A stretch of DNA of 64,000 nucleotides from Paenibacillus pabuli (GTDB lineage Bacteria > Bacillota > Bacilli > Paenibacillales > Paenibacillaceae), in the NCBI RefSeq assembly GCF_039831995.1, contig NZ_JBDOIO010000004.1:744001-808000 (forward strand). The letters are read 5' to 3'. Positions 1 through 64,000 of this stretch are shown here, in pieces. Numbering within the stretch: position 1 is the first letter of the stretch; each line of letters begins with the position of its first letter. The position numbers and the translations under genes are program-made. The notes beneath the pieces were generated by a model. That model ran no database searches. It was not told where the DNA came from and was given only the letters and a program-made list of their open reading frames with translations.

Positions 1-675
1 GGATACAGCGACTATACGGAGCAGCCGCGTGACATCGATACCATTGTAGATGAAGTTCATCAATTGCTGCGCAAATCCGGTCAGCGACCACCGTATATCA
101 TGGTGGGCCACTCCCTGGGATCTCTGGAGACGCTTCGATATGCACAATTGTATCCGGATGAGGTGGCAGGTATCGTCATGATCGATGGGGGCAGTCCTGA
201 ATATTACAGCACAGTGGAGATGGATGCGCCAGACTGGTATTTCGATTCAGCAAGGTTTCTGGTGAAAACAGGCATTGCACGTACATTGCTGCATTCGGAT
301 CGGATGATGGCAACGCTGGTTATTGACCCGGATCTGGTTGCAGAACCGATGAAAAAGGCCGCTACCAGTTCGACGCTGAAGCATGCGTACAATGACAACG
401 TGATGGATGAGATCCATCGTTCCAGGATCAACGCAGCCCGCGTGCTGGAGAACAAACAGGAATTTTCTTTTCCCCTAACGATCCTGACGGCGGGATCAGA
501 CCAACCAAGTGAGGGAAGCCAGGCATGGCAGGCAGATCAAGCCGAGTTTGCCTCATGGTCCATACAGGGAAGACAGCAGATCGTTCCTCACGCGGAGCAT
601 TACATCCATAACAGTCAACCGGATGACGTAGCGGATGCCATATTGGAAATGGCTAAGTCAACAGGCAGCAAATGA
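1..675 (+). CDS. Alpha/beta hydrolase, 3' part
   Basis: The reading frame is open from the first base, so the gene starts outside the window; 224 residues are visible. The nucleophile elbow GHSLG lies at about residues 36-40 (Ser38 of the visible part), followed by a hydrophobic helix and the segment VAGIVMIDG typical of the alpha/beta hydrolase fold. A late His in the segment PHAEHYIH is the likely catalytic base. The substrate cannot be read from the sequence. The stop overlaps an ATG (ATGA) of the downstream frame, but the small gene that follows more likely starts at 720. Fold assignment is confident; specific function is unknown. Confidence 0.85.
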   Translation, partial: GYSDYTEQPRDIDTIVDEVHQLLRKSGQRPPYIMVGHSLGSLETLRYAQLYPDEVAGIVMIDGGSPEYYSTVEMDAPDWYFDSARFLVKTGIARTLLHSDRMMATLVIDPDLVAEPMKKAATSSTLKHAYNDNVMDEIHRSRINAARVLENKQEFSFPLTILTAGSDQPSEGSQAWQADQAEFASWSIQGRQQIVPHAEHYIHNSQPDDVADAILEMAKSTGSK

Positions 676-719
676 ATCATATGATCCCCGAAACAGACAG
701 CGAACAGGAGGCAGAATGG

Positions 720-899
720 ATGAGAAAATTAAGGGTCGTAACGAAATTCACATCCTTGCTCCTGGCAAGCGGTTTACTCTCTCTCTTGATTCTAACCCTA
801 TCTTTCTTGTGCTTCACCGCCAGAGTGGATGCAGCATCTGTTACACATTTTGCCGAACCGTCGGATTACATCATTCACATGTTTCATTTGTTTTTCTAG
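720..899 (+). CDS. Small secreted or membrane peptide
   Basis: A 59-codon frame starts with ATG eight bases after a perfect AGGAGG (706-711). Basic residues MRKLRVVTK are followed by about 25 hydrophobic residues and then ARVDAASV, which looks like a signal peptide or single membrane helix. The remaining tail is about 20 residues with several His, Phe and Tyr. It follows the hydrolase by 44 bases and may be co-transcribed with it. I do not recognise a family. The frame also extends upstream to an ATG at 672, but that start has no ribosome binding site. Confidence 0.5.
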   Translation: MRKLRVVTKFTSLLLASGLLSLLILTLSFLCFTARVDAASVTHFAEPSDYIIHMFHLFF

Positions 900-1067
900 A
901 TCCACGATAAGGGAAGGATGGCTCTCGCTTTGCATGAAAGCAGCCTGCTGCTGCCATTTATGCAAAGTATTTTTTATTTCGACTGGAAACCTAACAAGTT
1001 ACATGGTATGTTATATCTTTATACGAGAGTAGTAGACAACTATAGAAGAGGACAGGAGAGGATCGAA

Positions 1068-2045
1068 ATGATTAAAGTTGGTATCGTAGGTTACGGAAAT
1101 CTGGGTAAAGGCGTGGAGAAAGCCATTGCGCAAAACCCGGACTTGGAACTCGTTGCCGTATTTACACGGCGTAACCCGGAGCAGATGGTTGCAGAAGGTA
1201 CAGAAGTACGTTTTGAACACATCTCTGCTGCTGAGCAATACATAGGTAAAATCGATGTTATGATTCTGTGCGGCGGTTCGGCAACGGATCTTCCGGAGCA
1301 GACACCTGCCATTGCCAAGTTGTTCAATACAGTGGACAGCTTCGATACACATGCCAAAATTCCTGAATTCTATGCGGAAGTTCATGCTGCGGCAGAGCAA
1401 GGCGGTCACGTAAGCGTGATCTCCACAGGCTGGGACCCAGGCTTGTTCTCCATGAACCGCCTGCTTGCTCAATCCATTCTGCCAGAAGGTAAAGAGTACA
1501 CATTCTGGGGTAAAGGGGTCAGTCAAGGTCACTCCGATGCGATCCGCCGAGTTCCAGGTGTGAAGGCGGGTGTTCAGTACACTGTACCTGTTGAAGAAGT
1601 CATCAACCGGATTCGTGCAGGAGAGACACCGGAATTGTCCACACGCGAGAAACATCTGCGTCAATGCTATGTGGTGGCTGAAGAAGGTGCCAACCAGGAT
1701 GAAATTCGTGAAACCATTGTATCCATGCCGAACTATTTTGCAGATTACGATACAACGGTAACATTCATTTCTGAAGAGCAGCTTAAATCGGAACATGAAG
1801 GTATGCCGCACGGTGGATTTGTTATTCGTAGTGGTGTTACCGGTACAGGACAAAAGCAAATTGTGGAGTTTGGTCTGAAGCTCGATAGCAACCCTGAATT
1901 TACCGCTAGTGTACTGGTCGCTTATGCACGGGCTGCACAGCGTCTGAGCCTGGAAGGACATAAAGGGGCCAAAACGGTATTTGATATTCCACTTGGTCAC
2001 CTGTCCCCGAAATCCGCTGAGGAACTTCGCCGCGATCTTCTGTAA
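1068..2045 (+). CDS. ddh: meso-diaminopimelate D-dehydrogenase
   Basis: The product is 325 residues and should catalyse the NADPH-dependent, one-step conversion of tetrahydrodipicolinate plus ammonia to meso-diaminopimelate, the lysine and peptidoglycan precursor, in the cytoplasm. It opens with the Rossmann motif VGIVGYGNLGKG and continues with FTRRNPEQ, TVDSFDTHAKIP, STGWDPGLFS and WGKGVSQGHSDA, all characteristic of this family. The length is normal. The ATG at 1068 was chosen because of AGGAGAG about 8 bases upstream; the frame is open further upstream without a ribosome binding site. A strong hairpin follows at 2080-2129, so it is probably monocistronic. Confidence 0.93.
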   Translation: MIKVGIVGYGNLGKGVEKAIAQNPDLELVAVFTRRNPEQMVAEGTEVRFEHISAAEQYIGKIDVMILCGGSATDLPEQTPAIAKLFNTVDSFDTHAKIPEFYAEVHAAAEQGGHVSVISTGWDPGLFSMNRLLAQSILPEGKEYTFWGKGVSQGHSDAIRRVPGVKAGVQYTVPVEEVINRIRAGETPELSTREKHLRQCYVVAEEGANQDEIRETIVSMPNYFADYDTTVTFISEEQLKSEHEGMPHGGFVIRSGVTGTGQKQIVEFGLKLDSNPEFTASVLVAYARAAQRLSLEGHKGAKTVFDIPLGHLSPKSAEELRRDLL

Positions 2046-2079
2046 GGTTATAAATATAATGATCCATTTATCGCAATAA

Positions 2080-2129
2080 ACAGCAACAGCCCGTCCTTCA
2101 TCATGAGGGACGGGCTGTTTGCTGTTGCA
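2080..2129 (+). terminator. Rho-independent terminator after ddh
   Basis: The inverted repeat AGCCCGTCC / GGGACGGGCT has a short TTCATCAT loop and is extended by outer pairs (CAGCAAC / GCTGTTG). The stem is GC-rich and followed by a modest T tract (TTTGCTGTT). It may serve both ddh and the convergent pentapeptide gene. Confidence 0.75.
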
Positions 2130-2140
2130 GCAGGATATCG

Positions 2141-2992
2141 TTACGACCAGTGCGCAGGCAAGTTGAGATGAGCCGGCAGTCTGGTACGCGAATTGCCTCT
2201 GGCTGCATTCAACTGGGATTGTGTGAGAAAAATGCTCCCGGTCAGATCTGCTCCGCTCAGATCCGCATCACGCAAGTCGGCACCGATCAGATCGGCATAT
2301 CTTAAGTCGGCATTACGGAGGTCACAAGCAATCATTAACGCGCCGCGAAAGCTTGCTCCCCGGAGGTCCGCTCCTCTTAGATTGGCTCCCAGGAAGTCTC
2401 TTCCTTTCAATTTCTTGCGTTTGGACTTTCCTTGTTCATGGCTGCTGGATGGCGCATGTGCACGTACCAGTTCACTCGCCTGCAGCAGAAGATCGTTCAC
2501 GATTGCCCGCTGAAAGGGAATATCCAGACGCAGGATCGCGGAAGGCTCCAGATCGGTTAGACGTTCGGTCTCCTGGTATACGCTGCGGATGGCGTCGTGA
2601 AGAGAGGAGGTTTCCGGGCGCATGAGCATTTCGTTCATATAACTGAGCAGTTCATGCAGTTGTCTCATGACCGGCAGGCAATCGAACATTTCGGCAGCGG
2701 ATTCCGGATGATCCCGCCAATCTCTGCCCGCATAGGTCACTTGGGACAGCTTCTGGCCTGCACCAAAGCAGTCATAAACGGTGCAGCCCTTAAATCCCTT
2801 TTGCCGGAGCTGCGTATGAATGCCGCAGCGATTATCTGCGCGCAGATTGGAACAGGGGGTGCCGCTGGCTTTGTCAAAAGCAAAGTCGGATGATTTGCCA
2901 TAAGGCAAGGCAACGCAGCACAGGCCGAAACATTGCTCACAGTCCGTGTATAAATGAGGGCTCATTGTGCTGCCGTGGGATAAATTAGACAC
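2141..2992 (-). CDS. Cys-cluster plus pentapeptide-repeat protein
   Basis: This 283-residue protein starts at GTG, eight bases after AAAGGAAG. The N-terminal third has a dense cysteine pattern (CEQCFGLCC, then further Cys in [20 protein letters not shown]) that resembles the YkgJ/UPF0153-type metal-binding zinc- or iron-sulfur-like domains. After a helical middle segment, roughly residues 205-265 are consecutive A(D/N)LRG-type pentapeptide repeats predicting a short right-handed quadrilateral beta-helix. Pentapeptide proteins often bind proteins or mimic DNA. The metal domain suggests a redox or metal sensing role, but this is inference. A longer frame upstream lacks a ribosome binding site. 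Confidence 0.8.
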
Positions 2993-3158
2993 TGTGTACA
3001 CTTCCTTTAATAAATGAAAAAACTGGATATAGAATGTCAGTACCACTTTACCACTACACTGGAATTTGATCAATTCTTATAAAGGAGTTATTTATCTAGC
3101 GAGGCACTGCCATTTATCACATGTAACACGAGTCAGGAAGCAGCGGCATTAAGCTTGG

Positions 3159-3371
3159 TTAGCACCTAAGTTCGATGGCGTGGTTGTGACCATTTTTAAG
3201 ACGAATCATGCCATTGGTTTGGATAGTAAGGTTATACTCAAAATTAAGCATAGGCCCATTCCTAGATTCATTTGGGAGCGTGACTTTTTTATTAATTGCT
3301 CGGGCAGTAAATACAGCATAAATAGGGACCAACATTGATATGATAAGTAGAGATAAAAAAAATATTTGCAA
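3159..3371 (-). CDS. Possible small secreted or membrane protein
   Basis: The frame encodes 70 residues from a TTG start with a hydrophobic N-terminus (about residues 3-23) that looks like a signal peptide or transmembrane helix, then a polar tail ending in a Cys. There is no convincing ribosome binding site and no recognised family. It lies in the otherwise empty AT-rich stretch between the pentapeptide gene and the FMN reductase. The rest of 2993-3523 shows no other gene that I can support. Confidence 0.3.
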   Translation of the reverse strand: MQIFFLSLLIISMLVPIYAVFTARAINKKVTLPNESRNGPMLNFEYNLTIQTNGMIRLKNGHNHAIELRC

Positions 3372-3523
3372 ACTTTATGTAAGTTACTTGACTAATTAAA
3401 TTATATAACTTATTATCAATGCAAAGCCAAACAATTAAACGGATGCAGGATGGTGTAGATATGGGATTTATGGATAAGTTATTCGGAAAAGCAAACAACA
3501 ACACACAAGAGGAGGAAACAAAG

Positions 3524-4063
3524 ATGACGAAATTAAATATTGGGATTATTCTTGGGAGTACGCGTGAAGGTCGATTGAGTCCGCAAGTTGGAGAATGGGT
3601 TAAACAGATCGCAGATTCACGCGGGGATGCCAACTATGAAATCGTGGATATTGCCGATTATAAGCTGCCGCTATTGGGCGAAGCTGATGCAACAGAACAG
3701 GCTACAGCCTGGAACACCAAGCTGGCGAGCCTCGATGGATTCGTATTTATCGTGCAGGAATATAATCATAGCATCTCCGCATCACTGAAAAATGCACTGG
3801 ATTATGCTCGTGAAGCCTGGAACGATAAAGCTGCAGGAATTGTCAGCTATGGCTCTGTAGGTGGTGCACGTGCGGCAGAACACCTGCGTGGTATTCTCGG
3901 AGAACTGTCGGTTGCGGATGTTCGTGTTCACCCGGCGCTTTCTTTATTCACCGATTTTGATAACGGAACCTTCAAACCGGCTGATCTGCATTTGACCAAT
4001 CTCAACGGAATGTTGGACCAAGTGTTGTCCTGGAGTGGGGCGCTGAAAACCGTTCGTTCATAA
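3524..4063 (+). CDS. NADPH-dependent FMN reductase family protein
   Basis: A 179-residue flavodoxin-like oxidoreductase. The motif ILGSTREGR near the N-terminus binds the FMN phosphate, and EYNHSISASLKNALDY is the conserved active-site loop of the azo/chromate/quinone reductase family (ChrR, azobenzene reductase, YieF). It should transfer electrons from NAD(P)H via FMN to quinones or similar acceptors in the cytoplasm. ATG 3524 follows AGAGGAGG with ideal spacing and gives the usual family length. The frame is open upstream to 3419 and contains an in-frame ATG at 3461, but without a comparable ribosome binding site. A terminator follows immediately. Confidence 0.88.
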   Translation: MTKLNIGIILGSTREGRLSPQVGEWVKQIADSRGDANYEIVDIADYKLPLLGEADATEQATAWNTKLASLDGFVFIVQEYNHSISASLKNALDYAREAWNDKAAGIVSYGSVGGARAAEHLRGILGELSVADVRVHPALSLFTDFDNGTFKPADLHLTNLNGMLDQVLSWSGALKTVRS

Positions 4064-4079
4064 TCATATGGAATGTGAT

Positions 4080-4103
4080 AGCCGCCATTTTGGCGGCTTT
4101 TTT
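4080..4103 (+). terminator. Rho-independent terminator
   Basis: AGCCGCC ATTTT GGCGGCT followed by TTTTT forms a compact GC-rich hairpin directly after the FMN reductase stop codon. Confidence 0.9.
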
Positions 4104-4180
4104 GCGTGAGGGAGGACAGCGAGCACATTGACCATATCACCCTGTGGAAGCCTGGAGTGACTCCCTTCATTTCAAAGGAT

Positions 4181-4217
4181 GAAAAAGGACAGCACTCCTC
4201 AAGGAGAACTGTCCTTC
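4181..4217 (-). terminator. Rho-independent terminator after gdhA
   Basis: On the minus strand, AAGGACAG / CTGTCCTT encloses an inner CTCCT / AGGAG pair and is followed by TTTTTC. It lies about 70 bases downstream of the gdhA stop. Confidence 0.75.
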
Positions 4218-4284
4218 ATCAATAAAGTTAAGATTAATTATGATGTACACACGCTTCAAGTGAGACAGCCAAATTACTTAAAAC

Positions 4285-5703
<1,419 letters not shown>

Positions 5704-5837
5704 CTATTTGCATAAATTGCATAAAAGTTTGTAGTTAAATATACAGGAAAGAAAATAAAAATACGAGATGAAAACCCATAAAATGTTTTTTATGACGTTA
5801 TTAAAATGTTCTATGGATCTATCATACGGTGTAAAGG

Positions 5838-5865
5838 TTGGAATATAATAATTGGATAATATAAC
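5838..5865 (+). promoter_or_regulatory. Probable promoter of antiporter operon
   Basis: TTGGAA, a 16-base spacer and TATAAC in an AT-rich stretch, about 100 bases upstream of the leader hairpin. The -10 element is good and the -35 moderate. The rest of 5662-5939 is AT-rich and shows no gene. Confidence 0.45.
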
Positions 5866-5939
5866 CAAATGCCAATTTTAAACGGGAAGTTAGCTGAATA
5901 GACTGGATTAAAAAATTAGTTTTGGTAAGATGGTAAGAA

Positions 5940-5962
5940 GGCCCCGGTTTCCGGGGCTTTTA
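5940..5962 (+). terminator. Hairpin with T tract in operon leader (attenuator-like)
   Basis: GGCCCCGG TTT CCGGGGCTTTT is a terminator-shaped hairpin. No plus-strand gene lies upstream, because gdhA runs the other way. It therefore sits inside the 5' leader of the downstream operon, between a probable promoter and the leader ORF, which is the position of an attenuator. Confidence 0.6.
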
Positions 5963-5985
5963 TCTAACAGAAGGAGGAAAACAGG

Positions 5986-6060
5986 ATGATGAACAGCAAC
6001 ATACGAATCAACGTGGAGAACAAAGCTTGTATAGGAGGTGAGATCTATTATGAACCATAG
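5986..6060 (+). CDS. 24-residue leader ORF, overlaps next start
   Basis: ATG follows AAGGAGG (5971-5977) with good spacing and opens a 24-codon frame (MMNSNIRINV...) ending in TAG at 6058-6060. It overlaps the ATG of the GreA-like gene at 6050 by 11 bases. The ribosome binding site of that downstream gene (AGGAGG, 6033-6038) lies inside this small frame, so translation of one likely affects the other. I recognise no homologue. It may be a regulatory leader peptide or simply a coupling device. Confidence 0.45.
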   Translation: MMNSNIRINVENKACIGGEIYYEP

Positions 6061-6523
6061 GTCTAATCTACAACAATGCAGAGAAATGCTGGTGAAACAG
6101 CTGATTACATTGGGTGAAGAGAAAAGAACATTTCTCGACGCCTATTTTGACGTGCGTGAACCTGAACGAATACAGATGGAAAAATTATTGTCTGCTTACA
6201 CCGGGTATGTCCAGAAGCTGCTGCTGGGACCAGATGAACTTCTTCATTCGGTTGTGCTCATAGGAAGCGAAATCCGATTTGACTATATTGATTTTCATAC
6301 GTCTGATGCATTCAAGATTGTCATGCCTGACGAGGCAGACCCGGATGCAGGACGTATTTCCTTTCTATCACCTGTGGGACGTCAATTACTGCTTAGCAGC
6401 AAAGGGGAAACGAGATCTGTTTCGATCCCGGCTGGTTCCATGAGGGTGCGTATCACAGAGATCACTTGGAACAGTGCATCCTTGAATCCGGTATCTTCAG
6501 GAGGTGTGGATCATGCACTTTAA
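6050..6523 (+). CDS. GreA/GreB C-terminal-domain-like protein
   Basis: A 157-residue protein. The N-terminal about 60 residues are helical and charged. From about residue 65 the pattern VVLIGSEIRFDYID, FKIVMPDEAD, ISFLSPVGRQLL and VSIPAGSMRVRITEI matches the C-terminal FKBP-like domain of GreA/GreB/Rnk elongation factors. The N-terminus is shorter than a full coiled-coil secondary-channel arm. ATG 6050 has AGGAGG 11 bases upstream; an in-frame GTG at 6038 is less likely. It overlaps khtT by 11 bases, so all three genes look translationally coupled. Its role in an antiporter operon is unknown. B. subtilis has a small gene, khtS, in the same position, but I cannot confirm homology. Confidence 0.7.
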   Translation: MNHRSNLQQCREMLVKQLITLGEEKRTFLDAYFDVREPERIQMEKLLSAYTGYVQKLLLGPDELLHSVVLIGSEIRFDYIDFHTSDAFKIVMPDEADPDAGRISFLSPVGRQLLLSSKGETRSVSIPAGSMRVRITEITWNSASLNPVSSGGVDHAL

Positions 6524-7019
6524 AGAGACGGATTTACCGGGAATTGGACGGAAGTATTGGCTGCATACTCGCAGTGGGGAGCATTTGATCATAGTCATTC
6601 ATAATGATGAGCGGCGTGATCTGTTTCACATGGAAGCCGGAGAGACGCCTGAAGACGTAGGTGACATGCTGTCCCTTGTTACCTTAGATGACGAAGAGGC
6701 CCGGGCGGTCGCCGCCATCGTGGGAGGCATGACATATAAGCCCAAGTTCCAGGAGGAACGGGAAGTCATGCTCGAAGGCTTGCTGATCGAATGGTTGCGA
6801 ATTGAACCTCATTCCATGAGCATTGGAAGAACGATTGGGGAGTTAAATATCCGTCAAGCGACAGGGGCTGTCATTCTGGCCGTGGTGGAGAAGAACAGGG
6901 AAAAACAATTTAATCCGGGTCCGGACTATGTGTTTGCCTCTGGGGCTACCATTGTCGTTGCAGGGGAACGGGATCAGATCAGGCAATTAAAACGGTTATT
7001 ATCCGATGGACGGTTGTAG
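6513..7019 (+). CDS. khtT: K+/H+ antiporter regulatory subunit, KhtT-like
   Basis: A 168-residue protein. Residues 1-75 (FKETDLPGIGRKYWLHTRSG) match the N-terminal domain of B. subtilis KhtT. Residues about 83-165 form a TrkA-C/RCK-C domain (LRIEPHSMSIGRTIGELNIR, then PDYVFASGATIVVAGE). This subunit binds the antiporter and, in B. subtilis, cyclic di-AMP, gating K+ efflux. ATG 6513 follows AGGAGGTG. It overlaps the GreA-like gene and is followed after 3 bases by the membrane subunit. Confidence 0.88.
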   Translation: MHFKETDLPGIGRKYWLHTRSGEHLIIVIHNDERRDLFHMEAGETPEDVGDMLSLVTLDDEEARAVAAIVGGMTYKPKFQEEREVMLEGLLIEWLRIEPHSMSIGRTIGELNIRQATGAVILAVVEKNREKQFNPGPDYVFASGATIVVAGERDQIRQLKRLLSDGRL

Positions 7020-7022
7020 CCT

Positions 7023-8228
7023 ATGGATATGCTCATATTCGAAGTGGGAATTGCTGTTGCGCTGATTACACTTACGGGGCTAATATCTGCACGATTACGA
7101 TTTTCGGTCATTCCTTTCTACATTCTGATCGGGATGGCGGTTGGACCGCATGCGCCACAGATCGGCATTGTGGATCTGCGTTTCATCGAAAGCTCGGCAT
7201 TTATTGAATTTATGGGCAGGCTAGGCATTTTGTTTCTTTTATTTTATCTTGGACTTGAATTCTCGGTCTCCCGATTGATGAAATCGGGCAAAGCCATATT
7301 GACCGGCGGCATGTTCTATGTAGGGCTTAATTTTGCTTCCGGTCTGCTGCTGGGCTGGTTCATGGAGTTACCGTTAAAAGAGACGCTGGTGGTGTGCGGC
7401 ATCATGACCAGCTCTTCTACAGCAATTGTGGCCAAAGTGCTCGTTGATCTGAAGCGCACGGCGAATCCCGAAACGGAGATTATTATGGGCATGATCATGT
7501 TTGACGATCTGTTCATTGCCATCCATATCTCGATCCTGACAGGCCTCGTTCTTAGCGGGGCAACCTCATTCCTCAGCGTACTGTTGGTATCCTTGTCTGC
7601 GATGCTGTTCATTGTGCTGTTTCTGATCATTGGCCGGAAAAGCATCAAGTATATTGACAAGGCGCTGAATATCAAATCATCCGAATTGTTTCTGCTTACC
7701 GTGATGACATTGCTCTTCCTGGTGGCTGGTTTTTCGGAAACACTGCATGTTGCCGAGGCCATCGGTGCGTTAATGATGGGATTGGTACTCGGTGAATCGA
7801 GGCATGCGCAACGAATTGAGCATCAGGTCATGCCGTTCAAGGACTTTTTTGGCGCGATCTTCTTTTTCAGCTTTGGACTGACCATTGAACCCTCTTCCCT
7901 TGGGGGTGCTGTCGGGATGACGATCATTGCAGTCATATTAACGATCGCGAGCAATTATGGCGCAGGAATGATTGCAGGCAGAATGTCCGGAATGACGCCC
8001 AAGGCTTCGCTCAAGGTAGGATTTACCCTGGTTTCCCGAGGGGAGTTCTCGATCATTATGGCGAACATTGGCAAGGCCGGGGGACTGATGGTTTCAATCC
8101 AGTCATTTGCCGTGCTGTATGTGCTGATCCTGGCGGTGCTGGGTCCAATCCTGACGAAGGAGGCGCCGTGGATATATGGACAATATGAGCGTCTAAGGAA
8201 CCGATTACGAAGGAAAGAGACAGGTTAG
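7023..8228 (+). CDS. khtU: CPA2-family K+/H+ antiporter, KhtU-like
   Basis: A 401-residue integral membrane protein with about 12 hydrophobic segments. The N-terminal FEVGIAVALITLTG, IGMAVGPHAPQIG, FLLFYLGLEFS and CGIMTSSSTAIVAKVL are typical of the Na+/H+ exchanger (CPA2/KefB-like) fold. The protein ends after the last membrane helix without an RCK domain, which is supplied by the preceding KhtT. It probably exports K+ or NH4+ in exchange for protons. The start has only a weak ribosome binding site and is likely translationally coupled to khtT. A strong terminator follows. Confidence 0.88.
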   Translation: MDMLIFEVGIAVALITLTGLISARLRFSVIPFYILIGMAVGPHAPQIGIVDLRFIESSAFIEFMGRLGILFLLFYLGLEFSVSRLMKSGKAILTGGMFYVGLNFASGLLLGWFMELPLKETLVVCGIMTSSSTAIVAKVLVDLKRTANPETEIIMGMIMFDDLFIAIHISILTGLVLSGATSFLSVLLVSLSAMLFIVLFLIIGRKSIKYIDKALNIKSSELFLLTVMTLLFLVAGFSETLHVAEAIGALMMGLVLGESRHAQRIEHQVMPFKDFFGAIFFFSFGLTIEPSSLGGAVGMTIIAVILTIASNYGAGMIAGRMSGMTPKASLKVGFTLVSRGEFSIIMANIGKAGGLMVSIQSFAVLYVLILAVLGPILTKEAPWIYGQYERLRNRLRRKETG

Positions 8229-8244
8229 ATTGAATTCTGGTAGG

Positions 8245-8297
8245 AGCGTCACACCACGGAGAGATCTTCATCTCTCGGGTGTGGCGCTTTTTTTTTG
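8245..8297 (+). terminator. Rho-independent terminator of antiporter operon
   Basis: GCGTCACACC / GGTGTGGCGC with inner GAGAGA / TCTCTC pairing, followed by TTTTTTTTT. Confidence 0.92.
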
Positions 8298-8350
8298 GTT
8301 TCCTTGCTCCCAAATGAGGTAAACGAGCGAGGGGGAAAATTCGTTTTGCT

Positions 8351-9229
8351 CTAGGGAAGTTGAATCTGAATATTCTCGGTATGCACGGCGACTCCGCCGA
8401 TCCGAACCTGAGTGATCTCGTTGGAAGGGCCGAGTGTTATTCTGCCCTGGATCTTCGAAGGACGGTTCATCGTGTACCCTTGTTGGATCATAAAAGTCTG
8501 ATCATGGGGAGTTGGAAGCTGTTGATACTTATGCAGGTAACACAGCAATGCACCATTGGATGTACCTGTGGCGCTCTCTTCCGGGATGTCGTATAGAGGG
8601 GCGAAGTTCCGACATTCTGCCAAAGCTGCATTACCTTGCGTTTCGAGTGCAAACACATGATAGCCCACCACTTGATGAGCTTTGCTGATGTCGGCAATAT
8701 GCCGCAGGTCAGGGTTAATGGTTGCCAAAACATCAGGATGCCTAACCGGAATTAATATATCATGCAGCCCGGTAGACACGATCTGCACAGGCAGTTCAGG
8801 ATGTAGATCCTGCAACGGAATCTGCAGGGAGTCTGCGATGTCCTGCCGGTTAACCAGCTCTCCAAACTGCGGAAGCGTCTGGGATAGATAGACGTCACCA
8901 TCTTCCTCAACGGTTACTTTGAGAATTCCTGCAAGTGTATCAAGCGTATACACACCCACGTCGACAATCTGCTCGGCCTTCATCAGATAAAATAGCGCCA
9001 CCGTTGCATGTCCACAGAGGTCAACTTCATGGTTTGGGGTAAAGAAACGTACTTTGTAATCGGCAAAATCCGAGGGCATAACAAATGCCGTTTCGGAAAA
9101 GCCGACTTGTCGGGCAATGTCCTGCATCTGTATAGCAGACAAATGCTCTGCTTGTAGAACGACCCCAGCCGGGTTGCCTCCCTCAGGCGTATCAGAAAAT
9201 GCATGTAAGGTACGTACCTCTATTTCCAT
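8351..9229 (-). CDS. PhzF family isomerase/epimerase
   Basis: A 292-residue protein of the PhzF/diaminopimelate-epimerase-like fold. It shows FSDTPEGGNPAGVV near the N-terminus, the catalytic glutamate Glu46 in GFSETAFV, the segment FFTPNHEVDLCGHAT, and the late glycine-rich EESATGTSNGAL. PhzF proper isomerises trans-2,3-dihydro-3-hydroxyanthranilate; stand-alone homologues like this one usually have unknown substrates and there are no phenazine genes nearby. ATG 9229 follows GAGGT. It is divergent from the cyclase gene, whose promoter lies in the 220-base gap. Confidence 0.88.
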   Translation of the reverse strand: MEIEVRTLHAFSDTPEGGNPAGVVLQAEHLSAIQMQDIARQVGFSETAFVMPSDFADYKVRFFTPNHEVDLCGHATVALFYLMKAEQIVDVGVYTLDTLAGILKVTVEEDGDVYLSQTLPQFGELVNRQDIADSLQIPLQDLHPELPVQIVSTGLHDILIPVRHPDVLATINPDLRHIADISKAHQVVGYHVFALETQGNAALAECRNFAPLYDIPEESATGTSNGALLCYLHKYQQLPTPHDQTFMIQQGYTMNRPSKIQGRITLGPSNEITQVRIGGVAVHTENIQIQLP

Positions 9230-9388
9230 TTTGTTTTACCTCGCTTGTCCAGTTGGTTCGTGAAAAATGAGAATGCTCCAATTATATCATGCTTGATGCC
9301 TGAACTGATGAAACGAGGCCGGTCAGCAATTGTTGATCGAAGGTCAAGTGAGTCGCTGCACAGGGTTGGAGGCAGGAACAGAACTGCA

Positions 9389-9417
9389 TTCCCATATATG
9401 GAGGTTTAAGATATAAT
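9389..9417 (+). promoter_or_regulatory. Probable promoter of cyclase gene
   Basis: TTCCCA, 17 bases, then a perfect TATAAT, about 40 bases before the start codon. A second TATAAT on the minus strand near 9283-9288 may serve the phzF-like gene. Confidence 0.5.
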
Positions 9418-9456
9418 AGTAGAAATTTATTCCATTCTGCGTATGAGGTGATCCCA

Positions 9457-10194
9457 TTGTCCAATGAACTCATTCAAGCCATTCAACTGTTAAAAGAGAA
9501 AAAGTGGGTTGATCTGACCCATACCTTCGGGCCGGAATCGCCGCACTTCTCTGCTTTTGATGCAGCCCAGTTTGATACGCTGTTCAATCACGACCAAGGA
9601 TTTTTTGCTCAGAGCTTCAAATTCCCCGGTCAATACGGCACCCATCTGGATGCACCGATTCATTTTGTACGTGACACGCGTTATCTGGATGAGCTGGGGC
9701 TGAAGGAGCTAGTGCTGCCGCTTGTGGTCATTGACCAGTCTGCTGCCGTGGCGAGCAATCCGGACTTTACGCTGGATGTCGAGCATATTCTTGAATTTGA
9801 AAAGGAACACGGGGTGATTGAAGAAGGCAGCTTCGTGGCACTTCGTACAGATTGGAGCAAACGCTGGCCCAGTCATGAAAAGTTCGACAACAAGGATACG
9901 GAAGGCAACAGCCATGCGCCCGGTTGGTCGGTTAGTGCACTGATGTTTTTGTTCGAGGAACGCAAAATCAAGGCCATTGGCCATGAAACCTTCGATACCG
10001 ATTCAGCTGTGGATTATCAGAAGAATGGTGCACTTCTCGCGGAATATTATGTACTTGCTCAGGATACATATCAGGTAGAATTGTTAACCAATCTGGACCA
10101 GGTACCAGCAAAAGGTGCAGTGATCTTCAACATTGTACCGAAGGCCGAAAAGGCATCCGGATTTCCGGTCAGGTCCTTTGCCATTTTGCCTTGA
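9457..10194 (+). CDS. Cyclase-family hydrolase (kynurenine formamidase-like)
   Basis: A 245-residue protein with the metal-binding signature GQYGTHLDAPIHF of the cyclase/kynurenine-formamidase family, preceded by VDLTHTFGPESPHF and followed by late GHETFDTDSA. The family hydrolyses amide or ester bonds using a divalent metal. TTG 9457 was chosen because GAGGTG (9445-9450) sits at good distance; a GTG at 9448 overlaps that site. No tryptophan-degradation genes are nearby, so the substrate is open. The gene stands alone between two terminator-like elements. Confidence 0.85.
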   Translation: MSNELIQAIQLLKEKKWVDLTHTFGPESPHFSAFDAAQFDTLFNHDQGFFAQSFKFPGQYGTHLDAPIHFVRDTRYLDELGLKELVLPLVVIDQSAAVASNPDFTLDVEHILEFEKEHGVIEEGSFVALRTDWSKRWPSHEKFDNKDTEGNSHAPGWSVSALMFLFEERKIKAIGHETFDTDSAVDYQKNGALLAEYYVLAQDTYQVELLTNLDQVPAKGAVIFNIVPKAEKASGFPVRSFAILP

Positions 10195-10271
10195 TACATT
10201 AGCTTTCAGATGAATCCAAGTTTATTAAAATTCAAAGGCTATTAACTAGATGATCCGTTCTCATATGTAGT

Positions 10272-10299
10272 AAAGGAGGCACGAGTTGCCTCCTTTTGT
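10272..10299. terminator. Bidirectional terminator
   Basis: AAAGGAGGCA CGAGT TGCCTCCTTTT lies between the convergent cyclase gene and the small minus-strand gene. It has T or A tracts on both sides. Confidence 0.85.
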
Positions 10300-10304
10300 A
10301 TGTC

Positions 10305-10505
10305 TTACTTCTGATCCGAGTGGGGATTCGGATTGAATCGTTGTGAGATTTTCTTCTCTGCTTTCTTGCGCCGAATCCAGCGCTTAAGTATGCTCTGTTG
10401 CTTTCTTTCTTCTAGTGTTTCTTTCATGCCTTGAATCATGAATTCGGATCTTCGTCTATCATCCCGACTAATCTCGCGTAATTCCTTAATAAATTTGTCG
10501 TCCAT
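10305..10505 (-). CDS. Small basic hypothetical protein
   Basis: A 66-residue, highly charged protein (MDDKFIKELREI... ending PNPHSDQK) with a Lys/Arg-rich helical middle and no membrane segment. ATG 10505 follows GAGAGG with about 6 bases spacing; the frame is open upstream without a site. No family recognised. Confidence 0.5.
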   Translation of the reverse strand: MDDKFIKELREISRDDRRRSEFMIQGMKETLEERKQQSILKRWIRRKKAEKKISQRFNPNPHSDQK

Positions 10506-10699
10506 ATCTGCCTCTCGCTCATTCAGGATAACATCATTATACCGAACGTACGTTCTTTTATCAAGTTTTACCATTATCCATTTCATCCGTGACAGATTTA
10601 GTGAAAAAGTGCACAGGATCAATCTGCTCCATATGTAAAAATGGAATAGAAAATGCAGTTAATGCAGTGACATCTGTATACTTGTCTGGAGGGTGAGGT

Positions 10700-11080
10700 A
10701 TGGGAGCAGGCGAAGAACGAATAAGGCGTAAACAGGGTCTCGGCAGATTGTCATGGGCACTTATCCTATTGCAAGGATTTTTGGGCATTGGTGCGATCGT
10801 AGGAGGGGGAGGCCTCATTATCGATCCATCCGGAAGTCTCCTCCATATGCCAAACTCGTTGCTGGAACATTCCCCGTTTGGCAATTTTTTGTTCCCGGGA
10901 ATCATACTATTGTTGGTTCTAGGTATAATGCCGATCGTGATTGCTATTTCGCTTATTGCTCACTCTCATTGGGGAATAGGGGAAAAACTTAACCTCTACC
11001 CGGATCGATATTGGGCATGGGGCCTTGCGATTCAGATCGTTACTCTGCTGCCTGGCCTGCAGCGAAGATATTCCAGATAG
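10700..11080 (+). CDS. Membrane protein of unknown function, possibly internally deleted
   Basis: A 126-residue protein with hydrophobic segments at about 17-40 and 62-87 and a third near 104-118. The glycine-rich GIGAIVGGGGLIIDPSG and FLFPGIILLLVLGI resemble a family of small four-helix membrane proteins in Bacillales. From memory that family normally continues after the YWAW motif with another full membrane helix; here YWAWG runs almost directly into a short C-terminal stretch ending LLPGLQRRYSR. An internal deletion is therefore possible. The ribosome binding site GGAGGGTGAGGT is strong. Confidence 0.65.
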   Translation: MGAGEERIRRKQGLGRLSWALILLQGFLGIGAIVGGGGLIIDPSGSLLHMPNSLLEHSPFGNFLFPGIILLLVLGIMPIVIAISLIAHSHWGIGEKLNLYPDRYWAWGLAIQIVTLLPGLQRRYSR

Positions 11081-11115
11081 ACAATTTAACACAAATATAC
11101 AATCTTCATCATTAA

Positions 11116-11166
11116 GAAACGGCTGCCGCCAGGACCATGGAGTGATCCTGTCAGCAGCCGTTTTGG
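11116..11166. terminator. Bidirectional terminator
   Basis: AACGGCTGC / GCAGCCGTT with an inner CAGGA / TCCTG stem and T tract, between the plus-strand membrane protein and the minus-strand substrate-binding protein. Confidence 0.85.
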
Positions 11167-11174
11167 ATTTTATT

Positions 11175-13001
11175 TTACTTGGATGCGTTGTAATTACTCA
11201 AGAACTCTTTTACTTTGGCCGGATCAGACTTCAGTTCATTCCCGGTCTGAACGAGCGGACTTACCGTAGAGTAGGCTTTGAGTTTGTTGTTCTTATAGAA
11301 TTGCAAAATTTCATCCTGATTGATGGAGTACAGTACGGCCTTTCTCAGATCACTGCTCTTTGCCACATCCCTATTCTTGGTGTTAAACAGCAGATAGGAA
11401 ACGGCATTGCTCGGAATGCTCTGCAGCTTCAGCTTGCTGTCACTTTCAATGATGTCATACTTCGTTTCAGGTACTCCGTAATACAAATGAATCTCACTGC
11501 TGCGAAGCGCAGACAGCGCACTGTCAGCATCCGCGATGAAGCGAACGTTTACCTGCGAAATTTTCGGTGCATATTCTGATCCTTTGCGGTATCCGGGATT
11601 TTGGTAGAATACGCCCTCATAGTCATTTTTGTAAGCCAGGATGTAAGGTCCGCTTGCATACAGCGTGTTGTTGTAGGAAGCACCCTCTGTAACCGTGTTC
11701 TGATCACCGTAAGGAATATCCTTGTTTACGTCAAAAGAAGCTACGTCATAAGTGTTAATGCTCTCCACCTGTTTTTTGGACACGATCCCTGCAGATTGGT
11801 GAGCCAGGTAGTTCAGCACTTGAGGGAAAGGCTCCGTTGTGGTCAGTTTTACGACCTGATATTTTCCTGCATTATTATCCGCTTTTGTTTTGTCAGAGAC
11901 CAGTTCGGTGATTTTGGAATCGAGTCCTTGCTCAAGTGCGTCTTTGATCGTTCCGTTACCGCCGGATTGCTGGATGGATTCCAGGGTACTCAGGTCGGTT
12001 ACCAGCTCTGCCTCTTTGATATGCTCGTGCAGGCTGTATGTCCGGTGATCCGGAACGGAGTCTTTATTTTTGGCACGGTCCAGAGAGAAAATGACGTCAT
12101 CGGCACCAACGCGCTCCCCGGTATCCACCGCTTTTTTATTTTCAATCTTTGCAAAGTTAATGTCGTCTCTGAGAATGAAATAATACTCCGAATTCCCTTC
12201 AGCGATGCTGAAATTGTGGGAAAGTGATCCTTCTGCTGTCAATTGATCATCATCCGTCAGATTCACCAGACGAACATACATGTTGGTGTTCAATTGGTTG
12301 ATGGAGCCGTCGTTACCTTTGATCGGGTCAAGGGAAGTCAGCACGGAGGCACTTTGCGTCAGGATCAGCGGATCTTTTGTATTTTTGGAACTGTCCTTGA
12401 ATTCAATCGGTTCCCAGGCCATGGCACGAGATTTGGACAGGCGCACCGTATCCGGATTCAGGATATCCTGATTCACTGCCTGACTTTTCAGGGAAATGTA
12501 CAAGGGAGCGATGTAGGCTTGATCCGTTACCAGACGGTCTTCCAATTGTTTGTACGTTTCCTTGTACTCTTCTGGTGTTTGGGTAGCTGCCTGGTCAATG
12601 AGTTTATCGATCTCTTCATCTGCCAGTATGCTGTAGTCACCACCGGTTTTGAAAAGGGAACGAACGGCATAGTCTGGGTTACCGGTTACTGTTGTCCAGC
12701 TGGAGAGAGCGATATCGTAGTTGCCCGCGTCCTGTTGGGATTTGTAGCTGCCGTAATCCGGCTGCAGATTCAGCTTCACATTGAAGCCGTTTTTGGTCAG
12801 CTGGTCCCGGATAATGTTAACGTCATTTTCGGAAGAGCTCTGGGCAAGCAATTCAATGTCGACTGGAGCCTGATTCTGAGCGTTCTCTGCTGGCGTAGTC
12901 GGGGCCGTTTCCGATTGGGATTCGGACTTGGTCTTCACGCTGCAGCCTGAAATCACGAGGACGAGAATGAGCAGCAATGAAATCAACGAACGTTTTTTCA
13001 T
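11175..13001 (-). CDS. Peptide ABC transporter substrate-binding lipoprotein, circularly permuted
   Basis: A 608-residue lipoprotein (lipobox VISGC, Cys20) of the SBP_bac_5 (OppA/DppA) family. The order of segments is abnormal. Residues about 47-201 correspond to the usual C-terminal lobe: a queried-peptide segment, then GNYDIALSSW, PDYAVRSLF and the LYKEAE-like YKQLEDRLVTDQAYIAPLY. The usual N-terminal start (PLILTQSASVLTSLDP) appears only at about residue 211, followed by FILRDDINFA, VGADDVIFSLDRA and ASGPYILAY. The protein ends at KSDPAKVKEFLSNYN, exactly where a normal protein would continue into the residue-47 segment. ATG follows AGGAGG. It is the third gene of a minus-strand operon after both permeases. 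Confidence 0.88.
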   Translation of the reverse strand: MKKRSLISLLLILVLVISGCSVKTKSESQSETAPTTPAENAQNQAPVDIELLAQSSSENDVNIIRDQLTKNGFNVKLNLQPDYGSYKSQQDAGNYDIALSSWTTVTGNPDYAVRSLFKTGGDYSILADEEIDKLIDQAATQTPEEYKETYKQLEDRLVTDQAYIAPLYISLKSQAVNQDILNPDTVRLSKSRAMAWEPIEFKDSSKNTKDPLILTQSASVLTSLDPIKGNDGSINQLNTNMYVRLVNLTDDDQLTAEGSLSHNFSIAEGNSEYYFILRDDINFAKIENKKAVDTGERVGADDVIFSLDRAKNKDSVPDHRTYSLHEHIKEAELVTDLSTLESIQQSGGNGTIKDALEQGLDSKITELVSDKTKADNNAGKYQVVKLTTTEPFPQVLNYLAHQSAGIVSKKQVESINTYDVASFDVNKDIPYGDQNTVTEGASYNNTLYASGPYILAYKNDYEGVFYQNPGYRKGSEYAPKISQVNVRFIADADSALSALRSSEIHLYYGVPETKYDIIESDSKLKLQSIPSNAVSYLLFNTKNRDVAKSSDLRKAVLYSINQDEILQFYKNNKLKAYSTVSPLVQTGNELKSDPAKVKEFLSNYNASK

Positions 13002-13043
13002 GGGATTACCTCCTGATAATTTTAAATTGAATGAATGGTTTGA

Positions 13044-14558
13044 TTACGCCTTTATCAGTTTCGGATCAAGTGCGTCGCGCAGACCGTCACCGAGAAAGTT
13101 GAATGAAAGAACGAGCAGAATGATAGCCAACCCTGGATAAATCGCCAGATACGAGTGCGTTTCCAGATATGTACTGCCCAGCTTGAGAATGTTGCCCCAT
13201 TCCGGGATATGTGGCTCAACACCCAGTCCGAGATAGCTCAGGCTGCTGGTTGCAATGACCGCCCCACCAATGGTAAGCGTGGATTTGATGATCATTGGCG
13301 CAAGCGAGTTGGGAATGATGTGCTTGAAGATGATGGAACGATTGTTATAGCCGAGTGCACGCGCAGCCTCCACGAATTCAAAAGTGGATACGTACAGGAC
13401 GCTGGCTCTCATGGTACGAGCATAAGTCGGGATCGATCCCAGACTGAGTGCCAGGATGAGATTGACCGTATTGGCACCGAATGCTGCAATGATGGCAATG
13501 GCCAGCAGGATGCCCGGAATGGCATAGAGAACATCAAGCAGCCGCATGATGATATTATCCGTGTGTCTTCCATAGAATCCCGAGAAGGCCCCCAGGACGC
13601 CACCGATGATCACGGGAATAATGGTCGACAAGCAGCCTACAATCAGCGAGATGCGGGCACCGAATACGATTCTGGAGAACAGGCATCGCCCGAAATCATC
13701 CGTTCCTAGTGGATAAGCCAGGGATGGTGGTTGCAGCAGGGCGGAATAGTTGTTTTCGACCGCCATACTGTAATCAAAGGTGAAGAAGCTGCAAATTGAG
13801 ATGGAAAACAAAAAGATGATAAAAAACATGCCGGACATCGCTGTTACGTTGGGGGCCAGTCGGTCCCACAGGTCGTTCCAGAAGTTTGATTTCTGTTTCC
13901 CTTGTCTCCGGTAGCGCCCGATGATGGAAATGCCGAGCAGCAGTGCGAATACGTTTCCTGTGACCGAAGTCAGGATCAGTAGGATGCTGATAGCAATCAT
14001 CCAGCGCGGAATAATAGAAACTGCAGTATACTGGGCCACGATCATCAGGACGACCAGGTCAATGACCAGAATGAATAGCAATGCGGCCATGGCTGGTAAA
14101 AAAGTATCGGACACATAGGGTTTGAACATATTGAGTGCCGATACGCCAATAACGAACAGCTGCGTCAGCAGCATATAGACCGCAAAAGTGTACTCCACCT
14201 GCTTTGCTTTTTTGATCAGATGAAATGCCGCTGTGACGATAAATATGTTTCCGGAACAGATGGCAAGCAACTGAACCCAGGCTAGCCTGCGGGTTAATGC
14301 TGAAATATGTCCGTGTCTGATCAAGTCTTTTCGGATGAGCAGCATCAGGATACTCTGAATGATGGTGAAGAAAAGATAGATACAAAGTGCAGTCAGCAGA
14401 AAGGGCCTGAACTCTTGTCGGCCCAGATCATAGCTGTTGAACAGCAGCAATACCGTCAATAAGAGAGAAGTGACCCACGCGAAACTGGCCTGGCTGTACT
14501 CTGGTGATGACTTCAGCCGGAAACGTGCTTCTTGTGTTAAGGAACCCGATTTTGTCAT
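13044..14558 (-). CDS. OppC/DppC-type permease with long membrane N-terminus
   Basis: A 504-residue permease. From about residue 232 it is a normal OppC-type subunit: LGTDDFGRCLFSRIVFGARI (284-303), then the ABC-facing EAA loop EAARALGYNNRSIIFKHIIP, and the C-terminal LGLGVEPHIPEWG and LNFLGDGLRDALDP-like segment. The first about 215 residues are extra and contain around six hydrophobic helices (near 27, 52, 91, 122, 153 and 183-213). Typical OppC proteins are about 300 residues. ATG follows AGGTG. The gap to the upstream permease gene is 12 bases and to the binding protein 42 bases, so these are one operon. Confidence 0.88.
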   Translation of the reverse strand: MTKSGSLTQEARFRLKSSPEYSQASFAWVTSLLLTVLLLFNSYDLGRQEFRPFLLTALCIYLFFTIIQSILMLLIRKDLIRHGHISALTRRLAWVQLLAICSGNIFIVTAAFHLIKKAKQVEYTFAVYMLLTQLFVIGVSALNMFKPYVSDTFLPAMAALLFILVIDLVVLMIVAQYTAVSIIPRWMIAISILLILTSVTGNVFALLLGISIIGRYRRQGKQKSNFWNDLWDRLAPNVTAMSGMFFIIFLFSISICSFFTFDYSMAVENNYSALLQPPSLAYPLGTDDFGRCLFSRIVFGARISLIVGCLSTIIPVIIGGVLGAFSGFYGRHTDNIIMRLLDVLYAIPGILLAIAIIAAFGANTVNLILALSLGSIPTYARTMRASVLYVSTFEFVEAARALGYNNRSIIFKHIIPNSLAPMIIKSTLTIGGAVIATSSLSYLGLGVEPHIPEWGNILKLGSTYLETHSYLAIYPGLAIILLVLSFNFLGDGLRDALDPKLIKA

Positions 14559-14570
14559 ATTGCACCTGCT

Positions 14571-16013
14571 TTAATATTGTTTCATCTTAGAACGTACTCT
14601 TGGATCGATAAATGCGTACAACAGGTCTACAATCACGTTAATGATGGAAATGGTAATCGCAGTGTATACTACTCCGCCCATGATACTCGGAATATCGGGA
14701 ATAAATTGTTTATCCACAATGTAACTGCCGAGTCCGCTAATATTGAACACTTTCTCCGTTACGGCCGCTCCGCCGAGCATACCTCCGAATTGCAAACCAA
14801 CGACCGTTACGATTGGAATCAAGGCATTGCGTACCGCATGTTTTAGCAGAACACTCCGTTCGCTTAATCCTTTGGCGCGAGCTGTCATCACGTAATCTTC
14901 GTGAATGACTTCCAAAGTGGAAGAACGGGTCATCCGGGCCACCGCAGCCGTTAATCCGGTTCCCAGAACGATAGTTGGCATAATGATGGACAGCCAGTTC
15001 TGGGGATTGAATGTTGCGGGTAGCCACTGCATTTTAATCGAAAAGTTCAGGATGAAGATCAGTCCCTGCCAGAAGTTCGGGATCGACAGTCCGATTAGAG
15101 CAATAAACATAAATGTGTAATCAAACAGTGAGTTGGGCTTGATCGCCGAGATGATCCCGATTGGAAGTGCGATGACAAGGGCAAGCAGTAGAGAAATAAC
15201 TGCGAGTGTCAGTGTAATCGGAAACTTTCTGGCAATGGTCGCTGTCACATCCTCATTTCCCGAGAAAGACTTGCCAAGATCAAACAGCGCAATTCCCTTA
15301 ATATTGTTCCACAGCTGAACGAGATAGGGCTGATCCAGACCGTATACATGATTAAAGGCTGCAATCTGCTCCTGTGTCGCCGTCTCTCCGAGAATGTTGG
15401 CTGCCGGATTGAACGGAGACAGATATAAGATGGTAAATACGAGGGTAGCCACGCCCAAAATGACGAACATCGTCATCAGTATTCTTTCGAATATGTACTT
15501 TAGATAAGGATTGCCATAGATCAATAGAATGACGTACATCAGACAGCCTGGAATGATAGATAGGGCAAAAAACCAGGGTTTTTCCAGCAATGTACGGAAC
15601 GTGTCAGCCATGGTCAGGCGCTGCGCTCCATGTTCCTGCAGCCTTCGTGACGTTCGTTCATTTAACTCTTTTTGATACGTTTCCTCCAACCACTCCTCTG
15701 CCTGACGTTTGAATTCAGGTTCACTGACCTGCTGCTGGAAGAAATGGTGTTTGCGCCTCAGCTGTTCTTCTACTATTGTTCGAAGCTTATCCCGGTAAGA
15801 AGAAGAGAGCATCTCCTGTTCTACAGCTCGCTGAGCCGTTTGCCATCCATCCTTTTGGCGTCCTGATTGCCACATCAGAAGCACAATCAGATTGAGTGGC
15901 AGCCCCAGAATAAACAACACATATCGGTAGGAGGGATGAAGCAGCATTTTGCCATAAATAAAACTCAGATTCTGTGCAAGCCGTGACATTTTGCTGCCTA
16001 CTGCAAGATTCAA
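14571..16013 (-). CDS. OppB/DppB-type permease with extended N-terminus
   Basis: A permease of about 480 residues. The C-terminal about 310 residues follow the OppB/DppB pattern: RILMTMFVILGVATLVFTI, LSPFNPA, YGLDQPYLVQLW, FDLGKSF, and the EAA loop TARAKGLSERSVLLKHAVRN. The first about 170 residues are additional: a membrane helix, a roughly 90-residue charged helical segment rich in Glu, Arg and Gln, then a second membrane helix. TTG 16013 was chosen because AAAGGAGG lies just upstream. An ATG at 16032-16034 precedes that site and would put the ribosome binding site inside the gene. It is first in the operon. Confidence 0.87.
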   Translation of the reverse strand: MNLAVGSKMSRLAQNLSFIYGKMLLHPSYRYVLFILGLPLNLIVLLMWQSGRQKDGWQTAQRAVEQEMLSSSYRDKLRTIVEEQLRRKHHFFQQQVSEPEFKRQAEEWLEETYQKELNERTSRRLQEHGAQRLTMADTFRTLLEKPWFFALSIIPGCLMYVILLIYGNPYLKYIFERILMTMFVILGVATLVFTILYLSPFNPAANILGETATQEQIAAFNHVYGLDQPYLVQLWNNIKGIALFDLGKSFSGNEDVTATIARKFPITLTLAVISLLLALVIALPIGIISAIKPNSLFDYTFMFIALIGLSIPNFWQGLIFILNFSIKMQWLPATFNPQNWLSIIMPTIVLGTGLTAAVARMTRSSTLEVIHEDYVMTARAKGLSERSVLLKHAVRNALIPIVTVVGLQFGGMLGGAAVTEKVFNISGLGSYIVDKQFIPDIPSIMGGVVYTAITISIINVIVDLLYAFIDPRVRSKMKQY

Positions 16014-16071
16014 ACCGAGCAAACCTCCTTTCATTCAGGTTTAAATTGCATTATTCCGATTGATATAGTAT

Positions 16072-16122
16072 ATATTATTTAGGGTCTATTCAATTGTCAA
16101 GGTATGGAATTGTGTACATATT
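16072..16122. promoter_or_regulatory. Divergent promoters with overlapping -35 boxes
   Basis: Minus strand: TTGACA (16100-16095), 17 bases, TAATAT (16077-16072), reading into the permease operon. Plus strand: TTGTCA (16094-16099), 17 bases, CATATT (16117-16122), reading into the ATPase gene. The two -35 hexamers occupy nearly the same bases on opposite strands. Confidence 0.6.
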
Positions 16123-16159
16123 ATGAAGCGCGTAAATATGAAGGAAAGCAGGTGTTCAT

Positions 16160-17905
16160 ATGCAGCCTTTACTGAAAGTAAGTAATTTGTCCGTTTCATT
16201 TCATTCCGGTGAGAGTGAGTTTCAGGCGGTACGGGATATCAGCTTCGAGGTTCGGAAAGGGGAGACGCTTGGGATTGTTGGAGAGTCGGGAAGTGGCAAA
16301 AGCGTAACAGCCCGTTCCATTATGAGGCTGCTCGCCTCCCCTCCATCACAGATGAAGCAGGGTGAGATCTTGTTCCGTGGAGTCAACCTGGCGACCAAAA
16401 CGCAAAAGGAGATGGAAAGCATTCGCGGCCGTGACATCGGCATGATTTTTCAGGATCCCATGAGTTCGCTTAATCCGACCATTAAAGTTGGAAAACAAAT
16501 CTCCGAGAGCCTGATCAAGCATCAGAAGTTGTCCCGCAGGGAAGCGAAGAAGCAAGCCATCGCCATGCTCGAACTGGTCGGCATATCACGGAGTGAGGTG
16601 CGCTACAATCAGTACCCGCACGAGTTCTCGGGAGGCATGCGTCAGCGGGTCATGATTGCCATTGCACTTGCTTGCCGGCCTGAGCTGCTTATTGCCGATG
16701 AACCGACGACTGCACTCGATGTGACTATTCAGGCGCAAATCCTCAATCTGATGAAAGATATGCAGGAACGGCTGGGCACATCCATTATACTGATTACACA
16801 TGATCTGGGGGTCGTGGCCGGAATGTGTGACCGCGTCGTGGTCATGAAAGAGGGACAGATTGTAGAGTCCGGGACAACGGCCGAGATCTTCGCGAGTCCG
16901 AAACACGAATATACGTCCAGATTATTGAATGCCTTGCCGCGGCTGGATGAGAAGAAGAAACCCAAACCGGTTTCGCTGTTCCCTAAGGATCTAAAGGATA
17001 ACCAGCCTCTGCTTGAGGTGAAATCCCTGCGGCAGCATTTTAATCTTGGCAAAGGCAATACACTGAAGGCAGTGAATGATATCAGCTTTTATATCCGCCA
17101 AGGCGAGACACTGGGGGTCGTAGGAGAGTCTGGCAGCGGCAAATCCACGACGGGACGTGCCATCTTGAGACTGCATGAACCGACAGGTGGAGATGTATTG
17201 TTCAAAGGTGTTCCACTGAACCGGTTGTCTGCCTCGGAAATGAAAACGATGAGACGGCATATGCAGATCATTTTCCAGGACCCCTATGCCTCATTGAATC
17301 CGAAATTAAGAATTATGGACATTATCGGTGAAGCTCTTGATATTCACCAGCTGACCAAGACAACAGCGGAGAGAGAGAAGCGGGTGGAAGAGCTGCTGGA
17401 GATGGTGGGGCTTGATCCATCCCATGCACTGCGGTATCCTCATGAATTCTCTGGCGGTCAGAGACAGAGGATCGGTATTGCGCGGGCACTCGCTGTAGAA
17501 CCTGAGTTTATTGTGTGCGATGAGCCGCTATCTGCGCTTGATGTGTCCATACAGGCGCAGATCGTGCAGCTGTTGGAGGAATTGCAGCAGCGACTTGGTT
17601 TGACTTACCTGTTTATTGCACACGACTTGTCCATGGTCAAACATATCAGTGACCGTGTGGCCGTGATGTATAACGGCAAAATCGTAGAGCTTGCCGAGAG
17701 TGAAGAGCTCTATTCCAACCCTCAGCATGCGTATACGAAGTCGCTTCTCTCAGCAATTCCCGTTCCTGATCCGGCAGTGGAAGCGAAGAAAAAACGGATT
17801 GTATCAGAAGAAAGCAGCAGGGAGCAGCTTGCGGATCGTTACAATCTGGAGCAGTCCAAGTGGGTCGAGGTTACGGAAGGGCACTGGGTGGCTGTTTCTA
17901 GTTAG
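16160..17905 (+). CDS. Fused OppD-OppF-type ABC ATPase
   Basis: A 581-residue protein with two nucleotide-binding domains. Domain 1 has Walker A GESGSGKS at 41-48, signature FSGGMRQ at 156-162 and Walker B LLIADEP at 176-182. Domain 2 has Walker A at 322-329, FSGGQRQ at 430-436 and FIVCDEP at 450-456. Each is followed by the oligopeptide-type C-terminal extension (HEYTSRLLNALP; HAYTKSLLSAIP). It should power the divergently encoded peptide permease. ATG follows AGGTG. Fused DppDF-type ATPases are known; its placement on the opposite strand is less usual. Confidence 0.92.
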   Translation: MQPLLKVSNLSVSFHSGESEFQAVRDISFEVRKGETLGIVGESGSGKSVTARSIMRLLASPPSQMKQGEILFRGVNLATKTQKEMESIRGRDIGMIFQDPMSSLNPTIKVGKQISESLIKHQKLSRREAKKQAIAMLELVGISRSEVRYNQYPHEFSGGMRQRVMIAIALACRPELLIADEPTTALDVTIQAQILNLMKDMQERLGTSIILITHDLGVVAGMCDRVVVMKEGQIVESGTTAEIFASPKHEYTSRLLNALPRLDEKKKPKPVSLFPKDLKDNQPLLEVKSLRQHFNLGKGNTLKAVNDISFYIRQGETLGVVGESGSGKSTTGRAILRLHEPTGGDVLFKGVPLNRLSASEMKTMRRHMQIIFQDPYASLNPKLRIMDIIGEALDIHQLTKTTAEREKRVEELLEMVGLDPSHALRYPHEFSGGQRQRIGIARALAVEPEFIVCDEPLSALDVSIQAQIVQLLEELQQRLGLTYLFIAHDLSMVKHISDRVAVMYNGKIVELAESEELYSNPQHAYTKSLLSAIPVPDPAVEAKKKRIVSEESSREQLADRYNLEQSKWVEVTEGHWVAVSS

Positions 17906-17930
17906 AATTGAATCAGGAGCGATCAATCAG

Positions 17931-17987
17931 CACAAAAAAAGAACCCCCGTCAGTGATCTGTGGAAGACCAACTGTGTGGGGGTTCTT
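17931..17987 (-). terminator. Terminator of lipoprotein gene
   Basis: Read on the minus strand, AAGAACCCCC / GGGGGTTCTT is followed by TTTTTTT. It also lies just past the plus-strand ATPase stop and may block read-through from it. Confidence 0.8.
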
Positions 17988-18018
17988 AATACGTTTGTTT
18001 TAGGAATGATGGACTGTA

Positions 18019-18801
18019 TTATTTGAATTGTACGGATTTTTTGATGTTGTCAATTTCGGCTTTGCTTGCATCATCCAAATAAGTGAAGATGAAGTTGAAT
18101 GCATAACCCTCAATAATGGTGCTGTAGTAATCTTGTGTAATGGTTGTGCCGTCACCAGCATCCATCGTGATTTGCATGACATCCATCTCTTTACCGCCGA
18201 TGGTTTCGGTTGCGATTTCTTTATAATCATAAGGGAACTGGCTGTCGACCATGAATTTCTTGGTTGCTTCCAGATAGTCTTTACCTGTGCGAATACCTTG
18301 CAGGAGACTGACTTTCTCGGCAATCGCCATAGCGGAAGGGCCAACTTCCTGACCGCCAAGCGGTAATTCGGAAGCCATCAACAAGTTCAATGTTTTGGCT
18401 TGGGACAGTTCAAGCTGTTTTTTCTTCGTATCATCGTCACCGGCGATGGCATCTGAAGAAGCACTTGTCAGCTCGTTCATTCCTGCTGCATCCTGGAACT
18501 CCCATTCCTCAGGGAATTTCAATGATACGCCGAAGTAGTCATTGGTGTAGGAACCTTTTTCCGTTGTGCCCAGTTCAACGTTTGCGGAATTGTCTTCTTC
18601 GTCCGCTGCGGCATCAGTCGTTGTTTCCTTACTTTCGGTATCCTCAGTCTTGGATGTATCCGTGTCTGTAGCGGCTGCAGTTTCTGTTTTAGTCGTGTCT
18701 TCCGTTTGAGCGTTGTTATCTGCCTTGTCACCGCAAGCGGCTGCAACAAGCATCATCATGATTAACATAGCGAATAAAGACGTTTTTTTTGTGATAGACA
18801 T
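18019..18801 (-). CDS. Lipoprotein of unknown function
   Basis: A 260-residue lipoprotein with signal peptide and lipobox LVAAAC (Cys23). An acidic, Thr/Asp/Glu-rich linker (about residues 25-75) tethers a globular domain beginning SYTNDYFGVSLKFPEEWEF. That opening resembles the PsbP-like or 'SpoVR/DUF'-style domains of secreted Bacillota lipoproteins, but I do not name a family. ATG follows CAGGAGGG. It lies downstream of the LuxR gene on the same strand, with a 115-base gap holding palindromes, so it may be regulated by that protein. Confidence 0.8.
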   Translation of the reverse strand: MSITKKTSLFAMLIMMMLVAAACGDKADNNAQTEDTTKTETAAATDTDTSKTEDTESKETTTDAAADEEDNSANVELGTTEKGSYTNDYFGVSLKFPEEWEFQDAAGMNELTSASSDAIAGDDDTKKKQLELSQAKTLNLLMASELPLGGQEVGPSAMAIAEKVSLLQGIRTGKDYLEATKKFMVDSQFPYDYKEIATETIGGKEMDVMQITMDAGDGTTITQDYYSTIIEGYAFNFIFTYLDDASKAEIDNIKKSVQFK

Positions 18802-18820
18802 AAAACCCTCCTGAAATAAA

Positions 18821-18842
18821 TGTGTGTGTGTGTTCTCTCTCT
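18821..18842. repeat. Short (TG)n(TC)n simple repeat
   Basis: Six TG units are followed by about five TC units in the 5' untranslated region of the lipoprotein gene, about 20 bases from its ribosome binding site. Confidence 0.8.
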
Positions 18843-18855
18843 GTAATGTTGCGTA

Positions 18856-18869
18856 CTACAAAATTGTAG
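18856..18869. promoter_or_regulatory. Palindrome CTACAA-AA-TTGTAG
   Basis: Six-base inverted arms with a 2-base centre, upstream of the lipoprotein gene at a promoter-like distance. It could be an operator; the regulator is unknown. Confidence 0.4.
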
Positions 18870-18890
18870 CACAAACGTTCTTCTTTACCA

Positions 18891-18908
18891 CCTATAGGAA
18901 ACTATAGG
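18891..18908. promoter_or_regulatory. Tandem CCTATAGG / CTATAGG sites
   Basis: A perfect 8-base palindrome CCTATAGG is followed after AAA by CTATAGGG. It lies between the LuxR gene end and the lipoprotein, which is a plausible regulator site. Confidence 0.4.
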
Positions 18909-18916
18909 GGGTCCCT

Positions 18917-19678
18917 CTATAAATAAGACAATCGACTCGCAATTGAAACAGCTTCCGTGCTGGATTGCACACCTAATTTGTTGAAGATCACTTTTTTGTG
19001 GTGATTCACGGTGCATTCCTTGATTTTTAGTTTCAAAGCAATGGCCTTAACGGTTAACCCTTTCGAGATCATCTCGAGGATGGTTAACTGACGCTCGGTG
19101 AACTCCAGGGAGGGTTTCTCCGGGGGAGCAGCCGACAGCAGGCTCTGGTAACTGTTCTGCATATGGGCAGGAATGAGCTTGGCAATGGCGATTAATTCAC
19201 TTTGCATATCTGCGTTAATGGTGGACACATCCAGATAACCGGAATGGTTGAGTCCTACGGACAGAGGCGTGGCGTAACAGTGCCATCGCTGAAACAGCGG
19301 GCTCTCATGCTGCTCCGGGGGCAGCAATACCGGTTCGTTCTTTTCCATCGTGGCCGATATGGCGTTGATTCCGCAGCTCTGTGCAGTGAAAACCATGCCT
19401 GGACGAATCGGTGACTGCTTCACTTCATCCTCCAGATCATGACTGTAATCCATGGCAAGCAGAACACCATCCGCGTCCGTGAGCAGAAACAGATAGGTGC
19501 TGGACAGATTCTCCCGGATATCCGAGAGACTGCGCTGGAAGGCACCGATTAGAAAATGATTGATTTTGCGCAACCTTTCCAGTCCGGTCCTGGAAATATA
19601 TTTAATATGAGACGTGCCGGATCTTGGCGCACTGATGTCAGACCAATGTTCCAGCAAGGCAGATGTACGGACAGACAT
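18917..19678 (-). CDS. LuxR-type transcriptional regulator
   Basis: A 253-residue protein. The C-terminal about 60 residues are a LuxR helix-turn-helix (TERQLTILEMISKGLTVKAI, then KECTVNHHKKVIFNKLGV). The N-terminal about 185 residues resemble the GAF-like sensor of sigma-54-activator-type proteins: TYLFLLTDADGVLLAMDYS and MVFTAQSCGINAISATMEK, the latter similar to the GTNAIG motif. No receiver aspartate is seen. ATG follows GGAGG. The downstream same-strand lipoprotein and the preceding SUFU gene (18 bases away) are possible operon partners or targets. Confidence 0.85.
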   Translation of the reverse strand: MSVRTSALLEHWSDISAPRSGTSHIKYISRTGLERLRKINHFLIGAFQRSLSDIRENLSSTYLFLLTDADGVLLAMDYSHDLEDEVKQSPIRPGMVFTAQSCGINAISATMEKNEPVLLPPEQHESPLFQRWHCYATPLSVGLNHSGYLDVSTINADMQSELIAIAKLIPAHMQNSYQSLLSAAPPEKPSLEFTERQLTILEMISKGLTVKAIALKLKIKECTVNHHKKVIFNKLGVQSSTEAVSIASRLSYL

Positions 19679-19696
19679 GGTGTTACCTCCTTACAG

Positions 19697-20764
19697 TTAA
19701 CCGATCGTTTCTACGACGTGACCTTCCTGGTCGGTAATTTCAGTTCGGGCTATTCGGATAAGCAAGCCGGGAAGGGAAGGTATCTCGAATGTCATTTCCG
19801 AAGGTTTGAGCTGAGCTGCTAGCTCGTTTACTGCCTGTTCATTCACGGTTACGGTGATTTTAGTTTCTTCCTCATGAAAAGAAGCGTTTGCCCCAGCCTC
19901 GAAGGTGATGTTTACACCTGAACCGATGAGTGATAGCGGAGCGCCTTTTGCAATACGGCTGCGCAGTATTTTCCCAATCAGTACAGCCTGTTTGGCGCCA
20001 AGCTGGAGCTCGGCGGGCACGTTTTTTTGCAGCAATCTTTTGCGGGAGGGCGTCCAAGCCAGTTGTTGTATGAACAAAAATGCCGTGCTGGAGCCTTCAA
20101 GCTCAATTCCACGCTGGACAGCCTGCTCCACCGACGGGATATCCACATAAGAGGTACGCATGAGATCCGTAACATACTTGGGCATGAATGTTTCGCACGC
20201 CTTGAGGAATCCACGTGTATTCCACGTCTGCATGGTTTCCATTTCTCGTCCGGTAATACCAACCATTTGAATGAACTCCACTGTGCCGTTGGGGGTGGAC
20301 AGCTGCTTCAGATCCGGGTCTTCAATGAAGGAAAGGGCGGTCAGCAAGGTATCCGAGCCCAGACAGATCGGTCCATTGGCATCCAGGTAGTCTCCTGCGT
20401 GGAATACGTTACCGCTATTGAAGACATACCGTCCCATATTCTGCAGCAAGTTAAGCGCCCAGGCGGGTGGTTCGTCTTCATCCTCCATTCGGGTAAGCCG
20501 AAATGTCAGTTCGAATCCATATCCACTGTGCTCCGGATCATCGGTTTCTTTGTCATACAACTCTGAGAATCCATATGTAACAAAATGCCAATGAGGCGTT
20601 GGATGTTCCACTTTATAGGCACTGATTCCATCCAGAGGGTCAGGTCCTCCGAGTGTATAAGGGATGGCGGTGCCATAATGTTTGGGTTCCTGCTCCCCGT
20701 AAAGTTCATTAAATGCTGTATCAATGGCATCCCAGCCGGCTGTGCTTGCTTCATCAGTCATCAT
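19697..20764 (-). CDS. Suppressor-of-fused (SUFU) domain protein
   Basis: About 355 residues. The N-terminal half carries the SUFU signature: HYGTAIPYTLGGPDPLDGIS, HWHFVTYGFSELYDKE, GYGFELTFRL and WALNLLQNMGRYVF, then GREMETMQTWNTRGFL. Bacterial SUFU proteins are thought to act as immunity proteins against polymorphic toxins or as general protein-binding factors. The C-terminal part (about 245-355) is less conserved and beta-rich. ATG 20764 follows AAGGAGG; a second ATG at 20761 is equally possible. It is followed 18 bases later by the LuxR gene. Confidence 0.88.
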   Translation of the reverse strand: MMTDEASTAGWDAIDTAFNELYGEQEPKHYGTAIPYTLGGPDPLDGISAYKVEHPTPHWHFVTYGFSELYDKETDDPEHSGYGFELTFRLTRMEDEDEPPAWALNLLQNMGRYVFNSGNVFHAGDYLDANGPICLGSDTLLTALSFIEDPDLKQLSTPNGTVEFIQMVGITGREMETMQTWNTRGFLKACETFMPKYVTDLMRTSYVDIPSVEQAVQRGIELEGSSTAFLFIQQLAWTPSRKRLLQKNVPAELQLGAKQAVLIGKILRSRIAKGAPLSLIGSGVNITFEAGANASFHEEETKITVTVNEQAVNELAAQLKPSEMTFEIPSLPGLLIRIARTEITDQEGHVVETIG

Positions 20765-20909
20765 GGGTTCCTCCTTCACGTTCCAATTTCCCATAAAAAC
20801 ATTTAAAATTAAGTTTACCTTGCTCAGCTATCGTTTCAAGCGGCTTAAGGCTGAATTATGTCAGATAGGACTTCGGGGTACCAAACTGCATTTCAGGGAG
20901 GTAATTTAC

Positions 20910-21203
20910 ATGAGTATGAAAGATATCTTTCTTGCCGAATTCAAACAGGAGAGTTGGGACTCATTTGTTGTAAGCTTTGCAGATCGCTTTTTGCAGGTTG
21001 ATCCGAAACTGGTGGAAAGCGCGAAACAAAAGGGAATTCCGGCAGATATAAGTCAGGTGCTTTTATGCGAAATGGGGGAGTACGCACTGGAATGGGTGAG
21101 CAAACAGGTGCCTGCTTTAGGCGACCAAAGTCCTGCAAGCTATCTGGGTCATACAGACGGCGCAAATGCATTAAGAGCAGCCATTATGCGCATGCCGCGT
21201 TGA
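20910..21203 (+). CDS. Small protein with Xre/MbcA/ParS-like C-terminus
   Basis: A 97-residue protein starting at ATG after AGGGAGG. The C-terminal half (ALEWVSKQVPALGDQSPASY followed by LGHTDGANALRAAIMRMP) resembles the toxin-binding domain of Xre/MbcA/ParS antitoxins: a Trp helix, a P..yL element, and a terminal G...aL...i.rm helix. There is no DNA-binding domain and no RES-type toxin next to it, so an antitoxin role is only a possibility. It is divergent from the SUFU gene. Confidence 0.55.
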   Translation: MSMKDIFLAEFKQESWDSFVVSFADRFLQVDPKLVESAKQKGIPADISQVLLCEMGEYALEWVSKQVPALGDQSPASYLGHTDGANALRAAIMRMPR

Positions 21204-21314
21204 AGTTCTTCTATATAAAATGGCTGTCACGTAGTGAAGTTGATTTTAAAATATAGATATGTTACGCTTACATCACGAGAGAAAAACAACAGAATAATCA
21301 ATACATCGTTTGAT

Positions 21315-21343
21315 GGATTGTTACTGCGAAGACAGGCAAAACC
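21315..21343 (+). promoter_or_regulatory. LicT/BglG-type ribonucleic antiterminator (RAT 1)
   Basis: The sequence begins GGATTGTTACTG and ends CAGGCAAAACC, the canonical RAT of the LicT/SacT family. Its 3' end overlaps the 5' arm of the following terminator, so LicT binding would prevent termination before the first GH1 gene. Confidence 0.92.
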
Positions 21344-21407
21344 TAAACTGATGGTGAAATGAAGGCTCCTTTTTTGGGCGCTATTTTACCTTGAGTTTAG
21401 GTTTTTC
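21337..21407 (+). terminator. Conditional terminator before GH1 genes
   Basis: AAAACCTAAACT pairs with AGTTTAGGTTTTT, with further pairing of GGTGAAAT / ATTTTACC inside. The 5' arm is shared with RAT 1. The rest of 21204-21552 holds only this leader. Confidence 0.88.
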
Positions 21408-21528
21408 TTGTTTTCTGGCCTGTTTTGGGTCCATGGATCAGGAACAACCTCAATAAGATCGACTGATTACCGTGTTGCTTTGCTCGAAATAGGACATTCT
21501 ATTTTTCTGACTTGTCATTACCAAATAA

Positions 21529-23010
<1,482 letters not shown>

Positions 23011-23040
23011 TCCGGGTTCGGATAGCGTGAACGCTTTTGA

Positions 23041-24504
<1,464 letters not shown>

Positions 24505-24557
24505 TAGTGGTTCTAAAGGCATGGTTGACAAGCATCTTCCTATGTCATAATTAGTCA

Positions 24558-24573
24558 CATTAACCGCTTTCAC
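24558..24573 (-). promoter_or_regulatory. Possible cre (CcpA) site
   Basis: On the minus strand, TGAAAGCGGTTAAT matches the degenerate cre pattern at 12 of 14 positions. It lies just upstream of the licT promoter, where catabolite repression of a beta-glucoside locus would be expected. Confidence 0.4.
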
Positions 24574-24580
24574 AAAAACA

Positions 24581-24609
24581 TTGTCATATAGATAATTATA
24601 TGGTAAGAT
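24581..24609 (+). promoter_or_regulatory. Probable licT promoter
   Basis: TTGTCA, 17 bases, TAAGAT, ending 24 bases before RAT 2. Confidence 0.6.
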
Positions 24610-24632
24610 GGGCCTAAGGCTAATGAATAACT

Positions 24633-24661
24633 GGATTGTTACTGTTCAATCAGGCAAAACC
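24633..24661 (+). promoter_or_regulatory. LicT-type antiterminator (RAT 2) before licT
   Basis: GGATTGTTACTG ... CAGGCAAAACC with a different central loop from RAT 1. Its 3' end overlaps the terminator arm. It places licT itself under antitermination, i.e. positive autoregulation. Confidence 0.9.
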
Positions 24662-24704
24662 AGAAGCAGGGCATGTTTCGTGACCTGCTTTGGTTTTGCC
24701 TTTT
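24652..24704 (+). terminator. Conditional terminator before licT
   Basis: GGCAAAACCA...AGCAGG pairs with CCTGCT..TGGTTTTGCC, followed by TTTT. Confidence 0.88.
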
Positions 24705-24736
24705 ACTACTTTGACGGTGCAAGGTGATGTGAAGAA

Positions 24737-25588
24737 ATGAAAATTGAGAAGGTGCTCAACAACAACGTAGTTACCGTGATTGATCCAGGCGGAAACGAAC
24801 TGGTCGTCATGGGGCGGGGAATTGCCTTCAAAAAACATGCTGGTGAATCGATAGACGAAAGTCTCGTCGAAAAAATATTCTCGTTGGAAAGCAAGGAAGT
24901 ATCGCAGAAACTGAAAACGCTTCTGTCCGATATTCCAGTTGAATATGTTGAATGCTCGGATGAAATTATTCGTTATGCGGAGACGGTGTTAGGTGAGAGA
25001 TTGCATGAGAGCATCTATATTTCACTAACGGATCATATTCACTTTGCCATTGATCGACATCGTCAAGGATTGCAGATCCGTAATGCACTGTTTTGGGAGA
25101 TCAAGCGCATGTACCGCAAGGAATATGCCATTGGACTAAAGGCACTTCAGATTATTGAAGAAACGCTGGGTGTACTGCTTCCCGAAGACGAATGCGCATT
25201 CATTGCCATGCATCTAGTCAATGCCCAGATGAACGGTGAGATGCGAGAAACCATCAGCATTACCAATATTGTCAAGGACATACTCAACATTGTAAGGCGC
25301 AGTTTTGTGATTGAACTGGATGAGGATTCGCTGAGCTATTATCGATTCTTAACCCATCTGAAGTTCTTTGCTCAACGTGTGCTGCAAGGTACAGCCATTG
25401 AAGACAAGGAAGAAGATAATCCGCTTCATGATCTGGTGAGTAAGCAGTACCCTGAAGCATATGCTTGTGCAGTCAAGATTAATGATTATACGCGCAAGAT
25501 CTATAATCGGGTCTTGTCTAAGGAAGAAATACTGTATCTGACGATTCACATTGAGCGTGTTGTCAGAAATGAACAACCAATTGAATAA
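24737..25588 (+). CDS. licT: BglG/LicT family transcriptional antiterminator
   Basis: A 283-residue RNA-binding antiterminator. Residues 1-56 are the CAT RNA-binding domain (MKIEKVLNNNVVTV). Two PRD domains follow with the regulatory histidines at positions matching B. subtilis LicT: His100 (SLTDH), His159 (AMHLVN), His207 (LTHLKF) and His271 (LTIHIERV). PTS-dependent phosphorylation of these controls binding to the RAT sites seen at 21315, 24633, 25594 and 53041. ATG follows AAGGTGATG. Confidence 0.95.
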   Translation: MKIEKVLNNNVVTVIDPGGNELVVMGRGIAFKKHAGESIDESLVEKIFSLESKEVSQKLKTLLSDIPVEYVECSDEIIRYAETVLGERLHESIYISLTDHIHFAIDRHRQGLQIRNALFWEIKRMYRKEYAIGLKALQIIEETLGVLLPEDECAFIAMHLVNAQMNGEMRETISITNIVKDILNIVRRSFVIELDEDSLSYYRFLTHLKFFAQRVLQGTAIEDKEEDNPLHDLVSKQYPEAYACAVKINDYTRKIYNRVLSKEEILYLTIHIERVVRNEQPIE

Positions 25589-25593
25589 TTTTG

Positions 25594-25621
25594 GGATTGT
25601 TACTGCTAAAAAGGCAAAACC
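25594..25621 (+). promoter_or_regulatory. LicT-type antiterminator (RAT 3) before bglP
   Basis: GGATTGTTACTG ... AAAGGCAAAACC, one base shorter in the loop than the others. It lies between licT and bglP with its own terminator. No separate promoter is evident, so it would gate read-through from licT. Confidence 0.9.
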
Positions 25622-25684
25622 TAAACGTTGAATAATGATAAGCTGAAACTGCTTTGTCATTATTCAGTGTTTAGGTTTTTTTTT
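25615..25684 (+). terminator. Conditional terminator before bglP
   Basis: AAAACCTAAAC / GTTTAGGTTTT with inner GAATAATGA / TCATTATTC pairing and a long T run. Confidence 0.9.
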
Positions 25685-25717
25685 AACCTTCATTACACAT
25701 TAAAGGAGCAAAACACA

Positions 25718-27634
25718 ATGGATAAACAACAATTGTCCAAAGATATTCTGAAATTGGTCGGTGGAGAAGAAAACATTGATCAAGTCACGCACTGTATGAC
25801 AAGACTCAGATTTAATCTGAATGACAATGGAAAAGCAGACAAAGCGACTCTTAAAAATACACCGGGCGTTATGGGTGTTATGGAAAATGGTGGTCAATTC
25901 CAGGTCATTATCGGAAACGACGTGCCTGTGGTGTATAACGCGCTTGTAGGAAACATGTCCAAATCTCCAGAGGCCAAACCATCAACTTCAACAGAAGGCG
26001 GCAAAAAGAAAAATCCGCTGAGTGCCGTATTTGACTTTATTTCAGGTGTATTCACTCCAATCCTTCCAGCCATCACTGGCGCGGGTATGATCAAAGGGAT
26101 CGTGGCCTTGCTGCTTACCTTTGGATGGATTGATGCAACAAGCTCAACATACATCATCTTGTCAGCCATCGGTGATGGAGCATTCTACTTCCTGCCAATC
26201 ATTCTCGGGATTAGTACAGCTCGCAAACTCGGTAGTAATATGTACATTGGTGCGGCCGTTGGTGCATCGGTTATGCACCCAACCATTACGGCTTTGTTAG
26301 CACCGGGTGAGAATGTATCTTTCATCGGTTTGCCGGTTGTAGCTGCAACCTATGCATCATCGGTTATTCCAATTCTGATTGCAGTCTGGCTGGCGTCTTA
26401 TGTGGAAAAGGCCATCGACAAGGTAACGCATGCTTCTCTTAAATTGATTGTTGTACCTACAGTAACTCTACTTATCATTGTTCCTGTAATGATGATTGCC
26501 GTAGGGCCATTAGGAGTTATTATCGGTAACGGCTTGACGGACGGTATTAACTGGTTGTTTAATAATGCTGGTTTGTTTGCAGGATTGCTTGTTGGTGGAG
26601 CGTTCTCACTCTTGATTATTACAGGAATGCACTATGCGCTCGTTCCAATCATGATCGGTTCCATTGCAACATTGGGATACGATTACTTGATTCCGCTCAT
26701 GATGGTTGCTAACTTTGCACAAGCAGGTAGCGCTTTGGGTGTTTCTCTGAAATCCAAAAACAAACAAATCAAGTCCTTGTCTGCATCGACTGGTGTTACG
26801 GCACTTATGGGTATTACAGAACCAGCCATGTACGGGGTCAACATGCGATTCAAGAAACCATTTGTGGCAGCACTGATTGGTGCCGCAATTAGTGGAGCGT
26901 TCATCAGTTTCTTCCAAACCAAAGCTTATGTTATGGGTGGTCTAGCAGGTCTTTCAGGGATTCCGATGATCATCGGTCCGACATTTGTATATGCTCTGAT
27001 CGGAATTGTCATTGCGGTTGTAGCTTCAGCAATTCTGACCTACATCCTCGGATTCGAAGATGTTCCAGAAGCGGTTCCAGCAGCAACGACTACAGCTTCA
27101 GCTGAGCCTGTTACACCAGTTGCAGCTGATGTAAACAGTTCCGCTTCCGCAGTATCTGCGATTGAAGAAGAAAAAGCCCAGGATCAAGAAGTATTCAGCC
27201 CGATGACAGGGGAAGTAAAACCGCTGAGCGAAGTACCAGACCCTGCATTCTCTGAAGAAATTATGGGTAAAGGTTTTGCAATTCAGCCGACTGAAGGTCG
27301 TGTGGTTTCCCCGATTAACGGAACGGTGTTCTCCTTGTCGAAGAGTGGACATGCCATTGGTCTGGTCAGCGACAACGGTGCAGAGATGCTGATCCACATC
27401 GGAATTGATACGGTGAAGCTGAAAGGCCAATTCTTCTCGCCTAAGGTTCAGGCGGGTGCAAAAGTTGCTGTGGGTGATGTATTGATGGAATTTGACCGTG
27501 AAGAAATCGAAAAAGCGGGTTATACAACCATTACACCAGTCATCGTCACAAACATGCATCAATATGAGTCGATTGTATCTGCAGGTCGTACTGCAATCAA
27601 AGAGCAAGAGCTGCTCTATACAGCCAAAGCCTAA
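25718..27634 (+). CDS. bglP: PTS beta-glucoside transporter EIIBCA
   Basis: A 638-residue permease. The EIIB domain (about 1-85) has phospho-Cys26 in DQVTHCMTRLRF. The EIIC membrane domain (about 100-450) includes GMIKGIVALLLTFGW and the GITEPAMYGVN motif. The EIIA domain (about 490-638) has phospho-His560 in MLIHIGIDTVKLKG. It imports and phosphorylates beta-glucosides and signals to LicT. ATG 25718 follows AAAGGAG. The gene is controlled by RAT 3 and closed by a terminator. Confidence 0.95.
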   Translation: MDKQQLSKDILKLVGGEENIDQVTHCMTRLRFNLNDNGKADKATLKNTPGVMGVMENGGQFQVIIGNDVPVVYNALVGNMSKSPEAKPSTSTEGGKKKNPLSAVFDFISGVFTPILPAITGAGMIKGIVALLLTFGWIDATSSTYIILSAIGDGAFYFLPIILGISTARKLGSNMYIGAAVGASVMHPTITALLAPGENVSFIGLPVVAATYASSVIPILIAVWLASYVEKAIDKVTHASLKLIVVPTVTLLIIVPVMMIAVGPLGVIIGNGLTDGINWLFNNAGLFAGLLVGGAFSLLIITGMHYALVPIMIGSIATLGYDYLIPLMMVANFAQAGSALGVSLKSKNKQIKSLSASTGVTALMGITEPAMYGVNMRFKKPFVAALIGAAISGAFISFFQTKAYVMGGLAGLSGIPMIIGPTFVYALIGIVIAVVASAILTYILGFEDVPEAVPAATTTASAEPVTPVAADVNSSASAVSAIEEEKAQDQEVFSPMTGEVKPLSEVPDPAFSEEIMGKGFAIQPTEGRVVSPINGTVFSLSKSGHAIGLVSDNGAEMLIHIGIDTVKLKGQFFSPKVQAGAKVAVGDVLMEFDREEIEKAGYTTITPVIVTNMHQYESIVSAGRTAIKEQELLYTAKA

Positions 27635-27642
27635 TCCATAAG

Positions 27643-27688
27643 AAACAGCAGAGTTTCCAACGTACTGGAGACCCTGCTGTTTTTTTTG
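27643..27688 (+). terminator. Terminator of bgl operon
   Basis: ACAGCAG / CTGCTGT with inner GTTTCCA / TGGAGAC pairing, followed by TTTTTTTT. Confidence 0.9.
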
Positions 27689-27761
27689 TTTGTAGCTACT
27701 TGTTATGTGTTCATTGAAGCGTATCCGTTACTTCCGTGGAAAGTTCCTATCTGCTGTATTT

Positions 27762-28643
27762 CTATGGAAGCATCTCCCGCACCAATTGAACGAATTGCTG
27801 GGCTGGTTTGGACAGGTAACGATGATGAAGCCAGACGAGTGCCGAACCTACGGTGGAGTTCGGGTCCAGGATCCGATATATATGAAATGATTGTTCGTGA
27901 TGAAGCTGCAGAACGGTCCCGGGCACGATGGAGTTCGCGAACCCCAGCCGGACCAGCTCTAGCAGCATGGCAACATCCGAGCATTCACCCATAATCGAAG
28001 GCTTCACCTGATGTTCACGGAACTTCTCGAGAATCAGTTCAAACATGCCGAGTCCTTCCGTGCTGGGAAGCAGGAGTGGGACTTCTGCCAACTGATCAAA
28101 GTAAGTACCGTTTTCGACCGTGGTTCCCAGGGGTTCCGAAGATATGTAGTAGAGCGGCTCCTGCGGCAGATGCAGCACTTCATAGTGTTTCGTTTTCACC
28201 GGCATGCGTACGCAGGCCAGTTCAATCAGTCCATCATCCAGCAGATGGCATAGCTGTGAGGATTCATTCTGTTGAATTTTGTAGGTCACTTGGGGATGGC
28301 TTGTACGAAACTGCTGGAGCGCCTTCGGGATCAGAGCATCGGAAATGGTATTCATGCCCAAGGATAGCTTGCCCCGGCTTCCGTAACGGAAGCTCTGCAT
28401 CTCCATAACTGCTTCCTCCATATATTTGGTCATAGTGACGGCATAGTCATAGAAGCTTCTGCCGGCTTGCGTCAATTCCATCATGCGTCCTTTGCGTTCA
28501 AATAACGCTACGCCAAGCTCTTCTTCCATCAATTTTAATTGCTGGCTGAGTGGTGGCTGGGCCATGTGCAGCCTTCGGGCAGCTGCAGTGATTTGTTTTT
28601 CTTCGGCAATAGCAATAAAGTAGCGACACTGTTTGATATCCAC
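27762..28643 (-). CDS. LysR family transcriptional regulator
   Basis: A 293-residue LysR regulator. Residues 1-60 form the winged helix (ITAAARRLHMAQPPLSQQL, LGVALFERKGRMMELTQAG) and the rest is the two-lobed substrate-binding domain. The start is GTG after GAGGG. The target is not obvious: the divergent neighbour is the ankyrin/purine permease pair, which it might control, with 180 bases between them. Confidence 0.9.
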   Translation of the reverse strand: MDIKQCRYFIAIAEEKQITAAARRLHMAQPPLSQQLKLMEEELGVALFERKGRMMELTQAGRSFYDYAVTMTKYMEEAVMEMQSFRYGSRGKLSLGMNTISDALIPKALQQFRTSHPQVTYKIQQNESSQLCHLLDDGLIELACVRMPVKTKHYEVLHLPQEPLYYISSEPLGTTVENGTYFDQLAEVPLLLPSTEGLGMFELILEKFREHQVKPSIMGECSDVAMLLELVRLGFANSIVPGTVLQLHHEQSFHIYRILDPNSTVGSALVWLHHRYLSKPAQQFVQLVREMLP

Positions 28644-28823
28644 TTGTTTTCACCCTCGTTGCAAGTATATGTATATCGTATAGTAAGCCAACAAAACATG
28701 TATTATTAATATACTATCCTCCTATGGTACCATACATTAGATTTACGCACCTAAATAGCAAAATTCGATCTCCATTGGAACGCTGATCCACAAGGTTAAC
28801 AATGAATTGGAGGATGAAATGCA

Positions 28824-29408
28824 TTGGTTAAGACAATACATGCGGCTGCTGAAGCTGGACATACAGATGAGGTGATCCGGTTCATTACACAAGGTGCCGG
28901 ATTGAATGAACGGGATGCGCTTGGGCGGACCCCGCTAATGGCTGCAGTGCATGGCAACAAGGTACAGACCGTTAGCAGTTTGATTGATGCCGGAGCGGAC
29001 ATTAACATTCAGGATAATCGATTGGATAATCCATTGTTATACGCCAGTGCGGAGGGGCTCAGGGAGATTGTTGAGATGGCCGTAGCTGCAGGGGCTGATA
29101 CCAGATTAACGAATCGTTTTGGCGGGACAGCACTGATTCCTGCTGCAGATCGGGGCCATGTGAACATTGTGGAATTCCTGCTGACTTGTACGGATGTGGA
29201 TGTGAACCATGTCAACAATCTCGGCTGGACAGCTCTGCTGGAGGCCGTCATTCTGGGAGACGGTGGTTCCAGACATCAGCAGATCGTGGCATTGCTGCTG
29301 CAATATGGTGCTGATAGAGAGATCGCTGATCGGGATGGCGTTACCCCGCTAGCTCATGCCAGACGGAATCGTTATACCGAAATGGAACGGATGTTATCGA
29401 AGGGCTGA
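28824..29408 (+). CDS. Ankyrin-repeat protein
   Basis: A 194-residue cytoplasmic protein made almost entirely of about five ankyrin repeats, e.g. DALGRTPLMAAVHGNKVQTV, NRFGGTALIPAADRGHVNIV and NNLGWTALLEAVILG. It is a protein-interaction scaffold of unknown partner. TTG 28824 follows GGAGG; an ATG at 28814 leads to an immediate stop. It is followed after 50 bases by the purine permease, probably co-transcribed. Confidence 0.88.
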   Translation: MVKTIHAAAEAGHTDEVIRFITQGAGLNERDALGRTPLMAAVHGNKVQTVSSLIDAGADINIQDNRLDNPLLYASAEGLREIVEMAVAAGADTRLTNRFGGTALIPAADRGHVNIVEFLLTCTDVDVNHVNNLGWTALLEAVILGDGGSRHQQIVALLLQYGADREIADRDGVTPLAHARRNRYTEMERMLSKG

Positions 29409-29458
29409 ATGAAGGTGCCTAATTCTATATTGAGGCGCGAAAGGACAATAACAAAATC

Positions 29459-30814
29459 ATGAACAGACATCAAGAGCATTTCATTACAAAATATATGGGT
29501 CAGACATCCTCGCTGGTCTTGGCGGGAATTCAGTGGTTCTTCTTCCTGTTTACCAATACGGTCGTGGTGCCATTATCCATTGGTCATAATTTTCAAATGA
29601 CACCGGATGCCATTGCAGCATCCATGCAGCACGCTTTTCTGCTCACCGGAGCTGTGTGCATTCTGCAGGCTGTGTTCGGGCATCGGTACGCGGTCATGGA
29701 CGGACCGTCCGGTCTGTGGTGGGGCTTGACCCTGAGCCTGACCGTCTCGGCATCTTCTGCCGGCATGAGTCTGGAGCGAATCGGGGGCGGACTTGCTGCC
29801 GGCTTCCTGCTCGCAGGGCTGACCATGATGGTTCTTGGCCGGTTGGGTGCTGCCCATGTGCTGCAGAAGCTGTTTACACCCATGGTCAAGAGCGCAATGT
29901 TGTTTCTCATGACGATTCAGCTGACCATGAATTTCTTCAAAGGCATGATCGGGTATACCGAATTCGGTACATTCAACCTGCCGGTTGCGGCTTTATCTGT
30001 AGCTATTGCGTTTTTGGTCGCCCTGATCCAGCTGAAGGGCAGAGGCAAACTTGGCAACTACTCCATCCTCATTGGTATTGTGACAGGCTGGATTGCCTAC
30101 AGTTTTGTGTTTCCGGGCCAACACGCAGGGTTGTCGGGCAATTCTGGGGGGAGTTTGTTTACGCTGTTTCCTTGGGGGGCACCGACCTGGGAGCCAGGGA
30201 TTGTCGTTACTGCGTTCTTCGTCGGATTGGTCAATATGACAAATTCAATTACAACATTAAGCACGGTCGAGAAAATATATGGAACACAGACGACAGACCA
30301 ACAATATAAACGCTCCTATGTACTAACCGGATTGTTCAGCATGCTATCCGCATGTGTGGGTGTGCTGCCATTTGGTTTATTTGCTTCGTCCATCGGTTTT
30401 CTGGAAAGTACACGAATTTTGCGGCGTGCTGCTTTTATTATCGGGGCAGCCATGTTATGTATTTTGGGGCTCACCCCTTCAATAACTGCTTTTTTTGCGC
30501 AAATACCGCCGAGTGTAGGCAGTGCCGTGCTGTTTGTAGCCTATTTGCAAATGTTTGGAACGGCGCTCAGGACCATTGAAGGCACCACGTTTAATTCCAA
30601 AACGATCTACCGCGTGGCTCTGCCTGTGCTAACCGGAGTTGCCGTGATGAACATCCCTGCTGAAGCCTTTCAGGCATTACCGATTTACCTTATTCCGATT
30701 ATCAGCAATGGTCTCGTGATCGGAGTTATGGTCTCGCTTATTCTGGAGAAAAGTGTGAACTGGTCCAAAATGGAGAGTGCTTCTACCGCGAGCAAAACCG
30801 TTACTTCACCATGA
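29459..30814 (+). CDS. NCS2 family uracil/xanthine permease
   Basis: A 451-residue membrane protein with about 12-14 helices. Family features are the QWFFFLFTNTVVVPLSIG opening, AVMDGPSGLWWG, and the later FVGLVNMTNSITTLSTVE. It most resembles the B. subtilis YbbY-type purine/uracil permeases and should import a nucleobase by proton symport. The ribosome binding site is weak and distant. Its last 14 bases overlap the 3' end of the convergent PilZ gene, with no terminator between. Confidence 0.85.
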   Translation: MNRHQEHFITKYMGQTSSLVLAGIQWFFFLFTNTVVVPLSIGHNFQMTPDAIAASMQHAFLLTGAVCILQAVFGHRYAVMDGPSGLWWGLTLSLTVSASSAGMSLERIGGGLAAGFLLAGLTMMVLGRLGAAHVLQKLFTPMVKSAMLFLMTIQLTMNFFKGMIGYTEFGTFNLPVAALSVAIAFLVALIQLKGRGKLGNYSILIGIVTGWIAYSFVFPGQHAGLSGNSGGSLFTLFPWGAPTWEPGIVVTAFFVGLVNMTNSITTLSTVEKIYGTQTTDQQYKRSYVLTGLFSMLSACVGVLPFGLFASSIGFLESTRILRRAAFIIGAAMLCILGLTPSITAFFAQIPPSVGSAVLFVAYLQMFGTALRTIEGTTFNSKTIYRVALPVLTGVAVMNIPAEAFQALPIYLIPIISNGLVIGVMVSLILEKSVNWSKMESASTASKTVTSP

Positions 30815-31178
30815 TTCTTCCCTGTCCGGCAAGCATGCGCAGTTCTCTGGATAGGCGATCTTGGTTTCCATCCGGTATTTCTAGCTGAACGCCGTAATGC
30901 CAGGTTTCGTTCTCTTCGTTGCCCCAACGCAGCGTTCCTTCCAGATCTAAGGGATCTTCAAAAAGAAGCAGATTCATTCCGATCCGAATTTCATTGGACT
31001 CGACATGGAGGTTTAGCGGAAACGAAAGTTGGCATCCGGATCGGCTGATATCGATCAATTCGGCCTGAATGGGTTTATGCGGGGCAGAGACTCCGTTAAT
31101 GCTGATAATGTAAATTTCAAACGTGATGGGTTCCTTCAATGTATAACGAAAAGGCTCTCTTCTAAGGTTGATTGACAT
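30801..31178 (-). CDS. PilZ domain protein
   Basis: A 125-residue single-domain PilZ protein. The c-di-GMP-binding RxxxR lies in NLRREPFRY and the D.S..G motif in LIDISRSGCQL. It likely acts as a c-di-GMP receptor; a GGDEF protein is encoded at 57.8 kb. ATG 31178 follows GGAGGAAACT; upstream codons in frame lack a site. The 3' end overlaps the permease gene. Confidence 0.85.
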   Translation of the reverse strand: MSINLRREPFRYTLKEPITFEIYIISINGVSAPHKPIQAELIDISRSGCQLSFPLNLHVESNEIRIGMNLLLFEDPLDLEGTLRWGNEENETWHYGVQLEIPDGNQDRLSRELRMLAGQGRIMVK

Positions 31179-31287
31179 AGTTTCCTCCACAAAGTTCAAA
31201 AGATTCATATTATGGTTATATCGTCAATTTGTACCCGAAAATGAAGAGATACAGCCCTGTTTGCATTGAAGGAGATCCAACACCATA

Positions 31288-31752
31288 TCAGGTAAAAGTG
31301 AGCCCAATGCTCGCACTCGCAGACCGTGGATCATAGCTGGAATATATCGAGCCCCAGGGGAGCCTGTATTCCAGGTAGGGATAGGGTTTGGAGCGGTTAA
31401 TTTGCGGTGCAGCGGCAATCTGTTCACGAAGCCACTCATCATGGGCCAGCTTGCGCTTCATCTCACCTGCCTCGGTCCAGTCATCCCATGAAGAGGGAAA
31501 TTCACTGCCATCCAGTGCCAAACTGGCCTGAACCAGCCGGGCCTGATGGAAACACAAGGCGAGGTAAAATGCGTTGTCACCTGCAGCAGTATCTGATTTG
31601 AATCTGTACCACGTATACCCCGTAGTAAGTCTTTGAACCTCGGTGCTATTCTCCCTGTAAAACAAGCTTGCCTTCAATTCCTCTTCCGTAAGGCCAGAGT
31701 ACAATTTCAAGCTATCGTGAACCTGAATGACGCCTCGTTCCCATCCATCCAT
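31288..31752 (-). CDS. Hypothetical protein
   Basis: A 154-residue soluble protein, Trp- and Tyr-rich (GYTWYRFKSDTAAGDN, SWDDWTEAGEMKRKL), with no membrane segment or motif I recognise. ATG 31752 follows GAGGG; an in-frame ATG at 31776 has no site. It is divergent from the HEAT-repeat gene. Confidence 0.6.
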   Translation of the reverse strand: MDGWERGVIQVHDSLKLYSGLTEEELKASLFYRENSTEVQRLTTGYTWYRFKSDTAAGDNAFYLALCFHQARLVQASLALDGSEFPSSWDDWTEAGEMKRKLAHDEWLREQIAAAPQINRSKPYPYLEYRLPWGSIYSSYDPRSASASIGLTFT

Positions 31753-31819
31753 ATTACAATCCCTCACCCATTGCATTTTTTCACAAGTATAGCATACACA
31801 GATTTAGCCCCTGGGTTCC

Positions 31820-31848
31820 TTTAACCCCGATGCCCAGCTTGATATAAT
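31820..31848 (+). promoter_or_regulatory. Promoter of HEAT-to-DUF5412 gene run
   Basis: TTTAAC, 17 bases, perfect TATAAT, 55 bases before the HEAT-repeat start codon. Confidence 0.65.
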
Positions 31849-31902
31849 GGTTGGATACGGTTCTGATTCCTCACTTGGATCAGATGGGAAGGAGCGGATG
31901 AA

Positions 31903-33486
31903 ATGCGGCAATTATCTTCTGAATTTCGGTATAAACTGGAGCAGCTCGGGACGGGAGCGGAACAGGAAACCGCCGAACAACTCCGTCAGCTTGGTCAATC
32001 CGGAGTGTATATCCTGATCCCTAGCCTGTTACGAATGATGGATGAGGACAGTACTGTCATCCGTCAGGCAGCGGAGCAGGCGATTGCTCGTTTGCTGGAA
32101 GCATGTCCAGTAACCGAGCTGGTTTGGCTGAATGAGCATGTTAGGGAATGGCGCCCCTCTCCCGTTATTTGGAAGCGGGTCGTGGAACGTGAGGTACATA
32201 GGATAGAACAGGCCAGTACAATTCGTTTATCCATGTTGACGATGCATTGGAGCGGATACATCAGAGAGGCTGCGGTTAGAAGAATGATCCGGGAGGATGA
32301 GTCCTATAGCTTTGCTTATTTGCTGCTTCGGTTGAATGACTGGGTGCCCGAAATTCGCCTTTTGGCGAGAGCGGCACTGGAACTTAAATTGAAGCCCGAG
32401 CATGCCAAGCTGTGGATGGAGAATATCATGCTTGTGGAGCGGCTTCGAATCTGTGGGCGGGATAATTTCGAGTCTTTTATCGAATCCGTACATCACCTGC
32501 TGCGTCAGAAGGAATGCCGATTTGTCATTCATACGGCGCGGGTATCTCCTGTAGCCAGCATTCGTCAGTTCGCATTTCGGATTTCGCTCGAAGCAGAGGG
32601 GACGGATGCGGGTATGATTATGGAGCAGGCTTTACGGGATGAGGAGCCTTCCATCCGGCGATGGGCAGCTCAGCGAGTAGATCGCATGTTGTCGGGCCAG
32701 AAGCTGAGAGAGGCCCTTCTTCACATGCAGCTGGACAGTGTGCCTTCAATCCGCCGGGAAGGTCTGGCTGTACTTGCCACCATGTATCCCGATGATGCGA
32801 AGGCAATCATAATCGACCGGCTTCTCGATTCGGACCTGTCTGTACGAGATACGGCACGGAGGTACGCCAAACCGTGGATGAAGGTGAGTTATGCGGAGTG
32901 GTATCTTGATGTCATCTGGAGCGAAGATCAAGACCATCTCGCTGCAGCCATTTCAGGTCTGGGAGAGACGGGGGACAAGACAGACGCAGAGGTGCTGTAT
33001 GAATATGCGAAGCATCCATCGATTGCCGTACGAAAAGCAGTTATCCGCGGATTAATGCGGCTGGACGCTTCTTCATACGGAATGCATTTTGTACATTCGC
33101 TAAAAAGCCCGCAACCTGGCATTTCCCGGGAAGCCTGCCGTGCACTTATGCATCATCCCTATCTTATTCAGCCTGATGAAATGGCTGGTCTGTTGTCGGA
33201 CCCTGATGCCCTGCCTCATGTCGTTCGCAATGTGCTGCGCATGATCTCCTCCATGAGCAGATGGAGTCAGCTTGGACTGCTGCTGCAGCAGCTTCCAGCA
33301 GCCAGGGAGGAATGGGTGAAGCGCGCAATTCAGCGCCAGTTGTACAACTGGGCCAGATACCCGAACCGCAGCAATGGCGGTAGAGTGTCCGCGGCAGAAC
33401 GGGAACGCCTTCTCAAGCTGCTGTCGTTATGCGGGGAGGAACTGGATAACGATCTGCTGCATCGCTTGGAGTGGCTAATGCAATAA
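31903..33486 (+). CDS. HEAT-repeat protein
   Basis: A 527-residue all-helical protein with repeated 30-40-residue helical pairs, e.g. SGYIREAAVRRMIRED, DEEPSIRRWAAQRVD, SVPSIRREGLAVLATM, DSDLSVRDTARRYA and HPSIAVRKAVIRGL. It is a scaffold or binding protein without a catalytic domain. ATG follows AAGGAG. It starts a run of five same-strand genes (31.9-35.9 kb) spaced 13-63 bases apart. Confidence 0.85.
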   Translation: MRQLSSEFRYKLEQLGTGAEQETAEQLRQLGQSGVYILIPSLLRMMDEDSTVIRQAAEQAIARLLEACPVTELVWLNEHVREWRPSPVIWKRVVEREVHRIEQASTIRLSMLTMHWSGYIREAAVRRMIREDESYSFAYLLLRLNDWVPEIRLLARAALELKLKPEHAKLWMENIMLVERLRICGRDNFESFIESVHHLLRQKECRFVIHTARVSPVASIRQFAFRISLEAEGTDAGMIMEQALRDEEPSIRRWAAQRVDRMLSGQKLREALLHMQLDSVPSIRREGLAVLATMYPDDAKAIIIDRLLDSDLSVRDTARRYAKPWMKVSYAEWYLDVIWSEDQDHLAAAISGLGETGDKTDAEVLYEYAKHPSIAVRKAVIRGLMRLDASSYGMHFVHSLKSPQPGISREACRALMHHPYLIQPDEMAGLLSDPDALPHVVRNVLRMISSMSRWSQLGLLLQQLPAAREEWVKRAIQRQLYNWARYPNRSNGGRVSAAERERLLKLLSLCGEELDNDLLHRLEWLMQ

Positions 33487-33515
33487 ATATTCACGATCAG
33501 AGAGGAAGATGAAGG

Positions 33516-33980
33516 ATGGAAGGGACATTTCAATTCGTTACGGGTACGGCAACCATGTGCCTGTACGATCTGGCTTCGTTAAAGCACCGTGTAGAAGAGC
33601 CATCGGACTGGTGGTCCATTCCCCAAGATGAACTGGCAGAGGTGAACGCAGGTCATTGTCTCTTTTTTAATCTGGGCGCGGATGGAATGTATGAGGTAGC
33701 ATGGCGTGTAGATATATCGGAAACAGATGGTGAAATGCAAGAAATGCAAGGTGTTCAGGTGTTCCATCTGCAAGTTCCCTCCGGCAGCGTATTCTTGGGT
33801 GCAGCTGAAGATGTCAGTGGAGGCGAACTGGAGCCGAATGAGTCATGCGAAGGGATAACCTTGCCGCTCCAGCCTGGAAATGTGGCTTGCATGGTCTCAA
33901 GAGAAGGCAATCACATCTCGCTGACGATTCTACCAAGTGCTCAAGGGCACAACGAGCTGGATAGTCTGATCCGGATTTAA
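33516..33980 (+). CDS. DUF6386-like protein
   Basis: A 154-residue protein. The opening TATMCLYDLASLKHR followed by DWWSIPQDELAEVNAGHCLF matches, from memory, the DUF6386 family of beta-rich cytoplasmic proteins often found in immunity-type gene clusters. Function unknown. ATG follows AGAGAGG. Second in the 31.9-35.9 kb run. Confidence 0.7.
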   Translation: MEGTFQFVTGTATMCLYDLASLKHRVEEPSDWWSIPQDELAEVNAGHCLFFNLGADGMYEVAWRVDISETDGEMQEMQGVQVFHLQVPSGSVFLGAAEDVSGGELEPNESCEGITLPLQPGNVACMVSREGNHISLTILPSAQGHNELDSLIRI

Positions 33981-34043
33981 ATATTTTTATAAGGATAGAC
34001 AGGTCTCTAAGAACTGAAGAAAGTTGAGTGGGAGGGATTCACA

Positions 34044-34724
34044 GTGGTGAATTGGAATTACACATCGATCACAGATTCAGATACGCTGCACCATTATATG
34101 CGGATACTCGCTGCACTGGACATTATCATGTCGGAGGAAGAATGGCTTCGCGTACACCGCTATGAAGCAGAGCTGCAGCCTGGTGTGGCTTGGGGGAGTA
34201 TCGATAACGGGGCAGGTGATCACCTGCATGTGTTGTTTACCGAGTCGGGTGCCTTAATCAAGGGATTCGACCATGAATCTCCACTAAGCCCCCACGCTCG
34301 TGAAGATGGCGAAGTCTATCCGGGCATGTATGATGAAGTGCCGGGGGCGTTGAAGGCAGTTCTGCAGGGTCACGAGGAAAGAATGGAACTCGATGATGTT
34401 ACCTTTTGTATCTGGCAGGAAGGAAACGACCCGGAGTGGAAAACTGGAAGCTGGATTCAGCAAGCGTTAATGGAGGAAAGCGAAGACGACGCCACAGGCG
34501 GTGCCGATTTTTTGCTGGGCTATATTGAGGAAACGCCAGAGGCATTCGCTGATTGGGCGGAGGGCTATTATGAATCACATGAACTGCCGCTGTCTGCAAT
34601 AGCTGAAGTCTATGAAGGAAAACCAGTAACGGCCAATTTGATCAAGCAGCTATGTCCTGAACGTAATGTGGAAGCGGCACTGAATGAGCTGCAACAACGT
34701 GGGTATATCGTGGAACGTAGATAA
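34044..34724 (+). CDS. Acidic hypothetical protein
   Basis: A 226-residue acidic protein starting at GTG after GGGAGGG. It contains the motif KGFDHESPLSPHAR and ends with a helical segment (ALNELQQRGYIVERR) that could form a small winged-helix-like fold. I do not recognise the family. It sits 25 bases before the SMI1/KNR4 gene. Confidence 0.65.
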   Translation: MVNWNYTSITDSDTLHHYMRILAALDIIMSEEEWLRVHRYEAELQPGVAWGSIDNGAGDHLHVLFTESGALIKGFDHESPLSPHAREDGEVYPGMYDEVPGALKAVLQGHEERMELDDVTFCIWQEGNDPEWKTGSWIQQALMEESEDDATGGADFLLGYIEETPEAFADWAEGYYESHELPLSAIAEVYEGKPVTANLIKQLCPERNVEAALNELQQRGYIVERR

Positions 34725-34748
34725 TGGAGTAGAAGGAGACAAGCAGCC

Positions 34749-35369
34749 ATGTACGAGCAGCAACTGAAACGCATACACGCGAAGTTAAAGAGTCTTCGAA
34801 GCCTGGACACAGATATGGACCTGTTTGGTGCAGAGAACCATGCGTATGAGATGGGGCGAGTATGGACACCGGAAGAGATCGCGGTGTTTGAACAGAATTG
34901 GAAGATTAAGCTGCCGGAGGAGTATCGGGCTTTTTTGCTGCATATTGGATCGGGTGGCGCAGGCCCATATTACGGACTGGAGAAGCCGGAAAACGGCGTG
35001 TATGCCGTAATTGGATATGATGATGTACTGAATGCTATCTCGGATCCATTTCTCCATATTGAGGCTTGGAACTGGGATTATGACTGGTATGATGACAGCA
35101 AGGAAGAAGAGGAGTGGGATGCGCTGGACCATGAATATTTGGATCCTAAATGGTCGGCGGGCCTGCTGCGCATAAGTGATTTTGGCTGCGGCATTTCCAT
35201 GAATCTGGTCTTGAATGGACCATGCAGCGGGGAGATTTGGACCGATGATCGGGCGAATCGTAACGGTATTTATCCGGATCATTATTGGGGTAATACGGAA
35301 CGTTTGCATTTTCTGGATTGGTATGAGTTATGGCTGGATCGTTCCCTTCGAGAATTGCATGAAGAATAG
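34749..35369 (+). CDS. SMI1/KNR4 (SUKH) family protein
   Basis: A 206-residue SUKH-domain protein. The hallmark LPEEYRAFLLHIGSGGAGPY is followed by GLLRISDFGCGISMNLVLNG and a late WYELWLDRSL. Bacterial SUKH proteins are commonly immunity proteins for polymorphic toxins; no toxin gene is visible here. ATG follows AGAAGGAG. Confidence 0.88.
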   Translation: MYEQQLKRIHAKLKSLRSLDTDMDLFGAENHAYEMGRVWTPEEIAVFEQNWKIKLPEEYRAFLLHIGSGGAGPYYGLEKPENGVYAVIGYDDVLNAISDPFLHIEAWNWDYDWYDDSKEEEEWDALDHEYLDPKWSAGLLRISDFGCGISMNLVLNGPCSGEIWTDDRANRNGIYPDHYWGNTERLHFLDWYELWLDRSLRELHEE

Positions 35370-35382
35370 AGGATTCTCGATA

Positions 35383-35913
35383 GTGAAAAAAATGAGCTGG
35401 TTTGCATTGTTCTCCGTGCTAATCTTATATTTCTTATCGTTTTACTCATTATATTCCAATATGAATAATCAATGGTTAATCGTTCCGCCTGCCTATGTGC
35501 TGCTCGTTACTTCGATATTCGTTCTTGCTCTGGCTATACTTGGTTATAAAGATCGATCGAACAACTTTGCGAAGCTAAGAAGCTGGATCTCGGTGATTCT
35601 CTCCGCAGTCCTCATTTTCCTACTACTTGTTGTTGCATCATTTACTGCGATGTTCTCCGGATCAAAAGTAATACTCACGACGACACATTCGCCAGATCAG
35701 CACTATACACTAAAGTTCTATAAAACGGATGCGGGTGCAATGGGGACATTCGGTATTGTAGGGGAATTACAGGGAGCACTTTGGTTTCGGAAGGTTGTAT
35801 ATTCTGAGCGAAAGACGGATCAAGTCCATTTGGAATGGAGCAATAACCACACCGTTGTCATTAATGGCCGCCAAGTGAATTTATTGCAAGGGGAGACAAG
35901 GATTCCACAATAA
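35383..35913 (+). CDS. DUF5412-like membrane protein
   Basis: About 176 residues. Three hydrophobic segments come first (near residues 4-20, 28-48 and 59-85). A C-terminal extracytoplasmic domain with SPDQHYTLKFYKTDAGAMG and SNNHTVVINGRQVNL recalls the DUF5412 family. GTG 35383 has AGAGG 10 bases upstream. An ATG at 35359 inside the SUKH gene is an alternative that would give translational coupling. Last gene of the run; function unknown. Confidence 0.65.
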   Translation: MKKMSWFALFSVLILYFLSFYSLYSNMNNQWLIVPPAYVLLVTSIFVLALAILGYKDRSNNFAKLRSWISVILSAVLIFLLLVVASFTAMFSGSKVILTTTHSPDQHYTLKFYKTDAGAMGTFGIVGELQGALWFRKVVYSERKTDQVHLEWSNNHTVVINGRQVNLLQGETRIPQ

Positions 35914-36412
35914 TATTTATTGAGGAATCCTACTGTCTATGTACCGCTTTGTAGCACAACACTTTAGATAGGTGATAACTATTTCATATGGTGAAAGTAC
36001 TAATTTGACTTTACATAATAAAATGGGGTTTATAGATAAACTGTACGATGATCTTCAGGAAGCAGAGCGAGATATGATCGAGTTGTAAATAAAATAGGAT
36101 TGGTAGTAGGTAACGTGATCCACTTGAATGAACCAATTAGCCTGTCTTGTGCGTCACAGCGTATAAGCAGGCTTATTTTCGTTTGTCAATATAATATGGA
36201 AGTATATTATTTTGGAAGTCATATAAAATTTCAAATTTAGAATACCGATATACATCATGTAGCGCTTATTTCATGTTTATGAAGTTAATTTGTACTATGC
36301 TACAGCGCGGGGGGGGTTGCGGATTGCGTATAAGCAGGACCATAGACCAATGGAATGTAGTACAGAGTTGCCCTACAACACCACATTTACCTAGATAAAG
36401 GACGGGGAACGT
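35914..36412. other. 500-base AT-rich gap without a supported gene
   Basis: No coding sequence can be supported here. It holds a weak hairpin at 36137-36184 (AGCCTG / CAGGCT then TATTTT), a run of eight G at 36309-36316, and the ribosome binding site AAAGGACGGGG of the chemotaxis receptor. A 21-codon ATG frame at 36023-36088 lacks a ribosome binding site. Confidence 0.6.
36137..36184 (+). terminator. Weak terminator-like hairpin
   Basis: AGCCTG / CAGGCT with a long loop, followed by TTATTTTCG. It is the only candidate end for the preceding gene run. Confidence 0.35.
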
Positions 36413-37945
36413 ATGAATCGGTATGATGAAATTATTTGGAAGAGGAACAAGCTAATCAATATCATTTTGTGGCTTATAGTTGCGATTGGTTTGGGCTTGA
36501 TCTTTTTGCTTCCTAAGCTGGTTGTTTCCAGTAGCATAGCCATTTTATTTGCGGGTTGGGTTACATATGCTAATGTGAAACGAAAACACATTCATTTAAT
36601 TCCTTGGCTGATCACACTGATCATTACAATATGTGGGGTCTACATTGGTTGGGGAGCTGTCAATTTTTCGTTAAGTCTGGTCTTAACTGCAATACTTCTG
36701 CTGTATCCGAACAAAAAGTTTTTTATGATTGGATTTTTCATATCACTCGCAAATAGTGTTCTTCAGTTATTTGTTATAAATACAGAAAATACGATAGACT
36801 TGATTGGGAATATTGTTAACGTGGGCATGTTCGCCCTTACTGGAGCCATCCTGATGTTAGTCTCCCATTTAAATCAAAGACTTTTCCTGGACAGCGAAGT
36901 CCGCTGGCAGGAAGTAGAGCAATCCAAACAAAGAGTAGAGACCATGATGGAACGTGTCAAAGCTTCGGTGGAAGGCCTGTCTCTCTATACGGATCAACTG
37001 AAGCAAAAAGTTGACGCGACTGGGTCCATTACAAATGAAGTGACGCTTGGATTCAGTGAAGTGGCCAAAGGCGTGGAGTTCCAGGCGACCAGCGTAGCGG
37101 AAATTTCGGAATCCCTCTCCCTGTCGGATCATCATATCCGTGATGTTGCTTCCTACTCGTCTCAAATGAAAGAACTGTCCGCCAGTATGGCATCCAGCAC
37201 GGAAACGGGAAGTGCACAGATGGACCATCTGAATGTGCAGATGCAGGAACTCTATGAGACGATTGATACCACGGCTTCCGATATGAGAAAGTTCAATGAG
37301 GAAAGTGAAGCGATGTCCCTGATGTTGAACAGTATCTCGGATATTGCGAACCAGACCAACCTGCTTGCACTCAATGCTGCGATCGAAGCCGCTCGTGCAG
37401 GTGAACATGGACGCGGATTTGCGGTGGTTTCGGAGGAAGTTCGCAAGCTGGCGGAGCACTCTGGTCAGTCGGCAAATGACATTGGCACCATTTTGACCCG
37501 GTTAAAAGGGCAGACTCAGGCGTTGACGGATCGCTTCGAACGCATTCGCCTTGCTCTTCAAGAAGGAAGAGACAGCGTGCAAACTGCAGAAGTTGTTTTC
37601 CGTACCATTAATAGCAATTCCCAGGAAGTGCTGAACCAGGCCATGGATATTGAGAGCAGTTCCGCAACGATGAAGGAATCCTCCACTAAAGTGGTGAATG
37701 AGGTTTCCGAGATTTCTAGTGTAACTCAGCAATCCAGTGCCGCTACGGAAGAGATTCTTGCCAGTATGGAGGAGCAGCGCAGCCTGACTCAGAAGATGGT
37801 GGACAGCTTCGGTGAGCTGGAACAACTGATTCTGAACCTGAATGAGCTGGTTTCAGATCATCAGATGTCTTCTTCTGTCACTGAAGAGAAGGCTGGTGAT
37901 CGTCCTTCACCGAGTGTGGCACCGATGGATACGCTGTCAGCTTAG
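36413..37945 (+). CDS. Methyl-accepting chemotaxis protein
   Basis: A 510-residue receptor. The first about 150 residues hold about five or six membrane helices with very short loops, so there is no extracellular ligand domain and sensing is likely within or at the membrane. The cytoplasmic coiled coil has the conserved hairpin tip [20 protein letters not shown] and [11 protein letters not shown]. No HAMP domain is evident. ATG follows AAAGGACGGGG. It lies alone with its own terminator. Confidence 0.93.
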
Positions 37946-37976
37946 AGGCAGGTTAACCTTTAGTAGAAAATGTAGA

Positions 37977-38012
37977 GTCCGCCCGAACGTTCGTCGTGGG
38001 GCGGGCTTTTTT
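37977..38012 (+). terminator. Rho-independent terminator
   Basis: GTCCGCCC / GGGCGGGC followed by TTTTTT after the chemotaxis receptor. Confidence 0.88.
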
Positions 38013-38096
38013 GCTGCCAAGTGGTGACTTGAACCCCGTGTATATCTCCTTTACAGTGTAAATGTAGAATGTGAAGTACAAGGAGGAGAATGGTTA

Positions 38097-38804
38097 ATGA
38101 ATTGGCTTGAAATCAGTAAGTCCAAAGATGTGAAACAAGCTTGCGAAGCAGTACATAGCCTGGATATCAATGAGCGGGATGAACGGAGACGTACACCGCT
38201 TATGCTTTTTCTGACGTATCGCATGCCAGCTGAGGCCATTAAATGTCTGTTAGAACAGCAAGCAGACTTGGATGCTGAGGACAAACTCGGCGATACCGCT
38301 CTAAAAAAAGCTGTGAAGTTCAAGCAGATCGAAGCCATCCAGCTCTTGCTTGAATATGGGGTGAAGCTGGACTCTACATATGGAATTCAGGCGACGGCCT
38401 GGAATGCAGCTAGACGGGATCCGGCCATTGCAGATATGCTGCTCGGTACCACGGGATCGGTAAGACTTCGGCTGACCCAGGCGGAGAAAGCAATCGTGGA
38501 TGAGATTTTGTACGAAGAATCTTCAGAGAAGGCAGCCGCGAAGATCCGTGAGCTGGATTCAGCTGTACTTCTGCATGCTGTGGTGGACGGGTACAACTGG
38601 GATGACAGTCCCGCACCTATGCTGGCTGCTTGTGAACATCCTGCTTGTGCCGAGATCACGCTGCTGGACATGGTAGAGCTGCTGGATGCCGATTATTGGC
38701 TGGAGATGGACGAAGATGAAGTGAACCAAAGCGAAGATGGACCCGGTTATCGCCGGCTTGCCGAGCTATTAAGAGTGAAGTGTCCAACAGAATCCCCCGA
38801 ATGA
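38097..38804 (+). CDS. Ankyrin-repeat plus DUF4274-like protein
   Basis: A 235-residue protein. About three ankyrin repeats (RRRTPLMLFLTYRMPAEAIK, KLGDTALKKAVKFKQIEAIQ) are followed by a region (about 155-205) with VVDGYNWDDSPAPMLAACEH that matches the YNWDDG-type motif of DUF4274. Function unknown; a protein-binding role is likely. ATG 38097 follows AAGGAGG; an ATG at 38090 gives a 6-codon dead end. Confidence 0.78.
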   Translation: MNWLEISKSKDVKQACEAVHSLDINERDERRRTPLMLFLTYRMPAEAIKCLLEQQADLDAEDKLGDTALKKAVKFKQIEAIQLLLEYGVKLDSTYGIQATAWNAARRDPAIADMLLGTTGSVRLRLTQAEKAIVDEILYEESSEKAAAKIRELDSAVLLHAVVDGYNWDDSPAPMLAACEHPACAEITLLDMVELLDADYWLEMDEDEVNQSEDGPGYRRLAELLRVKCPTESPE

Positions 38805-38821
38805 AGTGAAGAATACAAAAC

Positions 38822-38861
38822 AAGAGCATGGTCTGTAAGCAACTAGAGATGCTCTTTTTTT
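38822..38861 (+). terminator. Rho-independent terminator
   Basis: AAGAGCAT / ATGCTCTT followed by TTTTTT after the ankyrin-DUF4274 gene. Confidence 0.85.
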
Positions 38862-38896
38862 CATTGTGTTAAATAACGGTTATCCTAGGCGTACAC

Positions 38897-39766
38897 CTAG
38901 TCTGTCTCCATATTCATCGGTCCATGATGGGACTGGAAAAAATGCAAAGAGGACTGAATCACCTCGTCTTCAATAGACGAAACTTGAGCTAGGTTGTATT
39001 CCAGCAGCCTGAATAAATAACCGTTGATGTCTTCTGCGTAATAACCGACACCTTTCTGGTAAAATCCGTCCTTCGATGTCGTCACATATAATGCTGTTCG
39101 GTGGTTATCCCCCTCTGATCCGACATCATTCCATTGGTCAAAAGCCATAGGTTCATAGACCGTGAAACCCTGTTCATCTGCCCAGTCGGCCTGATCGGGG
39201 AAATAAGTCCCAATGTTGTTTATGGCACAGCCTTGGCAGGCCCAGGCATTATCCGAATAATGCAGGTTCTCTGCTATATTATCTGGATTCGTCAGCGTGA
39301 GTCCATATGAACCGTTCGCACCTACGCTTCCCGAAGCTTTCCAGCCTGCTGGCGCTAATAACAGGTAGCCGCCTTGCATGTCTGGTCGATACACGAGTAC
39401 AGCTTGCAGCTTTTCTTTCAGTTCCGGCGAGAGTTCGTAACTCATCTCCGGAATTCGGGGAGGTGCAGATCGGATATAACTTCGATCGCTGTCCATGCTG
39501 AGATCTGCTTCCGTCAACTGCAGAGGCAATGCAATTTTACTCCCATCATTTCCTGGGAAAACGATTGTTTTCCCCGTCGATTGAACAGGTGCTGAATCCT
39601 GTGGAATCCCTCCTAGAGCAGGTGCCGATGCATAGCCGTTTCCCCAGGTGCTAAACCCGATATGCATTCCACATGTAAGCAGAGGTACGACAGCGATTGC
39701 AGTGAACCATCCTATTCTGCGGCGACGGGGCTTGGCGGATGGACGTTGTTCCACGTTTTTCTCCAT
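38897..39766 (-). CDS. Membrane-anchored DUF4850-like protein
   Basis: A 289-residue protein with a basic N-terminus (KPRRRR) and one signal-anchor helix (about 19-42). The extracellular domain contains LLAPAGWKASGSVGANGSYG and a Cys pair in NAWACQGCAINNIG, recalling the DUF4850 family. Function unknown. The ribosome binding site is AAGGAG with about 10 bases spacing. Confidence 0.7.
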   Translation of the reverse strand: MEKNVEQRPSAKPRRRRIGWFTAIAVVPLLTCGMHIGFSTWGNGYASAPALGGIPQDSAPVQSTGKTIVFPGNDGSKIALPLQLTEADLSMDSDRSYIRSAPPRIPEMSYELSPELKEKLQAVLVYRPDMQGGYLLLAPAGWKASGSVGANGSYGLTLTNPDNIAENLHYSDNAWACQGCAINNIGTYFPDQADWADEQGFTVYEPMAFDQWNDVGSEGDNHRTALYVTTSKDGFYQKGVGYYAEDINGYLFRLLEYNLAQVSSIEDEVIQSSLHFFQSHHGPMNMETD

Positions 39767-39889
39767 TCCTCGCTCAACTCCTTATCCGATAATTCAATAG
39801 CTTAGCGTCCGGCTCGTTGCAGACTTGATTTGGGTAGCAGATATTGAGATACCAAGTGTATTCACCGCTGTTCCTCCGTGTCACATCGA

Positions 39890-40255
39890 TCATCCATGCT
39901 CGGCAAGCTGTACCTCGAAGCCGTCCGGATCAGCGATGTAAAGGAAACGCAGATGGGGGTTGGGCTGGACGGGGCCACGAACAATAGGAATATTCAGTGC
40001 TGCCAGCCGTTCCATAGCTTCTTCCAACGAGCTCACCTCATAGCCGATTGACACGCCAGATTCTTCTTTTACGATGGATTCGCTGCCCTCAATCAGTTCC
40101 AGCATGGTTTCATTTTCAGTGCCCAGCATGGCAATCTGCCGTCCACGGCTTTCGAATTGGCGCTGTATGGGGAGCCCGAGCATGCCGTGGTAGAACCCGA
40201 GCGAGGCTTCCAAATTGCGTACCCGCAGCGTGATCCAGTTTAGTTTGATTAACAT
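39890..40255 (-). CDS. VOC (glyoxalase-type) family protein
   Basis: A 121-residue single VOC domain. WITLRVRNLEASLGFYHGML is the first beta-alpha module and FLYIADPDGFEVQLAEHG contains the C-terminal metal-ligand Glu. It may be a dioxygenase-fold lyase, isomerase or resistance protein; the substrate is unknown. ATG 40255 follows AAGGAGAG; an earlier in-frame ATG at 40282 lies upstream of that site. Confidence 0.88.
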   Translation of the reverse strand: MLIKLNWITLRVRNLEASLGFYHGMLGLPIQRQFESRGRQIAMLGTENETMLELIEGSESIVKEESGVSIGYEVSSLEEAMERLAALNIPIVRGPVQPNPHLRFLYIADPDGFEVQLAEHG

Positions 40256-40342
40256 GGGTGAATCTCTCCTTTTGTCTCCCATTTATAAATGTCACATCCA
40301 TTATACGATAAGCGCGGAGGGGAGCCTACTTCCTATCAACAA

Positions 40343-40376
40343 ACAACAAAATAGCTGCCGAAATATTCGGCAGCCT
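40343..40376 (-). terminator. Terminator of alkaline phosphatase gene
   Basis: On the minus strand GCTGCCGAA TAT TTCGGCAGC is followed by TATTTTGTTGTTT. It lies 85 bases past the phosphatase stop. Confidence 0.75.
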
Positions 40377-40458
40377 AATGGTTTAATTCCAGGTAAACCG
40401 CTGTAAAGCTCCTGTGGTTTTTATATTATTCTCGTTTCGTTACAGGCAATCTTGCGAA

Positions 40459-42111
40459 TTATTGGATCAGATCCACTGCACCTTGCGGTACAAATGCGTC
40501 AACGCCGTTGTATACAATCACGCCTTCCAGCGCAGTCTTTTTGCCGTTAACCAGCGCAATGTTTTTGTAGATATGCAGTTCTACTTTTGTGTTGCCTTTA
40601 GTAACCAGAATCTTAGGATTTTTGGCATCCGTCAGATCCAGCTTGTACGTTGCACCCTTGGCAGTGAATGCTTGTTTGGCAGGAACAAACAGTTGTTTGC
40701 TCACGCTGTCCAGATCCAGATCCAGTACGCGTGCCATGTATTTAGCCACATCGGTGTTGTCGATCACGCCGAATGGACGGTCATTGTTCGGTGCATACGT
40801 ATACAGCACGACATCTCCACCTGTGTGACCACCAGTCGTCCAGCCGATGCCTGCGCGTTTGCTAATCATTGGCCCGATTGCGTAGTTGAGGCTGCCCGGC
40901 TCGGCTGCCTTAATTGTGGCAATCTCCTCGGATGTCAGGTCGGAAATGCCATAGTATTGTTTCATAACAGCTTTGATGTTGGTACGTTTGGCATTCAGCT
41001 TTGCTTCCACACCTTCACCTGTCAGCTTGGCCTTTTTCAAAGGTCCGATAAATGTGGACAATGGTTCCTTGTCATACGTGCCACTTGTTGCATTGTTACC
41101 AATGGTAAGTCCGCCGTTACCATGGTCCGTTACCGCCACGACAGCTGTCTCACCATCTGCTTTGGCAAAATCCATGGCTACTTTTACGGCATCGTCAAAT
41201 GCCAGCACGTCACTGATAATTCCAATTGGATCGTTGGCATGAGCTGCCCAGTCCACTTTGCTGCCTTCAACCATCAGGAAGAAGCCGTCTTCGTCTTTGG
41301 AAAGAACATCAATAGCTTTGGATGTCATTTCAGCAAGGCTTGGCTGCTTGGCAGGGTCACGGTCCATATCATAAGCCATGCTTGCAGGTGCGAACATTCC
41401 CCACAGCTTGCCGGAGTCCGAGGCTTTCATGGCAGCCGGTGTGGTCACGTAATCGTAACCGAGTGCCTTGATGGAAGAGACCAGATTCTCACCATCTTTG
41501 CGGCCCGCTGGCTCGAGGTAGCGACTTCCGCCGCCGAGAACAACGTCCAGGCCGTTATATACTTGCTGTTTGCTGAGCGCATCGTAATTTTTGCGATCTG
41601 GATAGTGGGCAGAGAAGTCTGCCGGCGTAGCGTGCATAATTTCGGAGGTGGCGATAATGCCGGTTGCCTTACCTGCCAGTTTGGATGCTTCCAGCACGGA
41701 AGCAATCGGTTTTTTGGCGTCTCCAGGCGCAATAGCCTTCTGTCCAGGCATGGTTGCCTTGTCTGGCAGTACGCCTACATACCCTGTATGTGATTTATAA
41801 CCTGTAGCAAAAGCCGTTCCCGCAGGAGCCGAGTCCGCAATCGGAGCATCCGCGGAGTGTGTGCGAACCATACCGCTTGCCATCGAATCCAAAGTCAGGG
41901 AAGACCCTTTGTACCAGCGGGCCAGTGCAGTAGCGTCGTTAGCCATGCCGTCCGGAATCAGGATAATGACATTTTTGATCGGTGATGATGATGCAGGTGT
42001 AGCAGTGTCCTCTACAGCCCACGCAGCGCTGCTTCCTCCCAGCGTAGCTGTAACAACTGTCGTAACCGCGAGCATCATTTTGGCCGCACGGGCATTGAAC
42101 CGGTTTAACAT
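40459..42111 (-). CDS. Secreted alkaline phosphatase with stalk-like C-terminus
   Basis: A 550-residue PhoA-family alkaline phosphatase. A signal peptide ends near AWA (residue 32). The catalytic core has the metal ligand Asp54 in LIPDGM, nucleophile Ser94 in IADSAPAGTA, and the ligands in VTDHGNGG and TTGGHTGGDV. The last about 90 residues (ending DAFVPQGAVDLIQ, with ALVNGKKTAL) resemble copper-amine-oxidase-like stalk domains common on Paenibacillus exoproteins, which may anchor it to the wall. ATG follows AGGAGG. A PhoP-box array precedes it, so it is probably phosphate-regulated. Confidence 0.92.
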   Translation of the reverse strand: MLNRFNARAAKMMLAVTTVVTATLGGSSAAWAVEDTATPASSSPIKNVIILIPDGMANDATALARWYKGSSLTLDSMASGMVRTHSADAPIADSAPAGTAFATGYKSHTGYVGVLPDKATMPGQKAIAPGDAKKPIASVLEASKLAGKATGIIATSEIMHATPADFSAHYPDRKNYDALSKQQVYNGLDVVLGGGSRYLEPAGRKDGENLVSSIKALGYDYVTTPAAMKASDSGKLWGMFAPASMAYDMDRDPAKQPSLAEMTSKAIDVLSKDEDGFFLMVEGSKVDWAAHANDPIGIISDVLAFDDAVKVAMDFAKADGETAVVAVTDHGNGGLTIGNNATSGTYDKEPLSTFIGPLKKAKLTGEGVEAKLNAKRTNIKAVMKQYYGISDLTSEEIATIKAAEPGSLNYAIGPMISKRAGIGWTTGGHTGGDVVLYTYAPNNDRPFGVIDNTDVAKYMARVLDLDLDSVSKQLFVPAKQAFTAKGATYKLDLTDAKNPKILVTKGNTKVELHIYKNIALVNGKKTALEGVIVYNGVDAFVPQGAVDLIQ

Positions 42112-42161
42112 GAATGCATCCTCCTAAAATAGATATGTATAGTTTGGTACCCCAAAACCAG

Positions 42162-42213
42162 TGTATACAACAATTGCTAAACGAACGTAAGAAATGGGTT
42201 AACTAAATGTAAA
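42162..42213 (-). promoter_or_regulatory. PhoP-box array and -10 of alkaline phosphatase
   Basis: On the minus strand TTTACA (42213-42208), TTAACC (42202-42197), CTTACG (42191-42186) and TTAGCA (42180-42175) recur at exact 11-base intervals, each resembling the TTAACA PhoP half-site of Bacillus. A TATACA -10-like element (42167-42162) follows. Confidence 0.65.
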
Positions 42214-42348
42214 ATTTACGATTACGAAGCATAATCAGGAATGAGAGGGTGTGAGCAATGGCTGAGATGAAGAGGTTTACAGCGGAACCTCAGTTCGGTA
42301 TGATTTTTGTATTAAACGATGTTGCGTTGGACAAGGGGATGTGAGTGC

Positions 42349-43653
42349 ATGTACCGAATCGGAATTGTAGGACCGAAGCCGTCCATTGAGCGGACCATGC
42401 GTGCTGTGGAGGGGCAGAATCTGGAGGCTTACTTTGAATTGTATCCCTATGAACACGCACGCGAGACGGGCGAGATTATTACGAGGAACCGCGAGAATGT
42501 GCATGGATGGGTGTTTACGGGTCCCATTCCTTATCTGGCAGCCCAGGACGTCTTGCATGAAAAAGAACATGCCATCTACTGCCCGCCTACCGGGGCCAGC
42601 TTGTACAAAGCCATGCTGCAAGCCATTTATACACTAGATAATCCGGTGAAGGAAATCTCCATTGATATGACGGGGAATGAAAGCTGGGGGCTGATGGACA
42701 GTCTCGAGGAATTGAACTTCTCAGATGAACAATTACGAAAATACGTTTTTTCCACCGATTACGATGTCGAAGATATGATCCAATTCCACGTTCGTCACTG
42801 GGAGGAGGGGCAGACCAAGGCAGCCATTACCTGTCTGTACGCTGTATATGAAGGATTACTCCAGAGAGGGGTCCCTGTCTTCAAAATTGATTCCACCAAG
42901 CTGGAGACGGTTCAGGCGGTACGAATGCTGATTGAGCAGATTCGCAGCTCCGCATTCAAGGACAGCCAGATTGGCGTGTTAATGGTCGAGATTGACCGGT
43001 GGCATGAAGCTGGTGAACAATCGACGGAACGGTATCAGCTGCAGCATATGGAGCTCAAGATCAAAGGCATCCTGCTGCGTCATTGTGAACAAATCGATGG
43101 TTCCCTTCATCAGGATGGTACAGGACGATACCTGATGTATGGTTCCAGGGGCGGAATGGCCCGCAACATGGAATCGCTGCACACGACGATGCATCAGCTT
43201 GAGCTGGATACGGATCTGCTTTCATTTGCGGGGATCGGGTTCGGTGAGACGGCATTTGATGCGGAACGTCATGCCCGCAAGGCGATCCAATATGCCAAGG
43301 ACGATGAAGTCGGACGTGTGATTGTCTATGAGACGGATGGTAGCATTGTGGAGGCAGCGGGCGAGGAGCAGGAGTTATCTTATGAGATGTATTCAAGTGA
43401 CACCGAATTGCTCGAACAGTTGAACAAGGCAGGGGTAAGCATTCGTACATTTCAGAAATTAAAGGCATACATACGCCGGATGGGCAGAGAAGAATTTACG
43501 GCCAGTGAACTGGCATCGGGATTATCAATGACCATCAGGCACGTACAACGTATTCTGGGCAGTCTTACGGCATTTTCCTTGGCTGAGATTACGGGAAATG
43601 AGCTGAATACCCGCAGAGGACGGCCGAGTAACCGATATCGACTGCTGCGTTAG
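42349..43653 (+). CDS. Transcriptional regulator, degenerate-cyclase and winged-helix type
   Basis: A 434-residue protein. The N-terminal domain (RIGIVGPKPSIERTMRAVEG) resembles an alpha/beta sensor of the PrpR-N kind. The centre (about 200-345), with IGVLMVEIDRWHEAGEQ, QDGTGRYLMYG and AGIGFGETAFDAERHARKAI, looks like a degenerate GGDEF or CdaR-type cyclase-like domain lacking the GG(D/E)EF motif. The C-terminus (TASELASGLSMTIRHVQRIL, RRGRPSNRYRLL) is a winged helix. It lies 225 bases upstream of the AbgT/M20 operon, which it probably regulates. ATG 42349 follows AAGGGG. Confidence 0.72.
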   Translation: MYRIGIVGPKPSIERTMRAVEGQNLEAYFELYPYEHARETGEIITRNRENVHGWVFTGPIPYLAAQDVLHEKEHAIYCPPTGASLYKAMLQAIYTLDNPVKEISIDMTGNESWGLMDSLEELNFSDEQLRKYVFSTDYDVEDMIQFHVRHWEEGQTKAAITCLYAVYEGLLQRGVPVFKIDSTKLETVQAVRMLIEQIRSSAFKDSQIGVLMVEIDRWHEAGEQSTERYQLQHMELKIKGILLRHCEQIDGSLHQDGTGRYLMYGSRGGMARNMESLHTTMHQLELDTDLLSFAGIGFGETAFDAERHARKAIQYAKDDEVGRVIVYETDGSIVEAAGEEQELSYEMYSSDTELLEQLNKAGVSIRTFQKLKAYIRRMGREEFTASELASGLSMTIRHVQRILGSLTAFSLAEITGNELNTRRGRPSNRYRLLR

Positions 43654-43680
43654 ATTTTCGAACATTGAGGCAGAATAAGG

Positions 43681-43762
43681 ATACCGATTATGCAACCTTA
43701 GTTCTCATGTCCATGAGGAGTGGACATGATGAACCTGTTTGCAGATCGGTATTTTTTATTTT
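43681..43762 (+). terminator. Long terminator after regulator gene
   Basis: The outer stem ATACCGAT / ATCGGTAT encloses a perfect CATGTCCA / TGGACATG palindrome (43706-43728). TTTTTATTTT follows. Confidence 0.65.
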
Positions 43763-43787
43763 AGTGTCAAAATACATAACATAAGTA

Positions 43788-43848
43788 TTGAGTTTTCGGT
43801 GGAGTTAATTATATAATGTCCTAAAATTACGACATTTTCGTTAAATGT
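43788..43848 (+). promoter_or_regulatory. Promoter and operator-like repeat of abgT operon
   Basis: TTGAGT (43788-43793), 18 bases, TATAAT (43812-43817). Just downstream lies the inverted repeat ACATTT-N5-AAATGT (43832-43848), placed where a repressor or regulator would act. Confidence 0.6.
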
Positions 43849-43878
43849 ACGTTAATATCACAGTCAGGGGGTATTTGC

Positions 43879-45393
43879 ATGGTGAAAGCGGAAAGGCAGG
43901 AGAGTACAGGACTTTTTGGTTGGGTAGAGAAAGTGGGGAACAAGCTCCCCAATCCGTTTTTATTGTTTATCTATCTCATTGTCGCCCTGATGATTGCTAC
44001 ACTTGTACTGTCATTCTTTAACGCGACAGCACATAACCCGATTGATGGGGAAAAGGTACAGGTCAAAAACCTGCTGAGCCGAGAGGGGATTCAGTGGCTG
44101 CTGCCGAATGTGGTAAAGAACTTTGCAGATTTTAAACCGCTTGCTTCGATTTTGGCATTGGTACTCGGAATTGGTTTGGCTGAGAAAGTAGGTCTCCTGG
44201 AAGCGGTTATGCGCAAAATGGCTGTTCGGGTACCCGCCCGCTATGCCAGCTATCTTGTCATTTTCATTGCATTCTTCAGTCATGTGTCCTCGGATGCAGC
44301 GCTTGTGATCATGCCTCCGCTCGGAGCATTGATTTTTCTCGCTGTAGGCAGACATCCGATTGCCGGATTGATCGCAGCCATTGCCGGAGTTGGCGCTGGT
44401 TTCACCGCAAATATGCTGATTGTGACTACGGACGTACTGTTGTCAGGCATTAGTACCGAAATTGCCGCCTCGGTAGATCCGAGTGTGGGTGTTACGGTCT
44501 TGGATAACTGGTACTTCATGTCTGCCTCTGTCATTGTGTTGACGTTGGTCGCAGGGTTTATGACAGACAAATTCCTGGAACCGCGCCTTGGCACATATGA
44601 AGGAGAACGTGTATACAAGCTGGAAGCCCCAACACCTGAAGAAAACCGGGCACTGCGCGCAGCCGGTATTGCCGCCCTTCTTTTTATCGCTGTCATCGCG
44701 TTTATGGTGGTGCCTTCAAATGGCATTCTTCGCAACCCGGAAACAGGCAGTGTAATGGGTTCGCCTTTCCTTGCAGGGATTGTGCCTGTCATTTTGCTGT
44801 TCTTCTTCACCGTGGCACTGACTTATGGCATTAAACTGAAAGTGATTCGGAATCAGAATGATTTGCCGAAATTGCTCATTGAACCGATCAAAACGATGGC
44901 AGGATTTATCGTGATGGTCTTCCCGCTATCCCAATTCGTGGCCATGTTCAACTGGAGCAATATGGGTAAATTTCTGGCACTCACCATTACGGATTTGCTT
45001 GAAAAAACAGGGATTAACGGTATTCCGGTTGTGATTGGACTGATCTTCCTGTCTGCACTGCTGACGATGTTTATTGCAAGCGGATCTGCGATCTGGTCCA
45101 TACTGGCTCCTGTGTTTATCCCGATGATGATGCTGCTTGGGTTCCATCCAGCGTTTACTCAAGTCATTTTCCGGGTATCCGATTCGGTTATTATTCCACT
45201 CGCTCCGGTATCGCCTTTTGTACCATTGTTCGTCGGATTTTTGCAGGAATACCGCAAGGATGCCAAGCTCGGAACGTATTATTCCTTGATATTGCCATAT
45301 TCCATTGCCTTCTTCTCCGTCTGGGTTGTTATGGTTATTCTCTGGTACGTCTTCAACCTTCCACTTGGGCCGGGAGTTCATGCAAGATTGTAG
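43879..45393 (+). CDS. AbgT family transporter
   Basis: A 504-residue membrane protein with about 11-12 helices. WVEKVGNKLPNPFLLFIYLI, FSHVSSDAALVIMPPLGA and the C-terminal SDSVIIPLAPVSPFVPLFVG are AbgT signatures. The family takes up p-aminobenzoyl-glutamate or exports antifolates. Pairing with an M20 amidohydrolase 48 bases downstream supports aminoacyl-conjugate import and hydrolysis. ATG follows AGGGGG. Confidence 0.92.
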   Translation: MVKAERQESTGLFGWVEKVGNKLPNPFLLFIYLIVALMIATLVLSFFNATAHNPIDGEKVQVKNLLSREGIQWLLPNVVKNFADFKPLASILALVLGIGLAEKVGLLEAVMRKMAVRVPARYASYLVIFIAFFSHVSSDAALVIMPPLGALIFLAVGRHPIAGLIAAIAGVGAGFTANMLIVTTDVLLSGISTEIAASVDPSVGVTVLDNWYFMSASVIVLTLVAGFMTDKFLEPRLGTYEGERVYKLEAPTPEENRALRAAGIAALLFIAVIAFMVVPSNGILRNPETGSVMGSPFLAGIVPVILLFFFTVALTYGIKLKVIRNQNDLPKLLIEPIKTMAGFIVMVFPLSQFVAMFNWSNMGKFLALTITDLLEKTGINGIPVVIGLIFLSALLTMFIASGSAIWSILAPVFIPMMMLLGFHPAFTQVIFRVSDSVIIPLAPVSPFVPLFVGFLQEYRKDAKLGTYYSLILPYSIAFFSVWVVMVILWYVFNLPLGPGVHARL

Positions 45394-45441
45394 AAGCTAG
45401 ACAATACAGGAAATGAAGAGAGTAGAGAGAGGGGAACCAAT

Positions 45442-46698
45442 ATGATCGACATTATCGCGCTTCGCAGAGAGCTGCATCAATATCCCGAATTGGGATTCAC
45501 TGAATTTCGAACCGCGACCAAAGTTGTACAGATGTTAACAACGTTAGGTTATCGTGTTACCTATGGAAAAGATGCCATTGATGATGCATCCCGGCGGGGG
45601 CTGCCCAAACCGGAAGTACTGGAAGATGCCTATCAGCGTGCTCTTCAGGAAGGAGCAGAGCCCGCTATCGTGGAACAGATGCGCGGCGGATTTACGGCTG
45701 TTGTAGCCGAGCTGGATGGAATTCAGGAAGGGCCGACAACTGCCTTTCGCTTTGACATGGATGCACTGCCGATTCGTGAAAGCATGCAGAACAAGCATGT
45801 GCCACAGTCGGGGCAGTTCCGCTCAACTCATGAAGGCATCATGCATGCATGTGCACACGATGGTCATACCAGCATTGGTCTCGCACTGGCAGAACGGTTA
45901 AGTGACCGGCAGTTTCCGGGGAAAGTCCGGCTGCTGTTCCAGCCTGCCGAGGAGGGGGTGCGCGGTGCGTACGCCATGGTAGAAAAAGGCATGCTGGATC
46001 AGGTCGACCGCCTCTTCTGCATGCATCTGGGCACCGATGTACCGTCCGGTCATGTCAAAGGGGCCTCCGCTGGTTTCCTGGCAACGACGAAGCTGGAAGC
46101 GCACTTTACCGGGGTATCCTCTCATGCGGGAGCTTCACCTGAAGAAGGACGGAATGCGCTGCTTGGTGCAGCGACAGCCATGCTTAACATTCATGCCCTG
46201 CCAAGATTCAGTACAGCCGATACACGGATCAATGTGGGCATTTTGGAAGGGGGAACTGGCGCGAACATCATCGCCGAGCACGCTCGTATGGTGATTGAGA
46301 CGCGTTCTACGAAGGAGGAAACGAATCATGAACTGGAGCGGCGTGTTCGTCAGATTCTGGAGCATAGCGCAGCCATGCATGAGTTACGTGTTACGGTTGA
46401 AATTGTAGGCGGAGCGATTCCGATAAGGTGTGATATGGAACTTGCGGAACTTGCCGTGAAGAAGGCAGAAGGAATCTCCGGAATAAGGCATGCCGAAGCA
46501 ATCTCGGATGGCGCTGCCTTGGGAAGCGAGGATGCAAGTTATATGATAAAACGCGTGCAGGAGCAGGGTGGACTTGCCACGTATATGATTGTAGGCAGCG
46601 ATCTGCCTGCACCCCATCACCATCCAGAATTTGATATCGATGAAGCTGTCCTCGCTCCGGCAGTGGAATGGTTGGAGAGATTGGCTCGGAACGTTTAA
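45442..46698 (+). CDS. M20 family amidohydrolase (AbgA/AbgB-like)
   Basis: A 418-residue zinc peptidase-like hydrolase. It has LRRELHQYPELGFTEFRTA, AFRFDMDALPI, MHACAHDGHTSIG (usual MHACGHD), FQPAEEGVRG and the dimerisation domain SHAGASPEEGRNALLGA. An insert near residues 45-80 (RRGLPKPEVLEDAYQRAL) is shared with AbgA-type proteins. It likely cleaves p-aminobenzoyl-glutamate or an N-acyl amino acid delivered by the transporter. ATG follows GAGAGGGG. Confidence 0.9.
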   Translation: MIDIIALRRELHQYPELGFTEFRTATKVVQMLTTLGYRVTYGKDAIDDASRRGLPKPEVLEDAYQRALQEGAEPAIVEQMRGGFTAVVAELDGIQEGPTTAFRFDMDALPIRESMQNKHVPQSGQFRSTHEGIMHACAHDGHTSIGLALAERLSDRQFPGKVRLLFQPAEEGVRGAYAMVEKGMLDQVDRLFCMHLGTDVPSGHVKGASAGFLATTKLEAHFTGVSSHAGASPEEGRNALLGAATAMLNIHALPRFSTADTRINVGILEGGTGANIIAEHARMVIETRSTKEETNHELERRVRQILEHSAAMHELRVTVEIVGGAIPIRCDMELAELAVKKAEGISGIRHAEAISDGAALGSEDASYMIKRVQEQGGLATYMIVGSDLPAPHHHPEFDIDEAVLAPAVEWLERLARNV

Positions 46699-46893
46699 AG
46701 TTTCAGAGATTGGCATGTCCAAGAAGTATCATAAAGGCAAAGATGCCATAATGGTGAAGGTTAACGAGGAATTGCCTGAAGAGGCATACGGGCTGCTATC
46801 AGAAAAAAATACTTACAGGCCGTTTTTTTCTGGTAGTAACCCGGTTCGAAGCTACCCGGCGGCTTGATTCGTGATGAACGTCAGATTACAAGA

Positions 46894-46930
46894 AAGGGAC
46901 AGGAGAGCACAGCTCTCTTGTCCTTTTGAA
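46894..46930. terminator. Terminator between convergent genes
   Basis: GGGACAGGAGAGC AC AGCTCTCTTGTCC, followed by TTTTG on the plus strand and CCCTTTCTTG on the minus strand. The remaining 46699-46984 shows no gene. Confidence 0.7.
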
Positions 46931-46984
46931 TTTCACGAACTCGGTACCCCAGCGGCTGGCACAGCTGCCTACTGCGTACCTATT

Positions 46985-48571
46985 CTATTTTTTCTCAAAA
47001 AAGCTAAGTGTACCCGTGCTCTCATCCGCACTGACAAATACGCTGCGGCCGTTAACCCGGTGGATTCCTTCCGGTGACTCACCAGCTGTCGGAATCAGTC
47101 CCAGATAGACCGGGTTTACCGGGTCAGCCAGATCGAAGAACAAAATGGCATCAGCCCGTTCGGAGGCTACGGCAGCATAGGTTGTGCCGTCTACGGTGGA
47201 TACCGTCAGGTTCTCGACTTCACTGCCTTTGTTGGGACTGCGGTCATCCGGGTATAAACCAACCTTCGCGGTTGCTTCATCGATCAGGTTCTGGCTGTCG
47301 TATACCCGCTTGCCCTGCAGATCCCAGACGGCGATATTGCGTCCGCCTGCTTTGACGCCATCATCAAACTCATCTTTGCCCAAGTCGCCTTCATTGGCAG
47401 TCAGCAGGTATTTGCCATCTGCAGAGAACGCAATACCGTCTGGCTCATAGCGAGCAGTCAGGCTTTCGGTGAACTGAACGACACCATCATCGTTCAAATC
47501 CGCTTGGTGTGAGGTAGTACCGAGGGAGAAGATGGAGCTGATCTGTTTCGTTTGCAGGTCGATGATGGCAATGACGTTGTTCTCCTGCAATGTAACAGCT
47601 GCGGTTTTGCTGTCCGGGCTAATGGCAACATACTCAGGTTGCGGGTCGTGCGGATAGCTTGCGCCGGTCACATCTTCCAGAGACACAGGCAGGTTGGTTA
47701 CCTCTCCTTCAAGGACGTTTCCGCCGGTAAACGATACAATCATGATGCTGCCTGGGCGTTTTGCATTGGGGTAATCGATCTCGTCTGCAGCTTTGTTAAG
47801 TTCCTCATCTTCAATCGCAATCACGGCGTGTAGTCCGTCAGGGGACAATGCAATGGAGTCTGGCCCGATGCCAAGCTCATACGTCTTCACGGTTTTGTAG
47901 GTTGCAAGATCAACAATCGCCAGCAGTCCCTTGTTCGCTTCGGTATCTGTATCACCTGTACGAATAACGGCGAGGCCGTATTTGCCGTCCTGGGATACCG
48001 TTACGCTGGTTACTTCGGCTTTGGCAGAGAGGTTATGGAAGCTGACGGTTTTCAGAACATTAACGTTGTTCAAGTCAGCAATATCCAGCACAGAAATGCT
48101 GCCATTGTCGGCTTCAGTAACGAGGAGGCGCTGACCGTCCGGAGTAGAGGCAGCGATTTCGGCTTTGCCACCTGGCATCTGGAAAGCAGCTGTCTGTTCG
48201 AACCCGGTTTTATTTTGGCTCAGAATTACTTGATCCGTAATCCATTTCAGTGTTTGTGGAGAAACGTATGTCGTTCCTTTCGTAACATAACTTTTGCTGT
48301 CCAGCTGTGTTTGCACACCGTTAATGGTAGCTGTAGCTGTTCCGACCGGGAGTTGCACTCGGACTTCTCCCAACTGGATGTCGGCACTGCGACTGCTGCT
48401 GTCCCATGTAATCGTTCCCTGCATATTTTGGATGGCTGTTCGTAGTACGACATGATTATTAGCAGATTCAGATGCGCTGGCTGCATTAACCATTGATGTG
48501 TAGCTGGTTGCTCCTGCGCCGAGTATAGCTGTCATGGACAAAACGGCGAGCCATTGATTTCTCTTTTTCAA
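46985..48571 (-). CDS. Secreted beta-propeller (choice-of-anchor I-like) protein
   Basis: A 528-residue exported protein. A signal peptide is cleaved near VNAASA. Residues about 40-115 (TITWDSSSRSADIQL, TINGVQTQLDSKSYV, GTTYVSPQTLKW) form a copper-amine-oxidase-like stalk domain. From about 130 a seven-bladed propeller follows, with repeated SPDG/SADGKYLL and FFDLADPVNPVYLG elements as in choice-of-anchor I or LVIVD proteins. The function is unknown; a cell-surface binding or esterase-like role is possible. TTG start with AAAGGGG about 11 bases upstream. Confidence 0.82.
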   Translation of the reverse strand: MKKRNQWLAVLSMTAILGAGATSYTSMVNAASASESANNHVVLRTAIQNMQGTITWDSSSRSADIQLGEVRVQLPVGTATATINGVQTQLDSKSYVTKGTTYVSPQTLKWITDQVILSQNKTGFEQTAAFQMPGGKAEIAASTPDGQRLLVTEADNGSISVLDIADLNNVNVLKTVSFHNLSAKAEVTSVTVSQDGKYGLAVIRTGDTDTEANKGLLAIVDLATYKTVKTYELGIGPDSIALSPDGLHAVIAIEDEELNKAADEIDYPNAKRPGSIMIVSFTGGNVLEGEVTNLPVSLEDVTGASYPHDPQPEYVAISPDSKTAAVTLQENNVIAIIDLQTKQISSIFSLGTTSHQADLNDDGVVQFTESLTARYEPDGIAFSADGKYLLTANEGDLGKDEFDDGVKAGGRNIAVWDLQGKRVYDSQNLIDEATAKVGLYPDDRSPNKGSEVENLTVSTVDGTTYAAVASERADAILFFDLADPVNPVYLGLIPTAGESPEGIHRVNGRSVFVSADESTGTLSFFEKK

Positions 48572-48702
48572 AGTTCCAGATCCCCTTTATCGTTTCATGG
48601 TTGATAGTATGTATAATTGCTTTAGTATAGGGGCGAATTGTTAAGCCAAAGTTAGCGAATCAGAGCATTTGTGTAAAACATGCCGTGCTTTATATCCAAG
48701 TG

Positions 48703-48744
48703 AAAAAGCCTACTGGCAGAGCTGAGCTCTGTCCAATAGGCTTT
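48703..48744 (-). terminator. Terminator of SDR gene
   Basis: On the minus strand AAAGCCTA..GGACAGAGCT / AGCTCTGCC..TAGGCTTT is followed by TTTC. It lies 50 bases past the SDR stop. Confidence 0.75.
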
Positions 48745-48795
48745 ACTTGCTTACTTGCTTGGTGGTGTTTGGAAACCTTGTGGAAATGTACTGAC

Positions 48796-49578
48796 TTAGA
48801 ACCAGCGGCTCAGGTCTGGATATCCGGTAGTTGCCCAAGCTCCATCTACTATGAGGCTGGAACCGGACACATATCCTGCGTCATCGCTTGCAAGGAACAG
48901 GGCAGGTCCCGTCATTTCTTCCGGCTGTGCAGCACGTTTCATTGGAATCCGCTCCATATAGGCTTCTTTGATATCTGCATTGGAGAGCAGTTCCGCAGTT
49001 AATGGTGTATCGATGAGGCCGGGTAGAATGGCATTAACGCGAATTCCGTTACGCGCCATTTCGAGTGCTCCGTTCTTGGTGAGCATTTCGACACCGGCTT
49101 TGGCAGAGGCATAGGCCGATCCGGCATACATGGGCACGTGGGAGTTGAGGGGGGCCACGTTTACGATGGCTCCGCCACCATGTTTAGCCATCTCAAGGGC
49201 TTCATGTTTCATGCTCAGGAAGACGCCTTTCATGCATAGATCCACGGTGAAGTCCCAATCTTTCTCCGAGAGTTCCGTAATGACGCCTGCACGGGATGCG
49301 CCTGCCACATTAAAGGCCAGATCGAGTTTGCCAAATTGTTTGACGGCGGCACTCACCATTTCTTCAATATCGTTTTCAACGGTCACATTGGCTTTAACGC
49401 CGAAGAACCGTTCCCCGAGTTCACCCTGAATGGCGTCCAGACGTTCTGTATTCAGATCGGCGGCAACGACGGAAGCTCCTTCTTGGACAAGCCTTCTCGC
49501 AATGGCATAACCGATACCGGATGCCGCACCTGTAACAACCGCCACTTTACCTGCAAATCGATTCTCAAACGTATTCAT
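48796..49578 (-). CDS. SDR family protein with altered catalytic residues
   Basis: A 260-residue short-chain dehydrogenase/reductase. The cofactor motif is TGAASGIG (16-23), with Asp41 suggesting NAD preference. The catalytic Tyr156-X3-Lys160 is present (SAYASAK). The usual tetrad Asn is Cys115 (VDLCMKGVF) and the usual catalytic Ser, 13 residues before the Tyr, is Pro143 (NVAPLNS). Both changes were checked at codon level (TGC, CCC). Ser146 nearby might compensate. ATG 49578 follows AAAGGAG. It is divergent from a LysR gene that probably regulates it. Confidence 0.88.
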   Translation of the reverse strand: MNTFENRFAGKVAVVTGAASGIGYAIARRLVQEGASVVAADLNTERLDAIQGELGERFFGVKANVTVENDIEEMVSAAVKQFGKLDLAFNVAGASRAGVITELSEKDWDFTVDLCMKGVFLSMKHEALEMAKHGGGAIVNVAPLNSHVPMYAGSAYASAKAGVEMLTKNGALEMARNGIRVNAILPGLIDTPLTAELLSNADIKEAYMERIPMKRAAQPEEMTGPALFLASDDAGYVSGSSLIVDGAWATTGYPDLSRWF

Positions 49579-49637
49579 ATGTAGCACTCCTTTGTTGGTT
49601 AAAATAAAATGATTTCGCTTACATTCATCTTCAATCC

Positions 49638-49685
49638 AAGTATACTTAATTTTATGATTCATGTATATTTAACAAAAATACACTT
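49638..49685. promoter_or_regulatory. Operator-like palindromes between SDR and LysR genes
   Basis: A perfect palindrome AAGTATACTT (49638-49647) and a related AATACACTT (49677-49685) lie in the 146-base divergent intergenic region, consistent with LysR binding sites. Confidence 0.45.
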
Positions 49686-49724
49686 AGCTTAAAATTAATT
49701 AATGTAAGGGTTGGGAAATGAACG

Positions 49725-50618
49725 ATGAATCTGGAACAAATGGTGTATGTGCTTGAAGTTGAAAAGACCAAATCAATTACCATTGCTGCTGCAACATTGT
49801 CGGTTACGCAGTCTACCATCAGTCAGGCGATAACACGCCTGGAGCATGAACTGGGCATGCAATTGTTCAGCCGTTCCCGTAACGGTGCATATGTATTGGA
49901 ACAGGCCAAGCCTATTTTAGGCAAAATGAAATCCGTTGTGGATACGGTCCAGAACATCAAGGAGGATGCCCAGTATATTGGGGAGTCGATCCATGGAGAA
50001 CTCCGATTGTCAGCCATACCTGGAGGGGTTCCCGGCATTATACCTACCATTGCGAGTATGAAGAAACGGTATCCGGATCTGAAGTTTGAGCTGTCCGAAA
50101 GTGCTGCCCGCAATATTATCAGAGATGTACGTAACAAGCAGGTCGATCTCGGTCTAATCGCTCTGTATACAGATGATATGGAGCAGCATCTGGAAGGGCT
50201 GGATTTTGTTCCGATTGATGAAGGGGTGATGCGTGCCTGTGTGAATCATACCAATCGCTTGGCAGGCAAAAAATCGATTACCATGCGTGAGCTGAAAGAT
50301 GAGACACTGGTGTTATTTAATGACGAATTGGTGGATTTGTTTGTAGGGGAGCTTTCACAGGCGGTGGGAGAGGTGAATGTACTGTTCCGAACGAATAACT
50401 CCGAAGTGGTCAATGCTGCACTCGCCCAGCTGGATGCGGTGACGATCGGTCATGAATACTCCTTCACCCATGACAGAAGTGTTCTGCATCATGACTTCTC
50501 CATCCTGGAAATTGAAGGTGTACAGCGTGCGATTTCCATTGGCTGGGTTATGCGTGAGAGCAAATCGCCCAATCTCATCGTCAAGCGGTTTCTGGATCGA
50601 TTTCAGTATGAGGGGTAA
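49725..50618 (+). CDS. LysR family transcriptional regulator
   Basis: A 297-residue LysR protein. The N-terminal winged helix reads SITIAAATLSVTQSTISQAI and LGMQLFSRSRNGAYV. The ligand-binding domain starts near GELRLSAIPGGVPGIIP. It is transcribed away from the SDR gene, the classical arrangement for a LysR regulator and its target. The ribosome binding site (GGGTTGGG) is weak. Confidence 0.9.
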   Translation: MNLEQMVYVLEVEKTKSITIAAATLSVTQSTISQAITRLEHELGMQLFSRSRNGAYVLEQAKPILGKMKSVVDTVQNIKEDAQYIGESIHGELRLSAIPGGVPGIIPTIASMKKRYPDLKFELSESAARNIIRDVRNKQVDLGLIALYTDDMEQHLEGLDFVPIDEGVMRACVNHTNRLAGKKSITMRELKDETLVLFNDELVDLFVGELSQAVGEVNVLFRTNNSEVVNAALAQLDAVTIGHEYSFTHDRSVLHHDFSILEIEGVQRAISIGWVMRESKSPNLIVKRFLDRFQYEG

Positions 50619-50728
50619 CGTTGGCGAGGGGAACACCCATGGCATCGGATGCGTTAGCTTTAGTTTATCAGAAGGTAGCAGGATAGATGAGTTCGTCATT
50701 CCGTAGAATTAGTCAGTGAAAGTCAAAA

Positions 50729-50745
50729 GGTTAAAAAAGGTCAAA
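50729..50745 (+). promoter_or_regulatory. CtsR-like direct repeat
   Basis: GGTTAAA-AAA-GGTCAAA fits the CtsR heptad repeat (GGTCAAA, 3-base spacer) with one mismatch, and another AGTCAAA lies at 50721-50727. It is upstream of hsp20 but about 80 bases before the promoter, and the region is A-rich, so chance is possible. Confidence 0.4.
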
Positions 50746-50822
50746 ATAAAAGAAAGAAGAACCTATTTCACACCAGTAAGCCATGATGAGAAAATTTTGT
50801 TTTTTTTCGCCGTTTTCGCCTT

Positions 50823-50852
50823 TTGAGCATCATCCACAAAGAGGATTATAAT
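50823..50852 (+). promoter_or_regulatory. Promoter of hsp20
   Basis: TTGAGC, 18 bases, TATAAT, about 50 bases before the start codon. Confidence 0.65.
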
Positions 50853-50901
50853 AATCCATGTAAGCAACAACAAACCAATCACATACAAGGAGATGATGTT
50901 C

Positions 50902-51345
50902 ATGTTTGATCTGATCCCGTTTCGTAAACGAAATGAAGACCTGTTCGGACACATGCTGAAATCCTTCAATGATATGGTTGACAGCCCATGGGTTTCTCCC
51001 TTTGGAACCGGCAGCCAGCCATTCCGGACGGATATCCGTGAAGAAGAGGGTAAGTATTTAATTGAGGCAGATCTTCCAGGTATCGCCAAGCAGGATATTG
51101 ATATTCAGGTTCAGGGCAATGAACTGATCATCCGTGCCAAACGCAATGAGTTTCATGAACAGAAGGATGATTCCAACCGGATCATTCGGCAGGAGCGTCG
51201 ATCAGGTGAATTCCTCCGGCGTTTCTATGTGGAACACATTGATGAGGAGAATATCAAGGCCAGATTGGAAGATGGCGTGCTGAAGCTTGAAATTCCGAAA
51301 CGTTCAGGGGATGATCATACCCGCAGACGTATTCAGATAGATTAA
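50902..51345 (+). CDS. Small heat shock protein (Hsp20)
   Basis: A 147-residue alpha-crystallin-type chaperone that holds unfolding proteins. N-terminal FDLIPFRKRNEDLFGHML, then the core FRTDIREEEGKYLIEADLPG, GNELIIRAKR and GEFLRRFYV, and the terminal motif LEDGVLKLEIPK. ATG 50902 was chosen because AAGGAG (50887-50892) is 9 bases upstream; two earlier ATGs abut the site. A terminator follows. Confidence 0.93.
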   Translation: MFDLIPFRKRNEDLFGHMLKSFNDMVDSPWVSPFGTGSQPFRTDIREEEGKYLIEADLPGIAKQDIDIQVQGNELIIRAKRNEFHEQKDDSNRIIRQERRSGEFLRRFYVEHIDEENIKARLEDGVLKLEIPKRSGDDHTRRRIQID

Positions 51346-51378
51346 TGATTGAATATGCAGAACGCCAGCATTTGTAAA

Positions 51379-51457
51379 AGGATCCCTCAAGGAGATGGAA
51401 TGGAGAAGACGGTAGTCAGATTGTTTTCTCCATGCCATCCCTTGGGGGATTTTTTTT
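51379..51457 (+). terminator. Rho-independent terminator of hsp20
   Basis: Long stem ATCCCTCAAGG..GATGG..ATGGAGAA / TTCTCCAT..CCATC..CCTTGGGGGAT followed by TTTTTTT. Confidence 0.85.
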
Positions 51458-51471
51458 ATCTCATTGAAGTT

Positions 51472-52032
51472 CTATGATTTCTCTGCCGCGGCCAGCATGA
51501 GCTTGTAAATTTGGCGGGTCGTGTTGATATTCCTGACCGTCATATATTTGTAGACGGAGGAACCGACAAGCTTGTTCATCCCGCTGCGCGGGGCATCTTC
51601 CCTGCTTACCGAATACAAGATGGCTCCGGTAACGTATATCAATGTACCGACTTCCGGTTTAAGGGGCAGCTTGTCCAAAACCGAGACGTCATTGACCTCA
51701 TCCCAGAGAAACATCACGTCACTCTTTGCCTGATCATCATTGGTCCATTCCTCGGGCAGAGCCTGAAGCACGGTCTGCATTTCATCCATATTGCGCACTA
51801 CAACCCGAATTTCTAAGCCGAACTCAGCAGCAATGGCCTGCTCCAGTATCTTGGATATCTCGACGTTAGCCTGAATGCGTTCCTGCTGATCGGCAAAGAT
51901 AATGTTGCCCGTATTAATGTACGTCACGACATCCAGCATACCTGCCTGCTCAAATGTTTCTTTCAGCTGCTTCATATTGATCTTATTGTTCCCGCCTACA
52001 TTAATCCCCCGAAGCAAAGCAACATAAATCAT
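51472..52032 (-). CDS. DUF1697 family protein
   Basis: A 186-residue protein beginning YVALLRGINVGGNNKINMKQ and continuing VVTYINTGNIIF, the DUF1697 hallmark. The C-terminal RSGMNKLVGSSVYKYMTVRN is also typical. The biochemical function of the family is unknown. ATG follows AAGGGGGAAG. Confidence 0.92.
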   Translation of the reverse strand: MIYVALLRGINVGGNNKINMKQLKETFEQAGMLDVVTYINTGNIIFADQQERIQANVEISKILEQAIAAEFGLEIRVVVRNMDEMQTVLQALPEEWTNDDQAKSDVMFLWDEVNDVSVLDKLPLKPEVGTLIYVTGAILYSVSREDAPRSGMNKLVGSSVYKYMTVRNINTTRQIYKLMLAAAEKS

Positions 52033-52144
52033 AGTCTTCCCCCTTGTTCACCAGAGATAAATTCGTCGTGAATAGTGTAGTACACATCATTAATCGGTTA
52101 GCCAAGCCGTACTCCCGATCAGGGTTATTCTACGCTCCCGTGTT

Positions 52145-52795
52145 TTAACGAAGCGATAAATACTCAACTAGGTGTGCGGTGTACTCTGCGCCAAGCAGAT
52201 CAACCAATAAAGGTTCTACATGCTCCAAATATTCGGGCTTGGTTTCATATGTCTCTTCATCCTTCACTTCTCCGCCATAGGAGTGTGCCGCTTCAATCAG
52301 GATGGCGAGCGCAGCGAACAGGTCGGACAATGAATCGGCAATACGCCGGGGCTCTCCGCCTTCAAAGGCAGCATACACAGGTGAGTTGACCTCGTTTGTA
52401 TCCACAATCAATGGATCATCATTGAAATTGGCAATGACAACGTGATTTGCTTTCCAGGAGGGAGACTCCACATATGGCTCATTCCTGCCGATCCAGCGGT
52501 AACCCTGCTGCTGGCGGTGCAGATGTTCGGGGGCAACAAAGGATAACAGGGCCGCATCACCAATTTCCACGGCCGCACTTTTCATTTTGAGTGTCCCTTC
52601 AGCTTTTACATCTCTCATTTCATAATGGGTGTACAAATACATAAGCTCAGGTGAGAGCGGTATCCGCTTGTCCACTTCGGGCTGGTAAGGCTGTTCGCGG
52701 GGGCGCAGATCATGTTGTCTGAAAAGTCCGTAAGCTTCATTGTATAAATCCTGCTGTTCAACAAACTGTTTTAAGGCAGCGTCCAGTTTTTGCAT
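52145..52795 (-). CDS. SUKH (SMI1/KNR4)-like protein
   Basis: A 216-residue soluble protein. IPLSPELMYLYTHYEMRDV is a SUKH-like start, and HVVIANFNDDPLIVDTNEVN SPVYAAF followed by RIADSLSDLFAALAILIEA matches the later half of that fold. An immunity-type or protein-binding role is likely but unproven. ATG 52795 follows AGGAGG; the frame extends upstream without a site. Confidence 0.7.
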   Translation of the reverse strand: MQKLDAALKQFVEQQDLYNEAYGLFRQHDLRPREQPYQPEVDKRIPLSPELMYLYTHYEMRDVKAEGTLKMKSAAVEIGDAALLSFVAPEHLHRQQQGYRWIGRNEPYVESPSWKANHVVIANFNDDPLIVDTNEVNSPVYAAFEGGEPRRIADSLSDLFAALAILIEAAHSYGGEVKDEETYETKPEYLEHVEPLLVDLLGAEYTAHLVEYLSLR

Positions 52796-52998
52796 GGCTT
52801 TAATTCCTCCTGATGTTGTGAATGTCATGTTATGTATAGGATCCAGGATCCAGTCATCATAGAAATTATACTATATCAAAATGGCAAAAGCTTACAACCT
52901 GTGGAGGATGGCCTGGGTGCAATGGAGCAGTAGGAATATCAAGAGGCCTACTTCAGACCCAATTTGATAAGAAATCGAGAAAAAGAGAATTGAAGGCG

Positions 52999-53027
52999 TT
53001 TACATCAATAAATAGACATGCTATACT
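52999..53027 (+). promoter_or_regulatory. Promoter of DUF1593 lipoprotein
   Basis: TTTACA, 17 bases, TATACT, ending 13 bases before the antiterminator. The rest of 52796-53210 holds only this leader. Confidence 0.7.
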
Positions 53028-53040
53028 TTTTTTCAAATAA

Positions 53041-53069
53041 GGATTGTTACTGTTTCGGCAGGCAAAACC
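53041..53069 (+). promoter_or_regulatory. LicT-type antiterminator (RAT 4)
   Basis: GGATTGTTACTG ... CAGGCAAAACC, identical at both ends to RAT 1 and RAT 2 in the bgl locus 28 kb away. It implies LicT control of the downstream lipoprotein. Confidence 0.9.
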
Positions 53070-53124
53070 TGAACATCAATATGCGTGGATTCTGTCCACG
53101 GCGTATTCATGTTTGGGTTTTTTG
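53065..53124 (+). terminator. Conditional terminator before DUF1593 lipoprotein
   Basis: AAAACCTGAACAT / ATGTTTGGGTTTTTT with an inner AATATGCGTGG / CCACGGCGTATT stem; the 5' arm overlaps RAT 4. Confidence 0.85.
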
Positions 53125-53210
53125 GCATTCAGGCGGTCCATATTAAGGAATAGGAAAGCGCGCGCTGGTCATTCCCACACACCTCATGCTGAACAAGAAA
53201 GGGGAACATT

Positions 53211-54845
53211 ATGAACAAGAGAAAATGGCTGAATGTATTCGCTGCAGGTTTTATCAGTAGTATTCTGGTGATTAGTGGATGCGCATCCAAAACACCTCAA
53301 GCAGCAAGTGAGACACCGAACCAGGCAGCAGAACAGGAAGAGAGCAATAATCAGAAAACGGCAAAGAGTGAAACAGCTAAAGGAAGAACCGTTATTACGA
53401 CCGATGGTGAAGTTGATGATATGAACTCGGTCATCCGTTTTTTGCTGTATTCCAATGAAATGGATCTGGCCGGCATTGTGCTGACCAGTTCGGTTTATCA
53501 TTACGCAGGTGATAAAGAAGCGGGAATTGAACCATTCCGTTGGACAGGTACACAGTGGGTATACGATATGATCGATGCTTATGGTGAGATTTATCCGAAC
53601 TTGTCCAAACACGCGGATGGTTATCCGGAACCCGAGCAGCTTCGTGCCATGACCAAAATCGGGAATATCTCCGATAAAGGCGAGATGGAGAAAGAAACGG
53701 AAGGCTCCGAATTTCTTCAGGCCCTTTTCCTTGACGATGATCCCCGTGATCTGATTGTTCAAACCTGGGGTGGCACCAATACAACGGCAAGAGCGCTGAA
53801 ATCCATTGAAGAGCAGTACAAAGACACGGCAGAGTGGGAAACCATCCGCAAAAAGGTCAGTGATAAACTGGTGCTGTACATCATCCTCGACCAAGATGAC
53901 AGTTATAACGAATATATTGCGAAGAACTGGCCGGACATCCGCATTTTGAATGACCAGTCGAACTTCTGGCATTTTGCGTATGCGTGGAAGATGCATGCCG
54001 AAGAAGTAAACAGCAAGCTGCATGGGGACTGGATGATCAAAAACATTCTGGATGGACATGGCAAGCTGCTGGATATGTATGCTTCCATGGGTGATGGCAA
54101 AATGATTGAAGGCGAGCTGGACGAAGAACAGCGCGGAAGTGACGCGTATCTTAAAAACAATCCGCAATATGATAAATACGACTTTATCTCCGAGGGGGAT
54201 TCCCCTTCGTTTTTCTATCTGATTGATAACGGACTTCGCAGTATGGAGGATCCTTCCTACGGCGGTTGGGGCGGACGATTCGGCGCAGTGAATGACAAGC
54301 TGTTCAGAAACAATGTGCTCGATTATGATCCGTATACGAAACGATATGAGGCCGAGTATTCCCTGATGAGATGGTTTGATGATATTCAGGACGATTTTGC
54401 GGCTCGTGCAGACTGGGCTGTTGCAGATACCTATGAAGGAGCCAACCATAACCCGACGCTGACCGTTAAGGAAGGACTCGATCTGTCCGTCAGTGCGGGT
54501 GAGCAAGTAACACTCAATGCCGAAGCGAAGGACCCGGATGGCAATCAATTGACCTATAAATGGTGGAGATATTTTGAAGCAGACACGTATGAGGATGCCA
54601 TAGTAGAGCAGAACCAAGTGGAGAAGGAGGTCGTAGGAGACCTGCTGCTTGGATTGCATCGGGAGCTGGCGAAGGATGAACAGGTAGATACGATCAAACT
54701 GGAAGGCAGTGACACGAGCACGGTGACATTCACCGTACCTGAGGATGCCAAATCCGGGGACACGATTCATATCGTGGCCGAGGTACAGGATGATGGCGAG
54801 CATCAGCTGAAACATTATCAACGTGTCATTTTGACCGTAAAATAA
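53211..54845 (+). CDS. DUF1593 lipoprotein, nucleoside-hydrolase-like
   Basis: A 544-residue lipoprotein (lipobox VISGC, Cys24) with a Gln/Glu-rich linker. The DUF1593 N-terminal domain starts VITTDGEVDDMNSVIRFLLY, an Asp-rich motif shared with the nucleoside-hydrolase fold. It continues with FEGWGGRFG-like GGWGGRFGAVND. The C-terminal about 100 residues (AEAKDPDGNQLTYKWWRYFE) are the Ig-like DUF1593 tail. It likely acts on a glycoside at the cell surface, which fits its LicT-type leader. ATG follows AAAGGGG. Confidence 0.88.
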   Translation: MNKRKWLNVFAAGFISSILVISGCASKTPQAASETPNQAAEQEESNNQKTAKSETAKGRTVITTDGEVDDMNSVIRFLLYSNEMDLAGIVLTSSVYHYAGDKEAGIEPFRWTGTQWVYDMIDAYGEIYPNLSKHADGYPEPEQLRAMTKIGNISDKGEMEKETEGSEFLQALFLDDDPRDLIVQTWGGTNTTARALKSIEEQYKDTAEWETIRKKVSDKLVLYIILDQDDSYNEYIAKNWPDIRILNDQSNFWHFAYAWKMHAEEVNSKLHGDWMIKNILDGHGKLLDMYASMGDGKMIEGELDEEQRGSDAYLKNNPQYDKYDFISEGDSPSFFYLIDNGLRSMEDPSYGGWGGRFGAVNDKLFRNNVLDYDPYTKRYEAEYSLMRWFDDIQDDFAARADWAVADTYEGANHNPTLTVKEGLDLSVSAGEQVTLNAEAKDPDGNQLTYKWWRYFEADTYEDAIVEQNQVEKEVVGDLLLGLHRELAKDEQVDTIKLEGSDTSTVTFTVPEDAKSGDTIHIVAEVQDDGEHQLKHYQRVILTVK

Positions 54846-54877
54846 CGTACAGGCAGCCTGAGCTAAAAGCATATTAC

Positions 54878-54926
54878 AAAAGAGGAGCGGTCTCCACAGC
54901 AGAAACATGGAGATACGCTCCTCTTA
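54878..54926 (-). terminator. Terminator of MFS-tetR operon
   Basis: On the minus strand AAGAGGAGCG / CGCTCCTCTT with inner TCTCCA / TGGAGA is followed by TTGTAAT. It may also end the convergent DUF1593 transcript. Confidence 0.75.
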
Positions 54927-54949
54927 GCTTGCAAGGTAAACCGGATTCG

Positions 54950-55513
54950 CTAGCGGCGAATGCCTGTCCAGAACACATTCCAGGCAATGGCGAGTGCGTG
55001 TTCATAAGATTGTCTGGTCTCATATACGAGCTGTACATCCAGTCCATCCAATAGTGTGACATAAGCCACTGTAGCTTCCTCGGGGTTTAGACGGATGTCC
55101 TCATGTTTGGCAAACACGGCAGCGAGCTCGGCTTTGAGCGTGCCAAGATATGTACGATACTGCGCGAGTACAAAATCATGAACCTCAAGCGGAGTAATAA
55201 AGGACAGAATGTACATAAAAGCCACATTCGGATGAGTCAGGAATCTGTTTTTATGGTCAAGCAAAAAGTTGTACAATTGCTGCTCCAAAGGCAGTTCATT
55301 CGCTTCCAGGAAGAAGTCTTTAACGAATTGCTGTTCCTCCTGAACCACTTCCTCATAGAGTTCAAGCAGCAGCGCCTTTTTGGTCGGATAATGGTAAGCA
55401 AGGGATTGCTTGCGAATGCCGGCCTCTTCGGCGATCTGTGCCATCTTGGTTCCCTCGTAACCCAGACGATTGAAATGTTGGATGGCAATGTCCTTGATAC
55501 GTTGTTTACTCAA
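54950..55513 (-). CDS. TetR family regulator
   Basis: A 187-residue repressor. The helix-turn-helix is at about 5-45 (IAIQHFNRLGYEGTKMAQIA, RKQSLAYHYPTKKALL). TTG 55513 lies 6-7 bases after GGAGG inside the end of the MFS gene, and the two genes overlap by 8 bases. It is therefore the second gene of the operon and probably represses it through the operator at 56775-56788. Confidence 0.9.
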   Translation of the reverse strand: MSKQRIKDIAIQHFNRLGYEGTKMAQIAEEAGIRKQSLAYHYPTKKALLLELYEEVVQEEQQFVKDFFLEANELPLEQQLYNFLLDHKNRFLTHPNVAFMYILSFITPLEVHDFVLAQYRTYLGTLKAELAAVFAKHEDIRLNPEEATVAYVTLLDGLDVQLVYETRQSYEHALAIAWNVFWTGIRR

Positions 55514-56720
55514 TGTCTACCTCCAATGAATAATCTTCAGCTCTCCGTTGTTTCCGGGAGTATACCAGATATAACAGGATATATACCACAAAAATGCCTA
55601 TGGCAATATCATACACCACTGTATAGGAAAATGCTGAAGCAATCATACCAAGAAGCAGTGAACCGCCGCCAATGCCCAGATCGAAGAAATTGAAGAAAGA
55701 AGCCATGGCATTCTCATGTTCATGCTCGTCCACCAAGTTGACACACCAGGTCTGAATTGCCGGGAAGATCGCTCCGAATCCGAATCCGTACAAGGCACCG
55801 GCAATGAGGAAATGGATGTTAGTTTGGGCGATTGTCAGAACGAAAAGTCCAACGATTGCGAATACGGCAGATGGCAGCAGTACGGAACCCGGGCCCAATC
55901 GATCGAACATTTTCCCGGAGAACAATCGGACCACGAAACTCGCAATAGCCACAATGAAGAAAAACCAGGCTACATTATCGAAACCTCTCTCTGCCGCAAA
56001 CAAAGCCACAAACGACATGATCGAACCGGCAGCCACGCCGACTAGCATAATCAGCAGAGAAGGAAAGAGCACCTTTTTTTCGATTAGCTTGATCTTAGGT
56101 GTATGGGAACCCGATAGGTCCGCACCTGATTCCGTTTGTGGTTTTCTTGATACAAATATCGCCATGATCAGAGCGAGAAGCAGGATGCACATGCCACCCA
56201 TGAACAGACTTTGATAATTGTACTTATACAACAGACTGGTTCCGATCAATGGACCAATGGATATGGCTACGGTCTCTCCTACACCGAAATACCCCATGCC
56301 TTCACCCCTGCGATCCCGGGGTATGTTTTCTGTAGCAATCGTTGCAAAATATGTCGTAGCCAAACCAAATCCGAATCCGTGGATTACCCGTAATATCAAA
56401 ATCATCCAAATACCTGACGATAGGTAGTATGAACCTGTGGTTAATGCACATATGATTATGCCGATGAGCAAGAGGAACTTTTTGTCCATCCGCGTTGCAA
56501 GCACCGAAGTGAAAGGGCGAACCAGGATGGCTGAAAACATGAAGATACCTGTCACCAGGCCAATCTGTGAAGCATCGCCGCCAAGCGTTGAAACGAATAG
56601 CGGCAAGGTTGGTAACAGCATTTCAAAGGCCATGAACAATAAAGCGTTAGCCAGCATGATAAAAATAAAAGATCTTCCCCACAATTTCAGAGGTGTAGTT
56701 CCATTTCCAAGGGTAGTCAT
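55506..56720 (-). CDS. MFS transporter
   Basis: A 404-residue, 12-helix major facilitator. Motif A-like DKKFLLLIG follows LVRPFTSVLATRM, and RVIHGFGFGLATTYFATIAT and PRDRRGEGMGYFGVGETVA are typical of drug-efflux-type members. The co-encoded TetR regulator supports an efflux role. ATG follows GGAGG. Confidence 0.92.
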   Translation of the reverse strand: MTTLGNGTTPLKLWGRSFIFIMLANALLFMAFEMLLPTLPLFVSTLGGDASQIGLVTGIFMFSAILVRPFTSVLATRMDKKFLLLIGIIICALTTGSYYLSSGIWMILILRVIHGFGFGLATTYFATIATENIPRDRRGEGMGYFGVGETVAISIGPLIGTSLLYKYNYQSLFMGGMCILLLALIMAIFVSRKPQTESGADLSGSHTPKIKLIEKKVLFPSLLIMLVGVAAGSIMSFVALFAAERGFDNVAWFFFIVAIASFVVRLFSGKMFDRLGPGSVLLPSAVFAIVGLFVLTIAQTNIHFLIAGALYGFGFGAIFPAIQTWCVNLVDEHEHENAMASFFNFFDLGIGGGSLLLGMIASAFSYTVVYDIAIGIFVVYILLYLVYSRKQRRAEDYSLEVDIE

Positions 56721-56767
56721 CCATCTTCCTCCACTTTGTTATCTCTGTCGCGCGACATGTTGAACTG

Positions 56768-56796
56768 ATATTACCTGACGATAGTCAGATTGTAAA
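56768..56796 (-). promoter_or_regulatory. MFS-tetR promoter with operator in spacer
   Basis: On the minus strand TTTACA (56796-56791), 17 bases, TAATAT (56773-56768). The spacer contains the inverted repeat CTGAC-TATC-GTCAG (56788-56775), a typical TetR operator position. Confidence 0.75.
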
Positions 56797-56826
56797 GAGT
56801 TTTATAATTTGCAGAAATGTGAATCT

Positions 56827-56890
56827 AATTCACGATTTCAACAAGTGAATTAATATTTTTAATTCATATTCCAACATTTTCCGATATAAT
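56827..56890 (+). promoter_or_regulatory. Promoter of rsbQ-like gene with upstream repeat
   Basis: TTCATA (56863-56868), 16 bases, TATAAT (56885-56890). Upstream is a perfect AATTCAC-N11-GTGAATT inverted repeat (56827-56851). Confidence 0.55.
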
Positions 56891-56936
56891 AGCCACATAT
56901 GAAGCGGATGGAAAATACCTCAGAGAGGTGAGTGTG

Positions 56937-57743
56937 ATGACGGTTGACGTCCTTGTACGTAACAATGTAAAGGTGCTTGGTGCAGGCAGCCAAACGATCG
57001 TGTTTGCTCATGGGTTTGGATGTGATCAGGACATGTGGCGCTACATCGTTCCGGGGTTTAGTGAAAACTATCAAATTGTTTTGTTTGATTATGTAGGCTC
57101 AGGCCAGTCTCAGATCAATTATTACGATGCGCATAAATACAGTGATTTGCGAGGGTATGCTACGGATGTCCTGGAGATTATGGAAGCGCTCGAATTGAGA
57201 GATGCGATCTTCATTGGGCATTCTGTCAGCAGCATGATTGGCATGCTGGCATCGATTCAAGCGCCGCAGTATTTCAAAAGCATCGTGATGCTGGGGCCTT
57301 CTCCACGATATGTGAACGACCTGCCGAATTATTATGGAGGCTTCGATCGCCGTGATATTGATGAACTGCTTGAGATGATGCAGTTGAATTTCATTGGCTG
57401 GGCGAGTTATTTGGCACCGATTGTGATGCAGAATGCGGAACGGAAGGAGCTCACGGAAGAGTTGGAGAAGAGCTTTTGCTCCAGAGATCCGCATATTGCA
57501 AGGCAGTTTGCCGAAGTGACGTTTTTATCCGACTGCCGTCAGGAGCTGGAACAGGCATCCGTACCTACGCTGATTCTTCAATGCTCCGATGACAGCATTG
57601 CCCCGGTTGAAGTGGGGGATTATCTGCATGCTCATCTGAAGAACAGCAGATTGCAGCAAATGACTGCCAAAGGGCATTACCCTCACTTAAGTCAACCGGA
57701 AGAGACCATCCGTTTAATTAAAGACTATCTGACGAGTGCGTAA
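56937..57743 (+). CDS. rsbQ: RsbQ-like alpha/beta hydrolase
   Basis: A 268-residue hydrolase closely resembling B. subtilis RsbQ: VRNNVKVLGAG, FAHGFGCDQDMW, LFDYVGSGQSQ, nucleophile elbow GHSVSSMIGMLASI, LGPSPRYVNDLPNYYGGF, LQCSDDSIAP (Asp) and GHYPHLS (His). In B. subtilis RsbQ supplies a small hydrophobic signal that activates the PAS domain of the phosphatase RsbP. Here the next gene, 24 bases on, carries an RsbP-like PAS joined to GGDEF. ATG 56937 follows GAGAGG with 8 bases spacing. Confidence 0.92.
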   Translation: MTVDVLVRNNVKVLGAGSQTIVFAHGFGCDQDMWRYIVPGFSENYQIVLFDYVGSGQSQINYYDAHKYSDLRGYATDVLEIMEALELRDAIFIGHSVSSMIGMLASIQAPQYFKSIVMLGPSPRYVNDLPNYYGGFDRRDIDELLEMMQLNFIGWASYLAPIVMQNAERKELTEELEKSFCSRDPHIARQFAEVTFLSDCRQELEQASVPTLILQCSDDSIAPVEVGDYLHAHLKNSRLQQMTAKGHYPHLSQPEETIRLIKDYLTSA

Positions 57744-57767
57744 TACACAGTAGAAAGGCTGTTAGTG

Positions 57768-58712
57768 ATGGATACACAATTAGATCTCGCTCCCTGCGGA
57801 TACTTCTCGATCTCTGACTCGGGTATCATCCAATTGGTGAATCAAACGCTGCTGACAATGCTGGGTTATGAACGCAGCGAGCTGATGGGACGGCATATTG
57901 AAACCACCATGTCGGTCACCAACAAGCTTTTTTTTCACACGTATTTCTATCCATACATTCAGCTGTATGGACGCGTGGACGAGATGTACTTTACGTTTCG
58001 CACCAGTGACCAGCAGGATGTTCCGGTTCTGCTTAACGGGGTTCGCCAGACACGTGACGGGGTAAGCGCAGTGGACTGTGTTGTTGTGGTCATGCGTAAG
58101 CGAATCGAGCATGAGAAGGATATTTTGAACACAAAGACGAAGCTGCAGGAGCTTTACCAAGCCACACATGAAGCCAACAAGGAGCTTGAACGGCTGCACG
58201 AGGAATATGAAGTAAAGCAGCAGGCGTTAATCCAAGTGAATGACCAATTGGAGACGATGGCTTCAACGGATCTGCTCACCGGACTCAAGAATCGCAGATT
58301 TTTTCAACTCAAAATGCTTGAAAGTCTGGGAGGCTTCCGTGCAACCCGGCGTGAGTTCTCGCTTCTGGTCGTGGATATAGATCATTTCAAAAGCATTAAC
58401 GATACGTACGGACATCCGGTAGGGGATCTCGTACTTGGCAATCTGGCAGGTCTGCTGCAGTCGGTATCCAGAAGTTCGGACGTTGTGGCACGTTATGGCG
58501 GGGAAGAATTCGTGATTATCCTGGCGGATTGTGATGCCGAGCAAGCATTGGTTACAGCCGAACGTTACCGTTCTCAGGTAGCTTCAGCCGATTGGGGAGC
58601 CTATAACATCACAGTAAGTATCGGTGCAGCAACGGTCGCAGAGGAGGATACGGATCAGTCCTTGTTCCAAAAAGCGGATATGGCGCTGTATGCCTCCAAA
58701 ACCGGGGGGTGA
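57768..58712 (+). CDS. RsbP-like PAS domain fused to GGDEF diguanylate cyclase
   Basis: A 314-residue protein. Residues 1-115 form a PAS domain strikingly like that of RsbP (LAPCGYFSISDSGII, LGYERSELMGRHIE, DCVVVVMRKRIEHE). A coiled coil of about 45 residues follows. The GGDEF domain has TDLLTGLKNRRFF, the metal motif VVDIDHFKSINDTYGH, the active site RYGGEEFVIIL, and an I-site RSSD five residues before GGEEF. It should make c-di-GMP with product inhibition. ATG 57768 is used; a GTG at 57765 also fits. The RsbP PP2C domain is absent. Confidence 0.92.
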   Translation: MDTQLDLAPCGYFSISDSGIIQLVNQTLLTMLGYERSELMGRHIETTMSVTNKLFFHTYFYPYIQLYGRVDEMYFTFRTSDQQDVPVLLNGVRQTRDGVSAVDCVVVVMRKRIEHEKDILNTKTKLQELYQATHEANKELERLHEEYEVKQQALIQVNDQLETMASTDLLTGLKNRRFFQLKMLESLGGFRATRREFSLLVVDIDHFKSINDTYGHPVGDLVLGNLAGLLQSVSRSSDVVARYGGEEFVIILADCDAEQALVTAERYRSQVASADWGAYNITVSIGAATVAEEDTDQSLFQKADMALYASKTGG

Positions 58713-58788
58713 AATCGAGTGACGCATGCAGCAGGTTTAATCAAGAGTTAGCGTCGTATTCAGCAATGATGCAGTAAAAGCAGAAAAT

Positions 58789-58832
58789 AACCGGAAAGGA
58801 TGGGGATACCCCTTTATCCGATCCGGTTTTTA
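58789..58832. terminator. Rho-independent terminator
   Basis: AACCGGA..GGAT..GGGG / CCCC..ATCC..TCCGGTT followed by TTTAATT, between the GGDEF gene and the convergent beta-helix lipoprotein. Confidence 0.8.
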
Positions 58833-58951
58833 ATTGTGCTATGTATCTCTTATGTCATAATTATTGGTTGTCAGGTATAGTAGCGAATTTGCTTTTTATT
58901 AATGGCTTCATGCTGGAATTCACCCAGATTAATTATAGCGTTTCTGCGCTG

Positions 58952-60439
58952 TTATCGAGGTGCAAGGTAACCATACCCTTCTGCTGGTGATCCGGGCTGG
59001 AGTTGGAAATCTTCGCTGGCCTCATCCATGAAAGCCGGGTTTACATAGCGTGAGTTAGCGTCATTGCCGGAGTTCTTCATGTAGGTTGAAAAACCGGAAT
59101 ACCCTTTATTCTTCCAAACCCACAGGGCATCATCCTCTGCAACCGGGGTGTAGTATACATTTTCATCAAGAAGATTCCCTGAATTGCTACTGTATTCATT
59201 GTAGATGAGCACACCAGAGCTGCCGGATACGACAATGTTGTGTTTAAAGGTGTTGTTCTTCGTCATGGCTTGCACGAATAGCTGCCCATTGCCTGCGCCC
59301 AAGGTGTCATTCTGAAACAGGGTGTTGTACATAACCGTGCTGTTTTCAGTAGACCCACGTTCCTCGTCATATCCTCCCATGGCAATGCCCGTCAGCCTGT
59401 TGTGGTAGACCAGGTTATTCTGGAGTGTAATATGACTTGTCGAACGTCCGGCATGCTCGGATGCGATTTCGATTCCGATATCGTTGCGGTACACCCGGTT
59501 CTGGTCAATGATATGATCTGTACCCCCATCGACATAGATGCCCCCAGCGGAATGGCTGTCATTGGGAAGATGGATGCCGTAGGAAGGATTGAAATTGGAC
59601 GTAATATCATATACTTCGTTTCCTCTTACAATTCCATTTCGGGCCCGATCATATTTGTCGTCAGCAGAAATCTCCTCGTACCCAATCAGATCAATGCCGA
59701 TGTTGTCCGTATCATGGATGGTGTTGTCCAGTATGGAAAAAGTGTCTACATTTCCGTTAACAGCGAGTGACTCGCTTGAACCCAGCACGAGATCATACAA
59801 TTCATTATCCTGGATTAGAATATCCTTCAATGCTGCGGGGTGTTCGGTACCATAGATTGCGATGCCGTGTGCATCCCTGCCTGTCAAGTCTGGCCCTTCA
59901 GGCTGCACATTGCTGGCGATAGCGTGTATGGTATTGCCTAGAATCTGGATGTGCTCTCCAGATCCGTGCACATAAATTCCGACGGGTACTTGGTCTGCAC
60001 GTCCTGTGGTGAAGTTCCGGAGCTCTAAATTCTGTATGGTGATGAAGCTGGCATCCTCCACCTCAAGCAAACCTTCTAGCCCATTTACAGATAGACCTTT
60101 TCCATCAATAACAGCTTGCTCTTTGGGATAGCTGGAAAAGACGGTAGGCTTAGTGGAAGACTGGCCGTTCCGAGTGATTTTGGCCTTCTGATGGTACACA
60201 CCCTCTCGTAAATAAACGGTACTTCCCGGCGTGGCATGATCGGAAGCATGCTGGATTGTTTTCCAAGGGGACTGAATGGTGCCATTATTTCCATCGTCAC
60301 CTTCAGGTGATATGTAATAGACTTTCTGATGTTCGGATTTGTCAGTCGGAACAGGATTTGGAATGGACGAAGCCTGTTCCTGGCAGCCCGCTGCCAGCAG
60401 CGTCAGAGCCAGAAAACAAATTTTGACTGAACGAAGCAA
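58952..60439 (-). CDS. Right-handed beta-helix lipoprotein
   Basis: A 495-residue lipoprotein (lipobox LLAAGC, Cys19). Mature residues begin YYISPEGDDGNNGTIQSPWK, the DUF1565-type start of parallel beta-helix proteins. Successive rungs follow, such as ITIQNLELRNF, IQILGNTIHAI, ILIQDNELYDL, ITLQNNLVYHNRLTGI and STVMYNTLFQN, as in pectate-lyase-like PL families. It probably binds or degrades a polysaccharide at the surface. TTG start after AAGGAGG. Confidence 0.88.
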   Translation of the reverse strand: MLRSVKICFLALTLLAAGCQEQASSIPNPVPTDKSEHQKVYYISPEGDDGNNGTIQSPWKTIQHASDHATPGSTVYLREGVYHQKAKITRNGQSSTKPTVFSSYPKEQAVIDGKGLSVNGLEGLLEVEDASFITIQNLELRNFTTGRADQVPVGIYVHGSGEHIQILGNTIHAIASNVQPEGPDLTGRDAHGIAIYGTEHPAALKDILIQDNELYDLVLGSSESLAVNGNVDTFSILDNTIHDTDNIGIDLIGYEEISADDKYDRARNGIVRGNEVYDITSNFNPSYGIHLPNDSHSAGGIYVDGGTDHIIDQNRVYRNDIGIEIASEHAGRSTSHITLQNNLVYHNRLTGIAMGGYDEERGSTENSTVMYNTLFQNDTLGAGNGQLFVQAMTKNNTFKHNIVVSGSSGVLIYNEYSSNSGNLLDENVYYTPVAEDDALWVWKNKGYSGFSTYMKNSGNDANSRYVNPAFMDEASEDFQLQPGSPAEGYGYLAPR

Positions 60440-60558
60440 AGTATTTCCTCCTTATGAATAGCTGTGGAGTTTAGATTATAGCAGATTTGAATGGTGAAAT
60501 AAGCCATGATATGCTCATAGAAAGGAACAATACGCTCGTGTGTAATAGAGGGTTAACC

Positions 60559-60753
60559 ATGTGGAACGATGTATTTGAAAGGAAATGGGAGAAGCGGCCT
60601 GGAGTGAAGCAGGAGGAAATGGATGCATTTCTGCAAACATGGAATGTTGCGTTATCTATGCAGGAACTGCAAGAGATTCGGGCAAGGCAGAAGAATCCGT
60701 TTCCGAAGTTATCCCCTTTTTATGAACAGTATACGCCTATGGTGGAGTGTTAG
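60559..60753 (+). CDS. Short protein, possibly truncated SUKH-type
   Basis: A 64-residue protein (MWNDVFERKWEKRPGVKQEE...) after GAGGG. The end, KNPFPKLSPFYEQYTPM, resembles the beginning of the conserved part of some SMI1/KNR4 (SUKH) proteins, which then continue for over 100 residues; here a stop follows two codons later. It may be a truncated remnant or a genuine small protein. The next gene begins 81 bases later. Confidence 0.4.
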   Translation: MWNDVFERKWEKRPGVKQEEMDAFLQTWNVALSMQELQEIRARQKNPFPKLSPFYEQYTPMVEC

Positions 60754-60834
60754 AGGTAGAGGTAGATGGTGGCCGAAATGGAAAAAAGAAAGCAGGCGTG
60801 GATGATGAAATCATCCCCCGGAAGGAGTAGAGAT

Positions 60835-61491
60835 ATGCAAACATTATCTGTAGATCAACTGTTAGATCGGGACAATCACGCGTGGGGGGAACTCAAGGAA
60901 CTATTGGATAACGGGCAAAATACATATGAGTATGTTTCTGCACGGCGAGAGGATGCAGAGGATGCGCTCTATCGTCTTCAAGTGAGCACCAAATCCTATC
61001 TGGGAGCCGTCGCTTACGAGACGGAAGGAATTGTGCTGGACTATGGGTGGATCACGCTGCTGGGTGCAGGCGGTGAGAGCATATTTGGAAGTCTAACCAG
61101 CTGGAACGATGTGAGTGACAAGCCCTGCGTACAGGCACTGGACGGCATGATGGTGGTTGCCTACGATGTTGCGGGTGGATTTTTTGCAATAGATACGGGA
61201 AAATTCGGTCGCACTGGAGAGATTTATTATTTTGCGCCGGATACAATGGAATGGGAATCAACGGAGCTTGCTTATTCGGGGTTTATGAACTGGCTGGCGA
61301 ATGGTGATCTGCAGCAGTTCTACCAGACCTTCCGCTGGGAAGGATGGCAGAACGATCTGGCTCAGCTTCAGAGGGGACAAGTATTTGCCTATTACCCACC
61401 TCTGTGGACGCAAGAGGGGGGAGGGGAGAGCAGCAGCAAAGCACCTGTTTCGGTGGAGGAAACCTGGAAGGCAGCACTGGATGGAAATTAG
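60835..61491 (+). CDS. DUF2625 family protein
   Basis: A 218-residue soluble protein. It starts QTLSVDQLLDRDNHAWGELK and includes DALYRLQVSTKSYLGAVAYE and VLDYGWITLLGAGG, a pattern I associate with DUF2625. Function unknown; such proteins also occur among immunity-type genes. ATG 60835 follows GGAAGGAG; the longer frame from 60766 lacks a site. Confidence 0.75.
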   Translation: MQTLSVDQLLDRDNHAWGELKELLDNGQNTYEYVSARREDAEDALYRLQVSTKSYLGAVAYETEGIVLDYGWITLLGAGGESIFGSLTSWNDVSDKPCVQALDGMMVVAYDVAGGFFAIDTGKFGRTGEIYYFAPDTMEWESTELAYSGFMNWLANGDLQQFYQTFRWEGWQNDLAQLQRGQVFAYYPPLWTQEGGGESSSKAPVSVEETWKAALDGN

Positions 61492-61564
61492 CACGAGACC
61501 CTAAATCCAAAGTTTGAATCCACGGAGAATGAATCGGACTGAAAGCGTACTGAAGCACACTGAA

Positions 61565-61611
61565 GCACACAAATAACCCGCATGCTGTGCAGGTTGTTTG
61601 TGTGTTTTTTA
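61565..61611 (+). terminator. Rho-independent terminator
   Basis: CACACAAATAACC..GCA / TGC..GGTTGTTTGTGTG followed by TTTTTT, between convergent genes. A tandem 10-base repeat (ACTGAAGCAC twice) lies just before it at about 61549-61568. Confidence 0.85.
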
Positions 61612-61636
61612 TATCCATCATTTTAGATCTCAAACA

Positions 61637-62980
61637 TTATTTGGCAGCCGCTCTAACCTGTACAGCCCTGGAATGAGAGGCTCTATGATGCCATACAACA
61701 ATAACAAGTGAAGCAAGACAGATGAAGAGCAGACATCCGTATACAACGTGATAAGCTTCCTCTACCGAAACGCCCGGAATGCTGTGTAACAGCAGCCCGC
61801 AGACCGCGACGGACACCGAACCGCCGAAGAATTGAATCAACTGAAGCATGCCCATCCCTGCTCCAATCTGCGCTTTGGGAAGGATGCGAGACGTTTCGTT
61901 ATTCAGTGAAGCCATGGAGGCTGAGAGTGCAGGCGAGAAAAAGAGATAGCCGCCGGTAATGATCAGGGCGGACTGATTCAGTCCGAGCATAAAGAGGGCA
62001 AGTACAGCTGCAAGCAGCACATGTCCAATCATCAGAAATCGCATGTTGCCATAACGGTCAATCCAGCGCCCTACGAAACGGGTGCAAAAGGCTGCGACAA
62101 TGGCTCCCGGAGCAATGAGTAGACCAATCGCGAGCGACGAACGTCCGAATAGATCGGCGAGGACAAGTGGCATCAGGAACAGATTGCCCAAATTCACCAC
62201 CAAAATGCAGAAGCCAATCAGAATCAAACGGGTATACCCTGGCGTTCGGAATACATCCGGGTTGACAAAAGGAAGGTTCGCTTTGCGGATATACACAATA
62301 TGAACCACAAGAGACAGGACACCGATGGCGAACCAGATCCAGGACTGCTGGGTAATCGCGACCAGAAGCGTAATGGCATTAATGACCGTCAACACTGCGC
62401 CGATTATATCAAAAGGGTTGTCTCGGCTTGGTGTTTCACGCGGCAGGAAATAGAGCAATACAGGCAGTGCAAGCAGGACCAGTACGGTGATTGCAAAAAG
62501 ACCATTCCATCCCCAGTATTCGCTAATGAGTCCGCCGACAATGGGGCCAAGTCCAAAAGCCATGGCACTGCCTGAAGAGATGAGGGCAATGGCTGCTCCG
62601 CGGCGTTCCAGCGGGATGTAGCGGCTGGCGATAACAAGACCCAGTCCGGCCATAACCCCTGCACCTGCGGACTGCAGAATGCGCGTCAGCAGCAGGATGG
62701 CGAAGCTATGTGCGAATAATCCGAGTAACGAAGACAAGCCCAGAATCAGCAGTCCAATCGTTAGCAGTTTGCGCACCGGGACCCGGTCGGACAGCCGACT
62801 GAAGATTACGGTCGACAATGCGTAACCGATCGAGTAGCTGGAGATGACCCAGGAGCCCAGGTCAGATGTAATTTGGAGATCGTTAATAATGACGGGCAGG
62901 GATACATTAAACATGGTGGTATTCATCACAACAATGAACAGACAGCATGTCCAGAGAGGCATTACAATTTTATCTTTCAC
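61637..62980 (-). CDS. MFS transporter (DHA2/14-helix type)
   Basis: A 447-residue efflux-type transporter. WTCCLFIVVMNTTMFNVSLP, the motif LSDRVPVRKLL, the GPIVGGLISEYWGWNGLFAI motif C and ITVLVLLALPVLLYFLP fit the DHA2 drug:H+ antiporter group. GTG 62980 follows AGGAA; a longer frame to 63046 has no site. No regulator is adjacent. Confidence 0.88.
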   Translation of the reverse strand: MKDKIVMPLWTCCLFIVVMNTTMFNVSLPVIINDLQITSDLGSWVISSYSIGYALSTVIFSRLSDRVPVRKLLTIGLLILGLSSLLGLFAHSFAILLLTRILQSAGAGVMAGLGLVIASRYIPLERRGAAIALISSGSAMAFGLGPIVGGLISEYWGWNGLFAITVLVLLALPVLLYFLPRETPSRDNPFDIIGAVLTVINAITLLVAITQQSWIWFAIGVLSLVVHIVYIRKANLPFVNPDVFRTPGYTRLILIGFCILVVNLGNLFLMPLVLADLFGRSSLAIGLLIAPGAIVAAFCTRFVGRWIDRYGNMRFLMIGHVLLAAVLALFMLGLNQSALIITGGYLFFSPALSASMASLNNETSRILPKAQIGAGMGMLQLIQFFGGSVSVAVCGLLLHSIPGVSVEEAYHVVYGCLLFICLASLVIVVWHHRASHSRAVQVRAAAK

Positions 62981-63181
62981 ATTACCATTCCTGTCTATGA
63001 ATTCAATTGAGCTATATTGAAAATCAATAAACCATTTTACGCCCAATCCGCATATATGGCAATAATGTCATAAAATTTGAAGGGTTTCGCATCGGTGACA
63101 AATGAGATGATACAGATCGAAACGAAACATAAAAAAACAATAGGCAATGCCTTGTATTGCAGAGGTTGATCTACATCAGCA

Positions 63182-63208
63182 GAAAGACGCCCGTTGAGGG
63201 CGCCTTTG
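63182..63208 (-). terminator. Terminator of P-type ATPase gene
   Basis: On the minus strand GGCGCCC TCAAC GGGCGTC followed by TTTC, 20 bases past the ATPase stop. Confidence 0.8.
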
Positions 63209-63225
63209 AAGGGTTGAAGTATTTT

Positions 63226-64000
63226 TTACGAAACACTGACCGCTTTGCCGCGGTTGCGAATCCACTTGATGACATCCATCAGAATGACTGCGAGGAGGGC
63301 AAGGCCGCCTGCAATCAGGAACTCGTTCCAACCAAACGCATCCGGAATGGCGAAGATGCCGCGTATACCCGGAATCAATGTGATTCCGTAGAGACAGAGA
63401 CACACCAGGATCGAACCAAGCACAAATTTATTCGTCGTGAAGCCCACCTGGAAGATGGTCTGTGTGTTGGAACGGGCTGCAAATGTTTGCAGACTCCGTG
63501 CAAGAATCAGGGTCGTAAAGGCCATCGCTACGCTCATTTCTTCCGAGATGCCAAGCCCGATATACTGGGACACAATAACAGCCGCACCGATCAATACACC
63601 TCGTGTAATCACGGCTTGAAGCGTACCGCCGGCAAAGATGCCTTCATTAATATCACGCGGTTTGCGCCGCATCACATCCGGTTCCGCCTTTTCCGTCCCG
63701 AGTGCAATGGCAGGCAGGGAGTCGTTGACCAGATTGATGAAGAGAAGCTGCAGGGCCGTAAACGGGTTCACCCATCCAACTATAAGTGCGAACAATATGG
63801 CGATAATGGCCCCAAGGTTACCCGCAAACAGGTAAGCAATGGCTTTTTTGATATTATCAAATACCATACGCCCGACACTGACGGCGTTAACGATGGATAC
63901 AAAGTTATCATCCGTCAGAATCATGGCAGCCGCATCCTTGGCGACATCGGTACCACTGCCCATGGCTACGCCGATGTCGGCCTGTTTGAGAGCGGGTGCA
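63226..64000 (-). CDS. Ca2+-type P-type ATPase, 3' part
   Basis: The frame runs off the right edge; about 257 C-terminal residues are visible. It begins with the hinge APALKQADIGVAMGSGTDVAKDAA, split here as APALKQADIG and VAMGSGTDVAK, then KKAIAYLFAGNLGAII, LLFINLVNDSLPAIALGTEK and MRRKPRDINEGIF. These are SERCA/PMCA-type (P2) cation pump signatures, as in B. subtilis YloB. The last about five membrane helices are included. Confidence 0.92.
   Translation of the reverse strand, partial: APALKQADIGVAMGSGTDVAKDAAAMILTDDNFVSIVNAVSVGRMVFDNIKKAIAYLFAGNLGAIIAILFALIVGWVNPFTALQLLFINLVNDSLPAIALGTEKAEPDVMRRKPRDINEGIFAGGTLQAVITRGVLIGAAVIVSQYIGLGISEEMSVAMAFTTLILARSLQTFAARSNTQTIFQVGFTTNKFVLGSILVCLCLYGITLIPGIRGIFAIPDAFGWNEFLIAGGLALLAVILMDVIKWIRNRGKAVSVS

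Follow-up and report, generated by a model that had tools for sequence, protein, structure and literature searches.

Does a solute-binding lipoprotein gene of Paenibacillus pabuli encode a natural circular permutant, and what would such a receptor be for? The gene lies in the window, the 64-kb stretch of DNA analysed here, next to two permease genes and a divergent gene for a fused ATPase. Taken as a whole, the likely explanation is that it encodes a permuted lipoprotein of the cluster C fold, of single evolutionary origin, serving as the receptor subunit of a Gis-type importer with a glutathione-type ligand.

Order of parts in the binding protein

The receptor gene and its parts are laid out as follows.

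11175..13001, minus strand: circularly permuted SBP_bac_5 lipoprotein, GisD-like, 608 aa (profile matches, predicted structure)
13009..13014, minus strand: ribosome binding site AGGAGG, 7 nt before the ATG (sequence)
12942..13001, minus strand: signal peptide and lipobox, residues 1–20, with Cys20 (sequence; conserved Cys20)
12867..12941, minus strand: variable anchor linker, residues 21–45 (low conservation; low pLDDT up to residue 43)
12414..12866, minus strand: normal C-terminal third of the fold, residues 46–196, put first (profile and solved-structure sequence matches)
12372..12413, minus strand: join of the old C- and N-termini, residues 197–210 (conservation, predicted model)
11178..12371, minus strand: normal N-terminal two thirds of the fold, residues 211–608, put last (profile matches; model against DppA)

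An earlier note, made from the sequence alone, had described the gene as intact, with a lipobox and a good ribosome binding site. This holds, on the minus strand, which the note had not specified: the open reading frame runs for 608 codons from an ATG, AGGAGG lies 7 nt upstream, and Cys20 is invariant in 43 of 43 aligned family sequences, a set comprising the P. pabuli protein and 42 relatives at 38–98% identity. The closest named relatives, from Paenibacillus illinoisensis and P. xylanilyticus, are 98–99% identical. The host genome (6.95 Mb) encodes 14 further SBP_bac_5 proteins; two of its 16 PF00496 matches belong to the permuted gene.

The same note had proposed that residues from about 47 to 201 correspond to the usual C-terminal part of SBP_bac_5 proteins and that the usual N-terminal start appears only near residue 211, and profile comparison places the two parts at residues 46–196 and 211–608. 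PF00496 matched the native protein in two partial, out-of-order stretches, an N-terminal piece aligned to profile positions 300–366 and residues 265–601 aligned to 11–273. When the sequence was rotated (residues 205–608 followed by 40–204), it gave, as predicted, a single collinear match of rotated residues 61–487 to profile 11–366, scoring 142.8 bits against 132.9 in native order. Both forms exceed the curated cut-off of 32.4 bits. A single collinear match in native order, which would have spoken against permutation, was not seen with PF00496. Neither this protein nor any other of the 43 family sequences, all of which are out of order, shows the single N-to-C match of ordinary members, and we class the protein as a circular permutant of PF00496 SBP_bac_5 rather than an ordinary member.

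A control profile built from ten ordinary binding proteins of the same genome gave the same result. All 43 family sequences were out of order against it and all 43 fell into order after rotation, the first piece covering profile positions from 365–396 to about 522 and the last piece those from about 42–58 to 337–367. The two ends are thus complementary, as had been claimed: the pieces cover the ordinary profile about once, with no overlap, in 43/43. The paralogues of the genome itself were in order without exception (14/14), namely the ten binding proteins, each left out of the profile in turn, and four regulator-type proteins. These four (573–627 aa) matched the binding-protein profile only from about residue 122–136 onward; they resemble regulators that bind DNA through an N-terminal region, and may be SgrR-like. 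Rotation raised the total score in 37 of the 43 family members (median 153.2 native, 159.5 rotated). The gain is small because the native total sums the separate pieces and, in 20 of the 43, including the P. pabuli protein, a match to the signal region of the ordinary profile that is absent from the rotated form.

Scanning the start point in steps of five residues placed the optimum at residues 176–216 in the P. pabuli protein and in its relatives from S. aureus, Mammaliicoccus and Desemzia, whereas three ordinary paralogues, themselves part of the profile, peaked no more than 10 residues from their native start. In profile–profile comparison the native family split into two alignments, one of 368 columns and one of 195, which share template positions 365–416; the rotated family gave one alignment of 477 columns (E = 5.3e-56). 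Against sequences of solved structures, the native protein matched DppA in three out-of-order pieces, each weak singly, with the piece nearest the N-terminus (residues 65–162) aligned to DppA 369–470. After rotation, residues 275–527 matched DppA 209–470 as a single piece spanning the join, with a separate N-terminal piece, and the E-value improved from 8.7e-10 to 1.2e-12. The family profile in native order reproduced the out-of-order pattern on the four chains with alignments (5u4o, 3tpa, 3m8u and 7ofz). In 26 genomes of the class each PF00496 match listed was a single stretch, in nearly every case covering most of the profile, with no second out-of-order stretch among the matches listed, a listing from which even the two stretches of the P. 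pabuli gene are absent.

An AlphaFold2 model was confident across the join (pLDDT 89.0, pTM 0.84); a single-sequence model with mean pLDDT 32.6 was set aside. The model matches solved members of the cluster C binding fold at low identity (16–23%), and in 50 of the 50 matches listed residues from about 198 to 608 align with the N-terminal parts of the solved proteins. The comparison with DppA that the earlier note had suggested bears out part of the proposal: residues 210–608 align with DppA (1dpp) 1–344, and the front part, residues 46–197, lies outside the structural match, which spans only residues from about 198 to 608, so that its assignment rests on the sequence matches. With support from profile, rotation-scan, profile–profile, solved-structure sequence and predicted-structure comparisons, the protein is almost certainly a cluster C (SBP_bac_5) binding protein whose fold has been circularly permuted in nature.

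Sequence and predicted structure together place the new C-terminus at the point where, in an ordinary protein, a helix leads on to a strand of the C-terminal lobe. The C-terminal third comes first, straight after the signal peptide, the lipobox and a flexible linker, and a short segment of constant length connects the old C- and N-termini: 19 residues separate W196 from Q216 in all 43 family sequences. Because of this order, the lipid anchor precedes the segment of the C-lobe and not that of the N-lobe. The anchor linker is long, so the shift of the anchor may have only a small effect.

Distribution and origin of the permuted order

A phmmer search returned 1541 matches, the best 120 of which, as listed, are 587–618 aa long and 73–98% identical over 96–100% of the query. 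The full-length permuted gene was present in 11 of 59 genomes of what appears to be its own family (Paenibacillaceae), the next best matches being partial and about 30% identical. Across what we take to be its class (Bacilli), 35 of 398 genomes had a match at E ≤ 1e-15, 34 of them full-length and one a fragment. This fragment (genome G400) consists of only the last 215–220 or so residues of the permuted gene and lies beside a short fragment of the ATPase tail. When 398 genomes were drawn from across the phylum, 4 had a match, and each of these belonged to the genus Paenibacillus. Full-length relatives at 38–99% identity are spread over many genera, with named representatives in Paenibacillus, Saccharibacillus, Brevibacillus, Cytobacillus, Neobacillus, Niallia, Sporosarcina, Planococcus, Shouchella, Desemzia, Jeotgalibaca, Bacillus safensis, Oceanobacillus, Kurthia, Mammaliicoccus and Staphylococcus. 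Two further records, one labelled Arthrobacter (L083, 94% identical to a Sporosarcina copy) and one labelled as a chytrid fungus (P0005), appear to come from contaminated assemblies.

Some copies occur in unusual settings. Three clusters of 873-aa proteins (P0124, P0125 and P0126, one of them named S. aureus) combine a permease domain and the permuted receptor in one protein; since their residues 324–873 match residues 42–591 of the S. aureus cluster P0122, they lack the signal peptide. The four-gene cassette is carried on a 362-kb Metabacillus plasmid (NZ_OK052578.1), a possible route of transfer. A 30-kb S. aureus 'plasmid' record (NZ_CP077929.1) with 12 annotated features holds repeated pieces of the locus, including two ATPase genes under one protein accession, and is apparently a mis-assembled contig.

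A tree of the 43 proteins, given a midpoint root purely for display, sets Staphylococcus off on a long branch (1.73 changes per column), followed by Mammaliicoccus and then the rest; the placement of these two is unsure because their branches are long. The break points are shared, which points to a permutation that arose once, probably before the staphylococcal and the Bacillus/Paenibacillus forms split. The rotated protein, used as a query against the 59 own-family genomes at E ≤ 1e-16, retrieved the 11 permuted genes, each in two pieces, and no close relative in ordinary order; the only ordinary paralogue was 25% identical.

The earlier note had offered tandem duplication followed by loss of the outer halves as the source of the new order. 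Tandem duplication is a commonly invoked route to natural circular permutants, and it is a possible origin here. As worded, this account is incomplete, because loss of the outer half of the first copy also removes the signal peptide and the protein keeps one. Alternatively, the 3' third of the gene could have moved to just behind the signal-peptide region with no duplication at all. Such a move would agree with the signal region that still matches ordinary binding proteins in 20/43, and no duplicated form occurs among the matches listed (the best 120 of 1541 in one search, 120 of 219 in another). Because the permutation event is old, intermediates may have been lost, and given that duplication is the route usually invoked, we regard a direct move of the segment as possible but on the unlikely side.

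A quite different source would be the fusion of a C-terminal fragment of one binding protein to an N-terminal fragment of another. Both pieces are only weakly similar to known binding proteins, and a common parent is therefore not provable by sequence. Against this, the last piece ends (profile 337–367) about where the first begins (365–396) with no overlap in any of the 43 sequences, the rotated form is collinear over all 477 columns, and the predicted fold is confident; we consider a fusion of two parents very improbable. The chance that a local assembly rearrangement or a pseudogene explains the order is negligible, since full-length relatives at 38–99% identity occur in many genera: the order recurs in many independent genomes, in 43 of 43 sequences tested and full-length in 34 of 398 class genomes, with an open frame and an invariant lipobox.

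The importer cassette and its probable ligand

Divergent from the ATPase gene, the two permease genes and the receptor gene form the rest of the cassette.

13044..14558, minus strand: OppC-type permease (GisC-like), 504 aa (PF00528, PF12911; same position in 80/80 loci, the best 80 of 108)
13899..14558, minus strand: N-terminal extension of the OppC-type permease, residues 1–220, about six extra hydrophobic segments (extension search, hydropathy scan)
14571..16034, minus strand: OppB-type permease (GisB-like), 487 aa (PF00528, PF19300)
15510..16034, minus strand: N-terminal extension of the OppB-type permease, residues 1–175, two extra hydrophobic segments and a charged 96-residue loop
16043..16072, minus strand: promoter/operator-like conserved element between the ATPase and permease genes
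16160..17905, plus strand: fused double ATPase (GisA-like), divergent (two PF00005 stretches)

We compared this arrangement with the best 80 of 108 related stretches in public genome contigs. Two permeases, a permuted binding protein and a divergent fused ATPase were found in all 80, the ATPase match being cut by the contig end in L082 and partial in L076. The fused ATPase is of the YejF/GsiA kind, scoring below both cut-offs. Within the same best 80 of 108, the extension of the OppC-type permease was present in 80/80 and that of the OppB-type permease, searched alone, in 78/80. An ordinary permease pair of the same genome measures 319 and 277 aa, with five hydrophobic segments each as counted, like the others, by a crude hydropathy scan. 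The OppC extension occurred in 34 of 396 class genomes, and these coincide exactly with the genomes that carry the permuted gene at full length in a parallel draw of 398; the permuted receptor and the extended OppC-type permease therefore travel together.

The element between the divergent genes combines a promoter-like TTGACA with a highly conserved segment whose consensus is TACTATATC-N-ATCGGAATAATGCAA. Its core was present in 60 of 79 loci examined from the best 80 of 108, L076 being left out because its ATPase match does not start at residue 1 or 2. The P. pabuli genome holds one copy when up to three mismatches are allowed. A sulfur regulon was considered for the element and rejected: a relaxed search returned the copy itself and seven three-mismatch matches, compared with two in a reversed-pattern control, and no sulfur context was evident among the ORFs listed near these matches. 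The accessible text on CymR gives no motif sequence either, and we assign no regulator to the element. Rfam gave nothing at the gathering threshold between positions 8000 and 18500.

Among the full-length members in the class draw, the most divergent (G089, G370 and G327, 40–41% identity) seem to be staphylococcal. The receptor of the G089 locus is 80% identical to P0122 and that of the G327 locus groups with S. warneri. In all three loci (L126–L128) a divergent ATPase, two permeases and the permuted receptor are followed by ggt, and in the G089 locus the permeases are 448 and 390 aa long. Identity to the P. pabuli cassette is 38–41% for the receptor, about 50% for the ATPase and 42–49% for the permeases. 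In S. aureus, the accessible text of PMC10355420 presents gisA as presumably divergent from gisBCD-ggt, and reports that transposon mutants in each of gisABCD and ggt grow less with GSH or GSSG as sulfur source; a second study, in its accessible text, used a gisD mutant and found that growth when GSH is scarce depends on Gis (PMC12510641). Because the staphylococcal relatives adjoin ggt as in S. aureus gisABCD-ggt, we call the P. pabuli gene GisD-like; from the 80% identity of P0122 to the receptor of the ggt-bearing G089 locus, we infer that P0122 is GisD itself. If so, the growth phenotypes of the gis mutants mean that the permuted receptor works in vivo.

The P. pabuli cassette has the divergent fused ATPase, the two permeases and the receptor lipoprotein of a Gis system, and it shares the N-terminally extended permeases, a feature that is our own criterion and not part of the definition in PMC10355420. 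It lacks the linked transpeptidase gene: no ggt match was found within the window or in the best 80 of 108 related loci, with flanks of up to 8 kb, shorter at contig ends. We have little doubt that the cassette is a Gis-type ABC importer. According to its accessible text, the survey in PMC10355420 was confined to genomes that encode a Ggt homologue; within these the full system was found in Staphylococcus alone, and some near-complete sets turned up in a few bacilli.

By analogy with the staphylococcal system, we lean towards glutathione or a close relative as the ligand. The identity of about 39–50% of all four genes to their staphylococcal counterparts points that way, as do invariant receptor residues including W102, T104, V105, P109 and Y111; a glutathione ligand is proposed from the roughly 40% identity to the S. 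aureus system. A canonical dipeptide ligand fits less well. DppA anchors dipeptides with the charged pair R383 and D436 according to the accessible text of PMC12136057. The residue aligned with D436 is V105, invariant in 43/43, which speaks against canonical dipeptide binding; in the R383 region, residues 47–60, only 4/43 have an Arg, its position being uncertain by a few residues; the protein thus has neither the Asp nor the Arg anchor of a DppA-type binder. Two results weigh against glutathione: ggt is missing from all of the best 80 of 108 loci, and among NCBIfam models the rotated protein scores highest with SapA rather than GsiB, all of them far below their cut-offs.

The permutation may be real and the ligand of the Paenibacillus and Bacillus forms still be some other short peptide or thiol compound, with staphylococcal GisD specialised together with ggt. 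The linkage to ggt fits such a specialisation, being confined to the staphylococcal loci when compared with the best 80 of 108, as do the long staphylococcal branch of 1.73 changes per column and the flanking genes, which vary and, where inspected, share no sulfur theme. Set beside the similarity of all four genes and the invariant residues, this reading keeps a minor share of our confidence, and we prefer glutathione or a relative.

On the preferred account, the lipoprotein would be tethered outside the membrane by its N-terminus, now on the C-lobe segment, and would capture reduced or oxidised glutathione, or a related γ-glutamyl or thiol peptide, as a nutrient. The receptor would close on its ligand and presumably dock on the permease pair, the fused ATPase would drive import, and the permease extensions may receive a receptor tethered from the other lobe. 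More tentatively, GisD-type proteins could form a class of reverse-tethered receptors, derived from one ancient permutation that carried the lipid anchor over from the N-lobe segment to that of the C-lobe and became fixed together with additional membrane segments of both permeases, which would accommodate or guide the re-tethered receptor. If this is true, the cassette represents a distinct architecture of peptide importer, beyond a rearranged sequence.

Significance and comparison with known systems

The note that preceded this work knew of no description of natural circular permutation in the family, and our search of the open literature, with most subscription papers and supplements outside it, likewise found no report of a natural SBP_bac_5 permutant. 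Neither the main text of PMC10355420 nor that of PMC12510641 contains the string 'permut', although a supplementary domain figure of the former may show the order. Terms for binding proteins occur once in PMC12667903, PMC2395249 and PMC11757225 together, in a reference. Among the titles and abstracts listed, permuted binding proteins are engineered biosensors, and none names a naturally permuted binding protein of an ABC importer. A conserved circular permutation in a large receptor family has thus apparently gone unreported, although the staphylococcal system itself is characterised.

The permutation has been kept across many genera, among the kin of an importer whose genetics have been examined in S. 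aureus. With it, nature supplies a test of whether delivery to the transporter depends on where the lipid anchor sits on a Venus-flytrap receptor. The four-gene cassette without adjoining ggt is also far wider in distribution than the Ggt-based survey showed in the accessible text of PMC10355420, an indication that surveys of that kind can miss such systems.

Among known proteins, the cpRAS GTPases are natural circular permutants with the same kind of rearrangement in an unrelated fold. The swaposins are likewise natural circular permutants of unrelated fold. E. coli DppA, of DppABCDF (1dpp, 8z1z), has the same fold, and the rotated P. pabuli protein is collinear with it across the join; unlike the P. 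pabuli protein, DppA is in ordinary order, with D436 in place of the invariant Val105. SapA (NCBIfam NF011689), the highest-scoring model at 65.7 bits in native order and 68.9 after rotation, far below its cut-off of 560, is also in ordinary order, as is H. parasuis GbpA (3m8u), solved in complex with glutathione disulfide. E. coli GsiB (1uqw), the glutathione-binding receptor of GsiABCD, is among the best structural matches of the model, and the Gsi system shares the kind of fused double ATPase; its order is, however, the ordinary one (model residues 208–606 aligned with chain residues 3–320), and the NCBIfam GsiB model scores 54.4 with the rotated protein against a cut-off of 594. The S. aureus system is the one in which the rotated order itself recurs. 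The presumed GisD, P0122, has the same order of parts, and the staphylococcal loci L126–L128 share the divergent ATPase and the extended permeases, whereas the P. pabuli protein is only about 40% identical to S. aureus GisD and its cassette stands without an adjacent ggt.
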